From Pseudomonas guariconensis (lineage in GTDB: Bacteria > Pseudomonadota > Gammaproteobacteria > Pseudomonadales > Pseudomonadaceae), in the NCBI RefSeq assembly GCF_024127895.1, contig NZ_JAMYBK010000021.1:1-64000 (forward strand): DNA of 64,000 nucleotides, in the 5' to 3' direction. Below, one piece after another: positions 1 to 64,000 of this stretch (position 1 is its first letter; every line of letters starts with the position of its first letter). Below the pieces are notes generated by a model. The model did no database searches. It was not told the DNA's origin and saw only the letters and a program-made list of their open reading frames with translations. Made by a program: the position numbers and the translations under genes.

Positions 1-97
1 GAAATCGGAAAAGCTCATCTGACTCATGGGCAAGACTTGCTGGGGGGCTGAACGGAGGGCTATTTCAGCACAGGTCGGGCGGCTTGTGCTGACTTGA

Positions 98-442
98 TCG
101 GAGAATCCCTATCTGGGCGGGTACTATTCGGATGACCTGTATAGCGACCAAAGCTTTCTGTACAGCTTTGTTGGTTATGAAACCAAACTTCCGGCGGATA
201 TCGGGCTGAATCTTCGCTATGGCTGGGTCGATTACAAGGACCCGCTTTTCATCGATTCGAGCGGACGTGGGCGTGACAGCTACAACGAGTGGCAGGCGAC
301 ATTGAGCAAGGAGTATTTTTCGTTCAACTGGTCTGTCAGCTATGTCGATTCCGATCTTTCCAAGAGCGAATGCCTAAGTTATAGCGGATTCGATGACACC
401 TGCTCCTCAAGCTTGGTCTTCGGCGTGAGCAAAACCTTCTGA
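98..442 (+). pseudogene. 3' fragment of a TorF-like putative porin
   Basis: An open frame runs from just after a stop at 95-97 to a TGA at 440-442 and has no plausible start codon. The translation alternates aromatic and polar residues (LYSDQSFLYSF, NLRYGWVDYKDP, SFNWSVSYVDSDLS) and ends VFGVSKTF, a beta-barrel pattern with a terminal Phe. This resembles the C-terminal half of the TorF (TIGR02001-type) putative outer-membrane porins. The N-terminal half is missing, and the DNA before position 98 does not continue the family. I read it as a 5'-truncated relic next to mobile DNA. The family assignment is from memory and moderately secure; the truncation is directly visible. Confidence 0.6.
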
Positions 443-517
443 TCCTGTATCGGATGTCGCAGTAATCCTTTGGTTTTTTCCATTGGCATTACCTTCATGG
501 TGCGCCTCTTTTGGAAT

Positions 518-540
518 TGCCCGCTTCGGCGGGCATTTTT
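518..540 (+). terminator. Intrinsic terminator used as group IIC intron target
   Basis: A perfect 7-bp stem (TGCCCGC / GCGGGCA) closes a UUCG loop and is followed by five T residues. It lies about 75 bp after the TorF-like fragment and ends three bases before the intron 5' boundary. Group IIC introns are known to insert just downstream of intrinsic terminators, so it is both a terminator and the probable insertion target. Confidence 0.85.
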
Positions 541-543
541 CAT

Positions 544-2378
544 GTGCGCCCAGCATGGGCGCAATCTTGTGGGTGAGAGTCCCGCCGTGAGTTGACCACA
601 GCGAACGAAGTGAAGCGCAACTGCATGAGGGCGACCGAGTGTGGGGAGGAAGCGTGGAGCGAAGCCGCGAGCCGATGAACAAGAACCGGATAGAAGGCGA
701 TGCCGACCAGGGCGAGCGGGCATGAAGTCGCGAAGCCCTCGTGGTCAAAGGGCGGCGGCGTAGATCCGGCGGTTGTGCGGTGAAGGATTGCGTCCTTACC
801 TGGGGAGATCTCGCCTTGTGCCTGAAAGGGCGACGGCGGCAGCCGGAGCGAGAAGTCAGCAGAGGCCGTAGTAGTTGTTTTTTTCGACGAAGGGCCGAAC
901 GAGAGAAAGCGCCGGAGGCCATCTTGATGCGACATGACCGGAAGTCAGATGCCCGCCAAACGCGGGGCGGACGCAGACGAGGAGCGGTGAAACCGTGAAT
1001 CGCTCCGTCAGCGACGAGGCATTGCGCCCGCAAGGTGATCCCGAAAGCGCAGGGCAAGGGCTGCTGCAACGCGCCTTTGCGAGAGGCAACCTGCAACGCG
1101 CCTGGAAACGAGTCAAGGCTAACAAGGGGGCGGCGGGTGTCGACGGTCTGGATATTGAGCAGACGGCCGAGCACCTGCTGACCGAGTGGGCCGGGATTCG
1201 CCATCAGCTGTTGTCAGGGGCGTATCGGCCCAGCCCGGTACGCCGCGTGGTGATTCCCAAGCCCGATGGTGGCGAACGCGAGCTGGGTATTCCGACGGTC
1301 ACCGACCGGCTGATCCAGCAAGCGCTGCTGCAAGTCTTGCAGCCGCTCCTCGATCCCACCTTCAGTGAACACAGCTACGGTTTCCGTCCGGGGCGTAACG
1401 CCCACGGCGCGATTCTCGCGGCGCAGCGTTATGTCGCGTCAGGACGGCGGATCGTGGTGGATGTGGACCTGGAGAAGTTCTTCGACCGGGTCGATCACGA
1501 CATCCTGATTGATCGTTTGAGCCAACGGATTGCGGACCGGCCGGTAATCCGGCTGGTCCGCGCCTATCTGGATGCTGGAACGCTAAAGGCTGACGTGATC
1601 GAGAAAAGCCGCTGCGGGGCGCCGCAAGGCGGCCCGCTGTCGCCGTTGCTGGTGAATGTGCTGCTGGACGAAGTGGATCGGGAATTGGAGCGAAGAGGCC
1701 ACTGTTTCGTGCGCTACGCCGATGATGCGAACGTCTACGTCCGCAGTCAAAAGGCAGGTGAACGTGTGATGGCCTGGCTGAAGCGTCTGTATGGACGGCT
1801 GCACTTGAGCGTCAACGAGAGCAAGAGTGCGGTGGCGAGTGCGCTTGGCCGCAAGTTCCTCGGTTATGCCCTCTGGCTGGCCCCGGATGACGAGGTGCGC
1901 CGTGGGGTGTCGATGAAGGCGCGGGAAACGTTCAAGCAACGGGTCAGGCAACTGACCCGCCGGCCCGGTGGCTGTAGTTTGGCTGATGTGGCCGGGAAAC
2001 TGCGCAGCTACCTCTTGGGATGGAAAGGGTATTTCGGGTTGGCACAAACCCCTCGAATCTGGCGAGCGCTGGACGAGTGGATACGCCGCCGCCTGCGTGC
2101 CCTTCACCTCAAGCACTGGCGCCATGGCAAGACGACCTACCGGGAGCTACTCCGCCTTGGAGCCAGTCCCCAGGTGGCGCAATCGGTGGCAGCACTGAGC
2201 CGCCGCTGGTGGCATAACAGCCTCTCCGCTGTGCACCGCGTGCTGACGATTGCCTACTTTGACCGTCTCGGCGTGCCGCGCCTCTCCTAACCTCAATCTC
2301 TCGAACCGCCCGGTGCGGACCCGCATGCCGGGTGGTGTGGCAGGGGAGCGGCCTGTGAAGGCCACCCCCTATGCCGAT
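544..2378 (+). mobile_element. Group II intron, bacterial class C type
   Basis: The 5' boundary begins GTGCGCCC with a short inverted repeat (GCGCCC AGCAT GGGCGC), typical of group II introns. A structured leader of about 450 bp precedes the reverse-transcriptase gene. After its stop a compact domain V/VI-like region follows: a stem built from ACCGCCCGGTGCGG and CCGCATGCCGGGTGGT, then a GC-rich hairpin ending ATGCCGAT near 2378. The 3' boundary is estimated from this pattern and could be off by a few bases. The site directly behind a terminator and the RT without an endonuclease domain both point to class C. The ORF and the RNA ends look intact, so the element may still be mobile. Confidence 0.8.
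995..2290 (+). CDS. ltrA: Group II intron-encoded reverse transcriptase/maturase
   Basis: This 431-residue protein is the splicing maturase and reverse transcriptase of the surrounding intron. The RT core runs from about residue 35 to 290: PKPDGGERELGIP at 88-100, the YGFRPGR motif at 128-134, VVDVDLEKFFD at 154-164 supplying one catalytic Asp, APQGGPLSP at 209-217, and the active-site YADD at 241-244. The region after about residue 310 matches the group II maturase (GIIM/thumb) domain, with LRSYLLGWKGYF. No HNH endonuclease domain follows, as expected for class C. It lies inside the intron in the same orientation, and the reading frame shows no disruption. Confidence 0.95.
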   Translation: MNRSVSDEALRPQGDPESAGQGLLQRAFARGNLQRAWKRVKANKGAAGVDGLDIEQTAEHLLTEWAGIRHQLLSGAYRPSPVRRVVIPKPDGGERELGIPTVTDRLIQQALLQVLQPLLDPTFSEHSYGFRPGRNAHGAILAAQRYVASGRRIVVDVDLEKFFDRVDHDILIDRLSQRIADRPVIRLVRAYLDAGTLKADVIEKSRCGAPQGGPLSPLLVNVLLDEVDRELERRGHCFVRYADDANVYVRSQKAGERVMAWLKRLYGRLHLSVNESKSAVASALGRKFLGYALWLAPDDEVRRGVSMKARETFKQRVRQLTRRPGGCSLADVAGKLRSYLLGWKGYFGLAQTPRIWRALDEWIRRRLRALHLKHWRHGKTTYRELLRLGASPQVAQSVAALSRRWWHNSLSAVHRVLTIAYFDRLGVPRLS

Positions 2379-2572
2379 CTCTGGCATGAAAAACTCTGAA
2401 GATATGCTTTCTTCCAGAACGGATTAAGGATGGTTTGAAGTAGCCCTGTGTTCCGGCCGACTTCTGCCCTTGCCAGTTTTAGAAGCGGCGATTCGACCAA
2501 AATCGATCAAGTCACCCGCTCATTTCTGTGTTTTTAGCCACCGCGAGCACCTCGCAGCGGCCATTTCCCACA

Positions 2573-2690
2573 TTACAGGCGCACGTCTTCTGCATTCGTC
2601 AGCAAATGTCGGCGCGCCATCCACAGGTTCGACAGGGCAAACAATGTCACCAGCTGTGCCGTGTTCTTCGCCAGGCCACGGAAGCGTGTC
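2573..2690 (-). pseudogene. C-terminal tail of an IS5-family transposase
   Basis: On the minus strand the last ~38 codons of a 169-codon open frame read RFRGLAKNTAQLVTLF...SNLWMARRHLL. This is the characteristic C-terminal end of IS5-type transposases, where a 'RYRGLAKN..QL..LFAL.NL..AR' block follows the final Glu of the DDE core. Nothing of the IS5 catalytic domain is present. The tail is joined in frame to an ISL3-type N-terminus at about 2690, so the join is a recombination scar. Family recognition is from motif memory; the abrupt change of family is clear. Confidence 0.65.
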
Positions 2691-3082
2691 TTCACAAGGG
2701 TGTGCCAGTGCAGGCCGGTGAGGTGGCTGACGTGGCTGATCGGCAACAGTTGCAGCAAGCCCTCGAGCCAGACGCGCATGCGCTGGGTCAAGCGGGAGGC
2801 CGGCTCCAGCCAGTCAATCCGCTCGGTCACCCGCCCGCAACTCAGGCAGTCGACGCGACGCACCGGCAGTTGCAGCAGGACCCGCTGATCCAGCAGGTCA
2901 CGGTCACGCACCTGACGGACTCGCCGCTCGTGGATCAACGGGCTGGGCTTGGCACACCGGCTGCAAATCGGTAAGCGCTCGGCCTGGGGTTCGAGGCTGA
3001 TTAGCAGGGTGTCGTGAGTGGCTTGGCGACAGGCGACAATCGCGTAGCCTGGCCAGAAAGCGGCAAGATCAATAGGATGCAC
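2691..3082 (-). pseudogene. N-terminal fragment of an ISL3-family transposase
   Basis: About 130 codons starting MHPIDLAAFWPG hold a CxxC...CxxC zinc ribbon (CSRC at 40-43, CLSC at 79-82) and a helix-turn-helix-like segment (LLPISHVSHLTGLHWHTLVKT). This is the usual N-terminal arrangement of ISL3 transposases of roughly 400 residues. The DDE catalytic domain is absent and is replaced by an IS5-type tail. Upstream, around 3155-3185, the sequence CTCTTTCCCCCGATTCCG could be part of an ISL3 terminal repeat, but no second copy was found. The element cannot be autonomous. Confidence 0.7.
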
Positions 3083-3251
3083 GGCGACAGCAGGGCGTGG
3101 GAGTTGGTTTGTTTGGCGACTGCCAATCTACCCACTTCCCTGACTGTCAACTCGCTCTTTCCCCCGATTCCGCGAAGAACCAGTTTTCAAGCGGATGGTA
3201 AAGCGTACCGTCTGGAAAACTTCTTGTACCACCAGCCAAGGGCAGACTGCC

Positions 3252-3416
3252 GTGGCGACCATTCGGGCCCGGAAGGGCGCGGACGGCTTGCTCCGCTACA
3301 CCGTACAAATCCGCTTCAAGAAGAACGGCGCGCAAGTCTACCAAGAGAGCCAGACATTCTCCCGTAAACAGTCTGCAGAGACTTGGGCCAAGCGACGAGA
3401 GACGAGCCTGGTGTAG
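3252..3416 (+). pseudogene. 5' remnant of a tyrosine-type phage/island integrase
   Basis: From a GTG at 3252 the frame reads VATIRARKGADGLLRYTVQI..., continues with QTFSRKQSAETWAKRRE, and stops at 3416 after about 54 codons. This is the start of a family of island integrases, whose N-terminus is a small arm-binding beta-sheet domain followed by the core-binding helices. The core-binding and catalytic (R..H-R-H..Y) domains are absent. An upstream ATG at 3195 extends the frame but adds no recognisable residues. No tRNA or attachment site was seen beside it. It probably marks the eroded edge of an integrated island. Confidence 0.65.
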
Positions 3417-3453
3417 TGCTTGTGGTCATTCGTCCTGCTATCCCCGCACCCTC

Positions 3454-3517
3454 GTGGGAGCGGCCAATGGCCGCGAGACAACGCTGTTGCCCCTATCGCG
3501 GACAAGTCCGCTCCCAC
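3454..3517. repeat. REP-like palindromic element
   Basis: GTGGGAGCGG at 3454-3463 is mirrored by CCGCTCCCAC at 3508-3517, with a GC-rich interior that itself contains short complementary segments (GGCC..GGCC). Such GTGGGAGCGG palindromes are common Pseudomonas REP sequences. It sits just beyond the 3' end of the GMC oxidoreductase gene, the normal position for a REP element, and may protect or end that transcript. Confidence 0.7.
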
Positions 3518-3534
3518 AAGAGCGAAGGCCGGTG

Positions 3535-5757
3535 CTACAACGAGCCGAAGCGCACCTCCACCTCCAGGCTGCCCCGGTTGTCGCTCAGGCCGGCGCCGTA
3601 GCGGCCGTCCAGATCATCGTTGATGCACAGTTGCAACTCGCCTTTCTGGCCACGCGGTAACTGGCCTTGGGCGCCAACCAGGAAAGGCGCGCCGTTGCTG
3701 CCGATACGGCCGATCAGCGCGCCTTCGTTGGCCCCGGGCAGGGTGTAGCCGGGCTTGGCGATCAGCCCGGCGTGGCCGTCGCCACCGACCATGCCGGTGG
3801 CCGGATTGGCGGTCCACTGCCCGCTGCGGCACACCGCCAGTTGCCAGCTCTGCCCGTTGACCTGCACCCCGGTGCCTTGCCAGGCCTGATTGGCCTGCAC
3901 CTGCACGGTACGCGCCAGTAAATCGCTGGCCACCGTGTCCGCGGCCTGGAAGGCCAGGGCGGTGATGGTCAAGGTCGGGTTGGCTGTGCCGGTGCTGGGG
4001 AAGACGCCGTCACCGATCAGGAACAGGTTGCGGTGATCCCAGCTGCGCTGGTCCTTGTCGACCACCGAGGTCCTTGGGTCGTCACCCATGCGGTAGGTGC
4101 CCATCAGGTGGCCGGCGCCTTCATAGGCATAGGCCGCACCCTGGTAGCTGAAGACACCAGGCGGCGAGTTCTCCGTGGATGGGTTGAGGTTGGTCAGTTC
4201 CTCGGCGCCGAGCAGCTCGGTGATGATCTGCGTCGCCGCGTTGCGTGCCTGCTTGAAGCCCTCCTTGGTGTAGTCGGAAAAGTCGTAATGGATTTCCGGC
4301 CGCGGGATGCCGAGATGGTCCTTGTACTGCTGCGACGGCACCACCCGGCACAACGCCTGGTCGGGGTTCTCCTCCACCTGTTCCACCAGGAAGCCCAGGC
4401 GGAACTGGCGGGTGAGGATGCTATTGAGCTTCTGCACCAGCGCCGTGCCGAACAATGCCTGGGACGGCTGACCCTGTTGCGACGGCAGCGGGTTGGTACC
4501 GCCGTTATTGGTACCGTCGATGTAGTCGCAGACGGTGGTGTATGGATCGTTCTCCGACCAGTTCCAGCCTTCATTGCCGATCTCGATGCGCCAGGCCGCG
4601 CGTTGCCGGCGAAATTCGCCGTCGCGCAGGCTCTCGATTCCCGACGTGGACAGCGGCCCGCGATAGGGAAATAGCGCCTTGCCCTCCGGCATCAGCCCCC
4701 AGGCCAGGTACACGGGGTGGTCGGCCAGGCTGCAGCCGACCTGGCCGCTGCTGTTGGCAACCCCCTTCGGGCACTGCGGCGAAGCTGAGTTGAGCAGCAA
4801 CTTGGGCGTTTCAATGGCATGGGCGGCGATCACATAGCGTTTGCCCTGGGCCAGGCCGGTGCCGGTGGCCGGCCCATCACTGGTGGCGTACTGGATGAAC
4901 TCGATGCCGCTGACCTGTCCATTACCGTCCACCTGCACGCGGCTGGCCACGCTCTGGTAGAGGATGCGCACGTTGCCGGTGTCCAGCGCCTTGTTCATGG
5001 TCACCGTGGCATCGTACTTGGCCTGGATCGGACAGATCGGCGTGCAGCTGGTATTGCCGGCGCAGACCCGCCGGCCGTTGTCGTTCTGCGAGTTGCGCCC
5101 GGCCGGCGTCGGGCTGACCAGCAGCGGCAAGCCCTGGAACGACTGGCCATCCACCGCGGCAGCCAGCCCCTGATCCACCAGCGACGGCGGAATACCATGC
5201 ATCGGGTACTGGTAGCCGGGCGGGAAAGTCACCCCCAGGTAGCTCTGCGCGGCGACGTCGGCGGACACGCCGATTTCCGCCTCGGCGCGGCAATAGGCGC
5301 TTTGCAGATCGTCATAACCGATCGGCCAGTCGACGCCCACACCGTAAACCGTCTTCATGCGGAAGTCGTTCGGCAACAGGCGCAAGGAAGTACCCATCCA
5401 GTGCCACATGGTGCCGCCGCCGAGACGCTCGTAGGTGCTGCTGAAGGACAGCGGCCCTTTCTGCACCAGGTAGCTCTTCTGCGGGTCCTGCCAGCCGTTG
5501 ATCAGGTCCGCGATGGTGGCGCGCGGCGCGTTCTGCTGCGCCGGGTCCTGCGCCATCTCGTTCGGTGGGTAGGGCGCTTCCGGGGCCTTGAGGATAGCGG
5601 TATAGAAGCGCTCGAGGTATTCGCTGCGATTCGGTGGAATCGCCGGGCCGGACTCCAGTACCAGCACCTTCAGCCCGGCCAGGCCCAACTGGTAGGCCAT
5701 CACGCTGCCGGCCATGCCACCGCCCACCACTATTACATCCGCTTGTTCAGTGTTCAT
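3535..5757 (-). CDS. GMC-family FAD dehydrogenase with C-terminal PA-IL/LecA-like lectin domain
   Basis: The 740-residue flavoprotein starts MNTEQADVIVVGGGMAG. The dinucleotide-binding glycines are at 12-17, and the GMC C-terminal signature (GTANPTLTITALAF, after GTYRMG and NLFLIGDG) lies near 560-600. It probably oxidises a sugar or alcohol and passes electrons to the cytochrome c encoded upstream. Residues about 620-740 are not part of the GMC fold. They resemble the calcium-dependent galactophilic lectin PA-IL, with an opening W..G..V pattern, a central GL(I) segment and a terminal block INDD...YG...DNRGSLEVEV that parallels YND..G.YG.NNSGSFSV of LecA. The ATG at 5757 overlaps the upstream stop (ATGA). 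A longer upstream start is possible but overlaps the small-subunit gene. No signal peptide is visible. Confidence 0.85.
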   Translation of the reverse strand: MNTEQADVIVVGGGMAGSVMAYQLGLAGLKVLVLESGPAIPPNRSEYLERFYTAILKAPEAPYPPNEMAQDPAQQNAPRATIADLINGWQDPQKSYLVQKGPLSFSSTYERLGGGTMWHWMGTSLRLLPNDFRMKTVYGVGVDWPIGYDDLQSAYCRAEAEIGVSADVAAQSYLGVTFPPGYQYPMHGIPPSLVDQGLAAAVDGQSFQGLPLLVSPTPAGRNSQNDNGRRVCAGNTSCTPICPIQAKYDATVTMNKALDTGNVRILYQSVASRVQVDGNGQVSGIEFIQYATSDGPATGTGLAQGKRYVIAAHAIETPKLLLNSASPQCPKGVANSSGQVGCSLADHPVYLAWGLMPEGKALFPYRGPLSTSGIESLRDGEFRRQRAAWRIEIGNEGWNWSENDPYTTVCDYIDGTNNGGTNPLPSQQGQPSQALFGTALVQKLNSILTRQFRLGFLVEQVEENPDQALCRVVPSQQYKDHLGIPRPEIHYDFSDYTKEGFKQARNAATQIITELLGAEELTNLNPSTENSPPGVFSYQGAAYAYEGAGHLMGTYRMGDDPRTSVVDKDQRSWDHRNLFLIGDGVFPSTGTANPTLTITALAFQAADTVASDLLARTVQVQANQAWQGTGVQVNGQSWQLAVCRSGQWTANPATGMVGGDGHAGLIAKPGYTLPGANEGALIGRIGSNGAPFLVGAQGQLPRGQKGELQLCINDDLDGRYGAGLSDNRGSLEVEVRFGSL

Positions 5758-6251
5758 ACGCTGGGACCTCCATTGGCGGGCACGCCGGTAAAGTCTTCCA
5801 GGCTCGGTGGTTGCTCGGCCCAGTAACCGAAGTGGAATTCGCTGTAGCCCATGGGATGCGCCTGGGCGATGCGCCATGCCCAGCTTTCCTTGTAGGCCTG
5901 GTCGGAGACCACATGCTGGTCGCCCTGGTGCTGGTCACCCTGGTCGTACGGCTGGTACCAGACACCCAGCAGCCAGAGTTTCATGATCGAACGGGCGCCC
6001 TGGGCGGTCTGGCTGTTCGGATCGGCCAACACGGCGGCGGCGATCTGGTCCGCTGTCTTGCCTTCGCCCTTGAGGGTGGCGTACTGCTCCAGCAGGCTGC
6101 TCAGTACCGCGGCGCCCAGGCCTTGCTGGGCGGTATCGAAGAACACCGGCGGCAGGTTGATCGGGTCGATGGACGGGGCGAGCTTGCTCGATGCCAGGCC
6201 AGTGAGGGCCGATGACAGGTCGACGAAGTTCTGCAGGTTCTGGTCGCTCAT
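5754..6251 (-). CDS. Probable small subunit of the GMC dehydrogenase (sorbitol/gluconate dehydrogenase small-subunit type)
   Basis: This 165-residue protein starts MSDQNLQNFVDLSSALTG. It has a helical N-terminal half and a C-terminal block with IMKLWLLGVWY and a tract rich in H, W and Y (ESWAWRIAQAHPMGYSEFHFGYW). Small subunits of membrane-linked FAD sugar/polyol dehydrogenases have this size, this partner gene and a similar LW..G motif. I use that family as the best guess. The gene overlaps the GMC start by four bases and begins 4 bp after the cytochrome c gene, so the three products are probably one complex. No signal peptide is visible, so co-export with a partner would be needed if it acts in the periplasm. 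Confidence 0.6.
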   Translation of the reverse strand: MSDQNLQNFVDLSSALTGLASSKLAPSIDPINLPPVFFDTAQQGLGAAVLSSLLEQYATLKGEGKTADQIAAAVLADPNSQTAQGARSIMKLWLLGVWYQPYDQGDQHQGDQHVVSDQAYKESWAWRIAQAHPMGYSEFHFGYWAEQPPSLEDFTGVPANGGPSV

Positions 6252-6255
6252 GGCA

Positions 6256-7599
6256 TCACTCCTTGACGCCGCTGGACTGGGCGCGTTCGAGCAGGTAGGT
6301 GAAGTCCGCAAAACTGGTGCGGGGTGACTGCGTCACCTTGGTGGTGGCGTTGTTATGGCACTCCATGCAGCTCGAGGAGGCTTGCGGGGTGGTGCCCTGG
6401 ATGTAGGTTTCCAGGGTAGTGTTGGCGAGGAAGGTGGGCGCCGGCGTGCCCAGCGGATTGGTCGGCGACGGCACCTGGCAGTCGTTCGCCGGGTTGGTCG
6501 GCCACTGGGTGCTGACCAGTTGGTAGTTGGCCCATACCGTGCCTTGCAGCGCCGCCTGGAACTGCGCGTTGAGCTGCTGGGTCGCGGCGTCGATGGGAAT
6601 CTCCCGCACGATCTGCGACGGCGTGGTCGCGACCGAGGGATTCCACGGCCGCGGCGGCGGCTCGTTGACCGGCCGGTCGCTGGCATGGGGGTCGTAGAAC
6701 AGGTAAGGCCCTTTGCGCTCGTTTACCGGTGTGGTCTTCTCCGGCACGTTGCGCACGTGCTCGAAGGTCGACCAGACCCACTGTGGCGCATCGGCGGTCT
6801 TGTGCACGATGTGCAGGCCGACCAGCCCGACCTTGGCCGAGGTGCAGGACTCGGGAATGATCGGCCCCTTCTCCGGATCATCGTTGCCCGGCGTATAGAT
6901 CAGCGCATTGACGGTATGGAACTGGTCCGGTTGGTCGTTTCCGTCCAGCAGCTTCCAGGATGCCTTGACCATGATCGAACCGACCTCCCGGGTCTCGTTC
7001 GAACCACAGCTGAAGGCCACCCGGTTCTGGGCGTTGGCGAAGAACTTCTCTTGGCCCTCGACGCTGTACAGGCCGTTGTCGACGATGCCGTCGAACATCG
7101 CCTGGTTCACCACGATTTCATTGCGCGCGTACTGGCCGCTCTGGTCGATCAGCGGTCCGGTCTTGAAGGGCTGGATGAACTCGTCCAGCACATCCGGCAC
7201 CTTACCGACCTGTTGCAGCACGCGCCCGCTCTCCAGCCCCTGGCAGGCGGCCGGTGGCGGCGAAGGCTGGTTCCAGCCGGCCGGTGTCTGGCCGTTGGAC
7301 AGGAAGATCTGGTAACTCTCCTTCCAGGACTCCCACACTGTCGGCGCGTCTGGCTTGCCGATCTGCGCATCGGTGTCGGGCAGGCCGTTGGCCAAGGCTG
7401 GCCAGTTGATCGCGACGAAGGTCTGCCAGGACAGCACATCGAAATCGTGCTGCAAACTTTGCAGGCTGACCGGTGGGACCACGGTGACATCGAAAGGGAT
7501 CTGTGGGGACAGCGGGGGAGTAGCGGCTAAGGCAGGTAATGTGAGAACGCTGGCGACGGTACAGCTCCAGTACGCCGAGCGTCGGGGGCTCTTTTTCAT
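6256..7599 (-). CDS. Secreted mono-haem cytochrome c family protein
   Basis: The 447-residue product begins with a basic stretch and a hydrophobic segment (VASVLTLPALAAT), a Sec signal cleaved near residue 25. The only haem site is CMECH (Cys411, Cys414, His415) close to the C-terminus. The long preceding region contains FDVLSWQTFVAINWPA and a WVWSTFEHVRNVP block, a pattern I associate with large cytochrome-c-like proteins next to GMC dehydrogenases. It is the first gene of the operon and likely accepts electrons from the flavoprotein in the periplasm. A good ribosome-binding site (GAGGAGACGACA) precedes the ATG. Confidence 0.75.
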   Translation of the reverse strand: MKKSPRRSAYWSCTVASVLTLPALAATPPLSPQIPFDVTVVPPVSLQSLQHDFDVLSWQTFVAINWPALANGLPDTDAQIGKPDAPTVWESWKESYQIFLSNGQTPAGWNQPSPPPAACQGLESGRVLQQVGKVPDVLDEFIQPFKTGPLIDQSGQYARNEIVVNQAMFDGIVDNGLYSVEGQEKFFANAQNRVAFSCGSNETREVGSIMVKASWKLLDGNDQPDQFHTVNALIYTPGNDDPEKGPIIPESCTSAKVGLVGLHIVHKTADAPQWVWSTFEHVRNVPEKTTPVNERKGPYLFYDPHASDRPVNEPPPRPWNPSVATTPSQIVREIPIDAATQQLNAQFQAALQGTVWANYQLVSTQWPTNPANDCQVPSPTNPLGTPAPTFLANTTLETYIQGTTPQASSSCMECHNNATTKVTQSPRTSFADFTYLLERAQSSGVKE

Positions 7600-7842
7600 T
7601 GTCGTCTCCTCGGCAAATAAAGCGCCAGGAAACGAAACAACCCTTCATGGGCCTGAAGCTTAAGCGCAATCCCTGGCGCCAAAATTCAGACTAGTTCGCC
7701 CCCGACACCCGCCCCGGGCATTCCGACTAGCGGTCGGCCGCTTCTGTCGGTTGAGAGCGGCAGAAGTCGACCGCAAGCTGCCTGCCGTGTCAGGTCAAAA
7801 CCGACCAGAAGCAGACGTCCGGTGGGGGAAGTTGGCAGATCG
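7600..7842. other. Intergenic stretch with two inverted repeats
   Basis: No gene was recognised here. GCGCCAGG (7622-7629) faces CCTGGCGC (7672-7679) upstream of the cytochrome gene and could be an operator or leader hairpin. A second pair, GCGGTCG..GCTTCTG (7731-7747) and CAGAAG.CGACCGC (7761-7774), resembles a dispersed Pseudomonas intergenic repeat. No regulator could be assigned. Confidence 0.4.
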
Positions 7843-8060
7843 CTACTTCGAGAACTTCCTAGCTCCAGCGACGCAAAGAATCACGGCTACTGTCACGCCT
7901 AGCATCCCGATGCTCACGCTTTCGTGCAGCAGGGTCGCGGCTAGCGCGAGGCCGAAGAACGGCTGCAACAGCTGCAGTTGCCCAACCGCCGCAATGCCAC
8001 CCGCGATACCAGAACACGAAGCCGATCAGCATGCTGAACAAGGAAACGTATGCCAGGCTG
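7843..8060 (-). pseudogene. C-terminal remnant of an EamA/DMT-family exporter, frameshifted
   Basis: On the minus strand a segment reads AWVSLAYVSLFSMLIGFVFW and then YRG. The frame then shifts near 8000 and continues GIAAVGQLQLLQPFFG, LHESVSIGMLGVTVAVI and GARKFSK to a TAG at 7843-7845. These are the last two or three membrane helices of EamA-type drug/metabolite transporters. A short deletion at the frame break has removed the few residues normally found after 'YRG'. Everything upstream of the surviving ~70 codons is gone. Confidence 0.75.
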
Positions 8061-8258
8061 ACCCAGGCCGAGGAGGCACGCGCCGACCGGATCACGACGG
8101 CGCTGATGCAGGAGCAGATATCGGTTTCTACGGCAGAGCCCTTCGCCACTTCGCCGCATGTGCCCCACGCTATCCGGCTGGCACTCGGCTCGGTCGACAT
8201 GCTGTCGCTGGAATCAGCCCTGCAACGAGTGGCGTCGGTTGTCGGCTTATATTCGTGA
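8061..8258 (+). pseudogene. C-terminal remnant of a MocR/PdxR-type regulator
   Basis: The plus-strand frame reads LTQAEEARADRITTALMQ, then VSTAEPFATS and PHAIRLALGSVD, and stops at 8258. This is the C-terminal end of MocR proteins, GntR-type DNA-binding domains fused to an aminotransferase-like PLP fold. The helix-turn-helix and nearly all of the aminotransferase domain are missing. Its position directly against an oppositely oriented EamA 3' end suggests that an original divergent MocR/EamA pair lost its middle. It overlaps the last codons of the convergent phosphoribosyltransferase gene by 12 bp. Confidence 0.7.
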
Positions 8259-8882
8259 CTTCCTGGCCAGACATGGGCCGCCACCAATAGCTGCTTCTGG
8301 CTCGAGATTGCCACTCGAAAGACGATGTTGACCATGACGAATGATCTCAATCCGGAAGTCCGGCTCATACGGGGGAACATGGCATTCGACGATATCGTCT
8401 GGCGCAGCTTGCAATCGGATACCCACGATATCCGCATGAATCGGCTGCGTGCTTACGCAGCGGTCAACCAGAACGGCGGTGTGTATCCTCCGTGCGCCAA
8501 GCCTGGCGAGGTAGGCGCAGGTACGCAGGAGTGAGTGCCCCTCGTAGAGCACATCGTCAACAACCAGCAGCGGTGTTTCTGCGAGATTCAGTGCTGCAAG
8601 TCCGGGGTTTTCAATAAGCGCCGTCTCGGGATGTACCAGGCTCAGATCGTCGGCATAGCGTTTGACTTTCAGCGTATAGAGCGAAGGAGCCGGCGCTCCA
8701 ATGGGGTGGCAGTACCGTGACAAGGCGGCTGCCAACGGCGCACCGCGGCGCAGGATGCCAATGAACGCAAAGGGTTGCTCGTATGACAATGAAGCCAGTT
8801 TCTGCGCCATTGATTCCATGACAGTCCCCAGTTCCCGGGAGTCATATACGCAGAAACGATCGGTTGCTGCTGGAGTCGTCAT
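8247..8882 (-). CDS. Type I phosphoribosyltransferase
   Basis: This 211-residue protein has the PRPP-binding loop LLVVDDVLYEGHS around residues 104-116 and an earlier ILRRGAPLAAAL segment typical of PyrR/hypoxanthine-type phosphoribosyltransferases. The acceptor base or ring cannot be told from the sequence. It overlaps the PRPP-synthetase-like gene by four bases (ATGA), so the PRPP maker and a PRPP user are probably translationally coupled. The C-terminal ~25 residues (after IRHGQHRL) look unconserved and run into the MocR remnant, so the original stop may have been altered. Confidence 0.85.
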   Translation of the reverse strand: MTTPAATDRFCVYDSRELGTVMESMAQKLASLSYEQPFAFIGILRRGAPLAAALSRYCHPIGAPAPSLYTLKVKRYADDLSLVHPETALIENPGLAALNLAETPLLVVDDVLYEGHSLLRTCAYLARLGARRIHTAVLVDRCVSTQPIHADIVGIRLQAAPDDIVECHVPPYEPDFRIEIIRHGQHRLSSGNLEPEAAIGGGPCLARKSRI

Positions 8883-9853
8883 ACCGCAGCGTCTCGTTGA
8901 CCGCCGATGTTGTACTGGGTGGCGAGGGCTGCAGCGATACTTTCAGATGTATCCAGTACGTCGAAATGGCCCGCTTTGGATTCCAGCGCGGGCAGGGGAA
9001 CGCTGTCGCTGATCACGACCTTCTTCAATAGTGGACTTTCCATCAGCCCCTTACTGTCGGTGAATAGCCCATGGGTCGCCAATGCATAGATTTCGAGGGC
9101 CCCTCCAGCATGACAGGCTTCAGCCGCCCGGAGCAGCGTGGCCCCCGTACTGATGAGGTCATCGAACAGAATTACCGTGCACCCTTCGACTTTTCCGATC
9201 AGCGTGCCACCGCTCAAAGTTTCGTCGCGGCGGTACTTTTCTACGCAAGCGTGACCTATTGAACGCCCCAGGCGCTCTTCCAGGATCTGGCGGAATCGTT
9301 CGGCTCTCTTGATTCCGCCCAAATCCGGCGAAGTGACCACGATTGACTCACCCTGGTGCCAGCCAATGACGTGCTCGGCGAAAAGCGGTGCACTTTCCAG
9401 GTGCTGGGTTGGAATGCGAAATGCGTTATCGAAGGCTGCCCGGTCATGCACATCCATAGTCATCAGGCTATCGATGCGACTTGCTTCCATCATGGTCGCG
9501 ATGTAACGGGTAATGACTGGATCCTGTGCCTGGGTGCGCCGCTCCTTGCGCGTATAACAGAGATAAGGGCAAACAACCTGAAGATGCCGGGCGCCTGCAT
9601 CCTTGATTGCAGCGCTGAGAAACAGCAGGCGGCACAGTTTGTCGTGCACGCTCAGGCCAGGTTCTGGATAGAGTCCAGAAAATACGACGACGTTCCTGCC
9701 TGAAACTGGATCCAAGGGACGGCACTTGTATTCGCCATCCTCATACTGGTGCTCCGCAAGGGCACCGAGAGGTAGCGTGAGGTGGCGTGCGACGCGAGTG
9801 GCGAAGGCGTGGCTCTCATGGAGAGCCAGGAGCAGGGGAGCTTCGTCGGCCAT
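8879..9853 (-). CDS. Ribose-phosphate pyrophosphokinase-like protein
   Basis: The 324-residue product has both halves of the PRPP synthetase fold. The first shows SVHDKLCRLLFLSAAIKDAGA with VCPYLCYTRKER and a VHDRAAFDNAF segment; the second shows the ribose-5-phosphate/PRPP loop VILFDDLISTGATL. It should make PRPP from ribose 5-phosphate and a nucleotide. It is divergent from housekeeping Prs and is encoded next to a phosphoribosyltransferase and Hsp20. Related Pseudomonas loci also carry a thymidine/AMP-phosphorylase-like gene, absent here. That comparison is from memory. The job is probably stress-linked nucleotide salvage rather than bulk PRPP supply. Confidence 0.85.
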   Translation of the reverse strand: MADEAPLLLALHESHAFATRVARHLTLPLGALAEHQYEDGEYKCRPLDPVSGRNVVVFSGLYPEPGLSVHDKLCRLLFLSAAIKDAGARHLQVVCPYLCYTRKERRTQAQDPVITRYIATMMEASRIDSLMTMDVHDRAAFDNAFRIPTQHLESAPLFAEHVIGWHQGESIVVTSPDLGGIKRAERFRQILEERLGRSIGHACVEKYRRDETLSGGTLIGKVEGCTVILFDDLISTGATLLRAAEACHAGGALEIYALATHGLFTDSKGLMESPLLKKVVISDSVPLPALESKAGHFDVLDTSESIAAALATQYNIGGQRDAAV

Positions 9854-9917
9854 ACATCACCTGTTTGTGACAGAAGAACAACATGCGGGCCCCGGCATGG
9901 GGCCCGCCCGGCACAGC

Positions 9918-10463
9918 TCAGCTCTCCGATTTGACCGGGATGAGTTTCTCGGGCTTGACCGCCTCAGGACGCTTGGGCAAAGAGATCACCAGGACCCCCT
10001 TGCGGAAGCTCGCCTCGATCCCGTCCGGATCGACGTGCTCCGGCAGACTGAAGATGCGCTGGAAGGAGCCGTAGTGGCGTTCCGAAAGGTAGTAGTCCTT
10101 GCGGGAGTCTTCCTTTTCTTCCTTCTTCTCGCCACTGATGATCAGTTTGCCGTTGGCCAGCTTGAGCTGGACGTCCTTTTCCTCCATGCCCGGCAGTTCC
10201 ACTGTGACTTCGAACGACTTGTCGGTCTCTGCAATGTCTACCGCAGGCACGCTGTGGCCGGGCATCGCGTGCTTCCAGAAGGGCTCGATGTCGAAGGTGC
10301 TACGGCCGAAGGGAAAATGCAGAGGATGACGTCCGAAGTCATCGAACAGCCGGTCCACTTGCCGGCGCAGGGTGTCCAATGGTCGCCACGGGTCGCCCAG
10401 TGCAGGAGCCTTGCCGGTCTGGGGTTTGACTTCTTCTGGCAGTTTTTTTGCGGGTTCGGCCAT
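9918..10463 (-). CDS. Hsp20/alpha-crystallin small heat-shock protein
   Basis: The 181-residue protein has an N-terminal arm with WRPLDTLRRQVDRLFDDF, then an alpha-crystallin domain (about 75-165). The domain includes FEVTVELPGMEEKDVQLKLANGKL and ends with KGVLVISLPKR, close to the A-x-x-x-n-G-v-L hallmark. It would hold unfolding proteins as an ATP-independent chaperone in the cytoplasm. I chose the ATG at 10463 because GGAGGG lies 7 bases ahead of it; the in-frame ATG at 10478 lies upstream of that site. The gene is minus-strand between GNAT and the PRPP genes. No clear sigma-32 promoter was seen in the short gap before it. Confidence 0.92.
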   Translation of the reverse strand: MAEPAKKLPEEVKPQTGKAPALGDPWRPLDTLRRQVDRLFDDFGRHPLHFPFGRSTFDIEPFWKHAMPGHSVPAVDIAETDKSFEVTVELPGMEEKDVQLKLANGKLIISGEKKEEKEDSRKDYYLSERHYGSFQRIFSLPEHVDPDGIEASFRKGVLVISLPKRPEAVKPEKLIPVKSES

Positions 10464-10525
10464 TTTCAGTCCCTCCATTCGGGATGCTGGGAAATTGCTG
10501 CCACGGCCTACTGGCCGGGCGGCGC

Positions 10526-11089
10526 CTAGAGCTGAAGACTGTGGACCAACTGTGTGGCGTCCTGCGGGTCACGGGTGCTGCAGAAGCCCAGGTCATGCGC
10601 CAGAGCCCGGGCGTGGGTGTTGGTTGCGGCATCTATTGAATACATGTGCTTGAAACCGTTCTGCCGCGCGGCTTCGATGAGATGGCGCATCAGCGCGGTA
10701 CCCAGGCCGCGATGCTGCCAGGCATCGGCCACGCTTACGGCACATTCGCACTGACCGCTTTCTTTCGTGGCTGCGTAGCGACTTACACCGACTTCAATCA
10801 GCTGGCCGTCCTGATGGGCGAGCGCTACGAATGCCATCTTTTCGTGGAGGTCGACCTCCATGAGCTGATTGAGAAGCGCAGGGTCGATTTCCCTGATCGC
10901 ACCCAGAAAGCGGAAGTGCCGACTCTCGCGGGACAGGTTGCGAATGAACTCGACCTCGCGATCACGATCCTCCTGGCGAAGCGGCCGTATGAGTACATGA
11001 CTGCCATCGTTCAAGGGTTCAATCCAGTGCGCTTCGGCATCTGTGCTGGATCCGGGAATCGTCAGTCGTGGATTACGGGGCAAGGCCAT
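10526..11089 (-). CDS. GNAT-family N-acetyltransferase
   Basis: The 187-residue protein carries the acetyl-CoA-binding motif A (VSVADAWQHRGLGTALMRHLIEAA; Q/R-x-x-G-x-G/A near residues 127-134) and a following IDAATNTHARALAHDLGF block typical of GNAT enzymes. Its start resembles the acetyltransferase domain of Pat-type protein lysine acetyltransferases (GSHVLIRPLRQEDRDRE), which modify acyl-CoA synthetases. The substrate is not determined. It is the promoter-proximal gene of the hsp20/PRPP group and lies 62 bp ahead of hsp20. Confidence 0.85.
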   Translation of the reverse strand: MALPRNPRLTIPGSSTDAEAHWIEPLNDGSHVLIRPLRQEDRDREVEFIRNLSRESRHFRFLGAIREIDPALLNQLMEVDLHEKMAFVALAHQDGQLIEVGVSRYAATKESGQCECAVSVADAWQHRGLGTALMRHLIEAARQNGFKHMYSIDAATNTHARALAHDLGFCSTRDPQDATQLVHSLQL

Positions 11090-11269
11090 GGCGATAACTC
11101 CATGGAGGAAAAAGTGGTATCAGATTTGCGCCCATGGCCCGGGGGCGATTTGACGAGGATCAATTTTGATGTGGATCGCGCTTACCTCCCGACGGCAGGC
11201 TCGAAGGTCCTTTGTCGATCCCCATCAATCCCATCGTTAACAGTGTTGCCCAGGTCGAGAGGACACTGG

Positions 11270-11929
11270 CTAGCGGCCGCATGGTGGAGCGGGTAGCCCC
11301 ACCAGGGCATCGCAGCCAGCCGCAGCGGTGTGTTCCAGGCTGGAGGCGGCGCCGAGAATCATCTCGGTAAGTTGTTCGGCGATCTGCAGGGATGACAGGG
11401 GGGATTCGACATCCTCGGCATCCGGAAGACTTTCCAGCATGCCGATGACCCTGCTGGTGAAGAACTTCATCTGTGAGCCTTCAAGGCCTCGATGGGCTGG
11501 GAGGCAAGCGATGATGCCGGTCAGGTACTGCGCATAGTCATTGCGTAGATCGGCCAGTACGCGATTCTGTTCTGCCGTCAGATTGCGCCGTTCCCGCAGC
11601 ATGAGCTGCAGCTTTTTCCGCTCGCCCTGCTGAAACTCGATGAAGGCACCAACGAAGGCGCGCAGGCGGGGGAGCGTACCCTTGGTTGCCTTCAGTCTTG
11701 CCCGGGTGAGGCTGAGCAGGTCGCTCATGCACTCTTCGACAAGATCGAAGAGTAATGCCTGCTTGCTTTCGATGTGGTTGTACAGCGATCCCGCAGCTAT
11801 CCCCAGGTGGGCGGCCAGGTCACGCAGGCTGGTGTTCTGGTAGCCCTGTTCGCTGAACAGGTCCACGGCCGCCTGGCGCAGGCGTTCCTGTGTGCCGGTC
11901 GGCTGGGCGAATTTCGAGCTGCAGTTCAT
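11270..11929 (-). CDS. TetR-family transcriptional regulator
   Basis: The 219-residue protein has an N-terminal TetR helix-turn-helix (TQERLRQAAVDLFSEQGYQN, then LRDLAAHLGIAAGSLYNHIESKQAL, about residues 12-58) and a helical ligand-binding half. A long upstream extension of the frame is unlikely to be translated because it overlaps the permease gene, so I start at MNCSSKF. It is the last gene of the hutC-to-tetR series on the minus strand and may control part of the operon or a CoA-ester-responsive step. Its ligand is unknown. Confidence 0.88.
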   Translation of the reverse strand: MNCSSKFAQPTGTQERLRQAAVDLFSEQGYQNTSLRDLAAHLGIAAGSLYNHIESKQALLFDLVEECMSDLLSLTRARLKATKGTLPRLRAFVGAFIEFQQGERKKLQLMLRERRNLTAEQNRVLADLRNDYAQYLTGIIACLPAHRGLEGSQMKFFTSRVIGMLESLPDAEDVESPLSSLQIAEQLTEMILGAASSLEHTAAAGCDALVGLPAPPCGR

Positions 11930-12006
11930 GAGGACTCGGAGCGTGGTGGCGGAGTGGGTGGGAAACCGGCTTGCCGCCCTGTGGGGCGACAAGCCGGGCT
12001 CAGGGG

Positions 12007-13413
12007 CTAGCGTTGTCCCTGCATAATGCATTGAGCCTGTGCTTCCGGCGTGCGCCGAGCCCACTGCCGGGCGAGCGGGTAATAGACCAGCGCCGGCAGC
12101 ACCAGGCCGATCAGCCAGGAGATGTCCACTCCGCCGAGCGTTTCTACCAGCGGGCCCGTGTAGAAGCCGCTATCGATGAAGGGCATCTGCACGACCACGC
12201 CGAACACATAGGTGCCGATGCCGACCCAGTTCCAGCGGCCGTAGCGTCCATTCGGATCGTCCAGGGCGGCAACGTCGTAACGCTCCTTGGTGATGAAGTA
12301 GTAGTCCACCAGGTTGATGGCGCTCCAGGGCGTGAAGAACGCCAGCAGGAACAGCAGGAACGACTTGAATGCAGCCAGGAAGGAATGCTGCCCAGCCAGC
12401 GCCAGGCCAGTGGACAGACCAACGATCAGCAGCACGAACACCAGGCGCTGCAGCCGCGTCACCTGCAGCTGGCCACGGAAGCCGCTGATGATAGTGGCGA
12501 TGCACATGAAGCTGCCGTAGGCGTTGAGCGTGGCGATGGTGACCTTGCCGAAGGCGACGCTGAAGAACAACGCGGCAGCCATCAGGCCACTGGCGCCTAG
12601 CCCCACCACGTAGGCCACCGGCTGGCCGGAGAAGGCCTTGCCGGCCAGCGCGGCGGCGAACACCCCCAATACCATGGAGGTCTGCGAGCCGATCACTGAA
12701 CCCAGGCCCACGGCGAGGAAGGTTTTCGGCGAGGAGGTGTGGCTGGGCAGGTAGCGCGAGTAGTCGGCGACATAGGGGCCGAAGGCAATCTGCCAGGAGG
12801 CTGCCAGGGATACCGCCAGCAGGAAGGTGTTCCAGGCGAAGTGGCGATTCTCCAGTAACACGCCGATGTCGTTGGCCGACAGCAGGCGCACGAACAGGTA
12901 GGCGAAGGCGACTACTCCCAGCACGCTGGCGGCCTTGCCCAGCAGATGGATTGCCCGATAGCCGCAGACCGTCACCACGACAATGACTGCCGCGAACACC
13001 AGGATGCCCACTGTGTCGCTGACGTGCAGCAACTGGCCAATGGCCTGGCCGGCCAGCACCGTGCCGGTGGCGTTGAAACCGACGTACATCACGCACACCA
13101 GAACCAGCGGGATCACCGCGCCGAACACGCCGAATTGCACCCGGCTGGAGATCATCTGCGGCAGGCCCAGCTTGGGCCCCTGGGCACCGTGCAGGGCCAT
13201 GACCACGCCGCCGAATATCTGGCCGATGAGCAGGCCGATCAGCGACCAGAACACGTCGCCGCCCAGCACCACAGCCAGGGCGCCGGTGACGATCGCGGTG
13301 ATCTGCAGGTTGCAGCCGAACCACAGGGTGAACTGGCTGAACAGCCGGCCATGCCGCTCGGACTCGGGTATGTAATCAATGGAACGGGTTTCGATCAGGG
13401 ACTTACCAGCCAT
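12007..13413 (-). CDS. NCS1-type permease, probably for imidazole substrates
   Basis: The 468-residue protein has about twelve hydrophobic segments and NCS1 hallmarks near the N-terminus (ERHGRLFSQFTLWFGCNLQI, then GLPQMISSRVQFGVFGA). It is a secondary symporter of the purine/cytosine/allantoin permease family in the inner membrane. In Pseudomonas an NCS1-like permease is known in histidine loci as a urocanate transporter. Here the gene follows hutU, a CoA-transferase and an acyl-CoA dehydrogenase, so urocanate or imidazole propionate is the natural guess. That assignment is inference; the family is clear. It begins about 107 bp after the acyl-CoA dehydrogenase stop, with a strong hairpin between them. 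Confidence 0.88.
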   Translation of the reverse strand: MAGKSLIETRSIDYIPESERHGRLFSQFTLWFGCNLQITAIVTGALAVVLGGDVFWSLIGLLIGQIFGGVVMALHGAQGPKLGLPQMISSRVQFGVFGAVIPLVLVCVMYVGFNATGTVLAGQAIGQLLHVSDTVGILVFAAVIVVVTVCGYRAIHLLGKAASVLGVVAFAYLFVRLLSANDIGVLLENRHFAWNTFLLAVSLAASWQIAFGPYVADYSRYLPSHTSSPKTFLAVGLGSVIGSQTSMVLGVFAAALAGKAFSGQPVAYVVGLGASGLMAAALFFSVAFGKVTIATLNAYGSFMCIATIISGFRGQLQVTRLQRLVFVLLIVGLSTGLALAGQHSFLAAFKSFLLFLLAFFTPWSAINLVDYYFITKERYDVAALDDPNGRYGRWNWVGIGTYVFGVVVQMPFIDSGFYTGPLVETLGGVDISWLIGLVLPALVYYPLARQWARRTPEAQAQCIMQGQR

Positions 13414-13487
13414 GAGGCTTTCTCCTCGCGTAGGACTACTCGTCCGACCGCGTTATTGTTGTTATTCACAGTGTTTCCTGACTCGTC

Positions 13488-13510
13488 GGGGCGGCCAGCG
13501 AGGCCGCCCC
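13488..13510. repeat. GC-rich hairpin inside the hut-type operon
   Basis: GGGGCGGCC (13488-13496) and GGCCGCCCC (13502-13510) form a 9-bp perfect stem with a 5-base loop between the acyl-CoA dehydrogenase and permease genes. No T-run follows on either strand. It is more likely an mRNA-processing or attenuating structure than a full terminator. Confidence 0.6.
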
Positions 13511-13520
13511 ATGCCTGCCG

Positions 13521-14666
13521 TCAATGGCGGGCGGCATCCAGCACGGCGCGGGAGATGATGATCTTCTGCACCTCGGAGGTTCCCTCGAAGATCCGCAGGA
13601 TCCGCGCATCGCGCACGAAGCGCTCAAGCGGCAGATCACGGATGTAGCCGTAGCCGCCGTGCAGCTGCAGGGCGGCGTCGGTGATGAAGCCACAGGCCTC
13701 GGCGGCGAACAGCTTGGCGGTCGCCGATTCCAGGCTGAAACGCTCGCCGCTGTCGCGCCGCGCCGCCGCCTTCATGGTCAGCAGGCGCGCCGCTTCGAAC
13801 TGCGCGTGCATATCGGCGATGCGCCATTGCGTGCCTTGGTAGGCCGACAGCGGCTTGGGCCCGATCTGCCGCTCGTCCACCCACTTCAGCGCGTACTCCA
13901 TAGCCGCGCGGGCGATGCCCAGGGACATGGCAGCGACTTCCACGCGGCCGCGGTCGAGCACTTCCATCGCGGTGCGGAAGCCCTGGTTCTCTTGCCCCAG
14001 CAGTGCGTCGGCGGGCAGCCAGCAGTCCAGCGCCAGCTCGTAGATGGTGCTGCCTCGCAGGCCCATGGTCTTTTCCGGATTGGCGAAGGTAACTCCGGCG
14101 GTCCCCTTGGGAATCATGAAGGCACTGATGCCACGGGCGCCGGCTTCCGGGTCGGTCTTGGCATAGAGCACGATGAAGTCGGCTTCACGGGCATTGGTGA
14201 TGTAGTGCTTGCTACCCCGGATGCGCCAGCCGTCCTTCTCGCGTACCGCACGGGTACGCATGTCCGCCGGGTTGGAACCCGCCGCCGGCTCGGTCAGGCC
14301 GAAGGCACCGAGCAGTTCGCCGGACGCGCAGCGCGGCAGCCATTCCTGACGCTGCTCCTCGGTGCCACCGATGAGGATCGAGTCGGTGGCGAGAAAGTGC
14401 GCGGTGAGGGCAGAGGCGGTGGACGCACAGGCGGCGGAAACCGCCTCCACCACCCGGCTCATGGCCAGGCTACCGATCCCGAAACCACCGTAGGTTTCGG
14501 GCAGGTTGATACCCATGAAGCCCAGCTCGCCGAGAGCCTGCAGGCTTTCGGCGCAAAAGCTTTCTTCTTCGTCATAGCGTTGTGCGTTGGCGGCCAGCAC
14601 GTCACGGCAGACACGCTCAGCCGAGTCGATGATGGCCAGTTCGGTGGCGTCGATTTCAAAGTTCAT
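13521..14666 (-). CDS. Acyl-CoA dehydrogenase, candidate imidazolepropionyl-CoA dehydrogenase
   Basis: The 381-residue flavoenzyme starts MNFEIDATELAI and has the complete family pattern: FGLTEPAAGSNPADMRT for FAD/substrate binding, YITNAREADFIV, and the C-terminal QLHGGYGYIRDLPLERFVRDARILRIFEGTSEVQK, where the Glu of the EGT motif is the usual catalytic base. It would oxidise a short acyl-CoA to the 2-enoyl-CoA using ETF. Its start overlaps the CoA-transferase stop (ATGA), and hutU precedes that gene. The inferred substrate is imidazolepropionyl-CoA and the product urocanyl-CoA. Another short acyl-CoA remains possible. Confidence 0.9.
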   Translation of the reverse strand: MNFEIDATELAIIDSAERVCRDVLAANAQRYDEEESFCAESLQALGELGFMGINLPETYGGFGIGSLAMSRVVEAVSAACASTASALTAHFLATDSILIGGTEEQRQEWLPRCASGELLGAFGLTEPAAGSNPADMRTRAVREKDGWRIRGSKHYITNAREADFIVLYAKTDPEAGARGISAFMIPKGTAGVTFANPEKTMGLRGSTIYELALDCWLPADALLGQENQGFRTAMEVLDRGRVEVAAMSLGIARAAMEYALKWVDERQIGPKPLSAYQGTQWRIADMHAQFEAARLLTMKAAARRDSGERFSLESATAKLFAAEACGFITDAALQLHGGYGYIRDLPLERFVRDARILRIFEGTSEVQKIIISRAVLDAARH

Positions 14667-15835
14667 TGGGCAGCTCCAGTACGGTTGTCGAGGCCAAACA
14701 CGGCATTGGCTTCGCCCAGGCGAGGCGCGCGCGTGGCGGCATGGGGCTTGCGCCCGTTGAAGTACACAGGTTGCGGCACCAGCGGTGGCAGGTCGTCGCT
14801 GGGCCGCACCAGCAGTTGGCGTGCCTGCGCCTGCTCGCTGCCGGTGGCCTCGGCGAGATTCCATACCGGCGAAGACGGCACTCCGGCATCCAGCAGCAGG
14901 TCGCAGGCCTGCTCGACGCTGCGCGCACCGGTCCAGCCCTCGATCTCGGCGCGCAGGGCTTGCTCGTTGCGGGTGCGCGACGGGTCGTCGGCGAAGCGCG
15001 GATCGTCCGCGAGTTCGGCGCGGCCAATGCATTCGCAGAAGCGCCGGAACAGCTTGTCGCTGGCCACCGCGATCACCACCAGGCCATCGGCTGCGCGGTA
15101 GGTATCGAAGGGCGTGGACACCGGATGGCGGTTGCCCACCAGCCCTGGTGCCCGGCCTTGGGCGAACAGGTTTGACAGGCCGGTCATCTGCAGGCTGACC
15201 AGCACGTCGAACATGGCGACGTCGATGTACTGAGCACCGCTGTTCTGGCGTTCGCGGGCGAAAAGTGCGCTGCTTATCGCCCAGGCGGCGTAGACGCCGG
15301 CGCACAGGTCGCCCAGCGCCTCACCGCTGCGAGTCGGCCCGGTTTCGGGGAAACCGCTTACGCTCATCAGCCCGGACATCGCCTGGGCGACGATGTCGTA
15401 CGCGGGGCGCTTCGATAGCGGCCCGTTCTGACCGAAACCGGAAATGCTCGCGTAGATCAGCTTCGGGTTGTGCTGCTTGAGGCTGTCAAAATCGATGCCC
15501 AGGCGCTGGGTGACGCCGGGGCGGAAGTTCTCCACCACCACGTCGGCGTCGGCCACCAACCGGTAGAAGCGCTGCAGGTCTTCTGGCGCCTTGAAGTCCA
15601 GTTCGACGCTACGCTTGCCACGATTGATCAGGCCGAAGTAGACGCTTTCACCATCCTTGAACGGGCCGAGGTGGCGGCTGTCGTCGCCGTGCCCCGGCAC
15701 TTCGAACTTGATCACTTCGGCGCCGAGGTCGGCGAGCATCGCGGTACAGTGCGGGCCGGCCAACACCCGGCTCAGGTCCAGGACACGCACCCCTTTCAGC
15801 GGCTGCGGCGCGGGCAGTTCAGTCACATTGCTCAT
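14663..15835 (-). CDS. CaiB/BaiF family III CoA-transferase, candidate urocanyl-CoA:imidazole-propionate transferase
   Basis: The 390-residue protein opens LKGVRVLDLSRVLAGPHCTA and carries NFRPGVTQRLGIDFDSL and the catalytic-Asp segment SGEALGDLCAGVYA near residue 172, all typical of family III CoA-transferases. These enzymes move CoA between carboxylates without ATP. It lies 9 bp after hutU and overlaps the acyl-CoA dehydrogenase by four bases. A self-sustaining cycle fits: CoA from urocanyl-CoA activates the next imidazole propionate and frees urocanate for HutU. The family is certain; the substrate is inferred from context. Confidence 0.88.
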   Translation of the reverse strand: MSNVTELPAPQPLKGVRVLDLSRVLAGPHCTAMLADLGAEVIKFEVPGHGDDSRHLGPFKDGESVYFGLINRGKRSVELDFKAPEDLQRFYRLVADADVVVENFRPGVTQRLGIDFDSLKQHNPKLIYASISGFGQNGPLSKRPAYDIVAQAMSGLMSVSGFPETGPTRSGEALGDLCAGVYAAWAISSALFARERQNSGAQYIDVAMFDVLVSLQMTGLSNLFAQGRAPGLVGNRHPVSTPFDTYRAADGLVVIAVASDKLFRRFCECIGRAELADDPRFADDPSRTRNEQALRAEIEGWTGARSVEQACDLLLDAGVPSSPVWNLAEATGSEQAQARQLLVRPSDDLPPLVPQPVYFNGRKPHAATRAPRLGEANAVFGLDNRTGAAQ

Positions 15836-15844
15836 GGCATGTCC

Positions 15845-17518
15845 TCAGTCAGCAGTGATCATCGGCAGGTTCAGGCCCTGTTCCCTGGCGCAGTCGATGG
15901 CGATCTGGTAACCGGCATCGGCATGGCGCATCACGCCAGTGGCAGGGTCGTTGGTCAGCACGCGGGCGATGCGCGCGGCGGCTTCGTCGGTGCCGTCGCA
16001 GACAATCACCATCCCCGAGTGCTGGGAGAAGCCCATGCCCACGCCGCCGCCGTGGTGCAGCGACACCCAGGTGGCGCCGCTGGCGGTGTTCAGCAGGGCG
16101 TTGAGCAGCGGCCAGTCGGAAACGGCATCGGAACCGTCGGCCATGGCTTCGGTTTCGCGGTTCGGACTGGAGACCGAGCCGGAGTCCAGGTGGTCGCGGC
16201 CGATGACGATCGGCGCGGACAGTTCGCCGCTGCGGACCATTTCGTTGAAGGCCAGGCCGAGCTTGGCGCGCAGGCCCAGGCCGACCCAGCAGATACGCGC
16301 CGGCAGGCCCTGGAAGCTGATGCGCTCGCGGGCCATGTCCAGCCAGCGGTGCAGGTGGGCGTCATCCGGGATCAGCTCCTTGACCTTGGCGTCGGTCTTG
16401 TAGATGTCCTGCGGGTCACCCGACAGCGCGGCCCAGCGGAACGGGCCGATGCCGCGGCAGAACAGCGGGCGGATGTAGGCCGGAACGAAGCCGGGGAAGT
16501 CGAAGGCGTTGGCCACGCCTTCTTCCTTGGCCATCTGGCGGATGTTGTTGCCGTAGTCGAAGGTCGGGATGCCCTGCTTCTGGAAGTCCAGCATGGCCTG
16601 CACGTGCACGGCCATGGATTGCTTGGCGGCCTTGACCACGGCGGCCGGCTCGGTCTGCGCGCGGTCGCGGTACTGTTCCCAGGTCCAGCCGATCGGCAGG
16701 TAGCCGTTCAGCGGGTCGTGGGCGCTGGTCTGGTCGGTGACCATGTCCGGACGTACGCCACGGCGCACCAGCTCCGGCAGGATTTCGGCGGCGTTGCCCA
16801 GCAGGGCGATGGAAATCGCCTTGCCTTCGGCGGTGTACCGGGCGATGCGCGCCAGGGCGTCATCCAGGTCCGATGCCTGCTCGTCGACGTAGCGGGTCTG
16901 CAGGCGGAAGTCGATGCGGCTCTGCTGGCATTCGATGTTCAGCGAGCAGGCGCCGGCCAGGGTCGCGGCTAGGGGCTGGGCGCCGCCCATGCCGCCGAGA
17001 CCGGCGGTGAGCACCCAGCGGCCGGTCAGGTTGCCGTTGTAGTGCTGGCGACCGGCCTCGACGAAGGTTTCATAGGTGCCCTGGACGATGCCCTGGCTGC
17101 CGATGTAGATCCAGCTGCCGGCGGTCATCTGGCCGTACATGGCCAGGCCCTTGGCATCCAGCTCGTTGAAGTGTTCCCAGGTGGCCCAGTGCGGCACCAG
17201 GTTGGAGTTGGCGATCAGCACGCGCGGGGCGTTGGCGTGGGTCTTGAACACGCCGACCGGCTTGCCGGACTGCACCAGCAGGGTTTCGTCCTCGTTCAGT
17301 TCCTTCAGGGTCTCGACGATCTTGTCGTAGCACTCCCAGTTGCGCGCCGCGCGACCGATGCCGCCGTAGACCACCAGTTCCTTCGGGTTCTCCGCCACCT
17401 CGGGGTCGAGGTTGTTCATCAGCATGCGCAGCGGCGCTTCGGTCAGCCAGCTCTTGGCGTTCAGCTTGTTGCCACGCGGGGCGCGGATTTCGGTGTCACG
17501 GAAGCGGGAGGCTTTCAT
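15845..17518 (-). CDS. hutU: Urocanate hydratase
   Basis: The 557-residue protein matches HutU in length and motifs: [13 protein letters not shown] near 51-63, [18 protein letters not shown], the NAD+-binding [12 protein letters not shown] at 173-184, and [20 protein letters not shown], which contains the cysteine known near the active site. It converts urocanate to 4-imidazolone-5-propionate using NAD+ as an electrophile. I chose MKASRF as start because AAGGAAACCACC precedes it. It is the first structural gene after a sigma-54-type promoter and HutC operators. No hutH, hutI, hutG or hutF accompanies it, so the product must be handled by genes elsewhere. Confidence 0.97.
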
Positions 17519-17605
17519 GGTGGTTTCCTTCTTGTTAAGGCCAATGGTGTCCCTGGTGACGATTTGCCGGTCGCACCCTGGGTGTGAGTTGAGGATCATC
17601 ATCTC

Positions 17606-17617
17606 TTATACATACAA
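17606..17617. promoter_or_regulatory. Candidate HutC operator, distal
   Basis: TTATACATACAA matches TTGTATATACAA at 10 of 12 positions. Its centre lies 24 bp from the second operator, about two helical turns, on the hutU side. HutC proteins bind TGTATATACA-like palindromes. Confidence 0.6.
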
Positions 17618-17628
17618 CGATATATCAA

Positions 17629-17642
17629 CCTGTATATACAAG
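17629..17642. promoter_or_regulatory. Candidate HutC operator, promoter-proximal
   Basis: CCTGTATATACAAG contains the perfect palindrome TGTATATACA at 17631-17640. Its right end lies 4 bp from the -12 element of the sigma-54 promoter, so it covers the predicted transcription start, a position suited to repression by HutC relieved by urocanate. Confidence 0.75.
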
Positions 17643-17646
17643 ATAA

Positions 17647-17662
17647 GGCAAAAGCGAGGCCA
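17647..17662 (-). promoter_or_regulatory. Sigma-54-type promoter for hutU
   Basis: On the minus strand the sequence TGGCCTCGCTTTTGCC has GG and GC at the exact sigma-54 spacing and keeps TGGC and TTGC of the consensus TGGCAC-N5-TTGCW. It reads toward hutU. Pseudomonas hutU promoters are known to use sigma-54 with CbrB. No enhancer site was pinned down. Confidence 0.65.
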
Positions 17663-17905
17663 ATCTTCTGCTGACGCTTCGATAAGCGCTGTGGATTGAG
17701 GTAAATGTCCTTATATTTCAGCGTGTTATGTGACTGCAGTTGCCGCTGTCGACACGCGCTGGAGTAGACCGTGGTACCGCCGGGGGAAAGGGCGGAGGGG
17801 GAGAAAAGGTAGCAGCGCCTGTTTCGGGTAACGTCCGAAAGGTGAAGAAACGCAACAGAGCGCCATCAGCCGGGGGGCCGATGGCAAGGCGGGACTTGGC
17901 AGAAA

Positions 17906-18658
17906 TTACTGGCCGAAGCGGCCTTCGAGGCGGTAGCGCGAGCCCGGGTAGACCAGGCGGGCGCAGCCTACCTGTCCCTTGCTGGACCAGCTACGTCGGC
18001 GGATGAGCAGGCAGGGGTCGGTTTGTTTGATGCGCAGCAACTTGCATTCGGTCGCCGTCGCGTGGATGGCTTCTACCATGTGCTCGGCTTCGGTCAGCGG
18101 AGCCAGTTGCATCAGGTAGGCGAAGGGGGTGATGCGGGTGAAGTCCTGCTTGAGGTAATCAGGCGCGATGTCCGCGTTGACGAAGCGCTCCTCGATCTGG
18201 ACCGGGCTTTCGTTTTCGTAGTGCACCAGCACCGAGTGGAACAGGTTGCGCACGCCGTCCATGGGGAAGGGGAATGCTGCCGAGGTGTGCTCCGCAAGCG
18301 GCTCGAGCAGAATCACTTCGCTGCGATGGATGTGGCCGCGCGAGGTGATTTCCTCGGCAATGTCATGGATCTGAAAGAGCGCGGCATGGCCCTTGGCTTC
18401 CGCGACGAAGGTGCCCACTCCTTGCAGGCGCACCAGCACGCCTTCGATGGTGAGCTCGCGCAGCGCTCTATTGATAGTCATGCGGCTGACGCCCAGCTGG
18501 TTGAACAGTTCGCTCTCGGATGGAAGCTTGAAGTTTGGCCCCCAGACGCCGGTGCGGATCTGCTGCAGGATGATTTCCTTGACCCTGGCGTAGAGCGGGG
18601 CGGGGCTTTCGAGGGCGAAAGCCGCCAAGGATGAGCGGTCGTCGGAGGAGTGGGGCAC
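17906..18658 (-). CDS. hutC: Histidine utilisation repressor HutC (GntR family)
   Basis: The product has an N-terminal GntR winged helix (PLYARVKEIILQQIRTGVWG, then KLPSESELFNQLGVSRMTINRAL) and a C-terminal UTRA effector domain, including VQIEERFVNADIAPDYLKQDF. HutC is a repressor released by urocanate. I start at the GTG at 18658, which has AGGA seven bases upstream and gives 250 residues, the usual HutC length. An ATG at 18718 is possible but adds a non-conserved tail. It lies upstream of hutU in the same direction, separated by 387 bp that hold the operators. Confidence 0.92.
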   Translation of the reverse strand: MPHSSDDRSSLAAFALESPAPLYARVKEIILQQIRTGVWGPNFKLPSESELFNQLGVSRMTINRALRELTIEGVLVRLQGVGTFVAEAKGHAALFQIHDIAEEITSRGHIHRSEVILLEPLAEHTSAAFPFPMDGVRNLFHSVLVHYENESPVQIEERFVNADIAPDYLKQDFTRITPFAYLMQLAPLTEAEHMVEAIHATATECKLLRIKQTDPCLLIRRRSWSSKGQVGCARLVYPGSRYRLEGRFGQ

Positions 18659-19124
18659 GGGTTTTCCTGGGAGTAATGAAGGCAGTTTGAATCTGTCCGC
18701 CAGTTTAACCTTGCCCATCAGGCGGCGCCTACCCGTGCCCCGGTGGCGGACGCGTCGTGAAGCAGAGCTTGCCAATCCCATTGTTCGCAAACCACGAATA
18801 CCCGTATCGGCAAAAGCGGCATTGTTGGGCGCGTGTGGCTTTTTTAGCTTGAGCCCGCCGCACCAACCGACCGCGAGGCTGCCGACTCGCGCGAACCCCT
18901 GAATACAAGTACCAGCAGGAACGTCCTGAATGCGCGTGAACAACTGTCAGGTCACTCCATCGGCTCTTGGCACCCTGATGCTGGGTGTCGGCCCCTTTGA
19001 AGGCAGCGGCCTCGCCGGCAGCACGCGGGCATTCCAGTGAGCGCAACGGGGCCCCGCTGAGAAACCGCAGTCTGCTTCGTGGTTTCCAGCGGGGCGGCCG
19101 TGTCGGCTGTTGGTGGCTCGAATA
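18659..19124. other. Intergenic stretch without a recognised gene
   Basis: Between the hutC start and the 3' end of the sfnC-like gene I see no coding pattern that resembles a family, no RNA gene and no strong repeat. It must hold the hutC promoter, but no element could be assigned with confidence. Confidence 0.4.
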
Positions 19125-20366
19125 TCAGCTCGCCTGCTTGCTGCCGCCGCCGATCTGCCAGACATAGGGCGGTTCGCTGCGGTTGATCTCCCAGTCGCCG
19201 ATAATCCGTTCCTTGTAGATCAGCGGATTGTGAGAGGCCGCGGTGCGGGCATTGCGCCAGTGGCGGTCGAGCAGTTTGCCGGTGCTTGTGGCCGAGGCAC
19301 TGAGCGCGTTGAACAGATCGCTGGTCAGGCGCAGTACGAGTTCGGCAATCACTACCTGGGCCTGGGCTGACTCCAGTTCGGCGGCGACATTGGCCTGGTG
19401 TTCGTCCGTCTCCTCACCGCCGAAGCGTGCCTCGTAGGCCCACTGTGCCGCCTTTGCCGCGCGCACGGCGGTGGCCTCGGCGGCGTAAGCCTGGGCGGAG
19501 GCCTTGCCGACCACCTGCTGTACCTGCGGGTCGCGGTCCGCTGAGGAGGCGTTGCCGTGGCTGAATACCCGGGTGCGCAGGCGCACCTGCTCGGCCACGT
19601 CACGCACGGCGGCACGTCCGGTGCCGGCCAGCACGGCCAGCAGCACCAACTGATAGAAGGCGGTCTGGTACTTGAAGCGGCTGGCGAAGGGGATGATGTT
19701 CTCCGCCTCCACTTCGGCGTCGATGAAGCGCGAGGTGCCGCTGCCGGTCGTGCGCTGGCCGAAGCCGTCCCAGTCGTCGCTCTGCTGCACGCCTCGCTGA
19801 TCGGTGCGCAGCGCGGCGATCACGTCTTCGCCGGTGTCGTCGATCCGGGCGTAGAGATCGATCCAGTCGGCGAAGATGCTGCCGGTGCTGTAGTACTTGG
19901 CGCCGTTGACCAGCCAGCGGTCGCCCTGGCGCGATACGCGGGTGATGACGTCGCCTATCTTCACGTTGCCGACCTCGGTCCAGGCGTTGCCGACCAGCTC
20001 ACCGGCGACAAAGCGCTTGAACCAGATCTCCTGGCTGGTCCCGGCGTGGGCGTTGAGGCGGTCTTCGACGAAGGCGAAGTGACCGCGCAGGGCCTGCGGG
20101 ATGTTCGAGTCGGCCTCGGCCAGCTCGATCAACAACTGGATCAGCTGGGGCAGCGAGGCACCGGCGCCACCGTGCTCCCGGGGTACGCGCACGGCGCCGA
20201 AACCGGCCGCCTTGAGCCAGCGGATGGGCTCGTGGGGCAGGCTGCGGGTACGCTCGCGCTCCACTGCGCCCTCGGCGATGCGGGCGAAGATCGGACGGAA
20301 GCGGGCGGCGAGCGACTCGTAATCGGTGCCGGTGGAAAGCTGGGGCAGATGCTGCTGGGCGGTCAT
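19125..20366 (-). CDS. SfnC/DszC-type flavin-dependent monooxygenase (acyl-CoA dehydrogenase fold)
   Basis: The 413-residue protein has the acyl-CoA dehydrogenase fold but the features of the sulfur-acquisition branch: PREHGGAGASLPQLIQLLIELAEADSNIPQALRGHF near the N-terminus, GNAWTEVG, YYSTGSIFADWIDLYA, and a long helical C-terminus ending in HNPLIYKERIIGDWEIN. Relatives (SfnB, SfnC, DszC) oxygenate reduced organosulfur compounds with FMNH2 from a separate reductase. The gene diverges from sfnF-sfnG across a 358-bp region holding two sigma-54 promoters. AAGGAGA lies before the ATG. The exact substrate is unknown. Confidence 0.82.
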   Translation of the reverse strand: MTAQQHLPQLSTGTDYESLAARFRPIFARIAEGAVERERTRSLPHEPIRWLKAAGFGAVRVPREHGGAGASLPQLIQLLIELAEADSNIPQALRGHFAFVEDRLNAHAGTSQEIWFKRFVAGELVGNAWTEVGNVKIGDVITRVSRQGDRWLVNGAKYYSTGSIFADWIDLYARIDDTGEDVIAALRTDQRGVQQSDDWDGFGQRTTGSGTSRFIDAEVEAENIIPFASRFKYQTAFYQLVLLAVLAGTGRAAVRDVAEQVRLRTRVFSHGNASSADRDPQVQQVVGKASAQAYAAEATAVRAAKAAQWAYEARFGGEETDEHQANVAAELESAQAQVVIAELVLRLTSDLFNALSASATSTGKLLDRHWRNARTAASHNPLIYKERIIGDWEINRSEPPYVWQIGGGSKQAS

Positions 20367-20404
20367 CGCGGGTCTCCTTGGTTGGCGGCTGACCCAACGT
20401 CCGG

Positions 20405-20420
20405 AGCAAGCTCCGTGCCT
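20405..20420 (-). promoter_or_regulatory. Sigma-54-type promoter for the sfnC-like gene
   Basis: On the minus strand AGGCACGGAGCTTGCT matches TGGCACG-N4-TTGCW at all fixed positions except the first base. It ends 39 bp before the ATG of the sfnC-like gene, the same distance as the sfnE promoter from sfnE. Confidence 0.8.
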
Positions 20421-20488
20421 TTCCGTAAATCCCTTTTGTATCAGTTGCTTAGACGTTTCTCCGAATCCTCGCAGCTGTGGCTGGCGGG

Positions 20489-20595
20489 ACAGGTTGCTGG
20501 ACGACTGTTGTTCGACGGACAGCAGTCCCGGGGCTCGTGTCCGGACGTGGGCAGGCGCAACTGTTGGCCCAGCGACAGTCGTTCAACAGGTTGCT
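20489..20595. promoter_or_regulatory. Cluster of CTGTTG/CAACAG half-sites, candidate SfnR enhancer sites
   Basis: ACAGGTTGCT occurs twice (20489-20498 and 20586-20595), together with CTGTTG at 20505-20510 and 20561-20566 and CAACAG at 20584-20589. The cluster lies between two diverging sigma-54 promoters, about 70-190 bp from each, a normal enhancer distance. The same half-sites are densely repeated upstream of sfnE. Confidence 0.5.
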
Positions 20596-20663
20596 ATTCG
20601 CCAGGCATCCGGCCTTCTCCGCTGTATTTATCTATCCATTTGATTTGAAAGGGATTTTTATTT

Positions 20664-20679
20664 TGGCACGGTTGCTGCT
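20664..20679 (+). promoter_or_regulatory. Sigma-54-type promoter for sfnF-sfnG
   Basis: TGGCACGGTTGCTGCT matches the sigma-54 consensus with one mismatch (CTGC for TTGC) and correct GG-GC spacing. It lies 46 bp before the FMN reductase start. sfnFG operons are known SfnR/sigma-54 targets in Pseudomonas. Confidence 0.8.
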
Positions 20680-20724
20680 CTGACCCCTGCAAAGCAACGC
20701 AGCGCCATTGGGCGAGAGGTCTGG

Positions 20725-21279
20725 ATGAGTCAGGCAATCAAGGTGGTCGTGGTGTCGGGCAGCCTGCGCGATCCGTCGCGCACCCATGCCCTGTTGAAGG
20801 TACTGGTGGAGCGCCTGCAACAGCGCCTGCAGATCGATCTGCACTGGGTGCGCATCGCCGAACTGGCTGGTGCGCTGGCCGGTTCGCTGGAGCGCGACAG
20901 CGCTTCTGCGCAGCTGCTGCCGCATCTGCGTGCCGTGGAGGAGGCCGACCTGATCATCGCCGGCAGCCCGGTGTACCGGGCCTCCTACACCGGCCTGTTC
21001 AAGCACTTCTTCGACCTGGTGGATTACCAGGCCCTCAAGGGTGTGCCGGTGTTGCTGGCCGCCACCGGGGGCAGCGAGCGCCATGCACTGGTGATCGACC
21101 ACCAGCTGCGCCCGCTGTTCGCCTTCTTCCAGGCGCACACCCTGCCGTACGGCCTGTATGCCACCCCCGAGGCCTTCGACGATTACCACCTCGCAGACCC
21201 GGCGCAGTTCGAACGCATCGAGCGCGCGCTCGACCCGGTCGCCGCGTTCTTTCATAGCCCGGCCGTTCGCGCGGCCTGA
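20725..21279 (+). CDS. sfnF: NAD(P)H-dependent FMN reductase of the MsuE/SfnF group
   Basis: The 184-residue flavodoxin-fold reductase has [18 protein letters not shown] (phosphate loop), [26 protein letters not shown], and [25 protein letters not shown], the block characteristic of MsuE/SsuE-type enzymes. It supplies FMNH2 to the sulfone and sulfonate monooxygenases. It is directly followed by sfnG, hence the name sfnF; msuE is an equally fair label. It is a paralogue of the reductase at 33145-33714, with the same motif block. Confidence 0.9.
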
Positions 21280-21307
21280 ATTCCCAGGACCACAGGAGTC
21301 AACAGCA

Positions 21308-22402
21308 ATGAGTCAACAACTGATCAAATTCGCCTACTGGGTACCCAACGTCAGCGGTGGCCTGGTGGTCAGCAACATCGAGCAGCGCACCAGCTGGGAT
21401 GTCGATTACAACCGCAGGCTGGCGCAAACCGCCGAGAAGGCAGGTTTTGAATACGCCCTGTCGCAGATTCGCTTTACCGCCGGTTACGGGGCCGAGTTCC
21501 AGCACGAGTCGGTGGCCATCAGCCACGCGCTGCTGGCTGCCACCGAGAAGCTCAAGGTGATCGCCGCCATTTTGCCCGGCCCGTGGAATCCGGCGCTGGC
21601 CGCCAAGCAGCTGGCGACCATCGACCACCTGACCCATGGCCGCATCGCCATCAACGTGGTGTCCGGCTGGTTCAAGGGCGAGTTCCACGCCATCGGTGAG
21701 TCGTGGCTGGAGCATGACGAGCGCTATCGCCGTTCCGAAGAGTTCATCCGTGCGCTGAAGGGCATCTGGACGCAGGACAATTTCACCTTCAACGGTGACT
21801 TCTACCGCTTCCGCGACTACAGCTTGAAACCCAAGCCGCTGCAGCAGCCGCACCCGGAAATCTTCCAGGGTGGCAGCTCCCGTGCCGCGCGTGACATGGC
21901 GTCCCGCGTGTCCGACTGGTACTTCACCAACGGCAACACGGTGGCAGGCATCAAGGCCCAGGTCGATGACATCCGCGCCAAGGCCGCGGCCAATGGCCAT
22001 TCGGTGAAGGTCGGGGTGAATGCCTTCATCATCGCCCGCGATACCGAGGAAGAAGCCCGCGCCGTGCTGCAGGAAATCATCGACAAGGCCAACCCGGAAG
22101 CGGTCAACGCCTTCGGTGCCGAGGTGAAGAACGCCGGTGCCGCGAGCCCTGAAGGCGAGGGCAACTGGGCCAAATCCACCTTCGAGGATCTGGTGCAGTA
22201 CAACGACGGCTTCAAGACCAACCTGATCGGCACCCCGCAACAGATCGCCGAGCGCATCGTCGCGCTCAAGGCTGTGGGCGTCGACCTGATCCTCTCCGGC
22301 TTCCTGCACTTCCAGGAAGAGGTGGAGTACTTCGGCAAGCATGTGCTGCCGCTGGTGCGCGAACTGGAAGCCGGCAAAACCGCCGAGAAAGCCGTGGCCT
22401 GA
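21308..22402 (+). CDS. sfnG: FMNH2-dependent dimethylsulfone monooxygenase
   Basis: The 364-residue protein is a bacterial-luciferase-like TIM barrel with strong SfnG features: KFAYWVPNVSGGLVVSNIEQRTSWD at the start, ALSQIRFTAGYG, INVVSGWFKGEFHAIG, and FLHFQEEVEYFGKHVLPLVREL at the end. It converts dimethylsulfone to methanesulfinate with FMNH2 and O2. AGGAG lies ahead of the ATG at 21308; an earlier in-frame ATG would overlap the reductase gene. It is downstream of sfnF and upstream of the AMP-binding and ABC transporter genes. Confidence 0.93.
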   Translation: MSQQLIKFAYWVPNVSGGLVVSNIEQRTSWDVDYNRRLAQTAEKAGFEYALSQIRFTAGYGAEFQHESVAISHALLAATEKLKVIAAILPGPWNPALAAKQLATIDHLTHGRIAINVVSGWFKGEFHAIGESWLEHDERYRRSEEFIRALKGIWTQDNFTFNGDFYRFRDYSLKPKPLQQPHPEIFQGGSSRAARDMASRVSDWYFTNGNTVAGIKAQVDDIRAKAAANGHSVKVGVNAFIIARDTEEEARAVLQEIIDKANPEAVNAFGAEVKNAGAASPEGEGNWAKSTFEDLVQYNDGFKTNLIGTPQQIAERIVALKAVGVDLILSGFLHFQEEVEYFGKHVLPLVRELEAGKTAEKAVA

Positions 22403-22410
22403 GGTGCAGG

Positions 22411-23541
22411 ATGAGTGACGCAACGCCAAATACGCTGGTGCACTGGCTGGCTGAACAGGCCCGTCAGCGCCCGGCTGCCATTGCCCTGCGCCACAAGCGC
22501 CTGGGGATCTGGCAGGTGCAGAGCTGGGCGCAGGTCGAGGCTGAGGTGCGGGCACTGGCCGCCGCCTTGCGTGCCGCCGGGTTTGCCGCGGGCGCGCAGC
22601 TGGTGATTGTCAGCCGGCCACGCCCGGAAGCGCTGTATGCCTCTTTGGCTGCGCAATGGCTGGGCGGTGTGGCGGCGCTGTTTGATCCATTGGACAACCC
22701 GGAGGATCAGGCTGCCGCGCTGCGTGAGGCGGGCGTTGCGTTCGTTCTGGCAGAAGGATTGGAGGAAATTCAGCGCCTGCGTGAAGCCGGCTTGCAGCCG
22801 GGATGGCTGGTTTATGCCGATGGCCGGGGACTGGCCGACAAGGAGGTACGCGGGCAGGCGCTGGATTACGCACTGCTAAGGACGGCTGGTGCTGTGCAGG
22901 AAGCACCGCAGGCGCAGGCCGGAGCGCCTGCGTTTGCCTTTTACCGGCGTGGAGAGCCTGGGGTTGAACGCCAGCTCTTCAGCCATACCGAACTGCTGCA
23001 CGAAGGCGAGCGGCTGGTGCAGGGCGAACGGCTCACGGAGCGTGAAGAGGCCCTGGCCGCCCGCGCCTTTGCGGCCAGTGGGCAGGCGCGTTATCTGCTG
23101 GCGCCCTGGCTGTTGGCCGGGTTCCGCCTGAACTTCCCGGAGCGCCTGGAAACCTGCGATCAGGACCGCCGCGAACTGGGCCCGAGCCTGGTGCTGGGCA
23201 CCCGTGAAACCTATGGCCGCCTGCATGAGCAGGTGAGTCGGCGCCTGCCGTTGCCGGGCAGCCTGCGTCGGCAATTGGTGGATTGGGCACTGCGACCGCA
23301 AGGCAGCATTGCTCAACGCCTGATCGGAGGCTGGCTGGTACGCCGTCCGCTGCGCGACGTGCTGGGGTTTTCCCGCACGCGAGTCGCGCTTGTCGTGGGG
23401 GCGCCCTTGAGCGACGAAGCCCGGCAGCTGTTCGGCGGGCTGGGTGTTGAGGTGCGCAACTGGTCGGCGGCGGAACGCTGGCAGGACGTGCGCCAAATCC
23501 CTATCAGCGAATGGCCGCAGGGCCTGCTGCAACCCGCATAA
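22411..23541 (+). CDS. Degenerate AMP-binding (acyl-CoA ligase-like) protein
   Basis: The 376-residue protein begins like an acyl-CoA ligase: LVHWLAEQARQRPAAIALRHK, then WAQVEAEVRALAAALRAAGFAAGAQLVI and LAAQWLGGVAALFDPLD. The AMP-binding P-loop (T/S-S-G-T-T-G-x-P-K-G) should follow at about residue 170, but that position holds FAFYRRGEPGVERQLFSHTELL. The A8 (GR.DD..K) motif and catalytic Lys are also absent, and the C-terminus is short. The fold may be kept, but adenylation looks lost. Intact ligases often accompany HAAT transporters, so this may be a diverged, repurposed relative. It starts 8 bp after sfnG and ends 11 bp before the ATPase gene. Confidence 0.65.
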   Translation: MSDATPNTLVHWLAEQARQRPAAIALRHKRLGIWQVQSWAQVEAEVRALAAALRAAGFAAGAQLVIVSRPRPEALYASLAAQWLGGVAALFDPLDNPEDQAAALREAGVAFVLAEGLEEIQRLREAGLQPGWLVYADGRGLADKEVRGQALDYALLRTAGAVQEAPQAQAGAPAFAFYRRGEPGVERQLFSHTELLHEGERLVQGERLTEREEALAARAFAASGQARYLLAPWLLAGFRLNFPERLETCDQDRRELGPSLVLGTRETYGRLHEQVSRRLPLPGSLRRQLVDWALRPQGSIAQRLIGGWLVRRPLRDVLGFSRTRVALVVGAPLSDEARQLFGGLGVEVRNWSAAERWQDVRQIPISEWPQGLLQPA

Positions 23542-23552
23542 GGAACAGGAAA

Positions 23553-24326
23553 ATGAGTGCTGCGGCTCTGCTGGAACTGCACGATATTTCGCTGTCATTC
23601 AAAGGTGTCAAAGCCATCAGCGACATCAGCTTTGCCGTGGCCGAAGGGGAAATCTGCGCACTGATCGGCCCCAACGGCGCGGGCAAGAGTTCGCTGCTCA
23701 ACGTCATCAATGGCGTGTATCAGCCGCAGCAGGGGGTGATCCGTTTCGACGGCCATGCCCGGCGAAGCATGCATCCCCATGATGCGGCGCTGGGCGGCAT
23801 CGCTCGCACCTTTCAGAACATCGCCTTGTTCAAGGGCATGAGCGTGCTCGATAACGTGCTCACCGGGCGCAACCTGAAACGTCGTGCCACCTGGCTGGAG
23901 CAGGCGCTGCGTGTCGGGCGTGCTGCCGACGAGGACGATCGGCAGCGCGAAGCCGCCGAGCGCGTGCTGGCATTCCTACGTATCCAACAATGGCGCGATG
24001 CAACGGTGGGCAAGCTGCCTTACGGCTTGCAGAAGCGTGTAGAACTGGCCCGCGCCCTGGCCGCCGAGCCGCGCCTGTTGCTGCTGGACGAACCCATGGC
24101 CGGCATGAACGCCGAGGAGAAGGCTGGAATGAGCCGCTTCATCCTCGACATCAACCGCGAGTTCGGCACCACCGTGGTGTTGATCGAGCACGACATCGGC
24201 GTGGTGATGAACCTCTCCGACCACGTCGTGGTGCTCGACTACGGCCGCAAGATCGGCGATGGCCCGCCGGACGAGGTGCGCCAGAATCCCGAGGTGATCG
24301 CTGCCTATCTCGGCACCCGCCACTGA
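23553..24326 (+). CDS. HAAT ABC transporter ATP-binding protein (LivG type)
   Basis: The 257-residue ATPase has Walker A GPNGAGKS at 39-46, the LivG-type ARTFQNIALFKGMSVLDNVLTG, a divergent signature LPYGLQKRVELARAL, Walker B LLLLDEP with MAGMN, and the switch His in VVLIEHDIGVVMN. It energises the permease pair encoded next. AGGAACAGGAAA provides the ribosome-binding site for the ATG at 23553; the upstream in-frame ATG lies in the previous gene. With its neighbours it completes a branched-chain-amino-acid-type importer, here in a sulfone-utilisation setting. Confidence 0.93.
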   Translation: MSAAALLELHDISLSFKGVKAISDISFAVAEGEICALIGPNGAGKSSLLNVINGVYQPQQGVIRFDGHARRSMHPHDAALGGIARTFQNIALFKGMSVLDNVLTGRNLKRRATWLEQALRVGRAADEDDRQREAAERVLAFLRIQQWRDATVGKLPYGLQKRVELARALAAEPRLLLLDEPMAGMNAEEKAGMSRFILDINREFGTTVVLIEHDIGVVMNLSDHVVVLDYGRKIGDGPPDEVRQNPEVIAAYLGTRH

Positions 24327-24328
24327 AT

Positions 24329-24370
24329 CCGCTGCCTCTCCGCTCGCCCTCAGGCGGGTAGGGGAGCGGC
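24329..24370. repeat. Hairpin between ATPase and permease genes
   Basis: CCGCTGCCTCTCC..CGCCC and GGCGGG..GGGGAGCGG pair to a long imperfect hairpin in the 69-bp gap. No T-run follows. It could set the ratio of ATPase to permease by partial termination or mRNA protection. Confidence 0.5.
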
Positions 24371-24395
24371 TTGCCCGAAAACAGGAAACGCAGGC

Positions 24396-25277
24396 ATGGA
24401 ATTCTTCTTCGAGGTACTGATCGGCGGTCTGCTGGCCGGGGTGATGTACTCGCTGGTCGCCATCGGTTTCGTACTCATCTACAAGGCCAGCGGGGTGTTC
24501 AACTTCGCCCAGGGGGCCATGGTGCTGTTCGCCGCGCTGACGTTCGTCAGCCTGCTGGAGCGCGGCGTGCCGTTCTGGCTGGCCTTCGCCATCACGCTGG
24601 CGACCATGGTGGCGCTGGCCCTGCTGATCGAGCGGACGGTGCTGCGGCCGCTGGTCAATCGCTCGCCGATCACCCTGTTCATGGCCACTCTGGGCCTCTC
24701 CTATGTGATCGAAGGTGCGGCCCAGGCACTGTGGGGCGCACAGGTGCACGGCCTGGAGCTGGGCATCAGCGACGAGCCGCTGGAGCTGGGCGGCCTGTTG
24801 CTGTCGCAGTTCGACCTGTTCGCCGCGGCCACCGCCGCCCTGCTGGTGATCGCCCTGTCGCTGCTGTTCAACCGTACGCGGATCGGCCTCGCCCTGCGCG
24901 CCGTGGCCGACGACCCGCTGGCCGCCCAGGCGGTGGGCATCCGCCTGCAGCGCGTGTGGGCGGTGGTGTGGGCGGTGGCCGGCTTCGTCGGCCTGGTTGC
25001 CGGGCTGCTCTGGGGCGCGCGCCTGGGCGTGCAGTTCTCACTGTCGCTGGTGGTGCTCAAGGCGCTGCCGGTGCTGATCATCGGCGGTTTCACCTCGATT
25101 ACCGGCGCCATCGTCGGCGGCCTGCTGATCGGCGCGTCGGAGAAGCTCGCCGAGGTCTATCTCGGGCCGTACATCGGTGGCGGTATCGAGAACTGGTTCC
25201 CCTATGTGCTGGCCCTGCTGTTCCTGCTGGTGCGTCCGGCGGGGCTGTTCGGCGAACGCGCCATCGAGCGTGTGTAA
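24396..25277 (+). CDS. HAAT ABC transporter permease (LivH type)
   Basis: The 293-residue membrane protein has about eight hydrophobic helices and LivH landmarks: YSLVAIGFVLIYKASGVFNFAQGAM near the start, FMATLGLSYVIEG, and the cytoplasmic coupling segment RIGLALRAVADDPLAAQAVGI followed by PVLIIGGFTSITGAIVGGLLIG. It forms half of the transmembrane channel. It is encoded between LivG and LivM homologues at short spacing. Confidence 0.93.
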   Translation: MEFFFEVLIGGLLAGVMYSLVAIGFVLIYKASGVFNFAQGAMVLFAALTFVSLLERGVPFWLAFAITLATMVALALLIERTVLRPLVNRSPITLFMATLGLSYVIEGAAQALWGAQVHGLELGISDEPLELGGLLLSQFDLFAAATAALLVIALSLLFNRTRIGLALRAVADDPLAAQAVGIRLQRVWAVVWAVAGFVGLVAGLLWGARLGVQFSLSLVVLKALPVLIIGGFTSITGAIVGGLLIGASEKLAEVYLGPYIGGGIENWFPYVLALLFLLVRPAGLFGERAIERV

Positions 25278-25289
25278 GGAGACGACGTC

Positions 25290-26357
25290 ATGCTCTACAA
25301 CGAAGCCGGTCAGTTCAGCGTGCGCTATGCCGAAGACCGTCGATTCTTCCGCCTGCGCCAGGACCGTATCGGCATCGCCGTACTGCTGGTGTTCGCCTTC
25401 GCCGGTGTGCCGCTGCTCGGCAACGACTACTGGTTCAACGCCATCCTGATTCCCTTCCTGGTGCTGTCCCTGGCCGGGCTTGGCCTGAACCTGCTGACCG
25501 GCTATGCCGGGCAGTTGTCGCTGGGCTCGGCCGCCTTCATGGCGGTGGGCGCCTTTGCCACTTACAACTTCGAGCTGCGTGTGCCGGGGTTGCCGCTGCT
25601 GCTGAGCATTGCCTTTGGCGGCATTAGCGCGGCGCTGGTGGCCATCGTCTTCGGCCTGCCGAGCCTGCGCATCAAGGGCTTTTACCTGCTGGTATCGACC
25701 CTGGCCGCACAGTTCTTCGTGCAATGGGCACTGACCCGTTTCGGCTGGCTCTCCAACTACAACTCGTCCGGGGTGATCACGGCGCCGCCGTTGCAGGTGG
25801 CGGGCGTTGATTTCGGCTCGCCGGCGGGACGTTACCTGCTCACCCTGACCGTGGTGCTGGCGCTGTTCTGGCTTGGCGGCAATCTGGTGCGCAGCGAACT
25901 GGGACGCAACTGGATGGCGGTACGCGACATGGATACCGCCGCCGCAGTGATCGGCATTCCGTTGCTCAAGACCAAGCTGCTGGCCTTCGCCATCAGCGGC
26001 TTCTTCCTCGGCGTGGCGGGTGCCCTGTGGGCCTTTACCTACCTGGGCACGGTGGAGCCCCATGGCTTCGATCTCAGCCGCTCCTTCCAGATCCTTTTCA
26101 TCATCATCATCGGCGGCTTGGGCAGCATCCTCGGCAACTTTCTCGGTGCCGCCTTCATCGTGCTGTTTCCCCTTTTGCTGTCGAACCTCGCCGCGCTGTT
26201 GCCGGCCGGGCTCATCGACGCAGGCCAGTTGGAGAACCTGCAGAAGATAGTGTTCGGCACGCTGATCATCCTCTTCCTGATCAAGGAGCCGGAGGGCCTC
26301 GCGCGCCTCTGGCAGAGATTCCGCGAGCGCGCACGGCTATGGCCGCTGCGCTACTGA
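25290..26357 (+). CDS. HAAT ABC transporter permease (LivM type)
   Basis: The 355-residue protein has the LivM pattern: LAGLGLNLLTGYAGQLSLGSAAFMAVGAF in the second helix pair, GLPSLRIKGFYLLVSTLAAQF, and ELGRNWMAVRDMDTAAAVIGI as coupling helix. About 40 hydrophilic residues precede the first helix, slightly longer than usual. It pairs with the LivH-type permease and starts 12 bp after its stop. Confidence 0.93.
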   Translation: MLYNEAGQFSVRYAEDRRFFRLRQDRIGIAVLLVFAFAGVPLLGNDYWFNAILIPFLVLSLAGLGLNLLTGYAGQLSLGSAAFMAVGAFATYNFELRVPGLPLLLSIAFGGISAALVAIVFGLPSLRIKGFYLLVSTLAAQFFVQWALTRFGWLSNYNSSGVITAPPLQVAGVDFGSPAGRYLLTLTVVLALFWLGGNLVRSELGRNWMAVRDMDTAAAVIGIPLLKTKLLAFAISGFFLGVAGALWAFTYLGTVEPHGFDLSRSFQILFIIIIGGLGSILGNFLGAAFIVLFPLLLSNLAALLPAGLIDAGQLENLQKIVFGTLIILFLIKEPEGLARLWQRFRERARLWPLRY

Positions 26358-26418
26358 GCGAACCCCATGGGCCTCGGCCCGAACACATGCCAAGCGATTC
26401 ACGACAAGGACAAGCACG

Positions 26419-27744
26419 ATGATCAAACGCACTTTCGCCGGCGGCCTGGCCCTGGCGCTCAGCCTCTCTGCCACCGCCTTCACCGTCCAGGCGGCCAGCG
26501 AGCAGTACTTCCCGCTGCAGAGCTATCGAGTCGGCCCCTATGCAGCCGGCGGCACCGGATTCTTCGGTGGTTTCATCGACTACCTCAAATACGTCAACGC
26601 CAATGGCGGGGTGAACGGGGTCAAGCTGACCTGGAGCGAGTGCGAGACCGAGTATGTGGTGGAGAAGGGCGTGGAGTGCTACGAGCGCCTGAAGAAGGGC
26701 CAGAACGGCGCCCCGGCTGCCGCCACCAACCCGCTTTCCGTGGGCATTGCCTATGCCACCCTGGAGCGTTCCACCACCGACAAGCTGCCGCTGATCACCA
26801 TCAACCACGGGCGCACCGACTCCACCGACGGCAGCGTATTCCCCTACGCCTTCCCGCTGCAGCTCAACCCCTATTCCGAGGTCTCGGCCATCGTCAACTG
26901 GATCGGCGAGAAGAGCGGCGGTCTGGATCAGCTAAAAGGCAAGAAGATCGTCACCCTCTACCACGGCTCGCCCTACGGCAAGGAAACCAACGAGGTACTG
27001 CAGACCCTGGCCGACAAGTACGGTTTCCAGCTGACCCTGCTGGAGGTGCCGCACCCGGGCAATGAACAGCAGTCGCAGTGGCTGAACATCCGCCGGATCA
27101 AGCCGGACTGGGTGATCCTGCGTGGCTGGGGCGTGATGAACCCCGTGGCGCTCAAGACCGCTCAGAAGGTGGGTTATCCGACCGACCACATCATCGGCAA
27201 CATCTGGAGCAACTCCGAGGAAGACGCCGCTCCGGCAGGCTCAGCGGCCAAGGGATTTATCTCTATCACCACGCACCCGTCCGGCACCCAGTTCCCGGTT
27301 CTGCAAGGTATTGCGCAGCAGGTGGTGGACAAGGGCGAGGGCGACCTGGCCGATCCCAGGCGCTTCGGCAGCGTCTATTACAACCTCGGCGTGGTCAACG
27401 GCATCCTCAATGTCGAAGCGGTGCGCATCGCCCAGGAGAAGTTCGGCAAGCAACCGCTGACCGGCGAGCAGGTGCGCTGGGGCTTCGAGAACCTGCGTCT
27501 GGATGACGCCCGTCTGCAGGCGTTGGGTGCCAAAGGCCTGGTGCAGCCACTGCAGCTGTCCTGCGCCGACCATGAAGGCGGCGGCGCGGTGCGCTTCCAG
27601 CAATGGGATGGCGAGAAGTGGAACCTGATCAGCGATTGGGTGCAGGCCGACCGCGCTCTGCTGCGGCCGATCATCGAGGCTTCCTCGCGCAAGTATGCCG
27701 AGGAGAAGGGCATCACCGCGCGTGACTGCAGCAAGGAAAGCTGA
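26419..27744 (+). CDS. HAAT ABC transporter periplasmic substrate-binding protein
   Basis: The 441-residue protein starts with a Sec signal (MIKRTFAGGLALALSLSATA, cleavage near VQAA) and continues as a Peripla_BP_6-type binding protein: YFPLQSYRVGPYAAGGTGFFGGFIDYLKYVNANGGVNG, then VITLYHGSPYGKE-like and DHIIGNIWSNSEEDAAPAG segments. It is longer than LivJ/LivK (about 370). The ligand is unknown; the location beside sfnG suggests a sulfur-containing molecule, while the ligase-like gene suggests a carboxylate. Both could hold. Confidence 0.88.
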   Translation: MIKRTFAGGLALALSLSATAFTVQAASEQYFPLQSYRVGPYAAGGTGFFGGFIDYLKYVNANGGVNGVKLTWSECETEYVVEKGVECYERLKKGQNGAPAAATNPLSVGIAYATLERSTTDKLPLITINHGRTDSTDGSVFPYAFPLQLNPYSEVSAIVNWIGEKSGGLDQLKGKKIVTLYHGSPYGKETNEVLQTLADKYGFQLTLLEVPHPGNEQQSQWLNIRRIKPDWVILRGWGVMNPVALKTAQKVGYPTDHIIGNIWSNSEEDAAPAGSAAKGFISITTHPSGTQFPVLQGIAQQVVDKGEGDLADPRRFGSVYYNLGVVNGILNVEAVRIAQEKFGKQPLTGEQVRWGFENLRLDDARLQALGAKGLVQPLQLSCADHEGGGAVRFQQWDGEKWNLISDWVQADRALLRPIIEASSRKYAEEKGITARDCSKES

Positions 27745-27800
27745 GTGCCACGTGCCCGGCCGGGACCTGTGCCCCGGCCTTCACCAGAACGGAGTCCGAG

Positions 27801-28547
27801 ATGATCCTGCAGGTCGATGACATAGAAGTGCTCTACGAGCAGGCGATACTCGCGGTGCGCGGCGTGTCCCTGCAGGTCGGCGAGGGCCAGGTGGTGGCCC
27901 TGCTCGGTGCCAACGGCGCCGGCAAGAGCACCACGCTCAAGGCCATTGCCGGCCTGGTACGTGCCGAACGCGGCGAGGTGGTGCGTGGCGCCATTCGCTA
28001 CCAGGGCCGCGACATCACCCGTGCCGCGCCGCAGGCCCTGGCCTCTGCCGGCCTGGTGCAGGTGCTGGAGGGGCGCCACTGCTTCGCCCACCTGACGGTG
28101 GAGGAGAACCTGCTCACCGGTGCCTTCGCCCGGCCACGCATCGGGCGCGGCGAGCTGAGCGAAGAGCTGGCGCGCATCTATGACTGGTTCCCACGCCTGA
28201 AAACCCGGCGCAAGAGCCTGGCCGGCTACACCTCCGGCGGTGAGCAGCAGATGGTCGCCATCGGCCGGGCGCTGATCTCCCGGCCGAAGCTGGTGTTGCT
28301 GGACGAGCCCTCGATGGGCCTGGCGCCGCAGATAGTCGAAGAGATTTTCGACATTGTCGGCGAGCTGAACCGGCGGGGCGGCGTGAGCTTTCTGGTGGCC
28401 GAGCAGAACATCGATGTCGCCTTGCGTCATGCCCACCATGCCTACGTGCTGGAGAGCGGTCAGGTGGTCGACCAGGGACCGGCCGGTGAAATGGCCGCCC
28501 GTGGTGATCTGCACGACTTCTACCTGGGTTCGGCGCGCCAGGCCTGA
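27801..28547 (+). CDS. HAAT ABC transporter ATP-binding protein (LivF type)
   Basis: The 248-residue ATPase has Walker A GANGAGKS at 36-43, LVQVLEGRHCFAHLTVEENL in the LivF position, signature TSGGEQQMVAIGRAL, Walker B LVLLDEPSMGLAPQ, and VAEQN with Gln/Asn after the Glu, as in LivF proteins. It closes the five-component transporter operon. The operon faces the sfnECR operon tail to tail. Confidence 0.93.
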   Translation: MILQVDDIEVLYEQAILAVRGVSLQVGEGQVVALLGANGAGKSTTLKAIAGLVRAERGEVVRGAIRYQGRDITRAAPQALASAGLVQVLEGRHCFAHLTVEENLLTGAFARPRIGRGELSEELARIYDWFPRLKTRRKSLAGYTSGGEQQMVAIGRALISRPKLVLLDEPSMGLAPQIVEEIFDIVGELNRRGGVSFLVAEQNIDVALRHAHHAYVLESGQVVDQGPAGEMAARGDLHDFYLGSARQA

Positions 28548-28760
28548 GGACGTGGTCATGAGTCATCGGCCCTGCCTGTGACGATTCGACTGCGCGGGCT
28601 GGCAGGATGTAGGCGATCGGGTAGGGGGCGCCGCGCGCACCGGCGATTTGGCCGGGTGCTGAAGCTGGAGCGCACGGCTCACCCTACCGGCTCGGACCGG
28701 GCTAAAGAGGTTGGCGTTGTGCTCGGTAGTGGATTCGCCCCCTTTCGGGGGCTACCGCAA

Positions 28761-28783
28761 GTCCACGTTCTACGAACGTGGAC
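28761..28783. terminator. Perfect hairpin between convergent operons
   Basis: GTCCACGTTC (28761-28770) and GAACGTGGAC (28774-28783) form a 10-bp perfect stem with a 3-base loop. A smaller CGCCCCC TTTC GGGGGC hairpin lies just upstream (about 28736-28752). There is no long T-run. The position 8 bp beyond the amidohydrolase stop, where two operons converge, suggests transcription blocking or 3'-end protection for both. Confidence 0.55.
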
Positions 28784-28790
28784 GTTCACT

Positions 28791-29639
28791 TCACGCCAGC
28801 TTGAACAGGCGGGCTGCGTTGCTGTGGAAGAACTTCTCCAGCACCTCGTCCGGCAAGCCCAGGCGCTGGGCATCTTCGATGCTCTGGCGGATCGGGCGGA
28901 AGGTGTAGGAGGAGCCGAACAGCAACTGGTCGGCGAGAAAGCCGTTGGCAGCCTGCACATAGGCCTCGCTACCGGGCAGGAACAGGTACATGTCCGGCAC
29001 CAGGTGGATATTCTCGTAGCGGAAGGCGACACCGATGGCTTGCTGCACGTTGGGCCAGTAGCCGTGATAGGCAACGATCTGAAGAGCGGGGAAGGCACGG
29101 GCCACGGCCGCCAGACGGCCAGGGTCGTTGAAGGCCGGGTCCGGCGTGGTCGGGCCGCTCATCAGGAACAGCGGGATTCCGCGTTGCTGCAGATATTCGT
29201 AGATCGGCCAGTACAGCGGATCGTCGGGGTGGCGCGCCGGTTCGCCGAAGCCCGGCTCCAGATCGATACCGGCCAGGCCGAGCTGGTCGACTGCGCGGTC
29301 GATTTCCTTGAGGGCTGCCTCCACACCTTGCAGCACCGGCTCCACCGAACCGATACCGATCAGCTGGTCATGGCCGTGCACGATGCCGTGGATGCTGTCG
29401 TTGGGCAGGTGCTGGCCCGGGGTATGGCGGCCGACCACCACGGCCTTGTGCAGGCCGGCTTCGCGCACTTCGGCGAGGAAGCCTTCCTGGGTCAGTGAGC
29501 GCTCGAAGTGGTTGTCCGCGCCGCGGGTGCCGACGCGGCGGTTGAGCCAGCGCGCGGTGGCGTGCTCGGGCGAGCCCGGCACAGCGCCGAAGAACGGATG
29601 CAGGAAGGCCGGCCGGCAGCGCAGGTCGATGATCTTCAT
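28791..29639 (-). CDS. Amidohydrolase-family (ACMSD-like) metal-dependent hydrolase
   Basis: The 282-residue protein is an amidohydrolase_2 TIM barrel: [10 protein letters not shown] at the start (H of the usual H-x-H replaced by R-x-R), [22 protein letters not shown] supplying the mid-barrel His, and a C-terminal [11 protein letters not shown] segment where members carry the final Asp or Ser. The loss of the first H-x-H motif weakens the case for the usual metal site. It overlaps the msuD stop by four bases and is the last gene of the sfnECR operon, so a role with an organosulfur breakdown product is likely but undefined. Confidence 0.75.
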
Positions 29640-30766
29640 GCGGCGTTCTCCTTGCCGGCGCGCACGTCGAAGGCGCCGCCGGTGAACGCACCGTCCACGG
29701 TGACCTTGCCCTTGCCGGGCAGCAGCGGGAACACCAGCTCGGCGAAGCGGTAGGCTTCCTCCAGGTGCGGGTAGCCGGACAACACGAAACTGTCGACGCC
29801 CAGCTCGGCGTATTCCAGCAGGCGCGCGGCCACCGTCTCGGGATCGCCCACCAGGGCGGTGCCGGCACCGCCGCGCACCAGGCCGACGCCGGCCCAGAGG
29901 TTGGGTGCCACTTCCAGCTTGTTGCGATCGCCGCCGTGCAGCGCGGCCATGCGCCGCTGGCCCACCGAATCCATCTTCGCGTAGTTGGCCTGGGCGGCGG
30001 CGATGGTGGCGTCGTCGAGATGGCTGATCAGTTCGTCGGCGGCGGCCCAGGCGGCATCAGCGGTCTCGCGCACGATCACGTGCAGGCGCACGCCGAAGCG
30101 CACTGTGCGGCCGTGCCTGGCGGCGCGCTCGCGTACGTCGGCGATTTTCTCGGCCACCGCAGCCGGCGGCTCGCCCCAGGTCAGGTAGGCGTCCACGTGC
30201 CTGGCTGCCAGCTCGTGGGCGGCCGGCGACGAGCCACCGAAGTACAGCGGCGGATAGGGCGCCTGCACCGGCGGGAAGAAGTTCTGCGCGCCCGCGACCT
30301 TGAGGTGCTTGCCTTCGAAGTCCACTGTCTCGCCCTGCAGCAGGCGGCGCCAGATGGTGAGGAATTCGTCGGAGGCCTCGTAGCGCTCATCGTGGGCGAG
30401 GAATACGCCATCGGCGGCCAACTCAGTGGCGTCGCCGCCGGGCACCACATTGAGCAGCAGGCGGCCACCGCTGGCCTGGTCCAGGCTGGCGGCCTGGCGC
30501 GCCGAGGCGGTGGGGTTGCCAAGGGAGGTGCGCAGGGCCACCAGCAGCTTGATTCGCTGGGTGACCGGCACCAGGCTGGCGGCAGTGACCCAGGGGTCCA
30601 GGCAGCTGGCGCCGGTGGGGATCAGCAGGCCGTCGTAGCCCAGCTGGTCGGCAGCCACGGCGATCTGCCGCATGTAGGCGTTGGTCGCCGGGCGGCCACT
30701 GGCCGAGTGACCCAGGTAGCGGGTGTCACCGGAGGTCGGCAGGAACCAGAAGATATCCAGACTCAT
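29636..30766 (-). CDS. msuD: FMNH2-dependent alkanesulfonate monooxygenase (SsuD/MsuD)
   Basis: The 376-residue luciferase-like enzyme begins [19 protein letters not shown] and contains [60 protein letters not shown] and [21 protein letters not shown], near-identical in pattern to SsuD. It cleaves alkanesulfonates (methanesulfonate for MsuD) to the aldehyde and sulfite with FMNH2 and O2. With sfnG it would carry dimethylsulfone through methanesulfinate and methanesulfonate to sulfite. I start at MSLDIFW, as in SsuD. MsuD rather than SsuD is inferred from the sfn context. Confidence 0.92.
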
Positions 30767-30833
30767 GATGTTGTCCTCGTTGCCATCGTCGATAAGTGGG
30801 GGGCGCACGCATGGCATTGGTTTTTCTTGGTGT

Positions 30834-31934
30834 TCATATGGACAGGTTGATGACCCGACTGCCCTGCAGGCTCGCGACCTGGCGGCGCTTGTTCACCACC
30901 AGTTCACCGATGCGGATCAGGTGTGCACGGGTGATGTTGCGCGACAGGCCGAGCAGGTTGGCCGTGTGCACCTGGTTGTAGTGGCAGAAGCGGTAGGCCG
31001 CGCGCAGCAGGCTGTCCTCGACCTTCTCGTGCAGGTCACCACTCTGTTCCTCGAACAGGCGCTGGAAGGCACGCTGCAGCAGCTCGTCGGCGCTCTCGGT
31101 ACGCGGCCGGCCGTCCTCCTCGCGCTCGATGCGCAGGTTGGACAGGTGCAGGTCTTCGGCGCGGATCAGCTTGTCGCTACAGACCAGCAGGGTGTGGTGG
31201 ACGACGTTTTCCAGTTCGCGAATGTTGCCCGGCCAGTCGTAGCTGGCCAGGCGCCGGCACGCCTCGTCGCTGAGCGTCACCTCGGCGTATCCGAGGCGGC
31301 GGCTGTATTCGGCGATGAAGTGACGGGCCAGCGGCAGGATGTCGCCGGGCCGCTCGCGTAGCGGGTGGAGCTGCAGGCTGACCACGTTGAGGCGGTAGTA
31401 CAGGTCCTCGCGGAAGTGTCCGGCGTTGATGGCCTTTTCCAGATGTACGTTGGTGGCCGCCAGCACCCGCACGTCGATGGGGATGCTCTTGCGTGAACCC
31501 AGGCGCACCACTTCCCGTTCCTGCAGCACCCGCAGCAACTTGACCTGGATGGGCATGGGCAGGTCGCCGATCTCATCGAGGAACAAGGTGCCGCCGTTGG
31601 CCGCTTCGAACCAGCCGGCCTTGGCCGCCAGCGCGCCGGTGAAGGCGCCTTTCTCATGGCCGAACAGCTCGGCCTCCACCAGCGACTCCGAGAAGGCGCC
31701 GCAGTTGATCGCCACGAAGGGGCCGTTGCGGCGCTTGCTGAGGTTATGGATATGGCGCGCGACCAGCTCCTTGCCCGTACCCGTCTCGCCGACGATCAGG
31801 ACGCTGGCCTCGCTGGGGGCGACCTGTTGCAGGTGGGCGAGCAGCGCCTGCGATCTGGGGTCTTCGAAGACCTGGGCGGTCGCCCTGATCGAGGTAGCCA
31901 GTGTCGGCGACGGAGGGAGGGTCAGCAGTTGCAT
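30834..31934 (-). CDS. sfnR: Sigma-54-dependent activator SfnR
   Basis: The 366-residue protein has an AAA+ sigma-54 interaction domain with Walker A GETGTGKE at 49-56, the sigma-54 contact loop GAFTGA at 96-101 and Walker B LFLDEI at 117-122, followed by a C-terminal Fis-type helix-turn-helix ([17 protein letters not shown]). There is no N-terminal receiver or sensory domain, as in SfnR, so activity is probably controlled by its amount. It follows sfnC by 9 bp and likely activates the three sigma-54 promoters described here. Confidence 0.93.
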
Positions 31935-31943
31935 GGGTATGCC

Positions 31944-33131
31944 TCACGAATAGAAGGACGGAGTGGGGCGCGTACCGTTCAACGCCCACTCACCCAGTTC
32001 ATGGATGCGGTAGTCCACCGGGTCGTGCAGGGTCTGGGTGCGCAGGTTGCGCCAGAAGCGGTCGAAGCGCAGGGAGGCATGGGTAGCCCGCGCGCCGGTG
32101 ACTTCGAACAGACGGTTGCAGATATCCAGTCCGTGGCGGGTGGCGGCCACCTTGGCGGTGCCGATGGCCAGGGCCAGCTGCGCACGCTCCTCAAAGCCGA
32201 GTGCGTGTTCCTTGCTCCAGGCTTCGTCGAGCTGCGTAGCGGCACGTTCGATCAGCAGGCGCACGCTCTCCAGGCCGACCCAGAACTCGCCGTAGTGGCG
32301 CAGCACGTAAGGGTCCTCGCTGCTATGGCGGGCATTGGAGCGGAACCAGGGGCGGCTTTCCTTGAGGCTGTACTGGCGTGCCTCCTCGAAGGCGCCTTCG
32401 GCTATGCCGAGGAACAGGTTGGCGAAATGCAGCTGGGCGATCAGCGGGCGCAGGCAGGCGAAAGGCGTGCTCAGCGGGCCCGGGTCCAGCAGCAGCTCGG
32501 CGTGCTCGACGCGCACCCGCTCGAAGGTGGCGCTGCCGCTGTCGGTCTGCCGCTGGCCGATGTTGTTCCAGTCGTCGTGCAGGCTGATGCCGGTGCGTCC
32601 GCTGGGAATGGCGGCGATCAGCAGTTTGCCGCCGGCGCTTTCGTCCACGGCGGAGGCGATCAGCATTTCCGAGTCGCTGGCGCCGGAGCAGAAGCTCTTC
32701 TTGCCGGAGAACTCGTACCAGCCGTCGAACTTCTTCACCACTGTGCGGGTGTCGAGCGGATTCAGGGCGTTGCCCCAGAACCAGTTCTTGCGCGCGGTCT
32801 GTTCGGACCAGGGTTGCCACTGCTCGGGGCGGGAGAACAGGCGCACGGTTGCCAGCATCAGGTGCTGGAAGCCGAAGACGTGGGCAATGGAGCTGTCGAC
32901 GCGGGCGAATTCGCGCACCACTTCGAAGGTCTCGCTCCAGCTGGCGCCGATGCCGCCGTACTGGGTGGGGATCGCCAGGGCCAGCAGGCCGCTGGCGCGC
33001 AGCGCATCGCGCTCGGCCTTGGGCGTGCCGCCGCGGACGTCGCGTTCCACGGCGCTCTCGGCGAACTGTTCGGCCAGCCGCTTGGCCGTCTGCAGCGGTT
33101 TGAGGAGGGTGGGTTGCTGATGCAGGCTCAT
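31944..33131 (-). CDS. sfnC: SfnC-type flavin-dependent monooxygenase
   Basis: The 395-residue protein has an acyl-CoA-dehydrogenase-like fold with IPTQYGGIGASWSETFEVVREFARVDSSIAHVFGFQH, EFSGKKSFCSGASDSEML and FRSNARHSSEDPYVLRHYGEFW. The order reductase-SfnC-SfnR is that of sfnECR in P. putida. It is thought to oxidise dimethylsulfide or dimethylsulfoxide-type compounds with FMNH2 from SfnE. The start at 33131 was chosen over longer options that overlap sfnE. It is paralogous to the gene at 19125-20366, which shares the fold and role. Confidence 0.88.
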   Translation of the reverse strand: MSLHQQPTLLKPLQTAKRLAEQFAESAVERDVRGGTPKAERDALRASGLLALAIPTQYGGIGASWSETFEVVREFARVDSSIAHVFGFQHLMLATVRLFSRPEQWQPWSEQTARKNWFWGNALNPLDTRTVVKKFDGWYEFSGKKSFCSGASDSEMLIASAVDESAGGKLLIAAIPSGRTGISLHDDWNNIGQRQTDSGSATFERVRVEHAELLLDPGPLSTPFACLRPLIAQLHFANLFLGIAEGAFEEARQYSLKESRPWFRSNARHSSEDPYVLRHYGEFWVGLESVRLLIERAATQLDEAWSKEHALGFEERAQLALAIGTAKVAATRHGLDICNRLFEVTGARATHASLRFDRFWRNLRTQTLHDPVDYRIHELGEWALNGTRPTPSFYS

Positions 33132-33144
33132 GGCAGGCGACCCG

Positions 33145-33714
33145 TCAGGCGATTTTGCGCAGCACGGCGCGCTCGTGATTGCCACGCAGCACCGCGGCAG
33201 CACGTTCGGCGGCCAGGCGGATGCGCGCCTGTAGCGGCTCGCTGGCGACCCGGTAGTCCTGGAAGTCGGACTCGGATGCATAGACGCCGATGGGCAGGGT
33301 GAGCGACTGGAAGAAGCTGAACAGTGGGCGCAGCTGGTGATCGATGACCAGCGCGTGGCGCTCGCTGCCACCGGTGGCGGCCAGCAGCACGGGGGTGTCG
33401 ATCAGCGCGTGCTGGTCGATCAGGTCGAACAGATGCTTGAACTGGCCCGGGTAGGAGCCGCGGTAGACCGGAGCTGCGACGATCAGCAGGTCGGCATTCT
33501 CGATGGCCGCCAGCTGCTCCTCCACATCGGCGGTCAGCTCCTTGCGGGAAAGGGCGCCACCCACCGACCGGGCGATATCGCCCAGCTCGATCAGGCGGCT
33601 GTCGAACTGAATATGTTGGCCGAGGGCATCGACTATCGCCTCAGTCAGGACCAGGGTGCGTGACGGGCGATAGGCTCCGCCCGAAACGGCGACGACGTTG
33701 AAGGAGGTGCTCAT
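33145..33714 (-). CDS. sfnE: NAD(P)H-dependent FMN reductase SfnE
   Basis: The 189-residue flavodoxin-like protein has VVAVSGGAYRPSRTLVLTEA, ADLLIVAAPVYRGSYPGQFKHLFDLI and [24 protein letters not shown]. It supplies reduced FMN to SfnC and MsuD encoded behind it. AAAGGAA precedes the ATG by 8 bases. It is the first gene of a five-gene minus-strand operon and lies 39 bp after a sigma-54-type promoter element. Confidence 0.9.
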   Translation of the reverse strand: MSTSFNVVAVSGGAYRPSRTLVLTEAIVDALGQHIQFDSRLIELGDIARSVGGALSRKELTADVEEQLAAIENADLLIVAAPVYRGSYPGQFKHLFDLIDQHALIDTPVLLAATGGSERHALVIDHQLRPLFSFFQSLTLPIGVYASESDFQDYRVASEPLQARIRLAAERAAAVLRGNHERAVLRKIA

Positions 33715-33752
33715 GGTGGGTGTTCCTTTGGCAGATGGGCTCCAAGTGCCAT

Positions 33753-33768
33753 GGCAATTTCCGTTCCA
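33753..33768 (-). promoter_or_regulatory. Sigma-54-type promoter for the sfnE operon
   Basis: On the minus strand TGGAACGGAAATTGCC has exact GG-GC spacing and matches TGG-ACG-N4-TTGC with one mismatch in the fixed part. It ends 39 bp before the sfnE ATG, the same offset as the sfnC-like promoter at 20405. Confidence 0.75.
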
Positions 33769-33821
33769 TCAATAAAAGTCATATAAATCAATAAGTTGTG
33801 ATTTATTGAGGTGCTGATTGA

Positions 33822-33910
33822 GTGTTGCTGGAGAAGCGGACTGTTGAACAAGTGTTGCTACGCCAACAGTTCCTTCACTGTTGGTGTGGCAACAGCTGAT
33901 GTGGCAACAG
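33822..33910. promoter_or_regulatory. Seven-fold CTGTTG/CAACAG array upstream of sfnE
   Basis: Within 89 bp there are GTGTTGCT (33822 and 33852), CTGTTG (33841, 33878), CCAACAG (33863) and GGCAACAG (33888, 33903). CTGTTG-N6-CAACAG at 33878-33895 is an exact inverted repeat. The array lies 55-145 bp upstream of the sfnE sigma-54 element, a normal place for an enhancer. SfnR itself is the likely ligand. Confidence 0.6.
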
Positions 33911-34039
33911 CACGTTCGCCGGCAATGCGGCCAGGCTGTGGTGAAGCAGTCAGGACAAAAGCGCAGAGGCTCCGCCCAGCGCAGTGGCCGGGGGGCGGAG
34001 GAGAGTTCTGCCCGATCGGTCCGATGCCGGAATAATTCC

Positions 34040-34098
34040 GTAGCCGGGATGAAATCCGAGGAAAGTCCCAGCGCCGCTTTCGGATTTCAATGGGCTAC
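34040..34098. repeat. Imperfect palindrome, REP-like
   Basis: GTAGCCGGGATGAAATCCG (34040-34058) faces CGGATTTCAATGGGCTAC (34081-34098). It is a long interrupted palindrome typical of dispersed intergenic elements in this branch of Pseudomonas. It lies in a ~280-bp stretch (33911-34190) where I see no gene. Confidence 0.6.
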
Positions 34099-34190
34099 GA
34101 TTTGCCTGTGGGGGCGATTTCAATCGCGAATGAATTCGCTCGCACCGGGCGAGGAGGCTTTCGTAGGTTGGGCCGGGCGGCATTCCGCAG

Positions 34191-34226
34191 GCACGAAAAA
34201 GGCTCCCGAGGGAGCCTTTTTCGTGC
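34191..34226. terminator. Bidirectional intrinsic terminator
   Basis: GCACGAAAAAGGCTCCC and its mirror GGGAGCCTTTTTCGTGC form one continuous palindrome with A- and T-runs on the two sides of a GC core. It sits 5 bp after the ETF-QO stop and would end that minus-strand operon, and also any plus-strand transcript. Confidence 0.9.
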
Positions 34227-34231
34227 CTGCA

Positions 34232-35887
34232 TTACATGTTGGGGTAGTTCGGGCCGCCGGTGCCTTCCGGGGCCACCCAGGTGATGTTCTGGGCCGGGTC
34301 CTTGATGTCGCAGGTCTTGCAGTGCACGCAGTTCTGGGCGTTGATCTGGAAGCGCTTGGCGCCATCTTCCTGGGTCACCACCTCATACACGCCAGCCGGG
34401 CAGTAGCGCTGCGCCGGTTCGTCGTACAGCGGCAGGTTTTTCGCGATCGGGATGCTCGCGTCGGCCAGCTTCAGGTGGCAGGGCTGTTCCTCTTCATGGT
34501 TGGTGTTGGAGAGGAATACCGAGCTGAGCTTGTCGAAGCTGAGCTTGCCGTCCGGCTTCGGATACTCGATGCGCCTGGACTCTGCGGCGGGCTTCAGGCA
34601 GGCGTAGTCGGGCTTGTTGTCGTGCAGGGTGACCGGGATCTTGCCACCGAACCAGTTCTGGTCGATGTAGTTGAACGCACCGCCCACCAGGGCGCCGAAC
34701 TTGTGGATGGCCGCGCCGAAGTTGCGGCTGCGGAACAGCTCGTCGTACAGCCAGCTGGACTTGAAGGCGTCGACGTAGCCGGTCAGCTCATCACCGCCTT
34801 CCTTGCCGGCGGCCAGGGCGGCGGCCACGGCTTCGGCGGCCAGCATGCCGGACTTCATGGCGGTGTGGCTGCCCTTGATCTTGGCGAAGTTCAGGGTGCC
34901 CAGGTCGCAGCCGATCAGCGCGCCGCCGGGGAAGACCATCTTCGGCAGCGAGTTCAGGCCACCCTTGCAGATGGCGCGGGCGCCGTAGGCGACGCGCTTG
35001 CCGCCTTCCAGGTACTGCTTGATCACCGGGTGGTGCTTGTAGCGCTGGAATTCGTCGAAGGGCGACAGGAAGGGGTTGCTGTAGGACAGGTCGACGATCA
35101 GGCCGACGACCACCTGGTTGTTTTCCAGGTGATAGAGGAAGGAGCCGCCCGGGTTCTCGTCGCTCAGCGGCCAGCCGGCGGTGTGGACCACCAGGCCGGG
35201 CTGGTGCTTGGCCGGGTCGACGTCCCAGATTTCCTTGATGCCGATGCCGTAGTGCTGGGCGTCGGCATCGGCGTCGAGCTTGTACTTCTTGATCAGCTGC
35301 TTGCCGATGTGGCCACGGCAGCCTTCGGCGAACAGGGTGTACTTGGCGCGCAGTTCCATGCCGGGGGTGTAGTAACCCTCTTTCGGGTTGCCTTCACGGT
35401 CCACGCCGAGGTCGCCGGTGATGATGCCGCGGACGACACCGTTCTCGTCGATCAGCGCTTCCTGGGCGGCGAAGCCCGGGTAGATCTCCACGCCCAGGCC
35501 TTCGGCCTGCTGGGCCAGCCAGCGGCAGAGATTGCCCAGGGAGATGATATAGTTGCCCTCGTTGTGCATGGTCTTGGGCACGAACAGACCGGGAACCTTG
35601 ATTGCGGCGTCGGCATCCTTGAGCATATAGATGTCGTCGCGGGTTACCGGAGTGTTCAACGGGGCGCCCAGTTCTTTCCAGTCGGGGAAGAGTTCGTTCA
35701 GGGCCCGCGGTTCGAATACGGCGCCGGAGAGAATGTGGGCGCCCACTTCGGAACCCTTCTCGACCACGCATACGCTGATCTCCTGACCAGCTTGCGCGGC
35801 CTTCTGCTTCAGTCGGCACGCGGCGGACAGGCCAGCAGGGCCAGCGCCGACGATGACGACGTCGAATTCCATAAATTCACGGGGCAT
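34232..35887 (-). CDS. Electron-transfer flavoprotein:ubiquinone oxidoreductase
   Basis: The 551-residue protein has an FAD-binding VVIVGAGPAGLSAACRL near residues 9-25, GGCLIGCDLGTLN-like and AMKSGMLAAEA segments, and the C-terminal 4Fe-4S motif CVHCKTCDIKDP with PEGTGGPNYPNM at the end. It takes electrons from ETF and passes them to ubiquinone at the inner membrane. The start at 35887 overlaps the CoA-transferase stop by 11 bp; MEFDVV five codons later is an alternative. Its placement with this acyl-CoA cluster, while ETF alpha/beta lie at 58-60 kb, suggests a dedicated electron chain for the several dehydrogenases. Confidence 0.95.
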   Translation of the reverse strand: MPREFMEFDVVIVGAGPAGLSAACRLKQKAAQAGQEISVCVVEKGSEVGAHILSGAVFEPRALNELFPDWKELGAPLNTPVTRDDIYMLKDADAAIKVPGLFVPKTMHNEGNYIISLGNLCRWLAQQAEGLGVEIYPGFAAQEALIDENGVVRGIITGDLGVDREGNPKEGYYTPGMELRAKYTLFAEGCRGHIGKQLIKKYKLDADADAQHYGIGIKEIWDVDPAKHQPGLVVHTAGWPLSDENPGGSFLYHLENNQVVVGLIVDLSYSNPFLSPFDEFQRYKHHPVIKQYLEGGKRVAYGARAICKGGLNSLPKMVFPGGALIGCDLGTLNFAKIKGSHTAMKSGMLAAEAVAAALAAGKEGGDELTGYVDAFKSSWLYDELFRSRNFGAAIHKFGALVGGAFNYIDQNWFGGKIPVTLHDNKPDYACLKPAAESRRIEYPKPDGKLSFDKLSSVFLSNTNHEEEQPCHLKLADASIPIAKNLPLYDEPAQRYCPAGVYEVVTQEDGAKRFQINAQNCVHCKTCDIKDPAQNITWVAPEGTGGPNYPNM

Positions 35888-37160
35888 CAGACTTCCTCTG
35901 AGCGTTGGGGCCGGCTGTGCGGCGGATATCGATAACCTTGTCGGCCAGCAGTGTTGCCACCTGATCTTCCGGCATCTGCAACCAGTCGCTCAGGACTTCG
36001 GCTGTATGTTGGCCTAGTCGTGGAGGGGGGAGTTGGTAGTCGGCAGGTGTCTCTGAGAGCCTGGCCGGAAAGGCGAGGGTAGGGATGGATTCATCATCCT
36101 CGCGGAAGAATGTATGGACCACTCCGCGAGCCTTGGCGAATGGATCATCGAATGCTTGATCGATGCTGTTGAGAGGGCCTGCAGGTACCTTGGCCCGATT
36201 CAGTGCCTCTATCAGCTTTTCTCTCTGCCAGGTGCCGATCAGATTTTGTAACAGCGGCTCCAGGCTATCGCGATGGCGGACCCGGTCAGCGTTGCGTTGG
36301 TATCGTGGATCGGTGGCCAGGTCGGCTCGGCCAAGGACCTGACAAAGGACGCTGAATTGATTGTCGTTGCCCACCGCTACCACTAATGGGCCATCCAGGG
36401 CATCGAAGGTTCGATAGGGCACCACGGTAGGGTGAGCATTGCCCAGGCGTTGCGGGACGATGCCACCAACCAGCCAGCTCATGGCCTGATTGGCAAGCAT
36501 GGCCATCTGGGTGTTGAGCAGGGAACAGTCGATATGTTGTCCGCTGCCGCTTTTCTCGACATGACGCAGTGCCAACAGTATGGCGATGGTTGCGTAGAGC
36601 CCGGTGGAAAGGTCGGTGATGGCCACTCCAACCTTGGTGGGCTGTCCTTGAGGTTCTCCCGTGATGCTCATTAGCCCGCCCATGGCCTGGGCGACGAAGT
36701 CGTACCCGCCTCGTTGTGCATACGGGCCATCCTGGCCAAAGCCGGTAATCGAGCAATACACCAGGCGTGGGTTGAGCTGCTTCAGGGTGGCGTAGTCCAG
36801 TCCGGAGCGCTCCAGTGTGCCTACCCGGAAGTTTTCCACCAATACATCAGCCTTAGAGGCCAGGCAGCGGATCAGATCAGCTCCGGCAGGAGTGGTTATA
36901 TCCACGGCAATGGAGCGTTTGCTGCGGTTGCAGCCCAAGTAGTAGGCGCTCGTTTTCCCGCCTTCGGAAGCGTCTGCGTCCGGCAGGAACGGAGGGCCCC
37001 ACGCGCGGGTGTCGTCGCCGTTCCCCGGTACTTCCACCTTGATCACGTCAGCTCCGAAGTCCCCAAGGATCTGTGTACACCACGGCCCTGCCAGCACGCG
37101 GGACAGGTCAAGCACACGTATGCCTTCAAGAGGGCGTCGGCGGAGTTCGGTTGGGTTCAT
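35877..37160 (-). CDS. CaiB/BaiF family III CoA-transferase
   Basis: The 427-residue protein shows LEGIRVLDLSRVLAGPWCTQILGDFGADVIKVE, LVENFRVGTLERSGLDYATL, YDFVAQAMGGLMSITG and the catalytic-Asp segment VGVAITDLSTGLYA. It activates a carboxylate with CoA from another thioester. It overlaps ETF-QO and diverges from the MaoC gene across a region with GAAAT-N3-ATTTC palindromes. It is one of two family III transferases in the 34-64 kb cluster. The substrate is unknown. Confidence 0.9.
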   Translation of the reverse strand: MNPTELRRRPLEGIRVLDLSRVLAGPWCTQILGDFGADVIKVEVPGNGDDTRAWGPPFLPDADASEGGKTSAYYLGCNRSKRSIAVDITTPAGADLIRCLASKADVLVENFRVGTLERSGLDYATLKQLNPRLVYCSITGFGQDGPYAQRGGYDFVAQAMGGLMSITGEPQGQPTKVGVAITDLSTGLYATIAILLALRHVEKSGSGQHIDCSLLNTQMAMLANQAMSWLVGGIVPQRLGNAHPTVVPYRTFDALDGPLVVAVGNDNQFSVLCQVLGRADLATDPRYQRNADRVRHRDSLEPLLQNLIGTWQREKLIEALNRAKVPAGPLNSIDQAFDDPFAKARGVVHTFFREDDESIPTLAFPARLSETPADYQLPPPRLGQHTAEVLSDWLQMPEDQVATLLADKVIDIRRTAGPNAQRKSDAP

Positions 37161-37206
37161 GGGGTCTCCCGAAGCTTTGAAAAGCTTGCGGAATGATTCA
37201 ATAAGT

Positions 37207-37219
37207 GAAATAAAATTTC
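37207..37219. promoter_or_regulatory. GAAAT-N3-ATTTC palindrome, candidate IclR-type operator
   Basis: GAAATAAAATTTC is an exact 5-bp inverted repeat with a 3-bp spacer, 47 bp upstream of the CoA-transferase start. The same motif recurs at 37319 and 52120, all in control regions of this catabolic cluster, which encodes three IclR regulators. Confidence 0.5.
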
Positions 37220-37318
37220 AACAGTTGAAGTATTTGGATTCGCTCAAAGCGGAACCGGTGGTCGGCTGTGGCTCCAGCAGGTGTTGCACTCGGTCTCAAA
37301 TCGTCCGAATATTTTTGT

Positions 37319-37344
37319 GAAATGACATTTCATTTAATGAAATT
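37319..37344. promoter_or_regulatory. Overlapping GAAAT/ATTTC palindromes upstream of maoC
   Basis: GAAATGACATTTC (37319-37331) is an exact inverted repeat of GAAATG around A, and ATTTCATTTAATGAAAT (37328-37344) overlaps it as a second near-perfect palindrome. The block lies about 52-77 bp before the MaoC start and is very AT-rich against the surrounding DNA. An IclR-family protein of the cluster is the likeliest ligand. Confidence 0.55.
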
Positions 37345-37395
37345 TGAAGCAGCCAAACGCATTCCGATTCCTGGCAGAACAAGAGAGGACGTGGC

Positions 37396-38256
37396 ATGCC
37401 CATCGATGCCGAAAAGCTACTCAGCTACTCAATCCCGCCGGTGAGGCAGGTGCTTACCCGTCGTGAAAGCGCGTTATATGCGCTGTCGGTAGGGCTGGGG
37501 CAGGACCCCACAGACGAGCGGCAGCTGAGTTACGTGGATTACTCCCGAGATCTACGGGCCTTGCCCTCCATGGCCGTCGTGCTGACCCATCCCGGTTTCT
37601 GGTTGTCCGATCCACGCTCTGGCGTCGATGCCACCAAGGTGGTGCATGGGGAACAGGAGATGACCTTGCATGAGCCGCTTCCGGTCGAGGGCGAGTTGAT
37701 CGGCACCACGTCGATCGTCGGCCTGGTGGACAAGGGAGAAGGCCAGGGCGCCCTGCTGTACACGCGCAAAGAGGTGGTGGAGGCGGAAACTGGGAAGTTG
37801 ATCGCCACGACGCTGAATACGACGTTCGTCAGGGGCGGAGGTGGTTTTGGAGGATCGTCCGAGCCCTTCAAGCCCGGCACTCCACGGCCGGAAGGTGAGC
37901 CGCACTTCGTAGTGGATTTGCCTTCTCGTCCAGAGCAGGCCCTGTACTACCGAATGAACGGTGACGATAACCCGCTGCACGCCGATCCCTCTGTCGCGCG
38001 CAAAGCCGGCTTCGAGCGTCCCATCCTGCACGGGTTGTGCACCTTCGGTGTGGTTTGCCACGCGCTGGTCAGAACATTGGCCGATTACGACGGCGCACGA
38101 CTACGTGGCATGTCTCTGCGTTTTTCCTCACCAGTATTTCCGGGAGAAACCATTCGCAGCGAAATCTGGCGTAACGGCTCCTTCCAGGCTCGGGTGGTTG
38201 AGCGAGATGTCCTGGTGGTGAGCCATGGGATAGCAGACTTCAAGCCGCCCAAGTGA
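37396..38256 (+). CDS. (R)-specific 2-enoyl-CoA hydratase (MaoC / MFE-2 hydratase 2 type)
   Basis: The 286-residue double-hotdog protein carries the hydratase-2 motif YRMNGDDNPLHADPSVARKAGF with PILHGLCTFG, where Asp and His act on the enoyl-CoA. The N-terminal half (TRRESALYALSVGLGQDP) matches the substrate-binding hotdog of peroxisomal MFE-2 hydratases. It makes (3R)-hydroxyacyl-CoA, often from bulky or branched enoyl-CoAs. The MFE-2-like dehydrogenase that would follow it is encoded at 54550-55455. It is separated by 209 bp from the ABC transporter operon. Confidence 0.92.
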   Translation: MPIDAEKLLSYSIPPVRQVLTRRESALYALSVGLGQDPTDERQLSYVDYSRDLRALPSMAVVLTHPGFWLSDPRSGVDATKVVHGEQEMTLHEPLPVEGELIGTTSIVGLVDKGEGQGALLYTRKEVVEAETGKLIATTLNTTFVRGGGGFGGSSEPFKPGTPRPEGEPHFVVDLPSRPEQALYYRMNGDDNPLHADPSVARKAGFERPILHGLCTFGVVCHALVRTLADYDGARLRGMSLRFSSPVFPGETIRSEIWRNGSFQARVVERDVLVVSHGIADFKPPK

Positions 38257-38272
38257 CGGTTTTTCAAGAGTG

Positions 38273-38287
38273 TTCCGTACAGTGGAA
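38273..38287. promoter_or_regulatory. Possible operator before the second ABC transporter
   Basis: TTCC-N7-GGAA (38273-38287), set in TGTTCCGTACAGTGGAATA, is a short inverted repeat in the 209-bp gap between maoC and the binding-protein gene. It resembles IclR-family boxes only loosely. The rest of the gap shows no gene. Confidence 0.25.
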
Positions 38288-38465
38288 TAAAGGTCGGGTA
38301 TCGAGAATCAGCCGTAGTGGCTGCGTGTATCTGTTTTTAAAACTCTCATGTCGAGAGCAGCGTAAAAGCAAGATTCCGCAGGATGGAACGGTTGTATTGG
38401 GCAAATTGACGCTGAAATCAGCCCGGCAATTAAATGCAACTACACAAAAACAAGAGGCTAAGACC

Positions 38466-39659
38466 ATGTCCGCAATCAAGAAGCTCTCACTGCTCATTGC
38501 TCTGTCCGTCGGTTCGGCCGTGTCTGTGCATGGATATGCCGCTGACACCATCAAACTGGGAATGTCATTGCCGCTGTCCGGTGCGGGAGCGAACTGGGGT
38601 ATTGGCGCCAACTGGCTATGCCAGAACGCTGCAAAAGATATCGCTGCGCAAGGTGGCGTGAAGGTGGCGGGCAAGGAATACAACTTCGAGTGCGTTGCTT
38701 ACGACAACAAGTACAACGCGGCCGATGGTGCGAAGGTTGCCCAGACCCTGCTCAACAAGGATAAGGTCAAGTTTGTTGCAGGCAGTCTGGGGACTGCGCC
38801 AGTACGAGCTCTGCAGTCGCTGTCAGAGCGACGTGGTGTGCTGATCTTCACCACCGCCTGGGGGGCGAGCATCAAAGGGCCAAAGTATCCGCTGACATTC
38901 ACTCAGATGAGCACGCCCAACGAAATTGCCTATCCACTGGTGAAGTTCGTCCAGGAGCGTCATCCACAGATCAAGACGGTAGCCCTGCTTAACCCCAACG
39001 ATGCCACCGGCCAGGAAACCGAGGCGATCGCTCGCAAGGCCTGGGAGTCTCTGGGTGTCGAAGTGATTTCCAGCGACTGGTATGAGCGCGGCACTGCTGA
39101 GTTCCAGCCCATTGCCGCCAAGATGTCCGCGCTCAATCCCGATGTCGTTGACCTGTGCTCCAGCACGCCGGCCGACAGCGGCCACGTGTTCAAGGCGCTG
39201 AAATCGCTGGGCTGGAATGGCATCCAGGTCATTGAGGTCGGTACTGGCGCCGATGGTCTGATCGCCACGGGTGGGGATGCAGTGGATGGAACCTACATGG
39301 GCGCAGCAGTGACGCTGGATGCCGATAACGCGACGCCTCTTCAGTTACGCCTGGATGAGGGGGTGCGTGCCCTCACGGGCGAATCCATCAATGCGGTACA
39401 GATTGGTTTCTACGACTCGGTCAAGGCACTTGCTGCCGCCATTGAGCATGCCCAAAGCCTTGAGCCGAAAGTAGTCGCCCAGTCCCTGCCAAAAATTACC
39501 TTCGATTCCTTCTATGGCACTTCCGCCTTTGGTGGTCAGCAAACCTATGGTTCGCCCCAGCAGATCCTGGTGCCGGTGGTGGTGACTCAACTGCAGCAGG
39601 GCCGACTGGTGGAAGTTGCCCGTCTGCAGCCAGCCGAACTTGGCGAGCGCCTCCAATAA
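38466..39659 (+). CDS. HAAT ABC transporter substrate-binding protein, second system
   Basis: The 397-residue protein starts MSAIKKLSLLIALSVGSAVS with a Sec signal cleaved near GYAADT. It continues IKLGMSLPLSGAGANWGIG and shows the two-lobed Peripla_BP_6 pattern (KTVALLNPNDATGQETEAIARKAWESLGV). It would bind a carboxylic acid or amino-acid-like ligand. I chose this ATG over an upstream in-frame start because it directly precedes the signal peptide. It begins a five-gene transporter operon followed by a CoA ligase, so the ligand is probably the acid catabolised by the cluster. Confidence 0.9.
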   Translation: MSAIKKLSLLIALSVGSAVSVHGYAADTIKLGMSLPLSGAGANWGIGANWLCQNAAKDIAAQGGVKVAGKEYNFECVAYDNKYNAADGAKVAQTLLNKDKVKFVAGSLGTAPVRALQSLSERRGVLIFTTAWGASIKGPKYPLTFTQMSTPNEIAYPLVKFVQERHPQIKTVALLNPNDATGQETEAIARKAWESLGVEVISSDWYERGTAEFQPIAAKMSALNPDVVDLCSSTPADSGHVFKALKSLGWNGIQVIEVGTGADGLIATGGDAVDGTYMGAAVTLDADNATPLQLRLDEGVRALTGESINAVQIGFYDSVKALAAAIEHAQSLEPKVVAQSLPKITFDSFYGTSAFGGQQTYGSPQQILVPVVVTQLQQGRLVEVARLQPAELGERLQ

Positions 39660-39686
39660 GGGGCGCTGCAACGCGAGAGAGCAATC

Positions 39687-40562
39687 ATGGATAACCTGAT
39701 TCAGCTTTTATTGATGACGCTGCAGATCGGATCGGTCTACATCCTCTTTGCCTTGGGACTGACCATCATTTTCGGTGTACTGAAGATCGTCAACTTTGCC
39801 CATGGGCAGTTCTTCACACTATCAGCCTTGTTGGTGGCGGTGATCATTCCCTGGCTGACCGGTCACGGCTATTCGCTGTTCAGTGCCTACTTGATCGGCC
39901 TTTTGGTTGGGGTAAGCGTGGCCACTCTGCTGGGTGTAGTGGTGTATCAGGCAGGCTTTCGCAGGTTCCAGCGCGACATGGTCGGCTCCTTTATTTTGTC
40001 AGCAGGGCTGGTGCTGCTGTTCGAAGGGATCTACCTGGAAATCTTCGGTGGCTCGGTGCGCTCTGTCCCTCCACTGGTGGAAGGCACGGTCAGCATATTG
40101 GGTGCTGGAGTCAGCTCACAGCGTCTGCTGATTTGTCTGATCGCAGTGCTCCTTACTGTCGGACTGGCCTGGATCCTTGCCAGGACTCGCTTTGGTAATG
40201 CCCTGCGGGCGGTATCCATCGACCATGAGGCAGCCATGTTGCAAGGCATTCCCTATCGCTCCATCGCTTTTCATGGATTTGTCTTCGCCACCATGATCGG
40301 GGCCATCGCGGGCGCATTGATCGCTCCGGTTTCCTCTGTGTCCCCCGTCTTTGGCGACAGCTTCCTGGTCAAGGGGTTCATCGCCGTGGTTATCGGCGGC
40401 CTGGGTAGCGTTCCGGGCGCGATCATCGGCAGTCTGCTGATTGCTGCGATTGAGGCCTTTGGCGGCTTCTATCTCGATCCTTCAAGCGCGAGCCTGGCGA
40501 TTTTCGTCCTGGTGATGCTCATGCTTCTTGTCCGTCCGAATGGGGTGCTGGGTCGTGGCTAA
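39687..40562 (+). CDS. HAAT ABC transporter permease (LivH type), second system
   Basis: The 291-residue membrane protein has QIGSVYILFALGLTIIFGVLKIVNFAHGQFF at the start, RTRFGNALRAVSIDHEAAMLQGI as coupling helix, and VIGGLGSVPGAIIGSLLIAAIEAFGG near the end, all LivH landmarks. It forms the channel with the LivM-type subunit whose start overlaps its stop. Confidence 0.93.
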   Translation: MDNLIQLLLMTLQIGSVYILFALGLTIIFGVLKIVNFAHGQFFTLSALLVAVIIPWLTGHGYSLFSAYLIGLLVGVSVATLLGVVVYQAGFRRFQRDMVGSFILSAGLVLLFEGIYLEIFGGSVRSVPPLVEGTVSILGAGVSSQRLLICLIAVLLTVGLAWILARTRFGNALRAVSIDHEAAMLQGIPYRSIAFHGFVFATMIGAIAGALIAPVSSVSPVFGDSFLVKGFIAVVIGGLGSVPGAIIGSLLIAAIEAFGGFYLDPSSASLAIFVLVMLMLLVRPNGVLGRG

Positions 40563-41514
40563 TCAAAAGTTTTTCCTTTGCTGTGCGGGACTGATGGTGC
40601 TGGCGGTGCTTGGTCAGTTCCTTGGTGGTGGCTATGGCGCGAAGCTGATGATCTGGATCTCTATCGCTGCACTGGTTGCCTCCAGCCTCCGCTTCGTCAT
40701 GTTGATTGGCGAGCTGAACTTCGCCACTGCTGCCTTCTATGGCATCGGTGCCTATACCGCGGGGCTGGTTACCACTCAATTCGAGTGGCCATTCCTGATT
40801 GCGTTTCTAGCAGGTGGCGTGGTCGCGGCGCTGGTAAGCCTGATGTTCGGGTTTATCACTCTTCGCACCAAGGGGCCGTACTTCCTGCTGATTGGCTTCG
40901 CTTTCACCGAGGTGATGCGAATCATCTACACCAAGTCGGATTTGCTGGGCGGCAGTTCGGGGATGGTTGGCATCTTTGCCCCTGAGATGCTCGACGCGTA
41001 CCTGACCCCATTCGTGATCCTGGTCAGTGGTCTGCTCATCGGGGGGCTGTACCTGGTCGAGGTCTCCAACCTCGGGAAAATATTCACTGCTATCAAAGAC
41101 AACGAGAACGTAGTTCGCTCGGTAGGTATCCGCGCGCACTTGAGCAAGGTGGTGTGCTTCGTTATCGCCTCCTTTGCCGTAGGTATCGCGGGTTCTCTCC
41201 ATGCCTACACCAACAATGTGATCAGTCCCGGCGACTTCGGCTTTCTGCTTTCCACCTTTGCCCTGGCTTATCTGAAAGTCGGTGGCGAAGAGCATCCGGC
41301 AGGCCCGGTCCTCGGGGCATCGCTTCTGATTCTGCTCAATGCCCTCGTGCTGGATGCGGGGCTCGACGAGCACATTTTCTATGGCGCTGCGATCGTTCTG
41401 GCCATGCTCCTGCTTCCCAAGGGGGTGGTCGGCCTGTTGGGCAGGGCTGCGCAGCGTTGCGGAACAATAACAACAAGGCAGTCGTGCGGAGGGCTTAAAG
41501 ATGACGGCTTATAA
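40555..41514 (+). CDS. HAAT ABC transporter permease (LivM type), second system
   Basis: The protein of about 319 residues has [27 protein letters not shown], the LivM helix pair, and [29 protein letters not shown] as coupling segment. The start is uncertain: GTG at 40555 has GGGGTG upstream and overlaps the LivH-type stop by 8 bp, while ATG at 40540 and TTG at 40528 are in frame. The last ~20 residues (after [10 protein letters not shown]) look unconserved. It overlaps the following ATPase gene by 14 bp. Confidence 0.9.
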
Positions 41515-42241
41515 CGCTTCCATCCTCTCCACGCGAGAGATCAGCCGCGCATTCGGCGGCGTGAAGGCTGTTTCCAATCTCAGTTTCGATATTCGTCCAG
41601 GTGAGGTGCTGGGTCTGATCGGTCCGAACGGGGCAGGAAAAAGCACGACCTTCAACCTGATCAGCGGCTTCTACAAACCCACCAGTGGGGGCCTGTATAT
41701 CGATGGTACTGAGGTTACCGGCAGTTCGCCTGAACGCATCAGTCGCCTTGGCGTTTCCCGCACCTTCCAGCACGGCAGCATCCTGCCGAGCATGACAGTG
41801 CTGGACAACATCCTGATCGGTGCCATCGGTGCACTGCCACTGTTGGCTACGCAGAAACAGCGTCAGCGGGCGATGGAAAGCGCCGAGGTGCTTGGGCTGT
41901 CGAATCGTCTGAATGACGTGACGGGCGCTTTGCCTCATGGCATCCAGCGGTTGGTCAGCATTGCCATCGCTTTCGCCACCCGCCCGCGTCTCTTGTGTCT
42001 GGATGAGCCACTGACAGGCCTTAACCAGACTGAGGTAGAGGCCACGCTGGATGTCTTTCGACGGATCCGCAAGGAATTCGGCAGCTCCATTCTGCTTGTG
42101 GAACACAACATGAAGGCGGTTATGCAGATCTGCGATCGCATCGTGGTCCTGCACCACGGGCAGATGCTTGCAACAGGAACTCCAGAAGAGATCCGAGCCG
42201 ATCCGAAGGTTATTGCCGCTTATCTTGGAGGTCAGCAATGA
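41501..42241 (+). CDS. HAAT ABC transporter ATP-binding protein (LivG type), second system
   Basis: The 246-residue ATPase has Walker A GPNGAGKS at 41-48, [20 protein letters not shown], a divergent signature [16 protein letters not shown], Walker [14 protein letters not shown] and [13 protein letters not shown]. The signature lacks the usual LSGGQ, as is common in LivG proteins. It overlaps both neighbours, indicating translational coupling. Confidence 0.93.
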
Positions 42242-42960
42242 GTACCGGCGAATACGTATTGCAGGTTGAGGGGCTCACTGCTTCCTACGGCAAGGTGCCG
42301 GTTCTGCGTGGTGTGAACATGGGCGTTGCACGCGGCCAGGTGGTAACCCTGATCGGAGCCAATGGGGCTGGCAAGTCGACACTCATGAAATGTATCAGCG
42401 GCCTGCTGAAGAGCAGTGGCGGCAGCATTCGCCTGCATGGCGAGCTGGCGACGAATCAACAACCGGATGCATTGGTACGCAGGGGCTTGAGCCTGGTGCC
42501 GGAAGGACGCCGTTTGTTTGGCGCCATGACGGTCATCGAGAACCTGATGCTGGGTGCCTATTGCCGCAAGAACCGAGTACAGATCGAGGCGGATCTGGAG
42601 CAGTGTCTGGAGTTCCTGCCGGATTTGCGTTCGCGGCTATCCGCCCAGGCCTGTTCGCTCAGTGGCGGACAACAGCAGATGGTGGCTGTGGGGCGGGCGC
42701 TTATGAGCAAGCCAAAACTGTTACTGCTGGACGAACCGACTATCGGCCTGGCACCGGCTGTTGTCGAACAAATCGCCCAGGTGATCGGAAAGATTCGTGA
42801 CACCGGTGTGGATGTGCTGCTGGTAGAGCAGAACGCAGAGACTGCCCTACGTATTGCGGACTACGCCTATGTCGTGGAGGGCGGGTCAATCGTTGCCGAA
42901 GGACCAGCCGCTGAACTGGCCCAGAACGAAGATGTTCAGCGGGCCTACATGGGCATGTGA
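42238..42960 (+). CDS. HAAT ABC transporter ATP-binding protein (LivF type), second system
   Basis: The 240-residue ATPase has Walker A GANGAGKS at 40-47, LVPEGRRLFGAMTVIENLMLGAY, signature LSGGQQQMVAVGRAL, Walker B LLLLDEPTIGLAP and VLLVEQNAETAL. It completes the importer. Its ATG overlaps the LivG-type stop (ATGA). Confidence 0.94.
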   Translation: MSTGEYVLQVEGLTASYGKVPVLRGVNMGVARGQVVTLIGANGAGKSTLMKCISGLLKSSGGSIRLHGELATNQQPDALVRRGLSLVPEGRRLFGAMTVIENLMLGAYCRKNRVQIEADLEQCLEFLPDLRSRLSAQACSLSGGQQQMVAVGRALMSKPKLLLLDEPTIGLAPAVVEQIAQVIGKIRDTGVDVLLVEQNAETALRIADYAYVVEGGSIVAEGPAAELAQNEDVQRAYMGM

Positions 42961-43014
42961 GCAGCCTTCAGGGTTGTCCTTGCTTCTGAAATCGATCTGG
43001 ATACGGAAAACGAA

Positions 43015-44946
43015 ATGAAGAACAGCTCTCTCTCCACGTGGCAGCCCAGCGCTGCGGACATCGCCTCCGCCTGCGTGACTGAATTGATGCAGCGCATGGG
43101 GACGGATGACTATGACGAGTTTTATGCCCGCTCCATCCGAGAGCCAGAGCGTTACTGGCGAATGGTCATGGAGTACTGCGACATAGCCTGGGAGAAACCC
43201 TTCGAAAGCTATCTCGATGAAACTCGGGGGAAGGAATTCCCGACCTGGTTCCCTGGCGGACGGCTGAACTGGGTTCAGAGCATTCTGGCCAAGGCAGATG
43301 ATCTTCGGCTGGCAGAGACTGTTGCCGTAGTGGCAGAGCGCGAGACAGGAAAGGCAAGCCAGGCCAGTTATCGTGAGCTGGCGGCTCAGGTCAGGGCATT
43401 CGCCGCAGGTCTGCAAGCCCAGGGCCTGCAACGGGGAGACCGTATAGGTCTGCTGATGTCCAACGGTCTGGAAGCTACGGTCTCGATGCTGGCCATCGCC
43501 TATATGGGCGCTATCGCGGTACCGCTATTCAGTGGTTTTGGCATCGACGCGATCAAGGCGCGCCTGTCGTCCTGCTCGGCCAGAGCGCTGATTGCCAGCG
43601 CGGGTTTCCATCGCCGTGGCAAGTGGGTCGATATCCAGGGCCTGGTCGAGGCCAGCCGCAGCCAGTTGCCGACACTTGAGCAGATCATCGTCCACCATCC
43701 TGAAGGTGCGGACGTATCCGGGATTGCCTGGGGCGAGGTACTGAATGCCGGACTGGGCAAGGAGCAGAGCCCCGCCAGCATGGCTGCCAGTGATCCGTTC
43801 ATGATCGTTTACACATCGGGAACGACTGGCAAACCGAAAGGTACTGTCCATGTCCATGGCGGATTCGCCCTCAAGATCGCTCATGACTCCGCAGTGCACT
43901 TCAATGTACGTCAGGGTGATGTGTTCTGTTGGCCCGCGGATATGGGCTGGATTGCAGGAACCCTGGTTCTCTGTTCTGCATTGATGCGAGGTGCCACCCT
44001 GGTTTGCTATGACGGTGCTCCCGACTTTCCCAGTTGGTCGCGCATGGGCAGGCTGATCGAGCGCTACCGTGTTACGCACTTCGGTTCTGCCCCGACACTT
44101 ATCCGCGGCTTGGCTGCCCATGAAGGTGAGGCGTGCGACGCGGACCTTTCCTCGCTGAGACTGCTGATAACTGCAGGGGAGGGCATTGATCCCGAACACT
44201 TCACCTGGTTTCAGAAGCATTTCGGAGCTGGCCGTTGCCCGTTGATCAACTACACCGGCGGCACCGAGGTATCCGGTGCGTTGTTGTCGAGTGTAGTGAT
44301 CCGGACGATCAGTCCGGCCGGTTTCAATACTGCCTCCCCAGGTGTGGAAGTCTGTGTGGTGGATGCCGAAGGCAAGGATGTGGATGGCGTTCCGGGAGAA
44401 TTGGCAATCCGTCGCCCCTTCGTTGGCATGACCCAGTCCTTCTGGCAGGACGACGAGCGTTACCTGGAATCCTACTGGAACACCATTCCTGGTTTGTGGG
44501 TGCATGGCGATCTGGTCATGCGTGAATCCGGTAGCTACTACATGCTCGGCCGTTCCGACGACACCATCAAACTGGCAGGCAAGCGCGTGGGCCCGGCAGA
44601 GATCGAGGAGGTGCTGCTCGAGCTGGCGGAGATCAGCGAAGCCGCTGCGGTGGGCGTAAATGACGCCAGCAAAGGCCAGAAGCTGGTGGTTTTTCTCATC
44701 GCCCCCGGTATTGGGGAGGATCAGGAGTCTTTGCGCAAACGCATAAAGACTCATGTCGAGGCACGCATGGGCAAGCCGTTTGTGCCGGCAGCCGTCTACT
44801 TCGTAGATCAATTGCCGAAAACCCGCAGCTCAAAGGTCATGCGCAGAGTCATCAGGAATATCTGCAATGGGCTGCCGATGGGCGATACCTCGTCGCTGGA
44901 CAACCCTGCAGCTCTGGAAGAGATCAAACAGGTGCTGAAAGGCTGA
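43015..44946 (+). CDS. Acyl-CoA synthetase (AMP-forming, acetyl-CoA-synthetase-like)
   Basis: The 643-residue ligase has the adenylation P-loop YTSGTTGKPKG at 266-276, NYTGGTEVSGALL, GLWVHGDLVMR, YMLGRSDDTIKLAGKRVGPAEIEE and the C-terminal LPKTRSSKVMRR with the catalytic Lys near 607. The N-terminal WQPSAADIASACVTELMQRMG and the length match the ACS/acetoacetyl-CoA-synthetase side of the superfamily. It activates a carboxylic acid to its CoA ester with ATP and directly follows the transporter, so transport and activation are probably linked. The chain length is unknown. Confidence 0.92.
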   Translation: MKNSSLSTWQPSAADIASACVTELMQRMGTDDYDEFYARSIREPERYWRMVMEYCDIAWEKPFESYLDETRGKEFPTWFPGGRLNWVQSILAKADDLRLAETVAVVAERETGKASQASYRELAAQVRAFAAGLQAQGLQRGDRIGLLMSNGLEATVSMLAIAYMGAIAVPLFSGFGIDAIKARLSSCSARALIASAGFHRRGKWVDIQGLVEASRSQLPTLEQIIVHHPEGADVSGIAWGEVLNAGLGKEQSPASMAASDPFMIVYTSGTTGKPKGTVHVHGGFALKIAHDSAVHFNVRQGDVFCWPADMGWIAGTLVLCSALMRGATLVCYDGAPDFPSWSRMGRLIERYRVTHFGSAPTLIRGLAAHEGEACDADLSSLRLLITAGEGIDPEHFTWFQKHFGAGRCPLINYTGGTEVSGALLSSVVIRTISPAGFNTASPGVEVCVVDAEGKDVDGVPGELAIRRPFVGMTQSFWQDDERYLESYWNTIPGLWVHGDLVMRESGSYYMLGRSDDTIKLAGKRVGPAEIEEVLLELAEISEAAAVGVNDASKGQKLVVFLIAPGIGEDQESLRKRIKTHVEARMGKPFVPAAVYFVDQLPKTRSSKVMRRVIRNICNGLPMGDTSSLDNPAALEEIKQVLKG

Positions 44947-44964
44947 CACATTCAGGAGGCGGTT

Positions 44965-45756
44965 ATGGATCTGGGTCTGAACAACAAGAAGGTACTGATA
45001 ACCGGTGCCTCCCAAGGTATCGGCGAGGCTCTGGCTGTCGCCTTCGCCAGAGAGGGGTGCAACCTGCTATTGGTTGCGCGCAACGAGAGTCGCCTGGTCA
45101 GTCTTGCTTCTTCCCTGAGCGAACGATTCAGCGTTCTGGTTGAAGTCCTCCCCATCGATCTGGCGAGTGCTGGCGCTATTGCCAGGGTCGCAGAGTTTGG
45201 TCGCGAGGCGGACATCCTGGTCAATAACGCCGGGAGCATACCGGGAGGAACACTCTGGGAAGTGGACGAAGAGCGCTGGCGCCAGGGGTGGGAGTTGAAA
45301 GTGTTCGGATACATCAATCTCACCCGTCTGGTCTACGACACCATGCGCAGACGTGGTGGCGGGGTAATCCTCAACAACATAGGCAGCGGTGGTGAGATGT
45401 TCGACTACGACTACATAGCCGGCACCACCGGCAACGCTGCCTTGATGGCCTTCACCCGTGCGCTTGGTGGCCGCAGCCTGAATGAAGGCATACGTGTGGT
45501 CGGGGTGAATCCTGGACCGGTGGATACTGACCGAATCCGCAAGGTGTTCAAAACACAGACTTCCGGATCCAGCGATCCGGAGGCGGATTATGCGGAAAAG
45601 CTCAAGCGCTATCCCCTTGGTCGCGTGGCGACGGTGGAAGAAGTGGCTGACTTATTCGTATTCCTGGCTTCCGCCAGGTCGTCCTACACCAGCGGTACCG
45701 TCGTCACTCTCGATGGCGGGCTGGTGTCCGATCGCTCCCTCAGTGCTGCTCGCTGA
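44965..45756 (+). CDS. Atypical short-chain dehydrogenase/reductase lacking the YxxxK motif
   Basis: The 263-residue protein has a Rossmann start [14 protein letters not shown] at 10-23 and NNAG at 87-90, and ends with [34 protein letters not shown], all SDR marks. The serine-region SGGEM is near 141. The block that normally reads Y-x-A-S-K-A-A-L here reads GTTGNAAL at 153-160, so the catalytic Tyr and Lys are replaced by Gly and Asn. A neighbouring Tyr150 is out of register. It may bind CoA esters or act by another mechanism. It lies between the ligase and the crotonase, all closely spaced. Confidence 0.85.
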
Positions 45757-45780
45757 GCAATCCTCAAAAGGAGTACAGCG

Positions 45781-46596
45781 ATGAGTGAACCTATTTCCTA
45801 TTCCGGCTACCAGCGACTGACCTTTGATCGCCCTGTACCGCGTGTATTGCGAATCACAATAGATCGGCAGGAGCGGCTCAATGCTCTCGACTCTACCGGT
45901 CATGCCGAGATTGCTCGCGTATGGCGCGATGTTGAAGCGGATGAATCCGTCAGCGCCGTCATTCTCCGTGGCGCTGGCAAAGGTTTTTCTGCAGGCGGTG
46001 ACTTCGAGATGGTCGAGTCAATGATTGACTCGTTCGAGTACCGCTACCGTGTATGGCGAGAGTCCAAGGACCTGGTCTACAACATCATCAACTGCAACAA
46101 GCCCATTGTTTCCGCGATTCATGGACCGGCCGTGGGTGCTGGCCTGGTAGCCGCGCTGTTGGCCGATATCTCCATCGCAGCGAAGAGTGCCAGGTTGGTT
46201 GATGGCCACACTCGTCTGGGCGTGGCCGCTGGCGATCACGCAGCGATTCTCTGGCCGTTGCTGTGTGGCATGGCCAAGGCCAAATACCACCTGATGCTCT
46301 GCGAACCCATGAGTGGCGAACAGGCCGAGCGGCTCGGCCTGGTGTCGCTGTGCGTGGAAGATGACGAGTTGCAAGACAAGGCGGTGGAGATTGCCACGCG
46401 ACTGGCCAATGGTGCGCAGACGGCTATCCGTTGGACCAAGTATGCGCTGAACAACTGGCTGCGCCAGGCCGGCCCGATCTTCGATGCTTCCCTGGCCCTG
46501 GAGATGCTGGGGTTTGCCGGCGATGAGGTTAAGGAGGGGTTGAGTTCGCATCGCGACAAGCGCCCGCCCATTTTCCCGGATCACTCCGAGGTATAA
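45781..46596 (+). CDS. Crotonase-fold protein without the two hydratase glutamates
   Basis: The 271-residue protein has crotonase landmarks: [33 protein letters not shown] with the oxyanion-hole Ala-Gly-Gly, and [34 protein letters not shown]. In classical enoyl-CoA hydratase two Glu lie at GGGCE and QPE; here these positions hold Val (GAGLV) and His (DGH). Hydration by the usual route is therefore unlikely. Isomerase, lyase, hydrolase or decarboxylase chemistry, known in other crotonases, is more plausible. [17 protein letters not shown] follows. It is encoded 24 bp after the atypical SDR. Confidence 0.85.
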
Positions 46597-46606
46597 GGGG
46601 GCATCC

Positions 46607-47473
46607 ATGGCCAAGGCAGAAACCGTGCCGTCCGAGCTGCGACGCAGTGATGGCCCCAGCCACCAGGTCGACTCGAACACTCGCGGCAAGATTGTCATGC
46701 CGCTGGTGAGAGCATTGGACGTGCTGTCCGCCTTCACGCCCCATGACGGTTGGCTGGGCAACAAGGAGATCGCAGAGCGAACCGGTTTGCCAGCTTCTAC
46801 TGTCAGCCGTTTTCTGCGCTCGCTGGTTGCGCTTGGTTATGTGGGTTATTGCGCTAAACGGCACCTGTACTGCCTGGCCGCACCTGTGCTGTCGCTCGGC
46901 TATGCGGCCACTGCCCATTCCGATGTCCAGAGGCTGGTGAGGGCGGAGCTGCTGAAGTTCGCCAGCAGCAACAATGTCACCGTTCTTCTGGCGATGCGTG
47001 ATCGGCTTGACCTGGTTGCGCTGGAAAGCTGCACCGGAACGGGCAGTTTTCGCCGCAGCGGGTTCAACGTGGGGACCCGCATAAGCATTGCCTCCAACCA
47101 CATGGGGCACACCCTGCTGGCTTCTCTGCCGGCCCTGGAGCGTGCCTACCTGCTGGACAACATCGCGCGGCGTATGCCGGATGACTGGAGCGGGGTGGAG
47201 TCCTGTCTGTCGGAGGCTTCGCGTCAGCTACGCACGGTGGGGTTCTGCTACTCGTTGAGCAAGCTGGAGCAGGACCTTGGCGTCATTTCGGTACCTATGC
47301 CCCTGGCTGAGCGTGGCCTTTTTGTACTGGCCTGCCTCGGTTCCCTGGGCAACATGAGCAAGGCCAGGATTCTGCGCGAGCTAGGGCCGCAGCTGGTGGC
47401 GCTGGCTGACCACTTCAAGCAGGTGCTGGAGGGCTTCAGCACGAATCACTGGAGGCTGGAACATGTCAGTTGA
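46607..47473 (+). CDS. IclR-family transcriptional regulator, first of an overlapping pair
   Basis: The 288-residue protein has an IclR winged helix at about 25-80 (VMPLVRALDVLSAFTPHDGWLGNKEIAERTGLPASTVSRFLRSL) and a GAF-like effector domain after residue 100 (TVLLAMRDRLDLVALESC). IclR proteins bind aromatic or organic-acid effectors. It begins 10 bp after the crotonase gene and overlaps the second IclR gene by 11 bp, so the two are probably made together and could form a hetero-oligomer. Confidence 0.92.
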   Translation: MAKAETVPSELRRSDGPSHQVDSNTRGKIVMPLVRALDVLSAFTPHDGWLGNKEIAERTGLPASTVSRFLRSLVALGYVGYCAKRHLYCLAAPVLSLGYAATAHSDVQRLVRAELLKFASSNNVTVLLAMRDRLDLVALESCTGTGSFRRSGFNVGTRISIASNHMGHTLLASLPALERAYLLDNIARRMPDDWSGVESCLSEASRQLRTVGFCYSLSKLEQDLGVISVPMPLAERGLFVLACLGSLGNMSKARILRELGPQLVALADHFKQVLEGFSTNHWRLEHVS

Positions 47474-48251
47474 TGTCGATGCTGGCGATTCCTTGCTGAC
47501 CGTCAACCGCGGGCTGCAGGTTCTGCGTGCTTTCCGTAACGAGCGTACGCCTTTGAGCAATGCGGAGATTGTGGCGCGTACCGGACTTCCCAAATCGACC
47601 GTGTCTCGCTTGACAAGCACCTTGCTGGCCTCGGGTTTTCTGCGGCATGCGCCAGGGGGACGGCAGTTTGAGTTGGGATTGGGGTCCCTGGGGATTGGCC
47701 ATGCATTTCTCGAGACGAGCCCGTTAGTGCGGCTGGCCCTGCCTTTCATGCAGGACTTGGCTGATGAGCTGAACGTGTCTGTGGCCCTGGCGATCAGGAA
47801 CGGCTTCGAGATGCTCTACGTCGCGTACTGCTCCAGCCGGAATATCACCACTTTGCGTCTTGGTGTTGGTGCGATGTTGCCGATGGTGTCCACGGCCATC
47901 GGTAGGGCCTACATGTGGGGCCTTTCGGATGAGGACCGGGAGGTGCTGTTTGGAGAGTTGGAAGAGCACTTCGGAGGGGCCTTCGAAGCGCTGCAGAAGA
48001 AAATCTCGGAGAGCTTCTCTGAACTGGACGCGATGGGCACCTGCCTGGTGAAGAGCGGATATCAACGCGACACCTACGGAATAGCCGTGCCGATCCGGGT
48101 GGGCGTCCAGAGAACCGTGGTGGGCCTGAACTGCGGAGCTGCGGTTGTCGGCGCTGACTTTGCCCAGGTTCGTTCAGTCATTGGTGGGCGGCTCATGCGG
48201 GCTGCGCCGGAGCTGGAGCGACTGCTTCAGGATCTGGATCACCCCATCTAG
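47463..48251 (+). CDS. IclR-family transcriptional regulator, second of an overlapping pair
   Basis: The 262-residue protein shows TVNRGLQVLRAFRNERTPLSNAEIVARTGLPKSTVSRLTSTLLASGFL, a full IclR DNA-binding domain, and an effector domain with VALAIRNGFEMLYVAYCSS and AIGRAYMWGLSDEDRE. Domain order and length match its upstream neighbour, but the sequences have diverged, so this is an old duplication or two recruited regulators. It is followed 29 bp later by a CoA-transferase gene. Confidence 0.92.
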   Translation: MSVDVDAGDSLLTVNRGLQVLRAFRNERTPLSNAEIVARTGLPKSTVSRLTSTLLASGFLRHAPGGRQFELGLGSLGIGHAFLETSPLVRLALPFMQDLADELNVSVALAIRNGFEMLYVAYCSSRNITTLRLGVGAMLPMVSTAIGRAYMWGLSDEDREVLFGELEEHFGGAFEALQKKISESFSELDAMGTCLVKSGYQRDTYGIAVPIRVGVQRTVVGLNCGAAVVGADFAQVRSVIGGRLMRAAPELERLLQDLDHPI

Positions 48252-48286
48252 TTCAAAACTTAAACCGAGCACATGAGTGAGTGGAT

Positions 48287-49468
48287 ATGGAGAAAGTTCT
48301 CGAAGGTATACGGGTGATCGATTTCGGGCGTTACATCGCGGGACCTTTCTGCGGGGCGTTGCTGGCGGATCTTGGTGCGGATGTGATCCGGGTAGATCGC
48401 GTTGGAGGTAGTGAGGATCGCTTCGTCATGCCGGTAACAGAACACGGCGATGGTGCGGTATTTCTCCAGTCCAACCGCAACAAGCGTTCAATCACCCTTG
48501 ATCTGGGGAGTGATGAAGGCAGGCAGATTGTCCGCTGCCTGGTGGAATCGGCAGATATCGTGATTGCCAACATGCCGACGGCAACATTGGTCAATCTGGG
48601 GTTGGACTACGAGTCGCTGAAGAAGATCAAGCCGGACATCATTCTGGTGGCGCCGTCGGCCTTTGGTGACAGCGAACTACTGCGCGACAGGATCGGTTTC
48701 GATGGAGTTGGCCAGGCCATGAGCGGCGGTGTCTATCTCTCCGGTTATCCGGAGCAACCGATCAAGTCAATGGTTCCTGTTGTGGATTTCTCGACAGCCC
48801 TGGCCTGTGCGCTGGGTGCTGTTGCGGCACTTTACGAACGTAGTCGGAGCGGGCAGGGGCAGAAGGTTGAGGCTTCTCTCTTGCAAACAGCACTCAACTT
48901 TTCCAGTGGCTATCTGATTGAGGATCGAATGCTCAATCTGGGTCGTAAGGCCAGCGGCAATCGCAGCCAGAGTTATGGGCCATCGGACATTTTCCGGACA
49001 AAGGATGGCTGGATCATTGTGCAGGTAATTGGCCCATCCATGTTCAAACGCTGGGCGAACCTGGTCGGTCATCCCGAGCTCCTGGATGACTCGCGTTTTG
49101 CCGACGATGAGCTGCGTGGAAAGAATGGGGAAATCTTGTCTGAGCTGATGGGCAAGTGGTGTGCCGAGCGTAGTCGAGACCAGGCTCTGGAAGAGCTGTC
49201 TGCCGCCAAAATTCCTTCAGGACCGGTTTACTCACCAACCGAAGTGAATGCTGATCAGGCAATTGCAGAAAGTGGAGCGTTCGTCTGGCTGGAAAGTGGC
49301 CCTCTGGTCGACGTGCCTTATGTTGCGGCTCCATTCAAACTTTCCCGAACACCTCTGGAAATAAGGCGGCATGCACCATATACCGGGGAACATACAGAAG
49401 AGGTTTTGTTTGAGGTTGGCTTCAATGCTGAGCAAATAAAGGAGTTTCGTCAGAATAATATAATCTGA
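48287..49468 (+). CDS. CaiB/BaiF family III CoA-transferase
   Basis: The roughly 393-residue protein begins MEKVLEGIRVIDFGRYIAGPFCGALLADLGADVIRV and carries NMPTATLVNLGLDYESLK and the catalytic-Asp segment MVPVVDFSTALACAL. A GTG at 48281 is an alternative start. It is the second family III CoA-transferase of the 34-64 kb cluster and may activate the growth substrate or a dicarboxylate intermediate. Itaconate pathways use an enzyme of this family at the first step, which is relevant given the lyase at 57.5 kb. Confidence 0.9.
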   Translation: MEKVLEGIRVIDFGRYIAGPFCGALLADLGADVIRVDRVGGSEDRFVMPVTEHGDGAVFLQSNRNKRSITLDLGSDEGRQIVRCLVESADIVIANMPTATLVNLGLDYESLKKIKPDIILVAPSAFGDSELLRDRIGFDGVGQAMSGGVYLSGYPEQPIKSMVPVVDFSTALACALGAVAALYERSRSGQGQKVEASLLQTALNFSSGYLIEDRMLNLGRKASGNRSQSYGPSDIFRTKDGWIIVQVIGPSMFKRWANLVGHPELLDDSRFADDELRGKNGEILSELMGKWCAERSRDQALEELSAAKIPSGPVYSPTEVNADQAIAESGAFVWLESGPLVDVPYVAAPFKLSRTPLEIRRHAPYTGEHTEEVLFEVGFNAEQIKEFRQNNII

Positions 49469-49586
49469 TTCAGTGCCCTGATTCCCTAAGCGCCGTTTAA
49501 TAGCATTGTCCTCATTCTTGTTCTTGCTGATGAGAGTTCATCGGCGGGGGCAGTTAGTCCAAAAATAATAAAGAGAGGTTGGCGGT

Positions 49587-50900
49587 ATGTGTAAAAACAA
49601 GTTTGTCGGCAGGGTTCTGGTTTCCGTTGCTGGGGCTGTGGCTGCAGTTAATGCCAATGCTGATTACATAAGTGACAGCAAGATGAGCCTGGCTCTTAGA
49701 AACCTCTATTACAATGGCGACTACCGAAAGGGGGATGACCTGCCTTCTAAAACGGAGGAGTGGGCTCAAGGGTTCAGGCTGGACTATCAGTCCGGCTTTA
49801 CTGAGGGTGCCGTTGGCTTTGGTCTGGATGCGGTTGGTTTGCTGGGGGTAAGGCTCGACGGGGGGAAGGGCAGGCATTTGCGCAGTACGATGATCCCCGA
49901 TGACGGAGATTCTTCCGCACATGAATGGAGCCGTTTGGGGCTAACCGCCAAACTGAAAGCTTCAAATACCGAACTGCGACTTGGAACTCTGTTTCCCAAT
50001 GTTCCGGTACTGGTCTATAACGACGGGCGCCTGCTGCCACAGACATTTCAGGGTGGGATGATCACCTCAAAGGAGATAGAGAATCTGACCCTGACCGCAG
50101 GCCAGCTTGAGAGTGTCACGGGGAGGGGGTCGACCGATCGCACCGGTTTTGCCGTGCGGGGCGGCCGTGAGGAAAGCAACAAATTCTACTTTGCTGGTGG
50201 CGACTACAAGGTTGGCAAGGACCTGACGCTGCAATATTACCAGGCTTCCATGGAGGACTATTACCGTCAGCACTTTGTCGGGCTGGTCCATACATTCGAC
50301 CTGGGGAATCAGCAGAGCTTGAAAACAGACTTGCGTTACTTCAGGACCAGTTCCCAGGGAGCGAATGCTTCGGGGAAACCAGGCTACCAGGTCAGTGGTT
50401 ACACGAGTGGCGGTGACGGGGAGATCGATAACAATACCTGGAGCGCTACGTTCATCTACTCCCTGCAAGGGCACAGTTTCCTGCTGGGATATCAGAAAGT
50501 ATCTGATGGCAGCCCTTTTGTGCAGCCTAACCAAGGCTCTCTGGATGGAGGTGTTGGTGCTGGTGGCATGAACGTTTATCTGTACACCAATCGCTTGATC
50601 TCGGTCTTCACCGAGGCTGGCGAAACTACCCGTTATGCACAATACGCCTATGACTTCGCGGCCGCGGGGATACCCGGCCTGAATGCTTCATTGATATATC
50701 TTAATGGCAAGGATGCCAAGAATGCTGCGGGCGAAAAAGTTCGCGAGTGGGAGCGTGACTTGAGCATCAGCTATGTACTGCAGGATGGCCCGCTCAAAGG
50801 GCTGGGGATAACTTGGCTGAATGGTTCAGCGCGTGGTGGTGTAGTCAGGGATGAAGACCAGAACCGACTGATCTTCAACTATACCTTGCCGATCTTCTGA
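49587..50900 (+). CDS. OprD-family outer-membrane porin
   Basis: The 437-residue protein has a signal peptide (MCKNKFVGRVLVSVAGAVAA, cleavage near NANA) and OprD hallmarks: LALRNLYYNGDYR, EEWAQGFRLDYQSGFTEGAVGFGLDAVGLLGVRLD, ELRLGTLFPNVPVLVYNDGRLLPQTFQGG, and the C-terminal Phe of beta-barrels (FNYTLPIF). OprD porins take up small carboxylates or basic amino acids. In this cluster it would bring the substrate across the outer membrane for the second HAAT transporter. A terminator follows. Confidence 0.95.
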   Translation: MCKNKFVGRVLVSVAGAVAAVNANADYISDSKMSLALRNLYYNGDYRKGDDLPSKTEEWAQGFRLDYQSGFTEGAVGFGLDAVGLLGVRLDGGKGRHLRSTMIPDDGDSSAHEWSRLGLTAKLKASNTELRLGTLFPNVPVLVYNDGRLLPQTFQGGMITSKEIENLTLTAGQLESVTGRGSTDRTGFAVRGGREESNKFYFAGGDYKVGKDLTLQYYQASMEDYYRQHFVGLVHTFDLGNQQSLKTDLRYFRTSSQGANASGKPGYQVSGYTSGGDGEIDNNTWSATFIYSLQGHSFLLGYQKVSDGSPFVQPNQGSLDGGVGAGGMNVYLYTNRLISVFTEAGETTRYAQYAYDFAAAGIPGLNASLIYLNGKDAKNAAGEKVREWERDLSISYVLQDGPLKGLGITWLNGSARGGVVRDEDQNRLIFNYTLPIF

Positions 50901-50945
50901 CCTGCCTCGGCCGGAGCCAGAAAAAACATATGCAGTACTGAGGCG

Positions 50946-50984
50946 AATGCCGCCACTTTCAATAATGAAGTGGCGGCATTTCTT
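50946..50984 (+). terminator. Intrinsic terminator after the porin gene
   Basis: AATGCCGCCACTT (50946-50958) and AAGTGGCGGCATT (50968-50980) form a 13-bp perfect stem with a 9-base loop, followed by TCTT. It lies 46 bp after the porin stop and ends the rightward operon. Confidence 0.85.
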
Positions 50985-51084
50985 CATACTTGGCCAGGTG
51001 TTGCGGAGTTCGACTTAATCTGTTTCGAAAGAAGGAGCGAAGGCGAGTCTTGCCGCTCTTGGGGCCGAGGTGAGATTTATAACG

Positions 51085-51891
51085 CTATCGGTGGCGTTTC
51101 GACTCCGCCAGGTTGTAAGCGATTTCCGCGGCCGCTTCCTGAAGTGGGGCAAGCAGGTTTTCCCGGGCTGAATCAAGATCGACGGCGCTTTTGAGCATCA
51201 TGATATTCATGGTCGCGTACAGCTTGCCTTCGTGCATTACCGGAACGCCGATGGCCCATACGTTTCCAGCAAACACGTTGCTGCTGTATGCATCACTCAT
51301 TACCGCAAAGCCATCCTGGCGAACCTTCTCGAGCAGTTCTTCCAGTTTTGCGGGCTGATGCGCGAGCTGATTCCATTCTTCTGGCGTGGCCGCTAGTCGC
51401 TGGATGATTGCTTCACGTTCTTCCCGTTCACAGAAGGCGAGGTACGCAATACCAATGGAAGTGACCAGCATTGGTGAGCGGAACCCAGGCTGACGATTGA
51501 AGGAGAGAGGGCCGCTGCCCCGCGAAGTCTGGACCACCACCATCGCGTCGTAATCGAAAAGAGCGATGTCTGAGGGCCAGCCAATGGCATTTCTGAAACG
51601 TGCCAGGGTTGGCTCGGCGATGTTCGCAACCCAACGTGACTTGTCATAGCCCTGGCTCAGCAACAGCGTCCGCGCGGTGACGGAGTAAACGGCGCGTTCA
51701 GGGTCCTTGGATACATAACCTTCGTGGTGCAAGGTTTCCAGCATGCGAACGATTGTTGCCTTGTCCAGGCCGGTCTGCCTGTGGATGGAGGCGACAGTAG
51801 CTTGTTTTTCCTCGTTGACCACTCGCAGCACCTTGAGTGCGCGTGCGACCGCTTCGACTGGCTTGAATGAGGGCTTGGAAATGCTGTTCAC
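51085..51891 (-). CDS. IclR-family transcriptional regulator, third in the cluster
   Basis: The 268-residue protein has an IclR winged helix (VEAVARALKVLRVVNEEKQATVASIHRQTGLDKATIVRMLETL) and an effector domain with WPSDIALFDYDAMVVVQTS, SIGIAYLAFCEREERE and WAIGVPVMHEGKLYATMNIMM. It is divergent from the acyl-CoA dehydrogenase operon and separated from it by about 370 bp containing a GAAAT-N3-ATTTC palindrome. It is the natural candidate for control of the 52-62 kb operon. Its effector is unknown. Confidence 0.93.
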   Translation of the reverse strand: MNSISKPSFKPVEAVARALKVLRVVNEEKQATVASIHRQTGLDKATIVRMLETLHHEGYVSKDPERAVYSVTARTLLLSQGYDKSRWVANIAEPTLARFRNAIGWPSDIALFDYDAMVVVQTSRGSGPLSFNRQPGFRSPMLVTSIGIAYLAFCEREEREAIIQRLAATPEEWNQLAHQPAKLEELLEKVRQDGFAVMSDAYSSNVFAGNVWAIGVPVMHEGKLYATMNIMMLKSAVDLDSARENLLAPLQEAAAEIAYNLAESKRHR

Positions 51892-52119
51892 GTTAAGTCC
51901 TGAGTCGGGGGTACGTTTCGGTTTATACCGCCCTGCGTGCTGAGTCCTGAAGCACGGATCTTAGCATTGAATGCTCCGCGCCCCATCCAGGCGGGGCGAT
52001 AAAGCTGTCGGCCAGAGCGTTGGGGGCCAACGGCTCACTTCCCAACTTTCGAGATTTCGAACTACGGAACAGATGCCATTTCCCAGGGCGTTGCGTCGTT
52101 TTTGCCTGATTCATTGATT

Positions 52120-52132
52120 GAAATGATATTTC
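52120..52132. promoter_or_regulatory. GAAAT-N3-ATTTC palindrome upstream of the dehydrogenase operon
   Basis: GAAATGATATTTC is an exact inverted repeat, followed 9 bp later by GTGAAATATCG, a partial second copy. It lies 130 bp before the first acyl-CoA dehydrogenase and matches the motif at 37207 and 37319. The rest of the gap (51892-52261) shows no gene. Confidence 0.5.
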
Positions 52133-52261
52133 AGATTGTGAAATATCGTAAGTCATGACCCCGCGCTGATGACGGAGTTGAGTGGCGAGGGGGCCGATCG
52201 CTTTCGCCCTGCGCTGGACCTCCAGGTACTGGGCGTCATGCAGGGCAAACAGGAGAACAAG

Positions 52262-53332
52262 ATGCTTTTGTCAGAAGAGCGTTTGGAAAACATCCGCATG
52301 ATTCGAGATAGCGCAGTTGCTTTCGCCCCGGCGAATGAACTGGCTCGAGTACGTGGATTGCGATACCAGGAGCCGGGGTTTGATACCGGGGTCTGGCGGG
52401 AAATGGCGGAAAATGGCTGGGTCGGTCTGTCCCTGCCAGAAGAGAAGGGTGGTGCCGGACTAGGCATGGCCGAATACTGCGCACTCCTGGAAGTGCTGGG
52501 TGCGGCATTGGTGCCTGAGCCTTTTGTGCCGGCCGTGTTGGCAGCTCGCTTGCTGGATGGCGAACCGCTTGCAGCACAGCTTCGTGGTGAGAAGCTGCTG
52601 TTGCCTGCACTGCAAGAGCAGGCTGACTGCTTTGGCTTCTGGACTGAGGAGACCCGGTTCAGCGCTGGCCGGATAGATGGGCGAAAGATCAACATTCCCA
52701 TGGCAGCAGGGGCGGATGGCTTCCTGGTCGCTACTGCCCAAGGCCTTGCCCTGGTAGATGCCAAGGCAACCGGTGTCGAGCTGGAAGTGCTGCGCACTCA
52801 GGACGGTGGACACTTTGGCGCGCTGACCCTGCGTGGTGCCCCCGCGGAACTGCTTCCTCTGGATACCAATGCCTTTACCGACGCCCTGGATGAGGCCGCT
52901 CTCGGTACTTCTGCGTACCTGCTGGGGGTTGCCGAGCAGGCGTTCGCCATAACCCTGGATTATCTGCGTACTCGCAAGCAGTTCGGCCAATTCATCGGCA
53001 GTTTTCAGGCTCTGCAGCATCGGGCAGTGGATCTGAAGCTGCAGCTGTCCCTCTGGCGTGCCAGTCTGGATGCTGCGGCGGTAGCCTGCGATTCCCTGAC
53101 CCCCGAGTCACAACGGCGTGCCGCTGTATCACGAGCCAAGGCACGAGCTGCCGACGCTTCGCTACTGGTGACTCGCCAGGCTGTCCAGCTGCATGGCGCC
53201 ATCGGTTACACCGATGAGTGCGATGTCGGCCTGTATCTGCGCAAAGCCATGACCCTGGCCAACCTCTATGGGGCGTCCGCCCTGCATCGACGTCGCTACG
53301 ACGCTTGTATGCCGCGCCTGACTGAAGCCTGA
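52262..53332 (+). CDS. Acyl-CoA dehydrogenase subunit (FadE27-like, heteromer type)
   Basis: The 356-residue protein starts MLLSEERLENIRMI and is short for the family. It has LSLPEEKGGAGLGMAEYCALLEVLGAAL and TRKQFGQFIGSFQALQHRAVD but lacks the usual FAD-contact YITN block. It ends QAVQLHGAIGYTDECDVGLYLRKAMTLANLYG, a pattern I associate with one partner of heterotetrameric steroid or bulky-acyl dehydrogenases. The next gene encodes the complementary type 22 bp away. AGGAG lies ahead of the ATG. Longer in-frame starts look unconserved. Confidence 0.88.
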   Translation: MLLSEERLENIRMIRDSAVAFAPANELARVRGLRYQEPGFDTGVWREMAENGWVGLSLPEEKGGAGLGMAEYCALLEVLGAALVPEPFVPAVLAARLLDGEPLAAQLRGEKLLLPALQEQADCFGFWTEETRFSAGRIDGRKINIPMAAGADGFLVATAQGLALVDAKATGVELEVLRTQDGGHFGALTLRGAPAELLPLDTNAFTDALDEAALGTSAYLLGVAEQAFAITLDYLRTRKQFGQFIGSFQALQHRAVDLKLQLSLWRASLDAAAVACDSLTPESQRRAAVSRAKARAADASLLVTRQAVQLHGAIGYTDECDVGLYLRKAMTLANLYGASALHRRRYDACMPRLTEA

Positions 53333-53354
53333 TCACCCGCTGGAGCACACAAGA

Positions 53355-54518
53355 ATGAGCGACAAATTTCAGTTGCCCGATTTCAATGCGCTGAGCGACG
53401 ACGAGTTTCGCCAGCTGGTTCGAGAGTTTCTTCGCGGGAACTTCCCGGATGAACTCCGAGATGTGCCCAAGCGCCTGCATTGGGCCGAGGTCAAAGATTG
53501 GTACATGACCCTTTCGCAGCACGGATGGCTCTGCCCAGGCTGGCCTCGTGAGTTCGGGGGCATGGGGCTTTCCGCTTCCAAGCAGCTCATTTACACCGAG
53601 GAGTTCGAAAACTACGGCGTCGCGCGTACCCCCGACCACGGCATCATGCTGCTGGGCCCCTTGCTTATCCGCTACGGAAGCCCTGAGCAGCAGCAATATT
53701 TTCTCCCCCGGATCCTTTCCGGAGAACACATCTGGTGCCAGGGCTACAGTGAGCCCAATGCCGGTTCCGACCTGGCAAGTCTGCGCACCGAGGCCGTGCT
53801 CGATGGTGACGAGTGGGTAGTCAACGGCCAGAAGATCTGGACAACCCTGGCCACCGACGCCAACTGGATATTCCTGCTGGTGCGTACTGACAAGACGGCC
53901 AAGAAGCAGGAGGGCATCAGTTTCCTGCTGGTGCCGATGAACAGCCCCGGAGTGACGGTACGGCCAATCCTCAACCTCGACCTGCATGACGAGCTGTGCG
54001 AGGTGTTCTTCGACAACGTGCGTGTGCCCAAGAGCAATCTGGTAGGCGAGATCAATGCCGGCTGGACAATGGCCAAGGCGCTGCTGGGGTTTGAGCGCAT
54101 CTTTCTCGGCTCCCCCAAACAGTCGGCCAATGCCCTGGCGCGCCTGGAGCTGCTGGGGGACTTCCTTGGGCTGTCTGAAGACCCTGGCTTCCGTGACCGC
54201 CTGACACGCCTGCGCCTGGATCTGGACGACCACAAGTTGCTGTTCGAGACCTTCGCCGAGCGTCTGCGTCGCGGGGAGAGTCTCGGGGCTGATGTGTCTC
54301 TCCTCAAGGTGCATCAGACCGAGCTGTTTCAGCGCATCACCGAATACATGCTGGAAATTTCCGGCGAGTACGCAGCGCTGCTCGAACCTATCGAGGGCAA
54401 CGGCAACCTCAACCCCACCGGTCTATTCCTCCAGGCGCGCCCCGCGACCATCTACGGCGGCAGTTCGGAGATCCAGCGCAACATCCTGGCCAAGATGGTG
54501 CTTGGCCTGCCCGGCTAA
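53355..54518 (+). CDS. Acyl-CoA dehydrogenase subunit (FadE26-like, heteromer type)
   Basis: The 387-residue protein has WPREFGGMGLSASKQLIYTEEFENYGV, QGYSEPNAGSDLASLRTEAV, VVNGQKIWTTLATDANWIFLLVRTD and ends ARPATIYGGSSEIQRNILAKMVLGLPG. This SEIQRNI..LGLPG ending is seen in the FAD-binding partner of heteromeric dehydrogenases such as those for steroid side chains. Together with the preceding gene it would dehydrogenate a bulky or branched acyl-CoA. That pairing is inferred from order and motif type. Confidence 0.9.
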   Translation: MSDKFQLPDFNALSDDEFRQLVREFLRGNFPDELRDVPKRLHWAEVKDWYMTLSQHGWLCPGWPREFGGMGLSASKQLIYTEEFENYGVARTPDHGIMLLGPLLIRYGSPEQQQYFLPRILSGEHIWCQGYSEPNAGSDLASLRTEAVLDGDEWVVNGQKIWTTLATDANWIFLLVRTDKTAKKQEGISFLLVPMNSPGVTVRPILNLDLHDELCEVFFDNVRVPKSNLVGEINAGWTMAKALLGFERIFLGSPKQSANALARLELLGDFLGLSEDPGFRDRLTRLRLDLDDHKLLFETFAERLRRGESLGADVSLLKVHQTELFQRITEYMLEISGEYAALLEPIEGNGNLNPTGLFLQARPATIYGGSSEIQRNILAKMVLGLPG

Positions 54519-54549
54519 GCACTTGACCTGACATAGAGAGGCATACGAG

Positions 54550-55455
54550 ATGCTCGATAACAAAGTAGTGGTGGTCACTGGTGCCGGTGGCGGTATTGGT
54601 CGTGCAATGGCTGTGGAACTCGCGCGAGCCGGCGCTTCGGTCGTAATCAATGACGTGGGTGTCTCGCTGGGTGGAGAGGGCGGTTCAGCCACGCCTGCCC
54701 AGGAAACACTCAAGTTGATCGAAGCCATTGGTGGCCGGGCGGTGATCAATACCGACAGTGTTGCGGACTGGAACGGGGCGCAGCAGATCATCGCGTGCGC
54801 GATGGACCATTTCGGCCGCCTTGATGGTGTGGTTAACAACGCTGGGATCATTCGCGACGTGATCTTCCACAAGATGAGCGTGGAAGACTGGCTGTCGGTG
54901 ATCCAGGTCCATCTCAACGGCAGTTTCTTTGTCAGTCGTGCAGCTGCCGAACGCTTCCGTGCACAGAATTGTGGTGCATTTGTGCATATGGTCAGCACCT
55001 CGGCCCTGATCGGGAACGTCGGCCAGGCCAACTATTCCGCTGCCAAGCTGGGCATGGTCGCTCTCTCCAAATCCATTGCCCTGGACATGCGGCGTTTCAA
55101 CGTGCGCTCCAATTGCATCGCACCTTTCGCCTGGAGCCGCATGACCAATGCCATTCCCGACAGCACTCCGGAAGAGAAGGCGCGTATCGAGCGGCTCAAG
55201 CAGATGACCCCGGAAAAGAACGCCCCGCTGGCGGTGTATCTGCTCTCTGATGCGGCCAGGGACGTCACCGGCCAGATCTTCACTGTGCGCCGCAATGAAA
55301 TCTTCCTGATGAGTCAGAACCGCCCGTTGCGTTCGGTGCAGCAGAGCGAAGGCTGGAGCGCCCAGAGCATTGCCGAGCACGGCATGCCAGCGCTGGCCAG
55401 TTCCTTTACGCCGCTGCAGGTCAGCGCCGACGTGTTCTGTTGGGATCCGGTTTGA
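54550..55455 (+). CDS. (3R)-hydroxyacyl-CoA dehydrogenase-like SDR (MFE-2 type)
   Basis: The 301-residue SDR begins NKVVVVTGAGGGIGRAMAVELARAGASVVINDVG and carries the MFE-2-type insertion region (GGEGGSATPAQETLKLIEAIGG), NNAGIIRD, STSALIGNVGQANYSAAKLG with intact Tyr and Lys, and RSNCIAPFAWSRMT. This is the pattern of the dehydrogenase half of peroxisomal multifunctional enzyme 2. It would oxidise the (3R)-hydroxyacyl-CoA produced by the MaoC hydratase at 37396. The C-terminal ~50 residues are longer than a minimal SDR. Confidence 0.9.
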   Translation: MLDNKVVVVTGAGGGIGRAMAVELARAGASVVINDVGVSLGGEGGSATPAQETLKLIEAIGGRAVINTDSVADWNGAQQIIACAMDHFGRLDGVVNNAGIIRDVIFHKMSVEDWLSVIQVHLNGSFFVSRAAAERFRAQNCGAFVHMVSTSALIGNVGQANYSAAKLGMVALSKSIALDMRRFNVRSNCIAPFAWSRMTNAIPDSTPEEKARIERLKQMTPEKNAPLAVYLLSDAARDVTGQIFTVRRNEIFLMSQNRPLRSVQQSEGWSAQSIAEHGMPALASSFTPLQVSADVFCWDPV

Positions 55456-55496
55456 CCGGCCCTTCCACTGCCCGAGCGATAACGAGGTTTGAGTCG

Positions 55497-56663
55497 ATGA
55501 GCTTCAAGAATCCCCAGGAAAGCTACCCGGAAATCCGCGAAGAAGTCCGCAAACTGTGTGCCCGTTTCCCCGGCGAGTACTGGCGCAAGCTGGATGAGGT
55601 GCGTGGTTACCCCACCGAGTTCGTCCAGGCCCTGACCGAGTCGGGCTTCCTTTCCGTGCTGATCCCCGAGGAGTACGGCGGCTCCGGTCTGGGCCTGTCA
55701 GCGGCCGCGGCGATCCTGGAAACCATCCAGGAAACCGGCTGCAACGGCGCCGCCTGCCATGCCCAGCTCTACACCATGGGCACCATCCTGCGACATGGTT
55801 CCGAGGAGCAGAAGGCCAAGTACCTGCCCGGTGTGGCAAGCGGCGAATTGCGCCTGCAAGCCTTCGGTGTCACCGAACCCACCAGCGGTACCGACACGAC
55901 GTCGCTGCGCACCTTCGCTCGTCGTGAGGGCGACAAGTTCGTGGTCAATGGCCAGAAGGTCTGGACCAGCCGGGCCGAGCATTCCGATCTGATGCTGCTG
56001 CTGGCGCGCACTACACCGCGTGACCAGGTGGAGAAAAAGACCGACGGCCTGTCCACGTTCATCGTGGATATGCGAGAGGTGCTGGGCAACGGCCTGACTA
56101 TCCGCCCGATCCGCACGATGATGAATCACAACAGCTGTGAGGTGTTCTTCGACAACATGGAGGTTCCGGCCGCGAACCAGGTTGGCGAAGAGGGCAAGGG
56201 CTTCCGCTACATCCTCTCGGGCATGAATGCCGAGCGCATGCTGATCGCTGCCGAATGCATCGGTGATGCCAAATGGTTCATCCGCAAGGCGGTGGACTAC
56301 GCCAATGAGCGCAAGGTGTTCGGGCGTCCCATCGGCCAGAACCAGGGCATCCAGTTCCCCATCGCCAAGGCCTATGCGCAGATGCGCGCGGCCGAACTGA
56401 TGGTTCGCGAAGGCCTGGCCAAGTACGAGGCGGGGCAGGACTGTGGCGCCGAAGCCAACATGGCCAAGATGCTTGCCGCCGACGCCTCCTGGGAGGCGGC
56501 CAACGCCTGCCTGCAAACCCATGGTGGCTTCGGTTTTGCCGAGGAGTACGACGTCGAGCGCAAGTTCCGTGAGACCCGCCTGTACCAGGTGGCGCCCATC
56601 TCTACCAACCTGATTCTCAGCTACGTCGCCGAACACGTGCTGGGTCTGCCGCGTTCCTACTGA
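55497..56663 (+). CDS. Acyl-CoA dehydrogenase
   Basis: The 388-residue enzyme has LIPEEYGGSGLGLSAAAAILETI, LQAFGVTEPTSGTDTTSLRTFA, VVNGQKVWTSRAEHSDLMLLLART, TLMQTHGGFGFAEEYDVERKFRETR-type C-terminus (LQTHGGFGFAEEYDVERKF) and YVAEHVLGLPRSY. It is a third dehydrogenase of the operon and precedes hydratase- and lyase-like genes as in the P. aeruginosa itaconate locus, where an acyl-CoA dehydrogenase gene is also present. The substrate may be a methyl-branched or dicarboxylic CoA ester. Confidence 0.9.
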   Translation: MSFKNPQESYPEIREEVRKLCARFPGEYWRKLDEVRGYPTEFVQALTESGFLSVLIPEEYGGSGLGLSAAAAILETIQETGCNGAACHAQLYTMGTILRHGSEEQKAKYLPGVASGELRLQAFGVTEPTSGTDTTSLRTFARREGDKFVVNGQKVWTSRAEHSDLMLLLARTTPRDQVEKKTDGLSTFIVDMREVLGNGLTIRPIRTMMNHNSCEVFFDNMEVPAANQVGEEGKGFRYILSGMNAERMLIAAECIGDAKWFIRKAVDYANERKVFGRPIGQNQGIQFPIAKAYAQMRAAELMVREGLAKYEAGQDCGAEANMAKMLAADASWEAANACLQTHGGFGFAEEYDVERKFRETRLYQVAPISTNLILSYVAEHVLGLPRSY

Positions 56664-56673
56664 GGACTTCGCC

Positions 56674-57522
56674 ATGACCGAATCCGATCTGGAGCCGCTG
56701 AAGGCCTGGCTGGGGCGCCGCGAAGAGTGCGAAGCGGTGATCACCGCCGAGATGCTCCAGGCGTACCGGGCCACGCTGGCGCCTCATCTCTGGGACAACG
56801 ACGGCTTTGCGCCGCCTGGCCTGCACTGGTGCCTGGCGCCGACTCCAGCCCTGGCGACCATGGCGGAACTGGGCGAAGACGGCCATCCGCATCGGGGAGG
56901 TTTTCTGCCTCCGGTGCTGCTGCCGCGCCGCATGTGGGCGGGGGGCGAGGTCGAGACCCTGGCGCCGCTGCCGATAGGCGAGCCTATCCGCCGGGTGTCG
57001 ACCGTCACCGACATCCGTTTCAAGGAGGGTCGTTCCGGCAGCCTGTGCTTCGTCGCTGTCCAGCATGAGCTGTTCGCACGCGGAACCTTGGCGATTCGCG
57101 AGCGCCAGGACATCGTCTATCGCAGTGCTGCCTCGGGCGCGCCGGCAGCGCAGGGGGGCGGCGAGCCTCGCGAGGGCGAACGCCAGAGCTGGGTGGATAG
57201 CCCGCCGACGCTGCTGTTCCGTTATTCGGCGCTGACCTTCAATGCCCACCGAATCCATTACGATCTGCCCTACGCCACTGGCGAGGAAGGCTACGCGGGG
57301 TTGGTGGTGCAGGGGCCGCTGCAGGCCAGCCTGCTGTTCAATCTGGTCTCCAGCCATGCCGGTCGGGTACCGCTGCGTTTTGCCTATCGTGGCCTGGCGC
57401 CCTTGATTGCCGGGCGCCCATTTCGCGTGGCGGCTTCGTGGCAGCACAAGGGGGACAGCCTGCAGGCCTGGACCCAGGATGCTGATGGCCGGATCAACAT
57501 GGAGGCGAGCGCAACATGCTGA
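56674..57522 (+). CDS. FAS1-like/HTD2-type hydratase (itaconyl-CoA or mesaconyl-C4-CoA hydratase-like)
   Basis: The 282-residue double-hotdog protein starts LEPLKAWLGRREECEAVITAEMLQAYRATL and has LPPVLLPRRMWAGGEVETLAPL, then TLLFRYSALTFNAHRIHYDLPYA with the hydratase His/Asp region and GLVVQGPLQASLL. These are the landmarks of HTD2/mesaconyl-C4-CoA hydratase proteins, the group that includes itaconyl-CoA hydratase (Ich). It overlaps the lyase gene, as expected for an Ich-Ccl pair that converts an unsaturated dicarboxyl-CoA to citramalyl-CoA and splits it. The exact substrate is inferred. Confidence 0.85.
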   Translation: MTESDLEPLKAWLGRREECEAVITAEMLQAYRATLAPHLWDNDGFAPPGLHWCLAPTPALATMAELGEDGHPHRGGFLPPVLLPRRMWAGGEVETLAPLPIGEPIRRVSTVTDIRFKEGRSGSLCFVAVQHELFARGTLAIRERQDIVYRSAASGAPAAQGGGEPREGERQSWVDSPPTLLFRYSALTFNAHRIHYDLPYATGEEGYAGLVVQGPLQASLLFNLVSSHAGRVPLRFAYRGLAPLIAGRPFRVAASWQHKGDSLQAWTQDADGRINMEASATC

Positions 57523-58346
57523 GCTCGCCTTTTCGTCCGCCATTGACACCACTGTTCGTTCCCGGCGACCGTCCCGAGCGCTTTGCCAAGGCCGCTGCCA
57601 GCGGCGCGGATGCTGTCATCCTCGATCTTGAGGACGCCGTGGCACCCGCTGCCCGTGAGGCAGCCCGCGAGGCCGTTGCCAATCACCGGATCGACGGAGT
57701 GACGGTCATCGTGCGCGTCAACGCGGTGAGTTCCGAAGACTTCCGGGCCGATCTGGCCGCGCTGCACGATGCCCGAATCGATGCACTGATGCTGGCCAAG
57801 GCAGAAACCGCTGCCGACATCCGTCTTGTGCATCACATATTGGGGCGCCAGGTACCAGTCATCGCCTTGGTAGAGACGGCCCGAGCATTCCACGATCTCG
57901 CGGGCCTGCTCCAGGCGCCGGGGGTGGTACAGGCAGCCTTCGGCTCACTGGACCTGGCCCTGGACCTGGGCTGCCAGCCGAGCTGGGAAGCCCTTGCCTA
58001 CTGCCGGGGCGCTCTGGTGTTGCAGTCGCGTCTAGCCGGTCTTCCGGCGCCACTGGATGGCGTCACTACCAGTCTCGATGACCCCGAACAGATTGGTGCC
58101 GATGCTGCCATCGCCTCTGCCCTGGGGTTCGGTGGCAAGTTGGCGATTCACCCCAGACAGATCGGGCCTATTCGTGAAGCCTTCCTGCCAGATGCCAGAT
58201 CAGTGGCCTGGGCTCACGCCGTAATGGAGGCAGCCCGCAGTGGCGCAGCCGTTCAGGTAGATGGCGCCATGGTCGATCGTCCACTGATTGAGCGCGCCCG
58301 CCGCATCCTTTCCCGTTCCAGCGTCACTGGAGTATCCGAAGCATGA
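57516..58346 (+). CDS. HpcH/HpaI citrate-lyase-beta-like CoA lyase (citramalyl-CoA lyase-like)
   Basis: The 276-residue TIM-barrel protein shows [78 protein letters not shown] with the metal-binding Glu, [12 protein letters not shown] and [14 protein letters not shown]. Such lyases cleave citramalyl-CoA to acetyl-CoA and pyruvate, or malyl/HMG-type CoA esters. It follows the HTD2-type hydratase with a 7-bp overlap and overlaps etfB by four bases. Confidence 0.9.
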
Positions 58347-59092
58347 AAATCCTCGTCGCCGTAAAGCGAGTGGTCGACTACAACGTCAAGGTCCGCGTCA
58401 AGGCGGACAACTCCGGCGTCGACCTTGCCAACGTGAAGATGTCGATGAACCCCTTCTGCGAAATTGCCGTGGAAGAAGCCGTCCGCCTGAAAGAGCAGGG
58501 TGTAGCGAGTGAAATCGTCGTCGTCACCATCGGCCCGAACACCGCCCAGGAGCAGGTGCGTACGGCCCTGGCCCTGGGCGCCGACCGCGCCATCCTGGTG
58601 GAAAGCAATGACGAGCTGAACTCCCTGGCCGTGGCCAAGCTGCTGAAGGCCGTGGTCGAGAAGGAACAGCCGCAGCTGGTCATCCTCGGCAAGCAGGCCA
58701 TCGATAGCGACAACAACCAGACCGGCCAGATGCTCGGCGCCCTCACCGGCTATGCCCAGGGCACCTTTGCCTCCAAGGTCATCGTTGCTGGCGACAAGGT
58801 CAACGTCACCCGTGAAATCGACGGCGGTCTGCAGACCGTTGCGCTGAACCTGCCGGCGATCGTGACCACCGACCTGCGCCTGAACGAGCCGCGCTACGCG
58901 TCGCTGCCGAACATCATGAAAGCCAAGAAGAAGCCGCTGGACGTGGTGACTCCGGACGCCCTGGGTGTTTCCACCGCGTCCACCGTCAAGACCCTGAAAG
59001 TTGAAGCACCGGCCGCCCGCCAGGCTGGTATCAAGGTCAAGTCCGTGGCTGAACTGGTCGACAAACTGAAGAACGAGGCGAAGGTAATCTAA
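58343..59092 (+). CDS. etfB: Electron-transfer flavoprotein beta subunit
   Basis: The 249-residue protein has [72 protein letters not shown] with the AMP-binding region, and [22 protein letters not shown], whose tail is the dehydrogenase recognition loop. With EtfA it accepts electrons from the acyl-CoA dehydrogenases of the operon and hands them to ETF-QO. Codon use looks more biased than that of its neighbours, so it may be highly expressed. Confidence 0.96.
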
Positions 59093-60022
59093 ATGGCTAT
59101 CCTGGTTGTTGCTGAACACACTAACGCCGCCCTGGCAGCCGCCACCCTCAACACCGTGACCGCCGCCCAGAAGATCGGTGGTGACATCCATGTGCTGGTC
59201 GCTGGCCAGGGTGTCGGCGCTGCCGCCGAAGCCGCTGCCAAGATCGCCGGCGTGTCCAAGGTGCTGGTCGCCGACAACGCCGCCTACGCGCATCAGCTGC
59301 CGGAAAACGTCGCGCCGCTGGTTGCGGAGCTGGGCAAGGGCTACAGCCACGTGCTGGCCCCGGCGACCACCAACGGCAAGAACTACCTGCCGCGCGTCGC
59401 TGCCCTGCTGGACGTTGATCAGATCTCCGAGATCATCGCCGTCGAAAGCGCCGACACCTTCAAGCGTCCGATCTACGCTGGCAACGCCATCGCCACCGTG
59501 CAGTCCTCGGCTGCGGTGAAGGTGATCACCGTGCGTACCACCGGTTTCGATGCCGCTGCCGCTGAAGGCGGCGCTGCTGCCATCGAGGCCGTCGGCACCG
59601 TCACCGACGCTGGCACCTCCGCCTTTGTCTTTGAGTCGCTGGCCAAGTCCGACCGTCCGGAACTGACCGCAGCCAAGATCGTCATCTCCGGCGGCCGTGG
59701 CATGCAGAACGGCGACAACTTCAAGCACCTCTACGCCCTGGCTGACAAGCTGGGCGCCGCCGTGGGTGCGTCCCGCGCAGCCGTCGACGCCGGCTTCGTG
59801 CCGAACGACATGCAGGTCGGCCAGACCGGCAAGATCGTCGCGCCGCAGCTGTACATCGCCGTGGGCATCTCCGGTGCCATCCAGCACCTGGCTGGCATGA
59901 AGGACTCCAAGGTCATCGTCGCCATCAACAAGGACGAGGAAGCCCCGATCTTCCAGGTGGCCGATTACGGCCTGGTGGCTGACCTGTTCGAAGCCGTACC
60001 GGAACTGCAGGCAGCGCTCTGA
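59093..60022 (+). CDS. etfA: Electron-transfer flavoprotein alpha subunit
   Basis: The 309-residue protein begins directly after the etfB stop. It has [42 protein letters not shown], and the C-terminal FAD domain [41 protein letters not shown] and [14 protein letters not shown]. It binds the FAD of ETF. A second etf copy elsewhere in the genome is likely, since most Pseudomonas carry a housekeeping pair next to ETF-QO. Confidence 0.96.
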
Positions 60023-60030
60023 GAGAGGAC

Positions 60031-61233
60031 ATGACGATGAGAAGAGCAGCGATAGTGGCGCCTCGCCGTACTCCGGTGGGGGCTTTTGGCGGCAGTCTGC
60101 GCACTGTGCCGGTGGAACGCCTGGGGGCGGAAGTCGTACGAGCCATCCTGGCTCAGACCAGGCTGGACCCCGAGCGTATCGATGACGTGGTATTCGCCCA
60201 ATCCTACGCCAACTCTGAAACCCCCTGCGTGGGCCGCTGGATCGCCTTGGAGGCGGGGCTGCCGGTCGGTGTGCCGGGCATGCAGCTCGATCGCCGCTGT
60301 GGTGGCGGCCTGCAGGCCCTGATCAACGCGGCGATGATGGTGCAGACCGGTGCCGCCGATGTGGTGCTGGCCGGTGGCGTGGAGAGCATGAGCAACATCG
60401 AGTACTACACCACGGACATGCGCTGGGGCACCAGGGCGGGCTCAGTGACCCTGCACGACCGCCTGGACCGCGGGCGCGAGCGTTCGCAACCGGAGCATCG
60501 CTTCGGGCATATCTCCGGGATGATCGAAACTGCGGAGAACCTGGCCCGCGAATACAACATCACTCGTGAGGAGGCCGATGCCTTTGCTGCAAGAAGCCAG
60601 CAGCGCGCTGCGGCAGCCTGGGAGGCCGGGTGGTTCGACTCCGAGATCGTTCCGATCAGCGTGCCGCAGAGACGTGGTGATCCTCTTCTTGTGAGCCGGG
60701 ACGAAGGCGTGCGTGGTGATACCACGGTGGAGAAGCTGGCTGGCCTGCGTCCGATCATGAAAGATGGCACGGTCACTGCCGGCAATGCCTCTCAACAGAA
60801 TGATGCCGCAGCGGCCTGCCTGGTTGTGGCCGAGGACAAGCTGGATGAGCTGGGGCTGGAGCCCATCGGCTATCTGCATGGCTGGGCTGCCGCGGGCTGT
60901 GAACCTGCCGTCATGGGGATCGGGCCGGTGCCGGCGGTGCAGAAGCTGTTCGCCCGTACCGGCCTGGGGTTCGAGCAAATGGACCTGGTGGAAGTCAACG
61001 AAGCCTTCGCCTGCCAAGTGCTGGCGGTACTCAAGGGCTGGGGGTGGAATGATCCGGAACGCTTGAACGTCAACGGTTCGGGGATATCGCTCGGTCACCC
61101 GGTGGGGGCTACCGGCATGCGCATCATGACCTCCCTGCTGCACGAGCTGCAGCGCCGCCAGGGCCGCTACGCCCTGGAAACCATGTGTATCGGTGGTGGT
61201 CAGGGCCTGGCTGCGATCTTCGAGCGGGTTTGA
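60031..61233 (+). CDS. Thiolase (acetyl-CoA C-acyltransferase)
   Basis: The 400-residue thiolase has RRTPVGAFGGSLRTVPVERLGAEVV, the nucleophilic Cys90 in MQLDRRCGGGLQALINA, NVNGSGISLGHPVGATG with the catalytic His, and the second Cys in MCIGGGQGLAAIF. It cleaves the 3-ketoacyl-CoA formed by the MFE-2-like dehydrogenase. The size and CGGGL rather than CGSG suggest a degradative thiolase of broad acyl range. It follows etfA by 8 bp. Confidence 0.93.
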   Translation: MTMRRAAIVAPRRTPVGAFGGSLRTVPVERLGAEVVRAILAQTRLDPERIDDVVFAQSYANSETPCVGRWIALEAGLPVGVPGMQLDRRCGGGLQALINAAMMVQTGAADVVLAGGVESMSNIEYYTTDMRWGTRAGSVTLHDRLDRGRERSQPEHRFGHISGMIETAENLAREYNITREEADAFAARSQQRAAAAWEAGWFDSEIVPISVPQRRGDPLLVSRDEGVRGDTTVEKLAGLRPIMKDGTVTAGNASQQNDAAAACLVVAEDKLDELGLEPIGYLHGWAAAGCEPAVMGIGPVPAVQKLFARTGLGFEQMDLVEVNEAFACQVLAVLKGWGWNDPERLNVNGSGISLGHPVGATGMRIMTSLLHELQRRQGRYALETMCIGGGQGLAAIFERV

Positions 61234-61234
61234 G

Positions 61235-62470
61235 ATGGCGAAGGAAGTTGCTCTGGAGGTGCTGGATTTTTCCGCGCTGGTCCGTCCCGGGGATCGGGTG
61301 GTATGGGGGCAGGGCGGCGCCGAGCCGGTAGCCTTGACCGAACGCCTGATGGCCCAGCGTGAGAACATTGGGCCATTCACGGTCTTTGTCGGCATGAGCC
61401 TGGCTGACAGCGTTGCCATGGCTCATACCTCACAGGTTCGCTACCAGTCTTATTGTGGGGCGGCACGGAACCGGGGGTTGGCGCGTGAACAGGCATTGGA
61501 AATCCTGCCATGCCACTACTCCCAGATCTCCGCGGCCCTGGCCCCTGTCGACGTCCTGCTGCTACAGGTAGCAGAAGGGCCGGACGGCTTCAGTTTCAGT
61601 GCCGCTGCCGAATATCTCGTTCCGCTGGTGAAGTCTGCGCGGCTGGTGATAGCCGAGGTCAACGCCCAGGCGCCCTGGGTTTACGGCGAAAGCCTGGAAC
61701 TCCACGACATTGACGTGCTGGTGCGTAGCGACCGGCCGCTACTGGAAGTTCCTGGCGCCGCGGCTGGCGAGGTGGAACAGGCCATCGCACGGCATATCGG
61801 AGGTTTGGTAGAGGATGGCTCAACCCTGCAATTGGGGCTGGGAAGTCTGCCCGAGGCGGTGCTCGATTGCCTGCGCTCTCATCGCGACCTGGGGATTCAT
61901 TCCGGGGCCATTGGCAACAAGGTAGCGGACCTGATGGAGGCAGGCGTTATCACCAATGCGCGCAAGGCCCGTGATACTGGCATTACCGTAGCGGGTGTGC
62001 TGTTCGGAGGAGAGCGCATTTACCGTTATGCCCATCTCAACCGCAACATTCAATTGCGCTCGACGGACTATACGCATTCGCTGGAAGTGCTAGGCAGCCT
62101 GGACCACCTGGTCACCATCAACTCTGCGATCGAAGTGGATCTGACCGGCCAGATCAACGCAGAAGTTGCCGGAGGCGTTTATGTAGGCGCAGTAGGCGGA
62201 GCCATGGATTTCCAGCGAGGAGCCCATGCTTCGCGAGGCGGGTTGCCGATTATCGCTTTGCCGGCCACTGCACTGGGAGGCAAGCAGAGCAGGATTACCG
62301 CAAGCCTGTCGGGGCCGGTCAGCACGCCACGGGCGGATGCCGGACTCATCGTGACCGAGTTCGGGGTAGCTGATCTACGCGGCTGCAATTTACGCGAGCG
62401 GGCGAGACGCATGATCGAGATTGCCCATCCGGATTTCCGGGATGCCCTGGCATTGGAGGCAAATCTCTGA
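61235..62470 (+). CDS. Acetyl-CoA hydrolase/CoA-transferase family protein (4-hydroxybutyrate CoA-transferase-like)
   Basis: The 411-residue protein has VRPGDRVVWGQGGAEPVALTERLM, GSLPEAVLDCLRSHRDLGIHSG, the catalytic-Glu segment VTINSAIEVDLTGQINAE, GGAMDFQRGAHASRGGLPIIALPAT and VTEFGVADLRGCNLRERA, all typical of this family I group. It may recycle CoA from an acetyl- or succinyl-type ester to an acid substrate. The start at 61235 follows the thiolase stop by a single base; a longer upstream start lies inside that gene. Confidence 0.92.
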   Translation: MAKEVALEVLDFSALVRPGDRVVWGQGGAEPVALTERLMAQRENIGPFTVFVGMSLADSVAMAHTSQVRYQSYCGAARNRGLAREQALEILPCHYSQISAALAPVDVLLLQVAEGPDGFSFSAAAEYLVPLVKSARLVIAEVNAQAPWVYGESLELHDIDVLVRSDRPLLEVPGAAAGEVEQAIARHIGGLVEDGSTLQLGLGSLPEAVLDCLRSHRDLGIHSGAIGNKVADLMEAGVITNARKARDTGITVAGVLFGGERIYRYAHLNRNIQLRSTDYTHSLEVLGSLDHLVTINSAIEVDLTGQINAEVAGGVYVGAVGGAMDFQRGAHASRGGLPIIALPATALGGKQSRITASLSGPVSTPRADAGLIVTEFGVADLRGCNLRERARRMIEIAHPDFRDALALEANL

Positions 62471-62655
62471 CGAGTGTTGTAGCACCCAGTGGAAGGGGGC
62501 TCGTTGCAGGCGCAGCTTGATTGGCCGCCTTTCGAATGAGTACCTCTTCCGCTGATTTCACAGGGCGGCACGGTTGAGTTTTCATGGTTGGTCCGGCCGC
62601 TCTGCAGGCATACAAAAGCACAACAAGAACAAGCTCGGAAAGTCGAGGAGTGCCT

Positions 62656-64000
62656 GTGACAACAAAGTACCGACTCACTCAGTCCCCCTTGAATATCGGG
62701 CCCGTCACCATCCCCAATCGCTTGGTTCGTACGGCTCACGCGACGCTGTTTTCACGCGGTCAGGTGAATGAGGCCCATATCGACTATCACCTGGAGCGGG
62801 CGAGGGGAGGCGTTGGCCTGACGATCCTGGAAGGTGTGTCCGTGCACCGCTCCTCCTGCTTTTCCCTCTCGCTTGCCGATGACTCGGGTATCGAGCCTTT
62901 ACGCAAGCTGGTAGAAGCGATCCAGCCAACCGGTATGAAACTGTTCCAGCAGCTCTGGCATGGCGGCAATGTGGAGCCCGCGCCTAACGGCGGGCCACCC
63001 TGGTCAGTTACAAACCTGCCTGGCCGTTACGCGAGAATGCCTCCTGTGGCGATGAGCACCAGGCAGATTGCCGAACTGGTTCGCGCCTACGGTGCGGCCG
63101 CCGCCAGGTTGGCAAAGGCAGGCATCGAAGGCGGAGAGGTGCTGGCGGGCGCTGGCTATCTGATTTCACAGTTCCTTTCCCCGACCTTGAATACTCGTAC
63201 AGATGCCTACGGCGGCTGTTTCGAGAATCGGATGCGTTTTCTGGTCGAGTTGCTGACCGATATCCGGGAAAGCGCACCGAGCACTTTCGCACTCGGTGTG
63301 CGCATGGGCGCCAGCAGCGATCCGTCCATTCTCTCGGCGGCCGAGGTTAATGCCGGAATCCTGTATTTGCAGGCCAAGGGACTGATCGACTTCGTGAATA
63401 TTGCCCAGGGCGATTACTACTTCCATGTGGAGCGTTACGCGGCAATGGATCGGCCGGTTGCCTACCAGCTCGATGTCGCGCGTGAAGTGAGCAAGGGCGT
63501 CACTGTTCCGCGCATTGTTGTCGGCCGTTTCGGCACGCTGGATGACGTGGAGCAAACGCTCCGGTCTGGCGATGCGGAGATGGTCAACTTGGTTCGTGCG
63601 ACCATCGCGGATCCTTGCTTGATACAGAAGGAGCTGGAGGGAAAAGCGCTGGAGGTTCGCCCCTGCATCGCATGCAACCAGGGGTGCATCGGCGGCCTGT
63701 TCTCTGGACGAATGAGCTGTACGGTGAATCCGGTGGTTGGCTATGAGTCGACGTTGTCCGAGCGACTGATCACCAAGGTCGATTTGCCGAAGTCGGTTGT
63801 GGTGGTAGGCGGTGGGCCGGCGGGGATGGAGGCTGCGCGGGTTGCAGCTTTGCATGGGCATGATGTCACTCTGGTGGAAGCCTCCTCCAGGCTGGGAGGA
63901 CAGATCAATCTGGCCAGGCATCTACCTAAGAACCACGGCATTGGCGACCTGACCAACTGGCTGGAACGGGAAATCTACCGACTGGGGGTGAAGGTCAGGT
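62656..64000 (+). CDS. Old Yellow Enzyme/4Fe-4S reductase (2,4-dienoyl-CoA reductase or 2-enoate reductase type), 3' end outside window
   Basis: A GTG with GAGGAG upstream starts an open frame that runs off the right edge after about 448 codons. It begins YRLTQSPLNIGPVTIPNRLVR, has FQQLWHGGN and a DAYGGCFENRMRF segment of the FMN barrel, then CIACNQGCIGG with a following C for the 4Fe-4S cluster, and then an FAD/NAD domain with VVVVGGGPAGMEAARVA. This order is that of FadH-like 2,4-dienoyl-CoA reductases and clostridial 2-enoate or BaiCD-type reductases. It probably removes a double bond from the substrate. Gap 62471-62655 shows no gene. Confidence 0.9.
   Translation, partial: MTTKYRLTQSPLNIGPVTIPNRLVRTAHATLFSRGQVNEAHIDYHLERARGGVGLTILEGVSVHRSSCFSLSLADDSGIEPLRKLVEAIQPTGMKLFQQLWHGGNVEPAPNGGPPWSVTNLPGRYARMPPVAMSTRQIAELVRAYGAAAARLAKAGIEGGEVLAGAGYLISQFLSPTLNTRTDAYGGCFENRMRFLVELLTDIRESAPSTFALGVRMGASSDPSILSAAEVNAGILYLQAKGLIDFVNIAQGDYYFHVERYAAMDRPVAYQLDVAREVSKGVTVPRIVVGRFGTLDDVEQTLRSGDAEMVNLVRATIADPCLIQKELEGKALEVRPCIACNQGCIGGLFSGRMSCTVNPVVGYESTLSERLITKVDLPKSVVVVGGGPAGMEAARVAALHGHDVTLVEASSRLGGQINLARHLPKNHGIGDLTNWLEREIYRLGVKVR

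Follow-up and report, generated by a model that had tools for sequence, protein, structure and literature searches.

Known parts newly combined: a flavin dehydrogenase joined to a LecA-like C-terminal domain in some species of Pseudomonas

Three genes lie together on the minus strand of the window (the whole 64,000-nucleotide stretch of Pseudomonas guariconensis DNA that was analysed). In the direction of transcription these are a gene encoding a protein with one CxxCH motif (7599-6256), a gene encoding a small subunit (6251-5754) and a fusion gene in which a flavin dehydrogenase is followed by a LecA-like C-terminal domain (the tail). The small-subunit ATG follows the one-CxxCH gene's stop codon at a distance of four bases. 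The minus strand of 3535-5757 is the coding strand; when read in the same register, the plus strand contains stop codons. The features of the locus are:

3538..5757, minus strand: coding sequence of the fusion protein, 740 aa (ATG at 5757, stop codon 3535-3537)
3919..5757, minus strand: GMC dehydrogenase core, residues 1-613 (PF05199/PF00732, PDB matches and model)
5032..5064, minus strand: predicted 3Fe-4S motif C232-x5-C238-x3-C242 (alignment with FAD-GDH)
3538..3909, minus strand: PA-IL/LecA-like domain, residues ~617-740 (profile link and predicted structure)
3571..3621, minus strand: predicted calcium loop, residues 713-729 (LecA/PllA and PA-IL-like alignments)
5754..6251, minus strand: small subunit, 165 aa, lacking cysteine, FAD-SLDH-like by its relatives
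6256..7599, minus strand: exported protein of 447 aa that has one CxxCH and an apparent leader, without a Pfam match
6355..6369, minus strand: sole CxxCH motif of the 447-aa protein, residues 411-415

The genome that carries the fusion gene is 5.34 Mb in size. Among the matches listed, the closest named loci are those of Pseudomonas benzenivorans and Pseudomonas sp. BN102 (94-95% protein identity), as given by a genome-contig scan that may omit near-identical records. An inverted repeat (3451-3520) with 13-nt arms spaced 44 nt apart is found 3' of the fusion-gene stop codon and resembles a Pseudomonas REP element. Farther downstream is the N-terminal part of an ISL3-type transposase (2576-3082, minus strand, 169 aa) having a zinc ribbon and HTH, which is a probable fragment. 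The window also encodes a group II intron reverse transcriptase/maturase (995-2287, plus strand; RVT_1 and GIIM) and, at 8250-9853 of the minus strand, adjacent phosphoribosyltransferase and ribose-phosphate pyrophosphokinase-like genes.

The core of the fusion protein has the GMC fold with an FAD Rossmann motif and is of the FAD-glucose/fructose dehydrogenase type. Pfam searching of the protein gave PF05199 (1.1e-21) and PF00732 (3.4e-10). The best match of the core among the PDB sequences was the Burkholderia FAD-dependent glucose dehydrogenase (FAD-GDH) 6a2u (6.4e-88), and fructose dehydrogenase (FDH) sequences matched at 2.6e-71 to 4.4e-70 (7w2j, 3.2e-71). The nine best structural matches of the full-length model (pLDDT 82.5, pTM 0.87) were all FDH or FAD-GDH. 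Residues H550 and N593, which align with the active-site His and Asn of FAD-GDH/FDH and are invariant (24/24), we take to be the catalytic His and Asn of the C-terminal part. Cysteines C232, C238 and C242 align with the Fe-S cysteines of FAD-GDH and FDH and are also invariant (24/24), which predicts a cluster at a motif where the confidence of the full-length model is below 50 (residues 233-241). Ala233 replaces the second cysteine of the FAD-GDH CC pair, and the small subunit of the window has no cysteine. In the Burkholderia enzyme a cysteine ties the catalytic subunit to the small subunit, according to PMC9727119. The alignment would place that cysteine within the Fe-S motif and make Ala233 its counterpart.

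A preliminary description had recognised the LecA-like tail from the raw sequence, where searching the fusion protein against Pfam yields no PA-IL (PF07828) match in the tail. Only chance-level matches to PDB sequences were obtained by phmmer with the window tail (HasAp, 0.51) or by hmmsearch with the tail family alone (pseudouridine glycosidase, 0.098). PF07828 was listed at E<=1 for two of the 23 members of the tail alignment (best 9.9e-4), and its own matches were to one of 369 class genomes, to none of 14 controls and to nothing in the genome of the window. As one-step sequence searching failed, an intermediate family of kinase-fused relatives was needed for the PF07828 link. A profile of the 23 tails searched over 390 order genomes gave matches in the genome of the window and in five more, the latter at 1.6e-11 to 1.8e-7, and by eye the five other proteins (L115-L119) have a kinase-like N-terminal part plus the tail domain. 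One of these scanned whole gave Pkinase at 3.3e-37. Three of the five tails were scanned and all list PF07828, one above the 22.5-bit cut-off (33.8 bits) and two below it (16.8 and 19.3 bits). A joint profile of seven dehydrogenase tails and five kinase tails had PA-IL/LecA or PllA as its four best PDB matches (7.7e-4 to 3.1e-3); since this profile includes the scanned kinase tails, the two profile lines are not independent. The sequence link of the window tail to PF07828 runs via the kinase-fused relatives. The PA-IL profile check is split, with Pfam silent on the window and the linked profile reaching PF07828, and because the window tail gives no PF07828 match we call it PA-IL-like rather than a Pfam PA-IL member.

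The AlphaFold model of the tail alone (pLDDT 92.8) gave a second line of evidence; since only the window and close relatives of it, and no templates, went into the model, this line is independent of Pfam. All 11 Foldseek matches at E<=0.001 were LecA, PllA or EclA, and the TM for the LecA fold was 0.81/0.86. In structural alignments with 988 chains the tail model matched LecA at Z 17.8 (1.7 A over 117 residues, 25% identity), PllA at Z 14.2 and EclA at Z 13.4, the only entries above Z 9 among the matches listed, and the next best other chain was at Z 8.4. Folds at Z 8.4 and below were dismissed as general beta-sandwich resemblance. The tail is therefore predicted to have the LecA beta-sandwich fold, and a match to another beta-sandwich family, which would have counted against the preliminary description, did not arise. 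Given a kinase-fused relative that passes PF07828 and the predicted fold match, the LecA resemblance exceeds chance. The description of the protein as a GMC core fused to a PA-IL/LecA-like domain is thus borne out by Pfam for the core and by the kinase-linked profile and the model for the tail.

The block ND...YG...DN-R-G-S, which had been placed at the LecA calcium loop, lies at residues 713-730 and stood in most of its letters. Residues N713, D714, D715, L716, G721, G723, D726, N727 and G729 are identical in 39/39 tail sequences and Y720 in 36, but the R and S of the block are poorly conserved (residue 728 is R in 2/39 and residue 730 is S in 11/39). In the alignment D714 faces LecA Asp100, and D726 and N727 face Asn107 and Asn108; PllA shares the D-N pair at the D726/N727 place. 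Asn108 of LecA is a calcium ligand. The calcium-site signature at the LecA place, D714, D726 and N727 in all 39 sequences, thus appears sound. Compared with LecA and the kinase tails, the loop has about five extra residues, and the full-length model gives residues 711-730 moderate confidence (64-65). Outside the loop, Y671, G675 and E678 are identical in every one of the 39 sequences.

The LecA galactose sits on Ca2+ with hydrogen bonds to Asp100 and Asn107, its O6 is held by His50 and Gln53, and Cys62 is near the hydroxymethyl group, according to PMC12684298 and PMC10243309. In the tail family His50 and Gln53 have no conserved counterpart, within an alignment that is loose in the facing region: between residues 656 and 680, His occurs at 662 in 5/39 sequences (window included) and at 665 in 12/39, and Gln at 660 in 3/39 and at 676 in 7/39. 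The invariant Glu678 stands at the place of Cys62. On these alignments the calcium site looks to have been kept and the sugar pocket changed. As the O6 contacts lack conserved counterparts and the calcium loop is longer, the galactose specificity put forward in the preliminary description is not supported. The N-terminal LecA domain of Enterobacter cloacae EclA is similarly altered, its calcium ligands being kept and its galactose-binding residues not, and no glycan is known for it; galactose binding of the tail is therefore not to be assumed. The EclA domain has Asp-Asp-Asn calcium ligands and in the crystal contains calcium and forms dimers, but galactose resin did not retain full-length EclA and a glycan array revealed no ligand for the LecA domain (PMC11875179). 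If the tail docks on a glycan, this is probably something other than galactose bound as in LecA.

Two other roles for the tail may be weighed on this evidence. A domain that binds galactosides and passes them to the active site, an idea of the preliminary description, would be in keeping with the LecA-like predicted fold and the calcium-ligand positions, but the absence of conserved O6 contacts argues against substrate feeding, as does the presence of the same cassette without the domain in several phyla, and we consider it very unlikely. The main rival to glycan docking, possible though less probable, is a tail that retains the LecA fold, possibly with calcium, yet now lacks a glycan function and acts as a structural or oligomerisation module. 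The lack of conserved O6 contacts speaks for such a module, as do the EclA domain, which binds calcium and dimerises with no ligand found, and the tetrameric state of both LecA and PllA (PMC11875179). Against it, the conservation of the calcium-ligand positions together with D715, Y671, G675 and E678 (39/39) goes beyond what a spacer would need.

LecA-like domains also recur on unrelated proteins, which is a further argument against a purely structural module and fits a docking module. An open reading frame at L126:358-1875 encodes a Tle1-like phospholipase (PF09994, 4.6e-31) with a C-terminal PA-IL-like domain (PF07828 at 20.6 bits, below the cut-off), and by eye L128 and L129 resemble it. 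L125 has an N-terminal PA-IL-like domain on an RTX-repeat protein (PF00353, 6.6e-39) and L127 is alike by eye. The kinase-fused proteins L115-L119 have, again by eye, a likely membrane segment and a coiled coil between the ends already described, and are possible glycan-sensing kinases. The fusion adds an oxidoreductase to the kinases, Tle1-like phospholipase protein and RTX-repeat protein met here as carriers of LecA-like domains.

The tail is real coding sequence under purifying selection. Compared with nine relatives, dN/dS was 0.08-0.37 for the tail and 0.10-0.27 for the core, values that are rough given that dS exceeded 1 in some of the pairs. The search of the genus covered 298 genomes; 36, that of the window among them, match nearly all 740 residues, and one more (G079) has two copies that match residues 1-613 only. 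Another genome (G226) encodes a 333-aa open frame (L120:1715-2713) that has no Pfam match and whose tail shares 60% identity with that of the dehydrogenase; this frame is a possible source of the fusion. A decayed cassette with pieces of the haem protein and dehydrogenase in a single open frame is seen in G045 (L121), where the tail match was not above chance.

A scan of genome contigs gave at least 78 loci from 584 confirmed stretches. Among the 78 listed, the tail is present in 38 (37 titled Pseudomonas and one gammaproteobacterial MAG) and 36 lack it but have a core of at least 480 aa; L095, L099, L104 and L107 could not be read as full cores and were omitted from the tree. On a quick tree built from 75 cores, of which 39 carry the tail (window included), the tail label required two changes, compared with a mean of 25.3 for shuffled labels. 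The simplest reading is that the tail was gained once in the Pseudomonas clade and lost once, in P. batumici; this species groups with P. protegens and shows no tail remnant. Such a clean absence from a species nested beside P. protegens again favours the tail as a structural module. The searches of the order (390 genomes) and phylum (398 genomes) produced no second GMC fusion among their matches, all ten non-window matches being on other scaffolds. The viral-contig scan found no relative, and in the best 15 of 634 plasmid records no match went beyond residue 648.

The neighbouring genes make up the rest of the cassette. The small subunit gave no Pfam match when read as 165 or 164 aa, whereas a 185-aa reading from a TTG start gave PF12318 at E=0.0035 (18.0 bits, cut-off 24.2). 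PF12318 was also found in four of nine small-subunit relatives, above the cut-off in L090 and below it in L041, L075 and L089, which ties the small subunit weakly to that family. Of the 68 listed loci in which a small subunit was found, 59 also have a homologue of the one-haem protein next to the dehydrogenase, including those of Lysobacter, Pedobacter, Mucilaginibacter, Acidobacteria and one cyanobacterium. All 59 homologues listed have exactly one CxxCH, and by eye most have an export or lipoprotein leader (L045 is short at its front). The cassette occurs without the tail domain in other phyla. The tail is an add-on, since other bacteria have the same cassette without it. Inspection by eye of the open reading frames flanking 12 loci revealed no shared sugar gene.

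An export leader was not seen on the catalytic subunit, nor was a Tat leader seen upstream of or at the ATG of the window small subunit. The scan found an in-frame hydrophobic leader upstream of the small subunit in none of the 38 tail-bearing loci, and none was seen in such loci by eye. Three other loci were positive: in L075 and L081 the leader-like stretch overlaps the haem gene, and that of L091 looks like a true Tat leader. The scan missed L092, which is Tat-like by eye, and hence is not fully sensitive. The 0/38 result could be taken to favour a tail that is a targeting or secretion device, taking the leaderless enzyme out by an unconventional route, and LecA, likewise, is not known to have a classical signal peptide. 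However, most tail-less relatives also lack a visible leader, so the tail does not explain the leaderless subunits; tail-driven export was set aside as their cause, and we judge the secretion role quite improbable. A leaderless small subunit beside an exported haem protein is a trait of most of the cassette family rather than of the fusion. The respiratory sugar dehydrogenase of the preliminary description is supported in part: the core family and the neighbour genes fit it, but the haem neighbour has a single CxxCH in place of three haems and no Tat leader is visible on the small subunit. The window segment 5754-7599 and homologous loci among L036-L097 represent a cassette type unlike that of FAD-GDH/FDH.

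We favour a reading in which a respiratory dehydrogenase carries a calcium-dependent glycan-docking tail, and give the model as a whole about an even chance of being right. The cassette would supply the catalytic subunit together with its small partner and the exported one-haem protein. The FAD-glucose/fructose dehydrogenase-type enzyme would oxidise a sugar or sugar-like alcohol, electrons would pass from FAD to the 3Fe-4S cluster, then to haem c and the respiratory chain, and the tail domain would dock the enzyme on a glycan through Ca2+. As the catalytic and small subunits are without visible export leaders, the tail may never meet extracellular Ca2+ or glycans. We think it rather unlikely that the wider proposal holds in full: that a calcium-dependent LecA-fold domain of new specificity, with a changed O6 pocket, a longer loop and an invariant Glu, docks a class of bacterial respiratory dehydrogenases to polysaccharide, that local oxidation of the glycan or its breakdown products feeds respiration and that the catalytic part exits without a Tat hitch-hiker.

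The tail shares its predicted fold and calcium-ligand positions with P. aeruginosa LecA and Photorhabdus PllA, both of PF07828. It differs from LecA and PllA in lacking a conserved His50/Gln53 counterpart, in its longer loop, in its invariant Glu678 and in being fused to an enzyme. The EclA LecA domain is also part of a larger protein, but its partner is a fucose-binding domain, not an enzyme. If the tail binds no sugar, it would with EclA be another LecA domain of shifted role.

Burkholderia FAD-GDH and Gluconobacter FDH share with the fusion the catalytic fold, FAD motif, 3Fe-4S cysteines and an adjacent small-subunit gene. In the known enzymes, as described in PMC9727119, the cytochrome is triheme and the small subunit acts as the Tat hitch-hiker. 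In contrast to the triheme cytochrome c of FAD-GDH/FDH the cassette has a one-CxxCH partner, and no Tat leader of the kind present on their small subunits was seen on the cassette small subunit. FAD-GDH has an intersubunit disulphide, whereas here Ala233 is present, the small subunit lacks cysteine and the tail is extra. With FAD-GDH enzymes under study for use in glucose sensors (PMC9727119), a natural tail of this type plus a one-haem partner may have practical interest.

A literature search, with subscription journals mostly outside it, found no report of a GMC dehydrogenase fused to a LecA-like domain. A parallel in plan is that of the fungal class-IIA cellobiose dehydrogenases (CDH), in which a GMC dehydrogenase has a C-terminal carbohydrate-binding module, given as CBM1 in PMC5847212, where the fusion has its LecA-like domain. 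A characterised bacterial CDH is presented without CBM1 in PMC10940743. The fungal enzymes differ from the fusion in having an unrelated binding module and a fused haem b cytochrome domain and in being eukaryotic. To our knowledge, they also have no Fe-S cluster. If glycan docking by the tail is correct, the CBM-bearing GMC dehydrogenases of fungi would have a bacterial counterpart in the Pseudomonas fusion, put together from unrelated parts.
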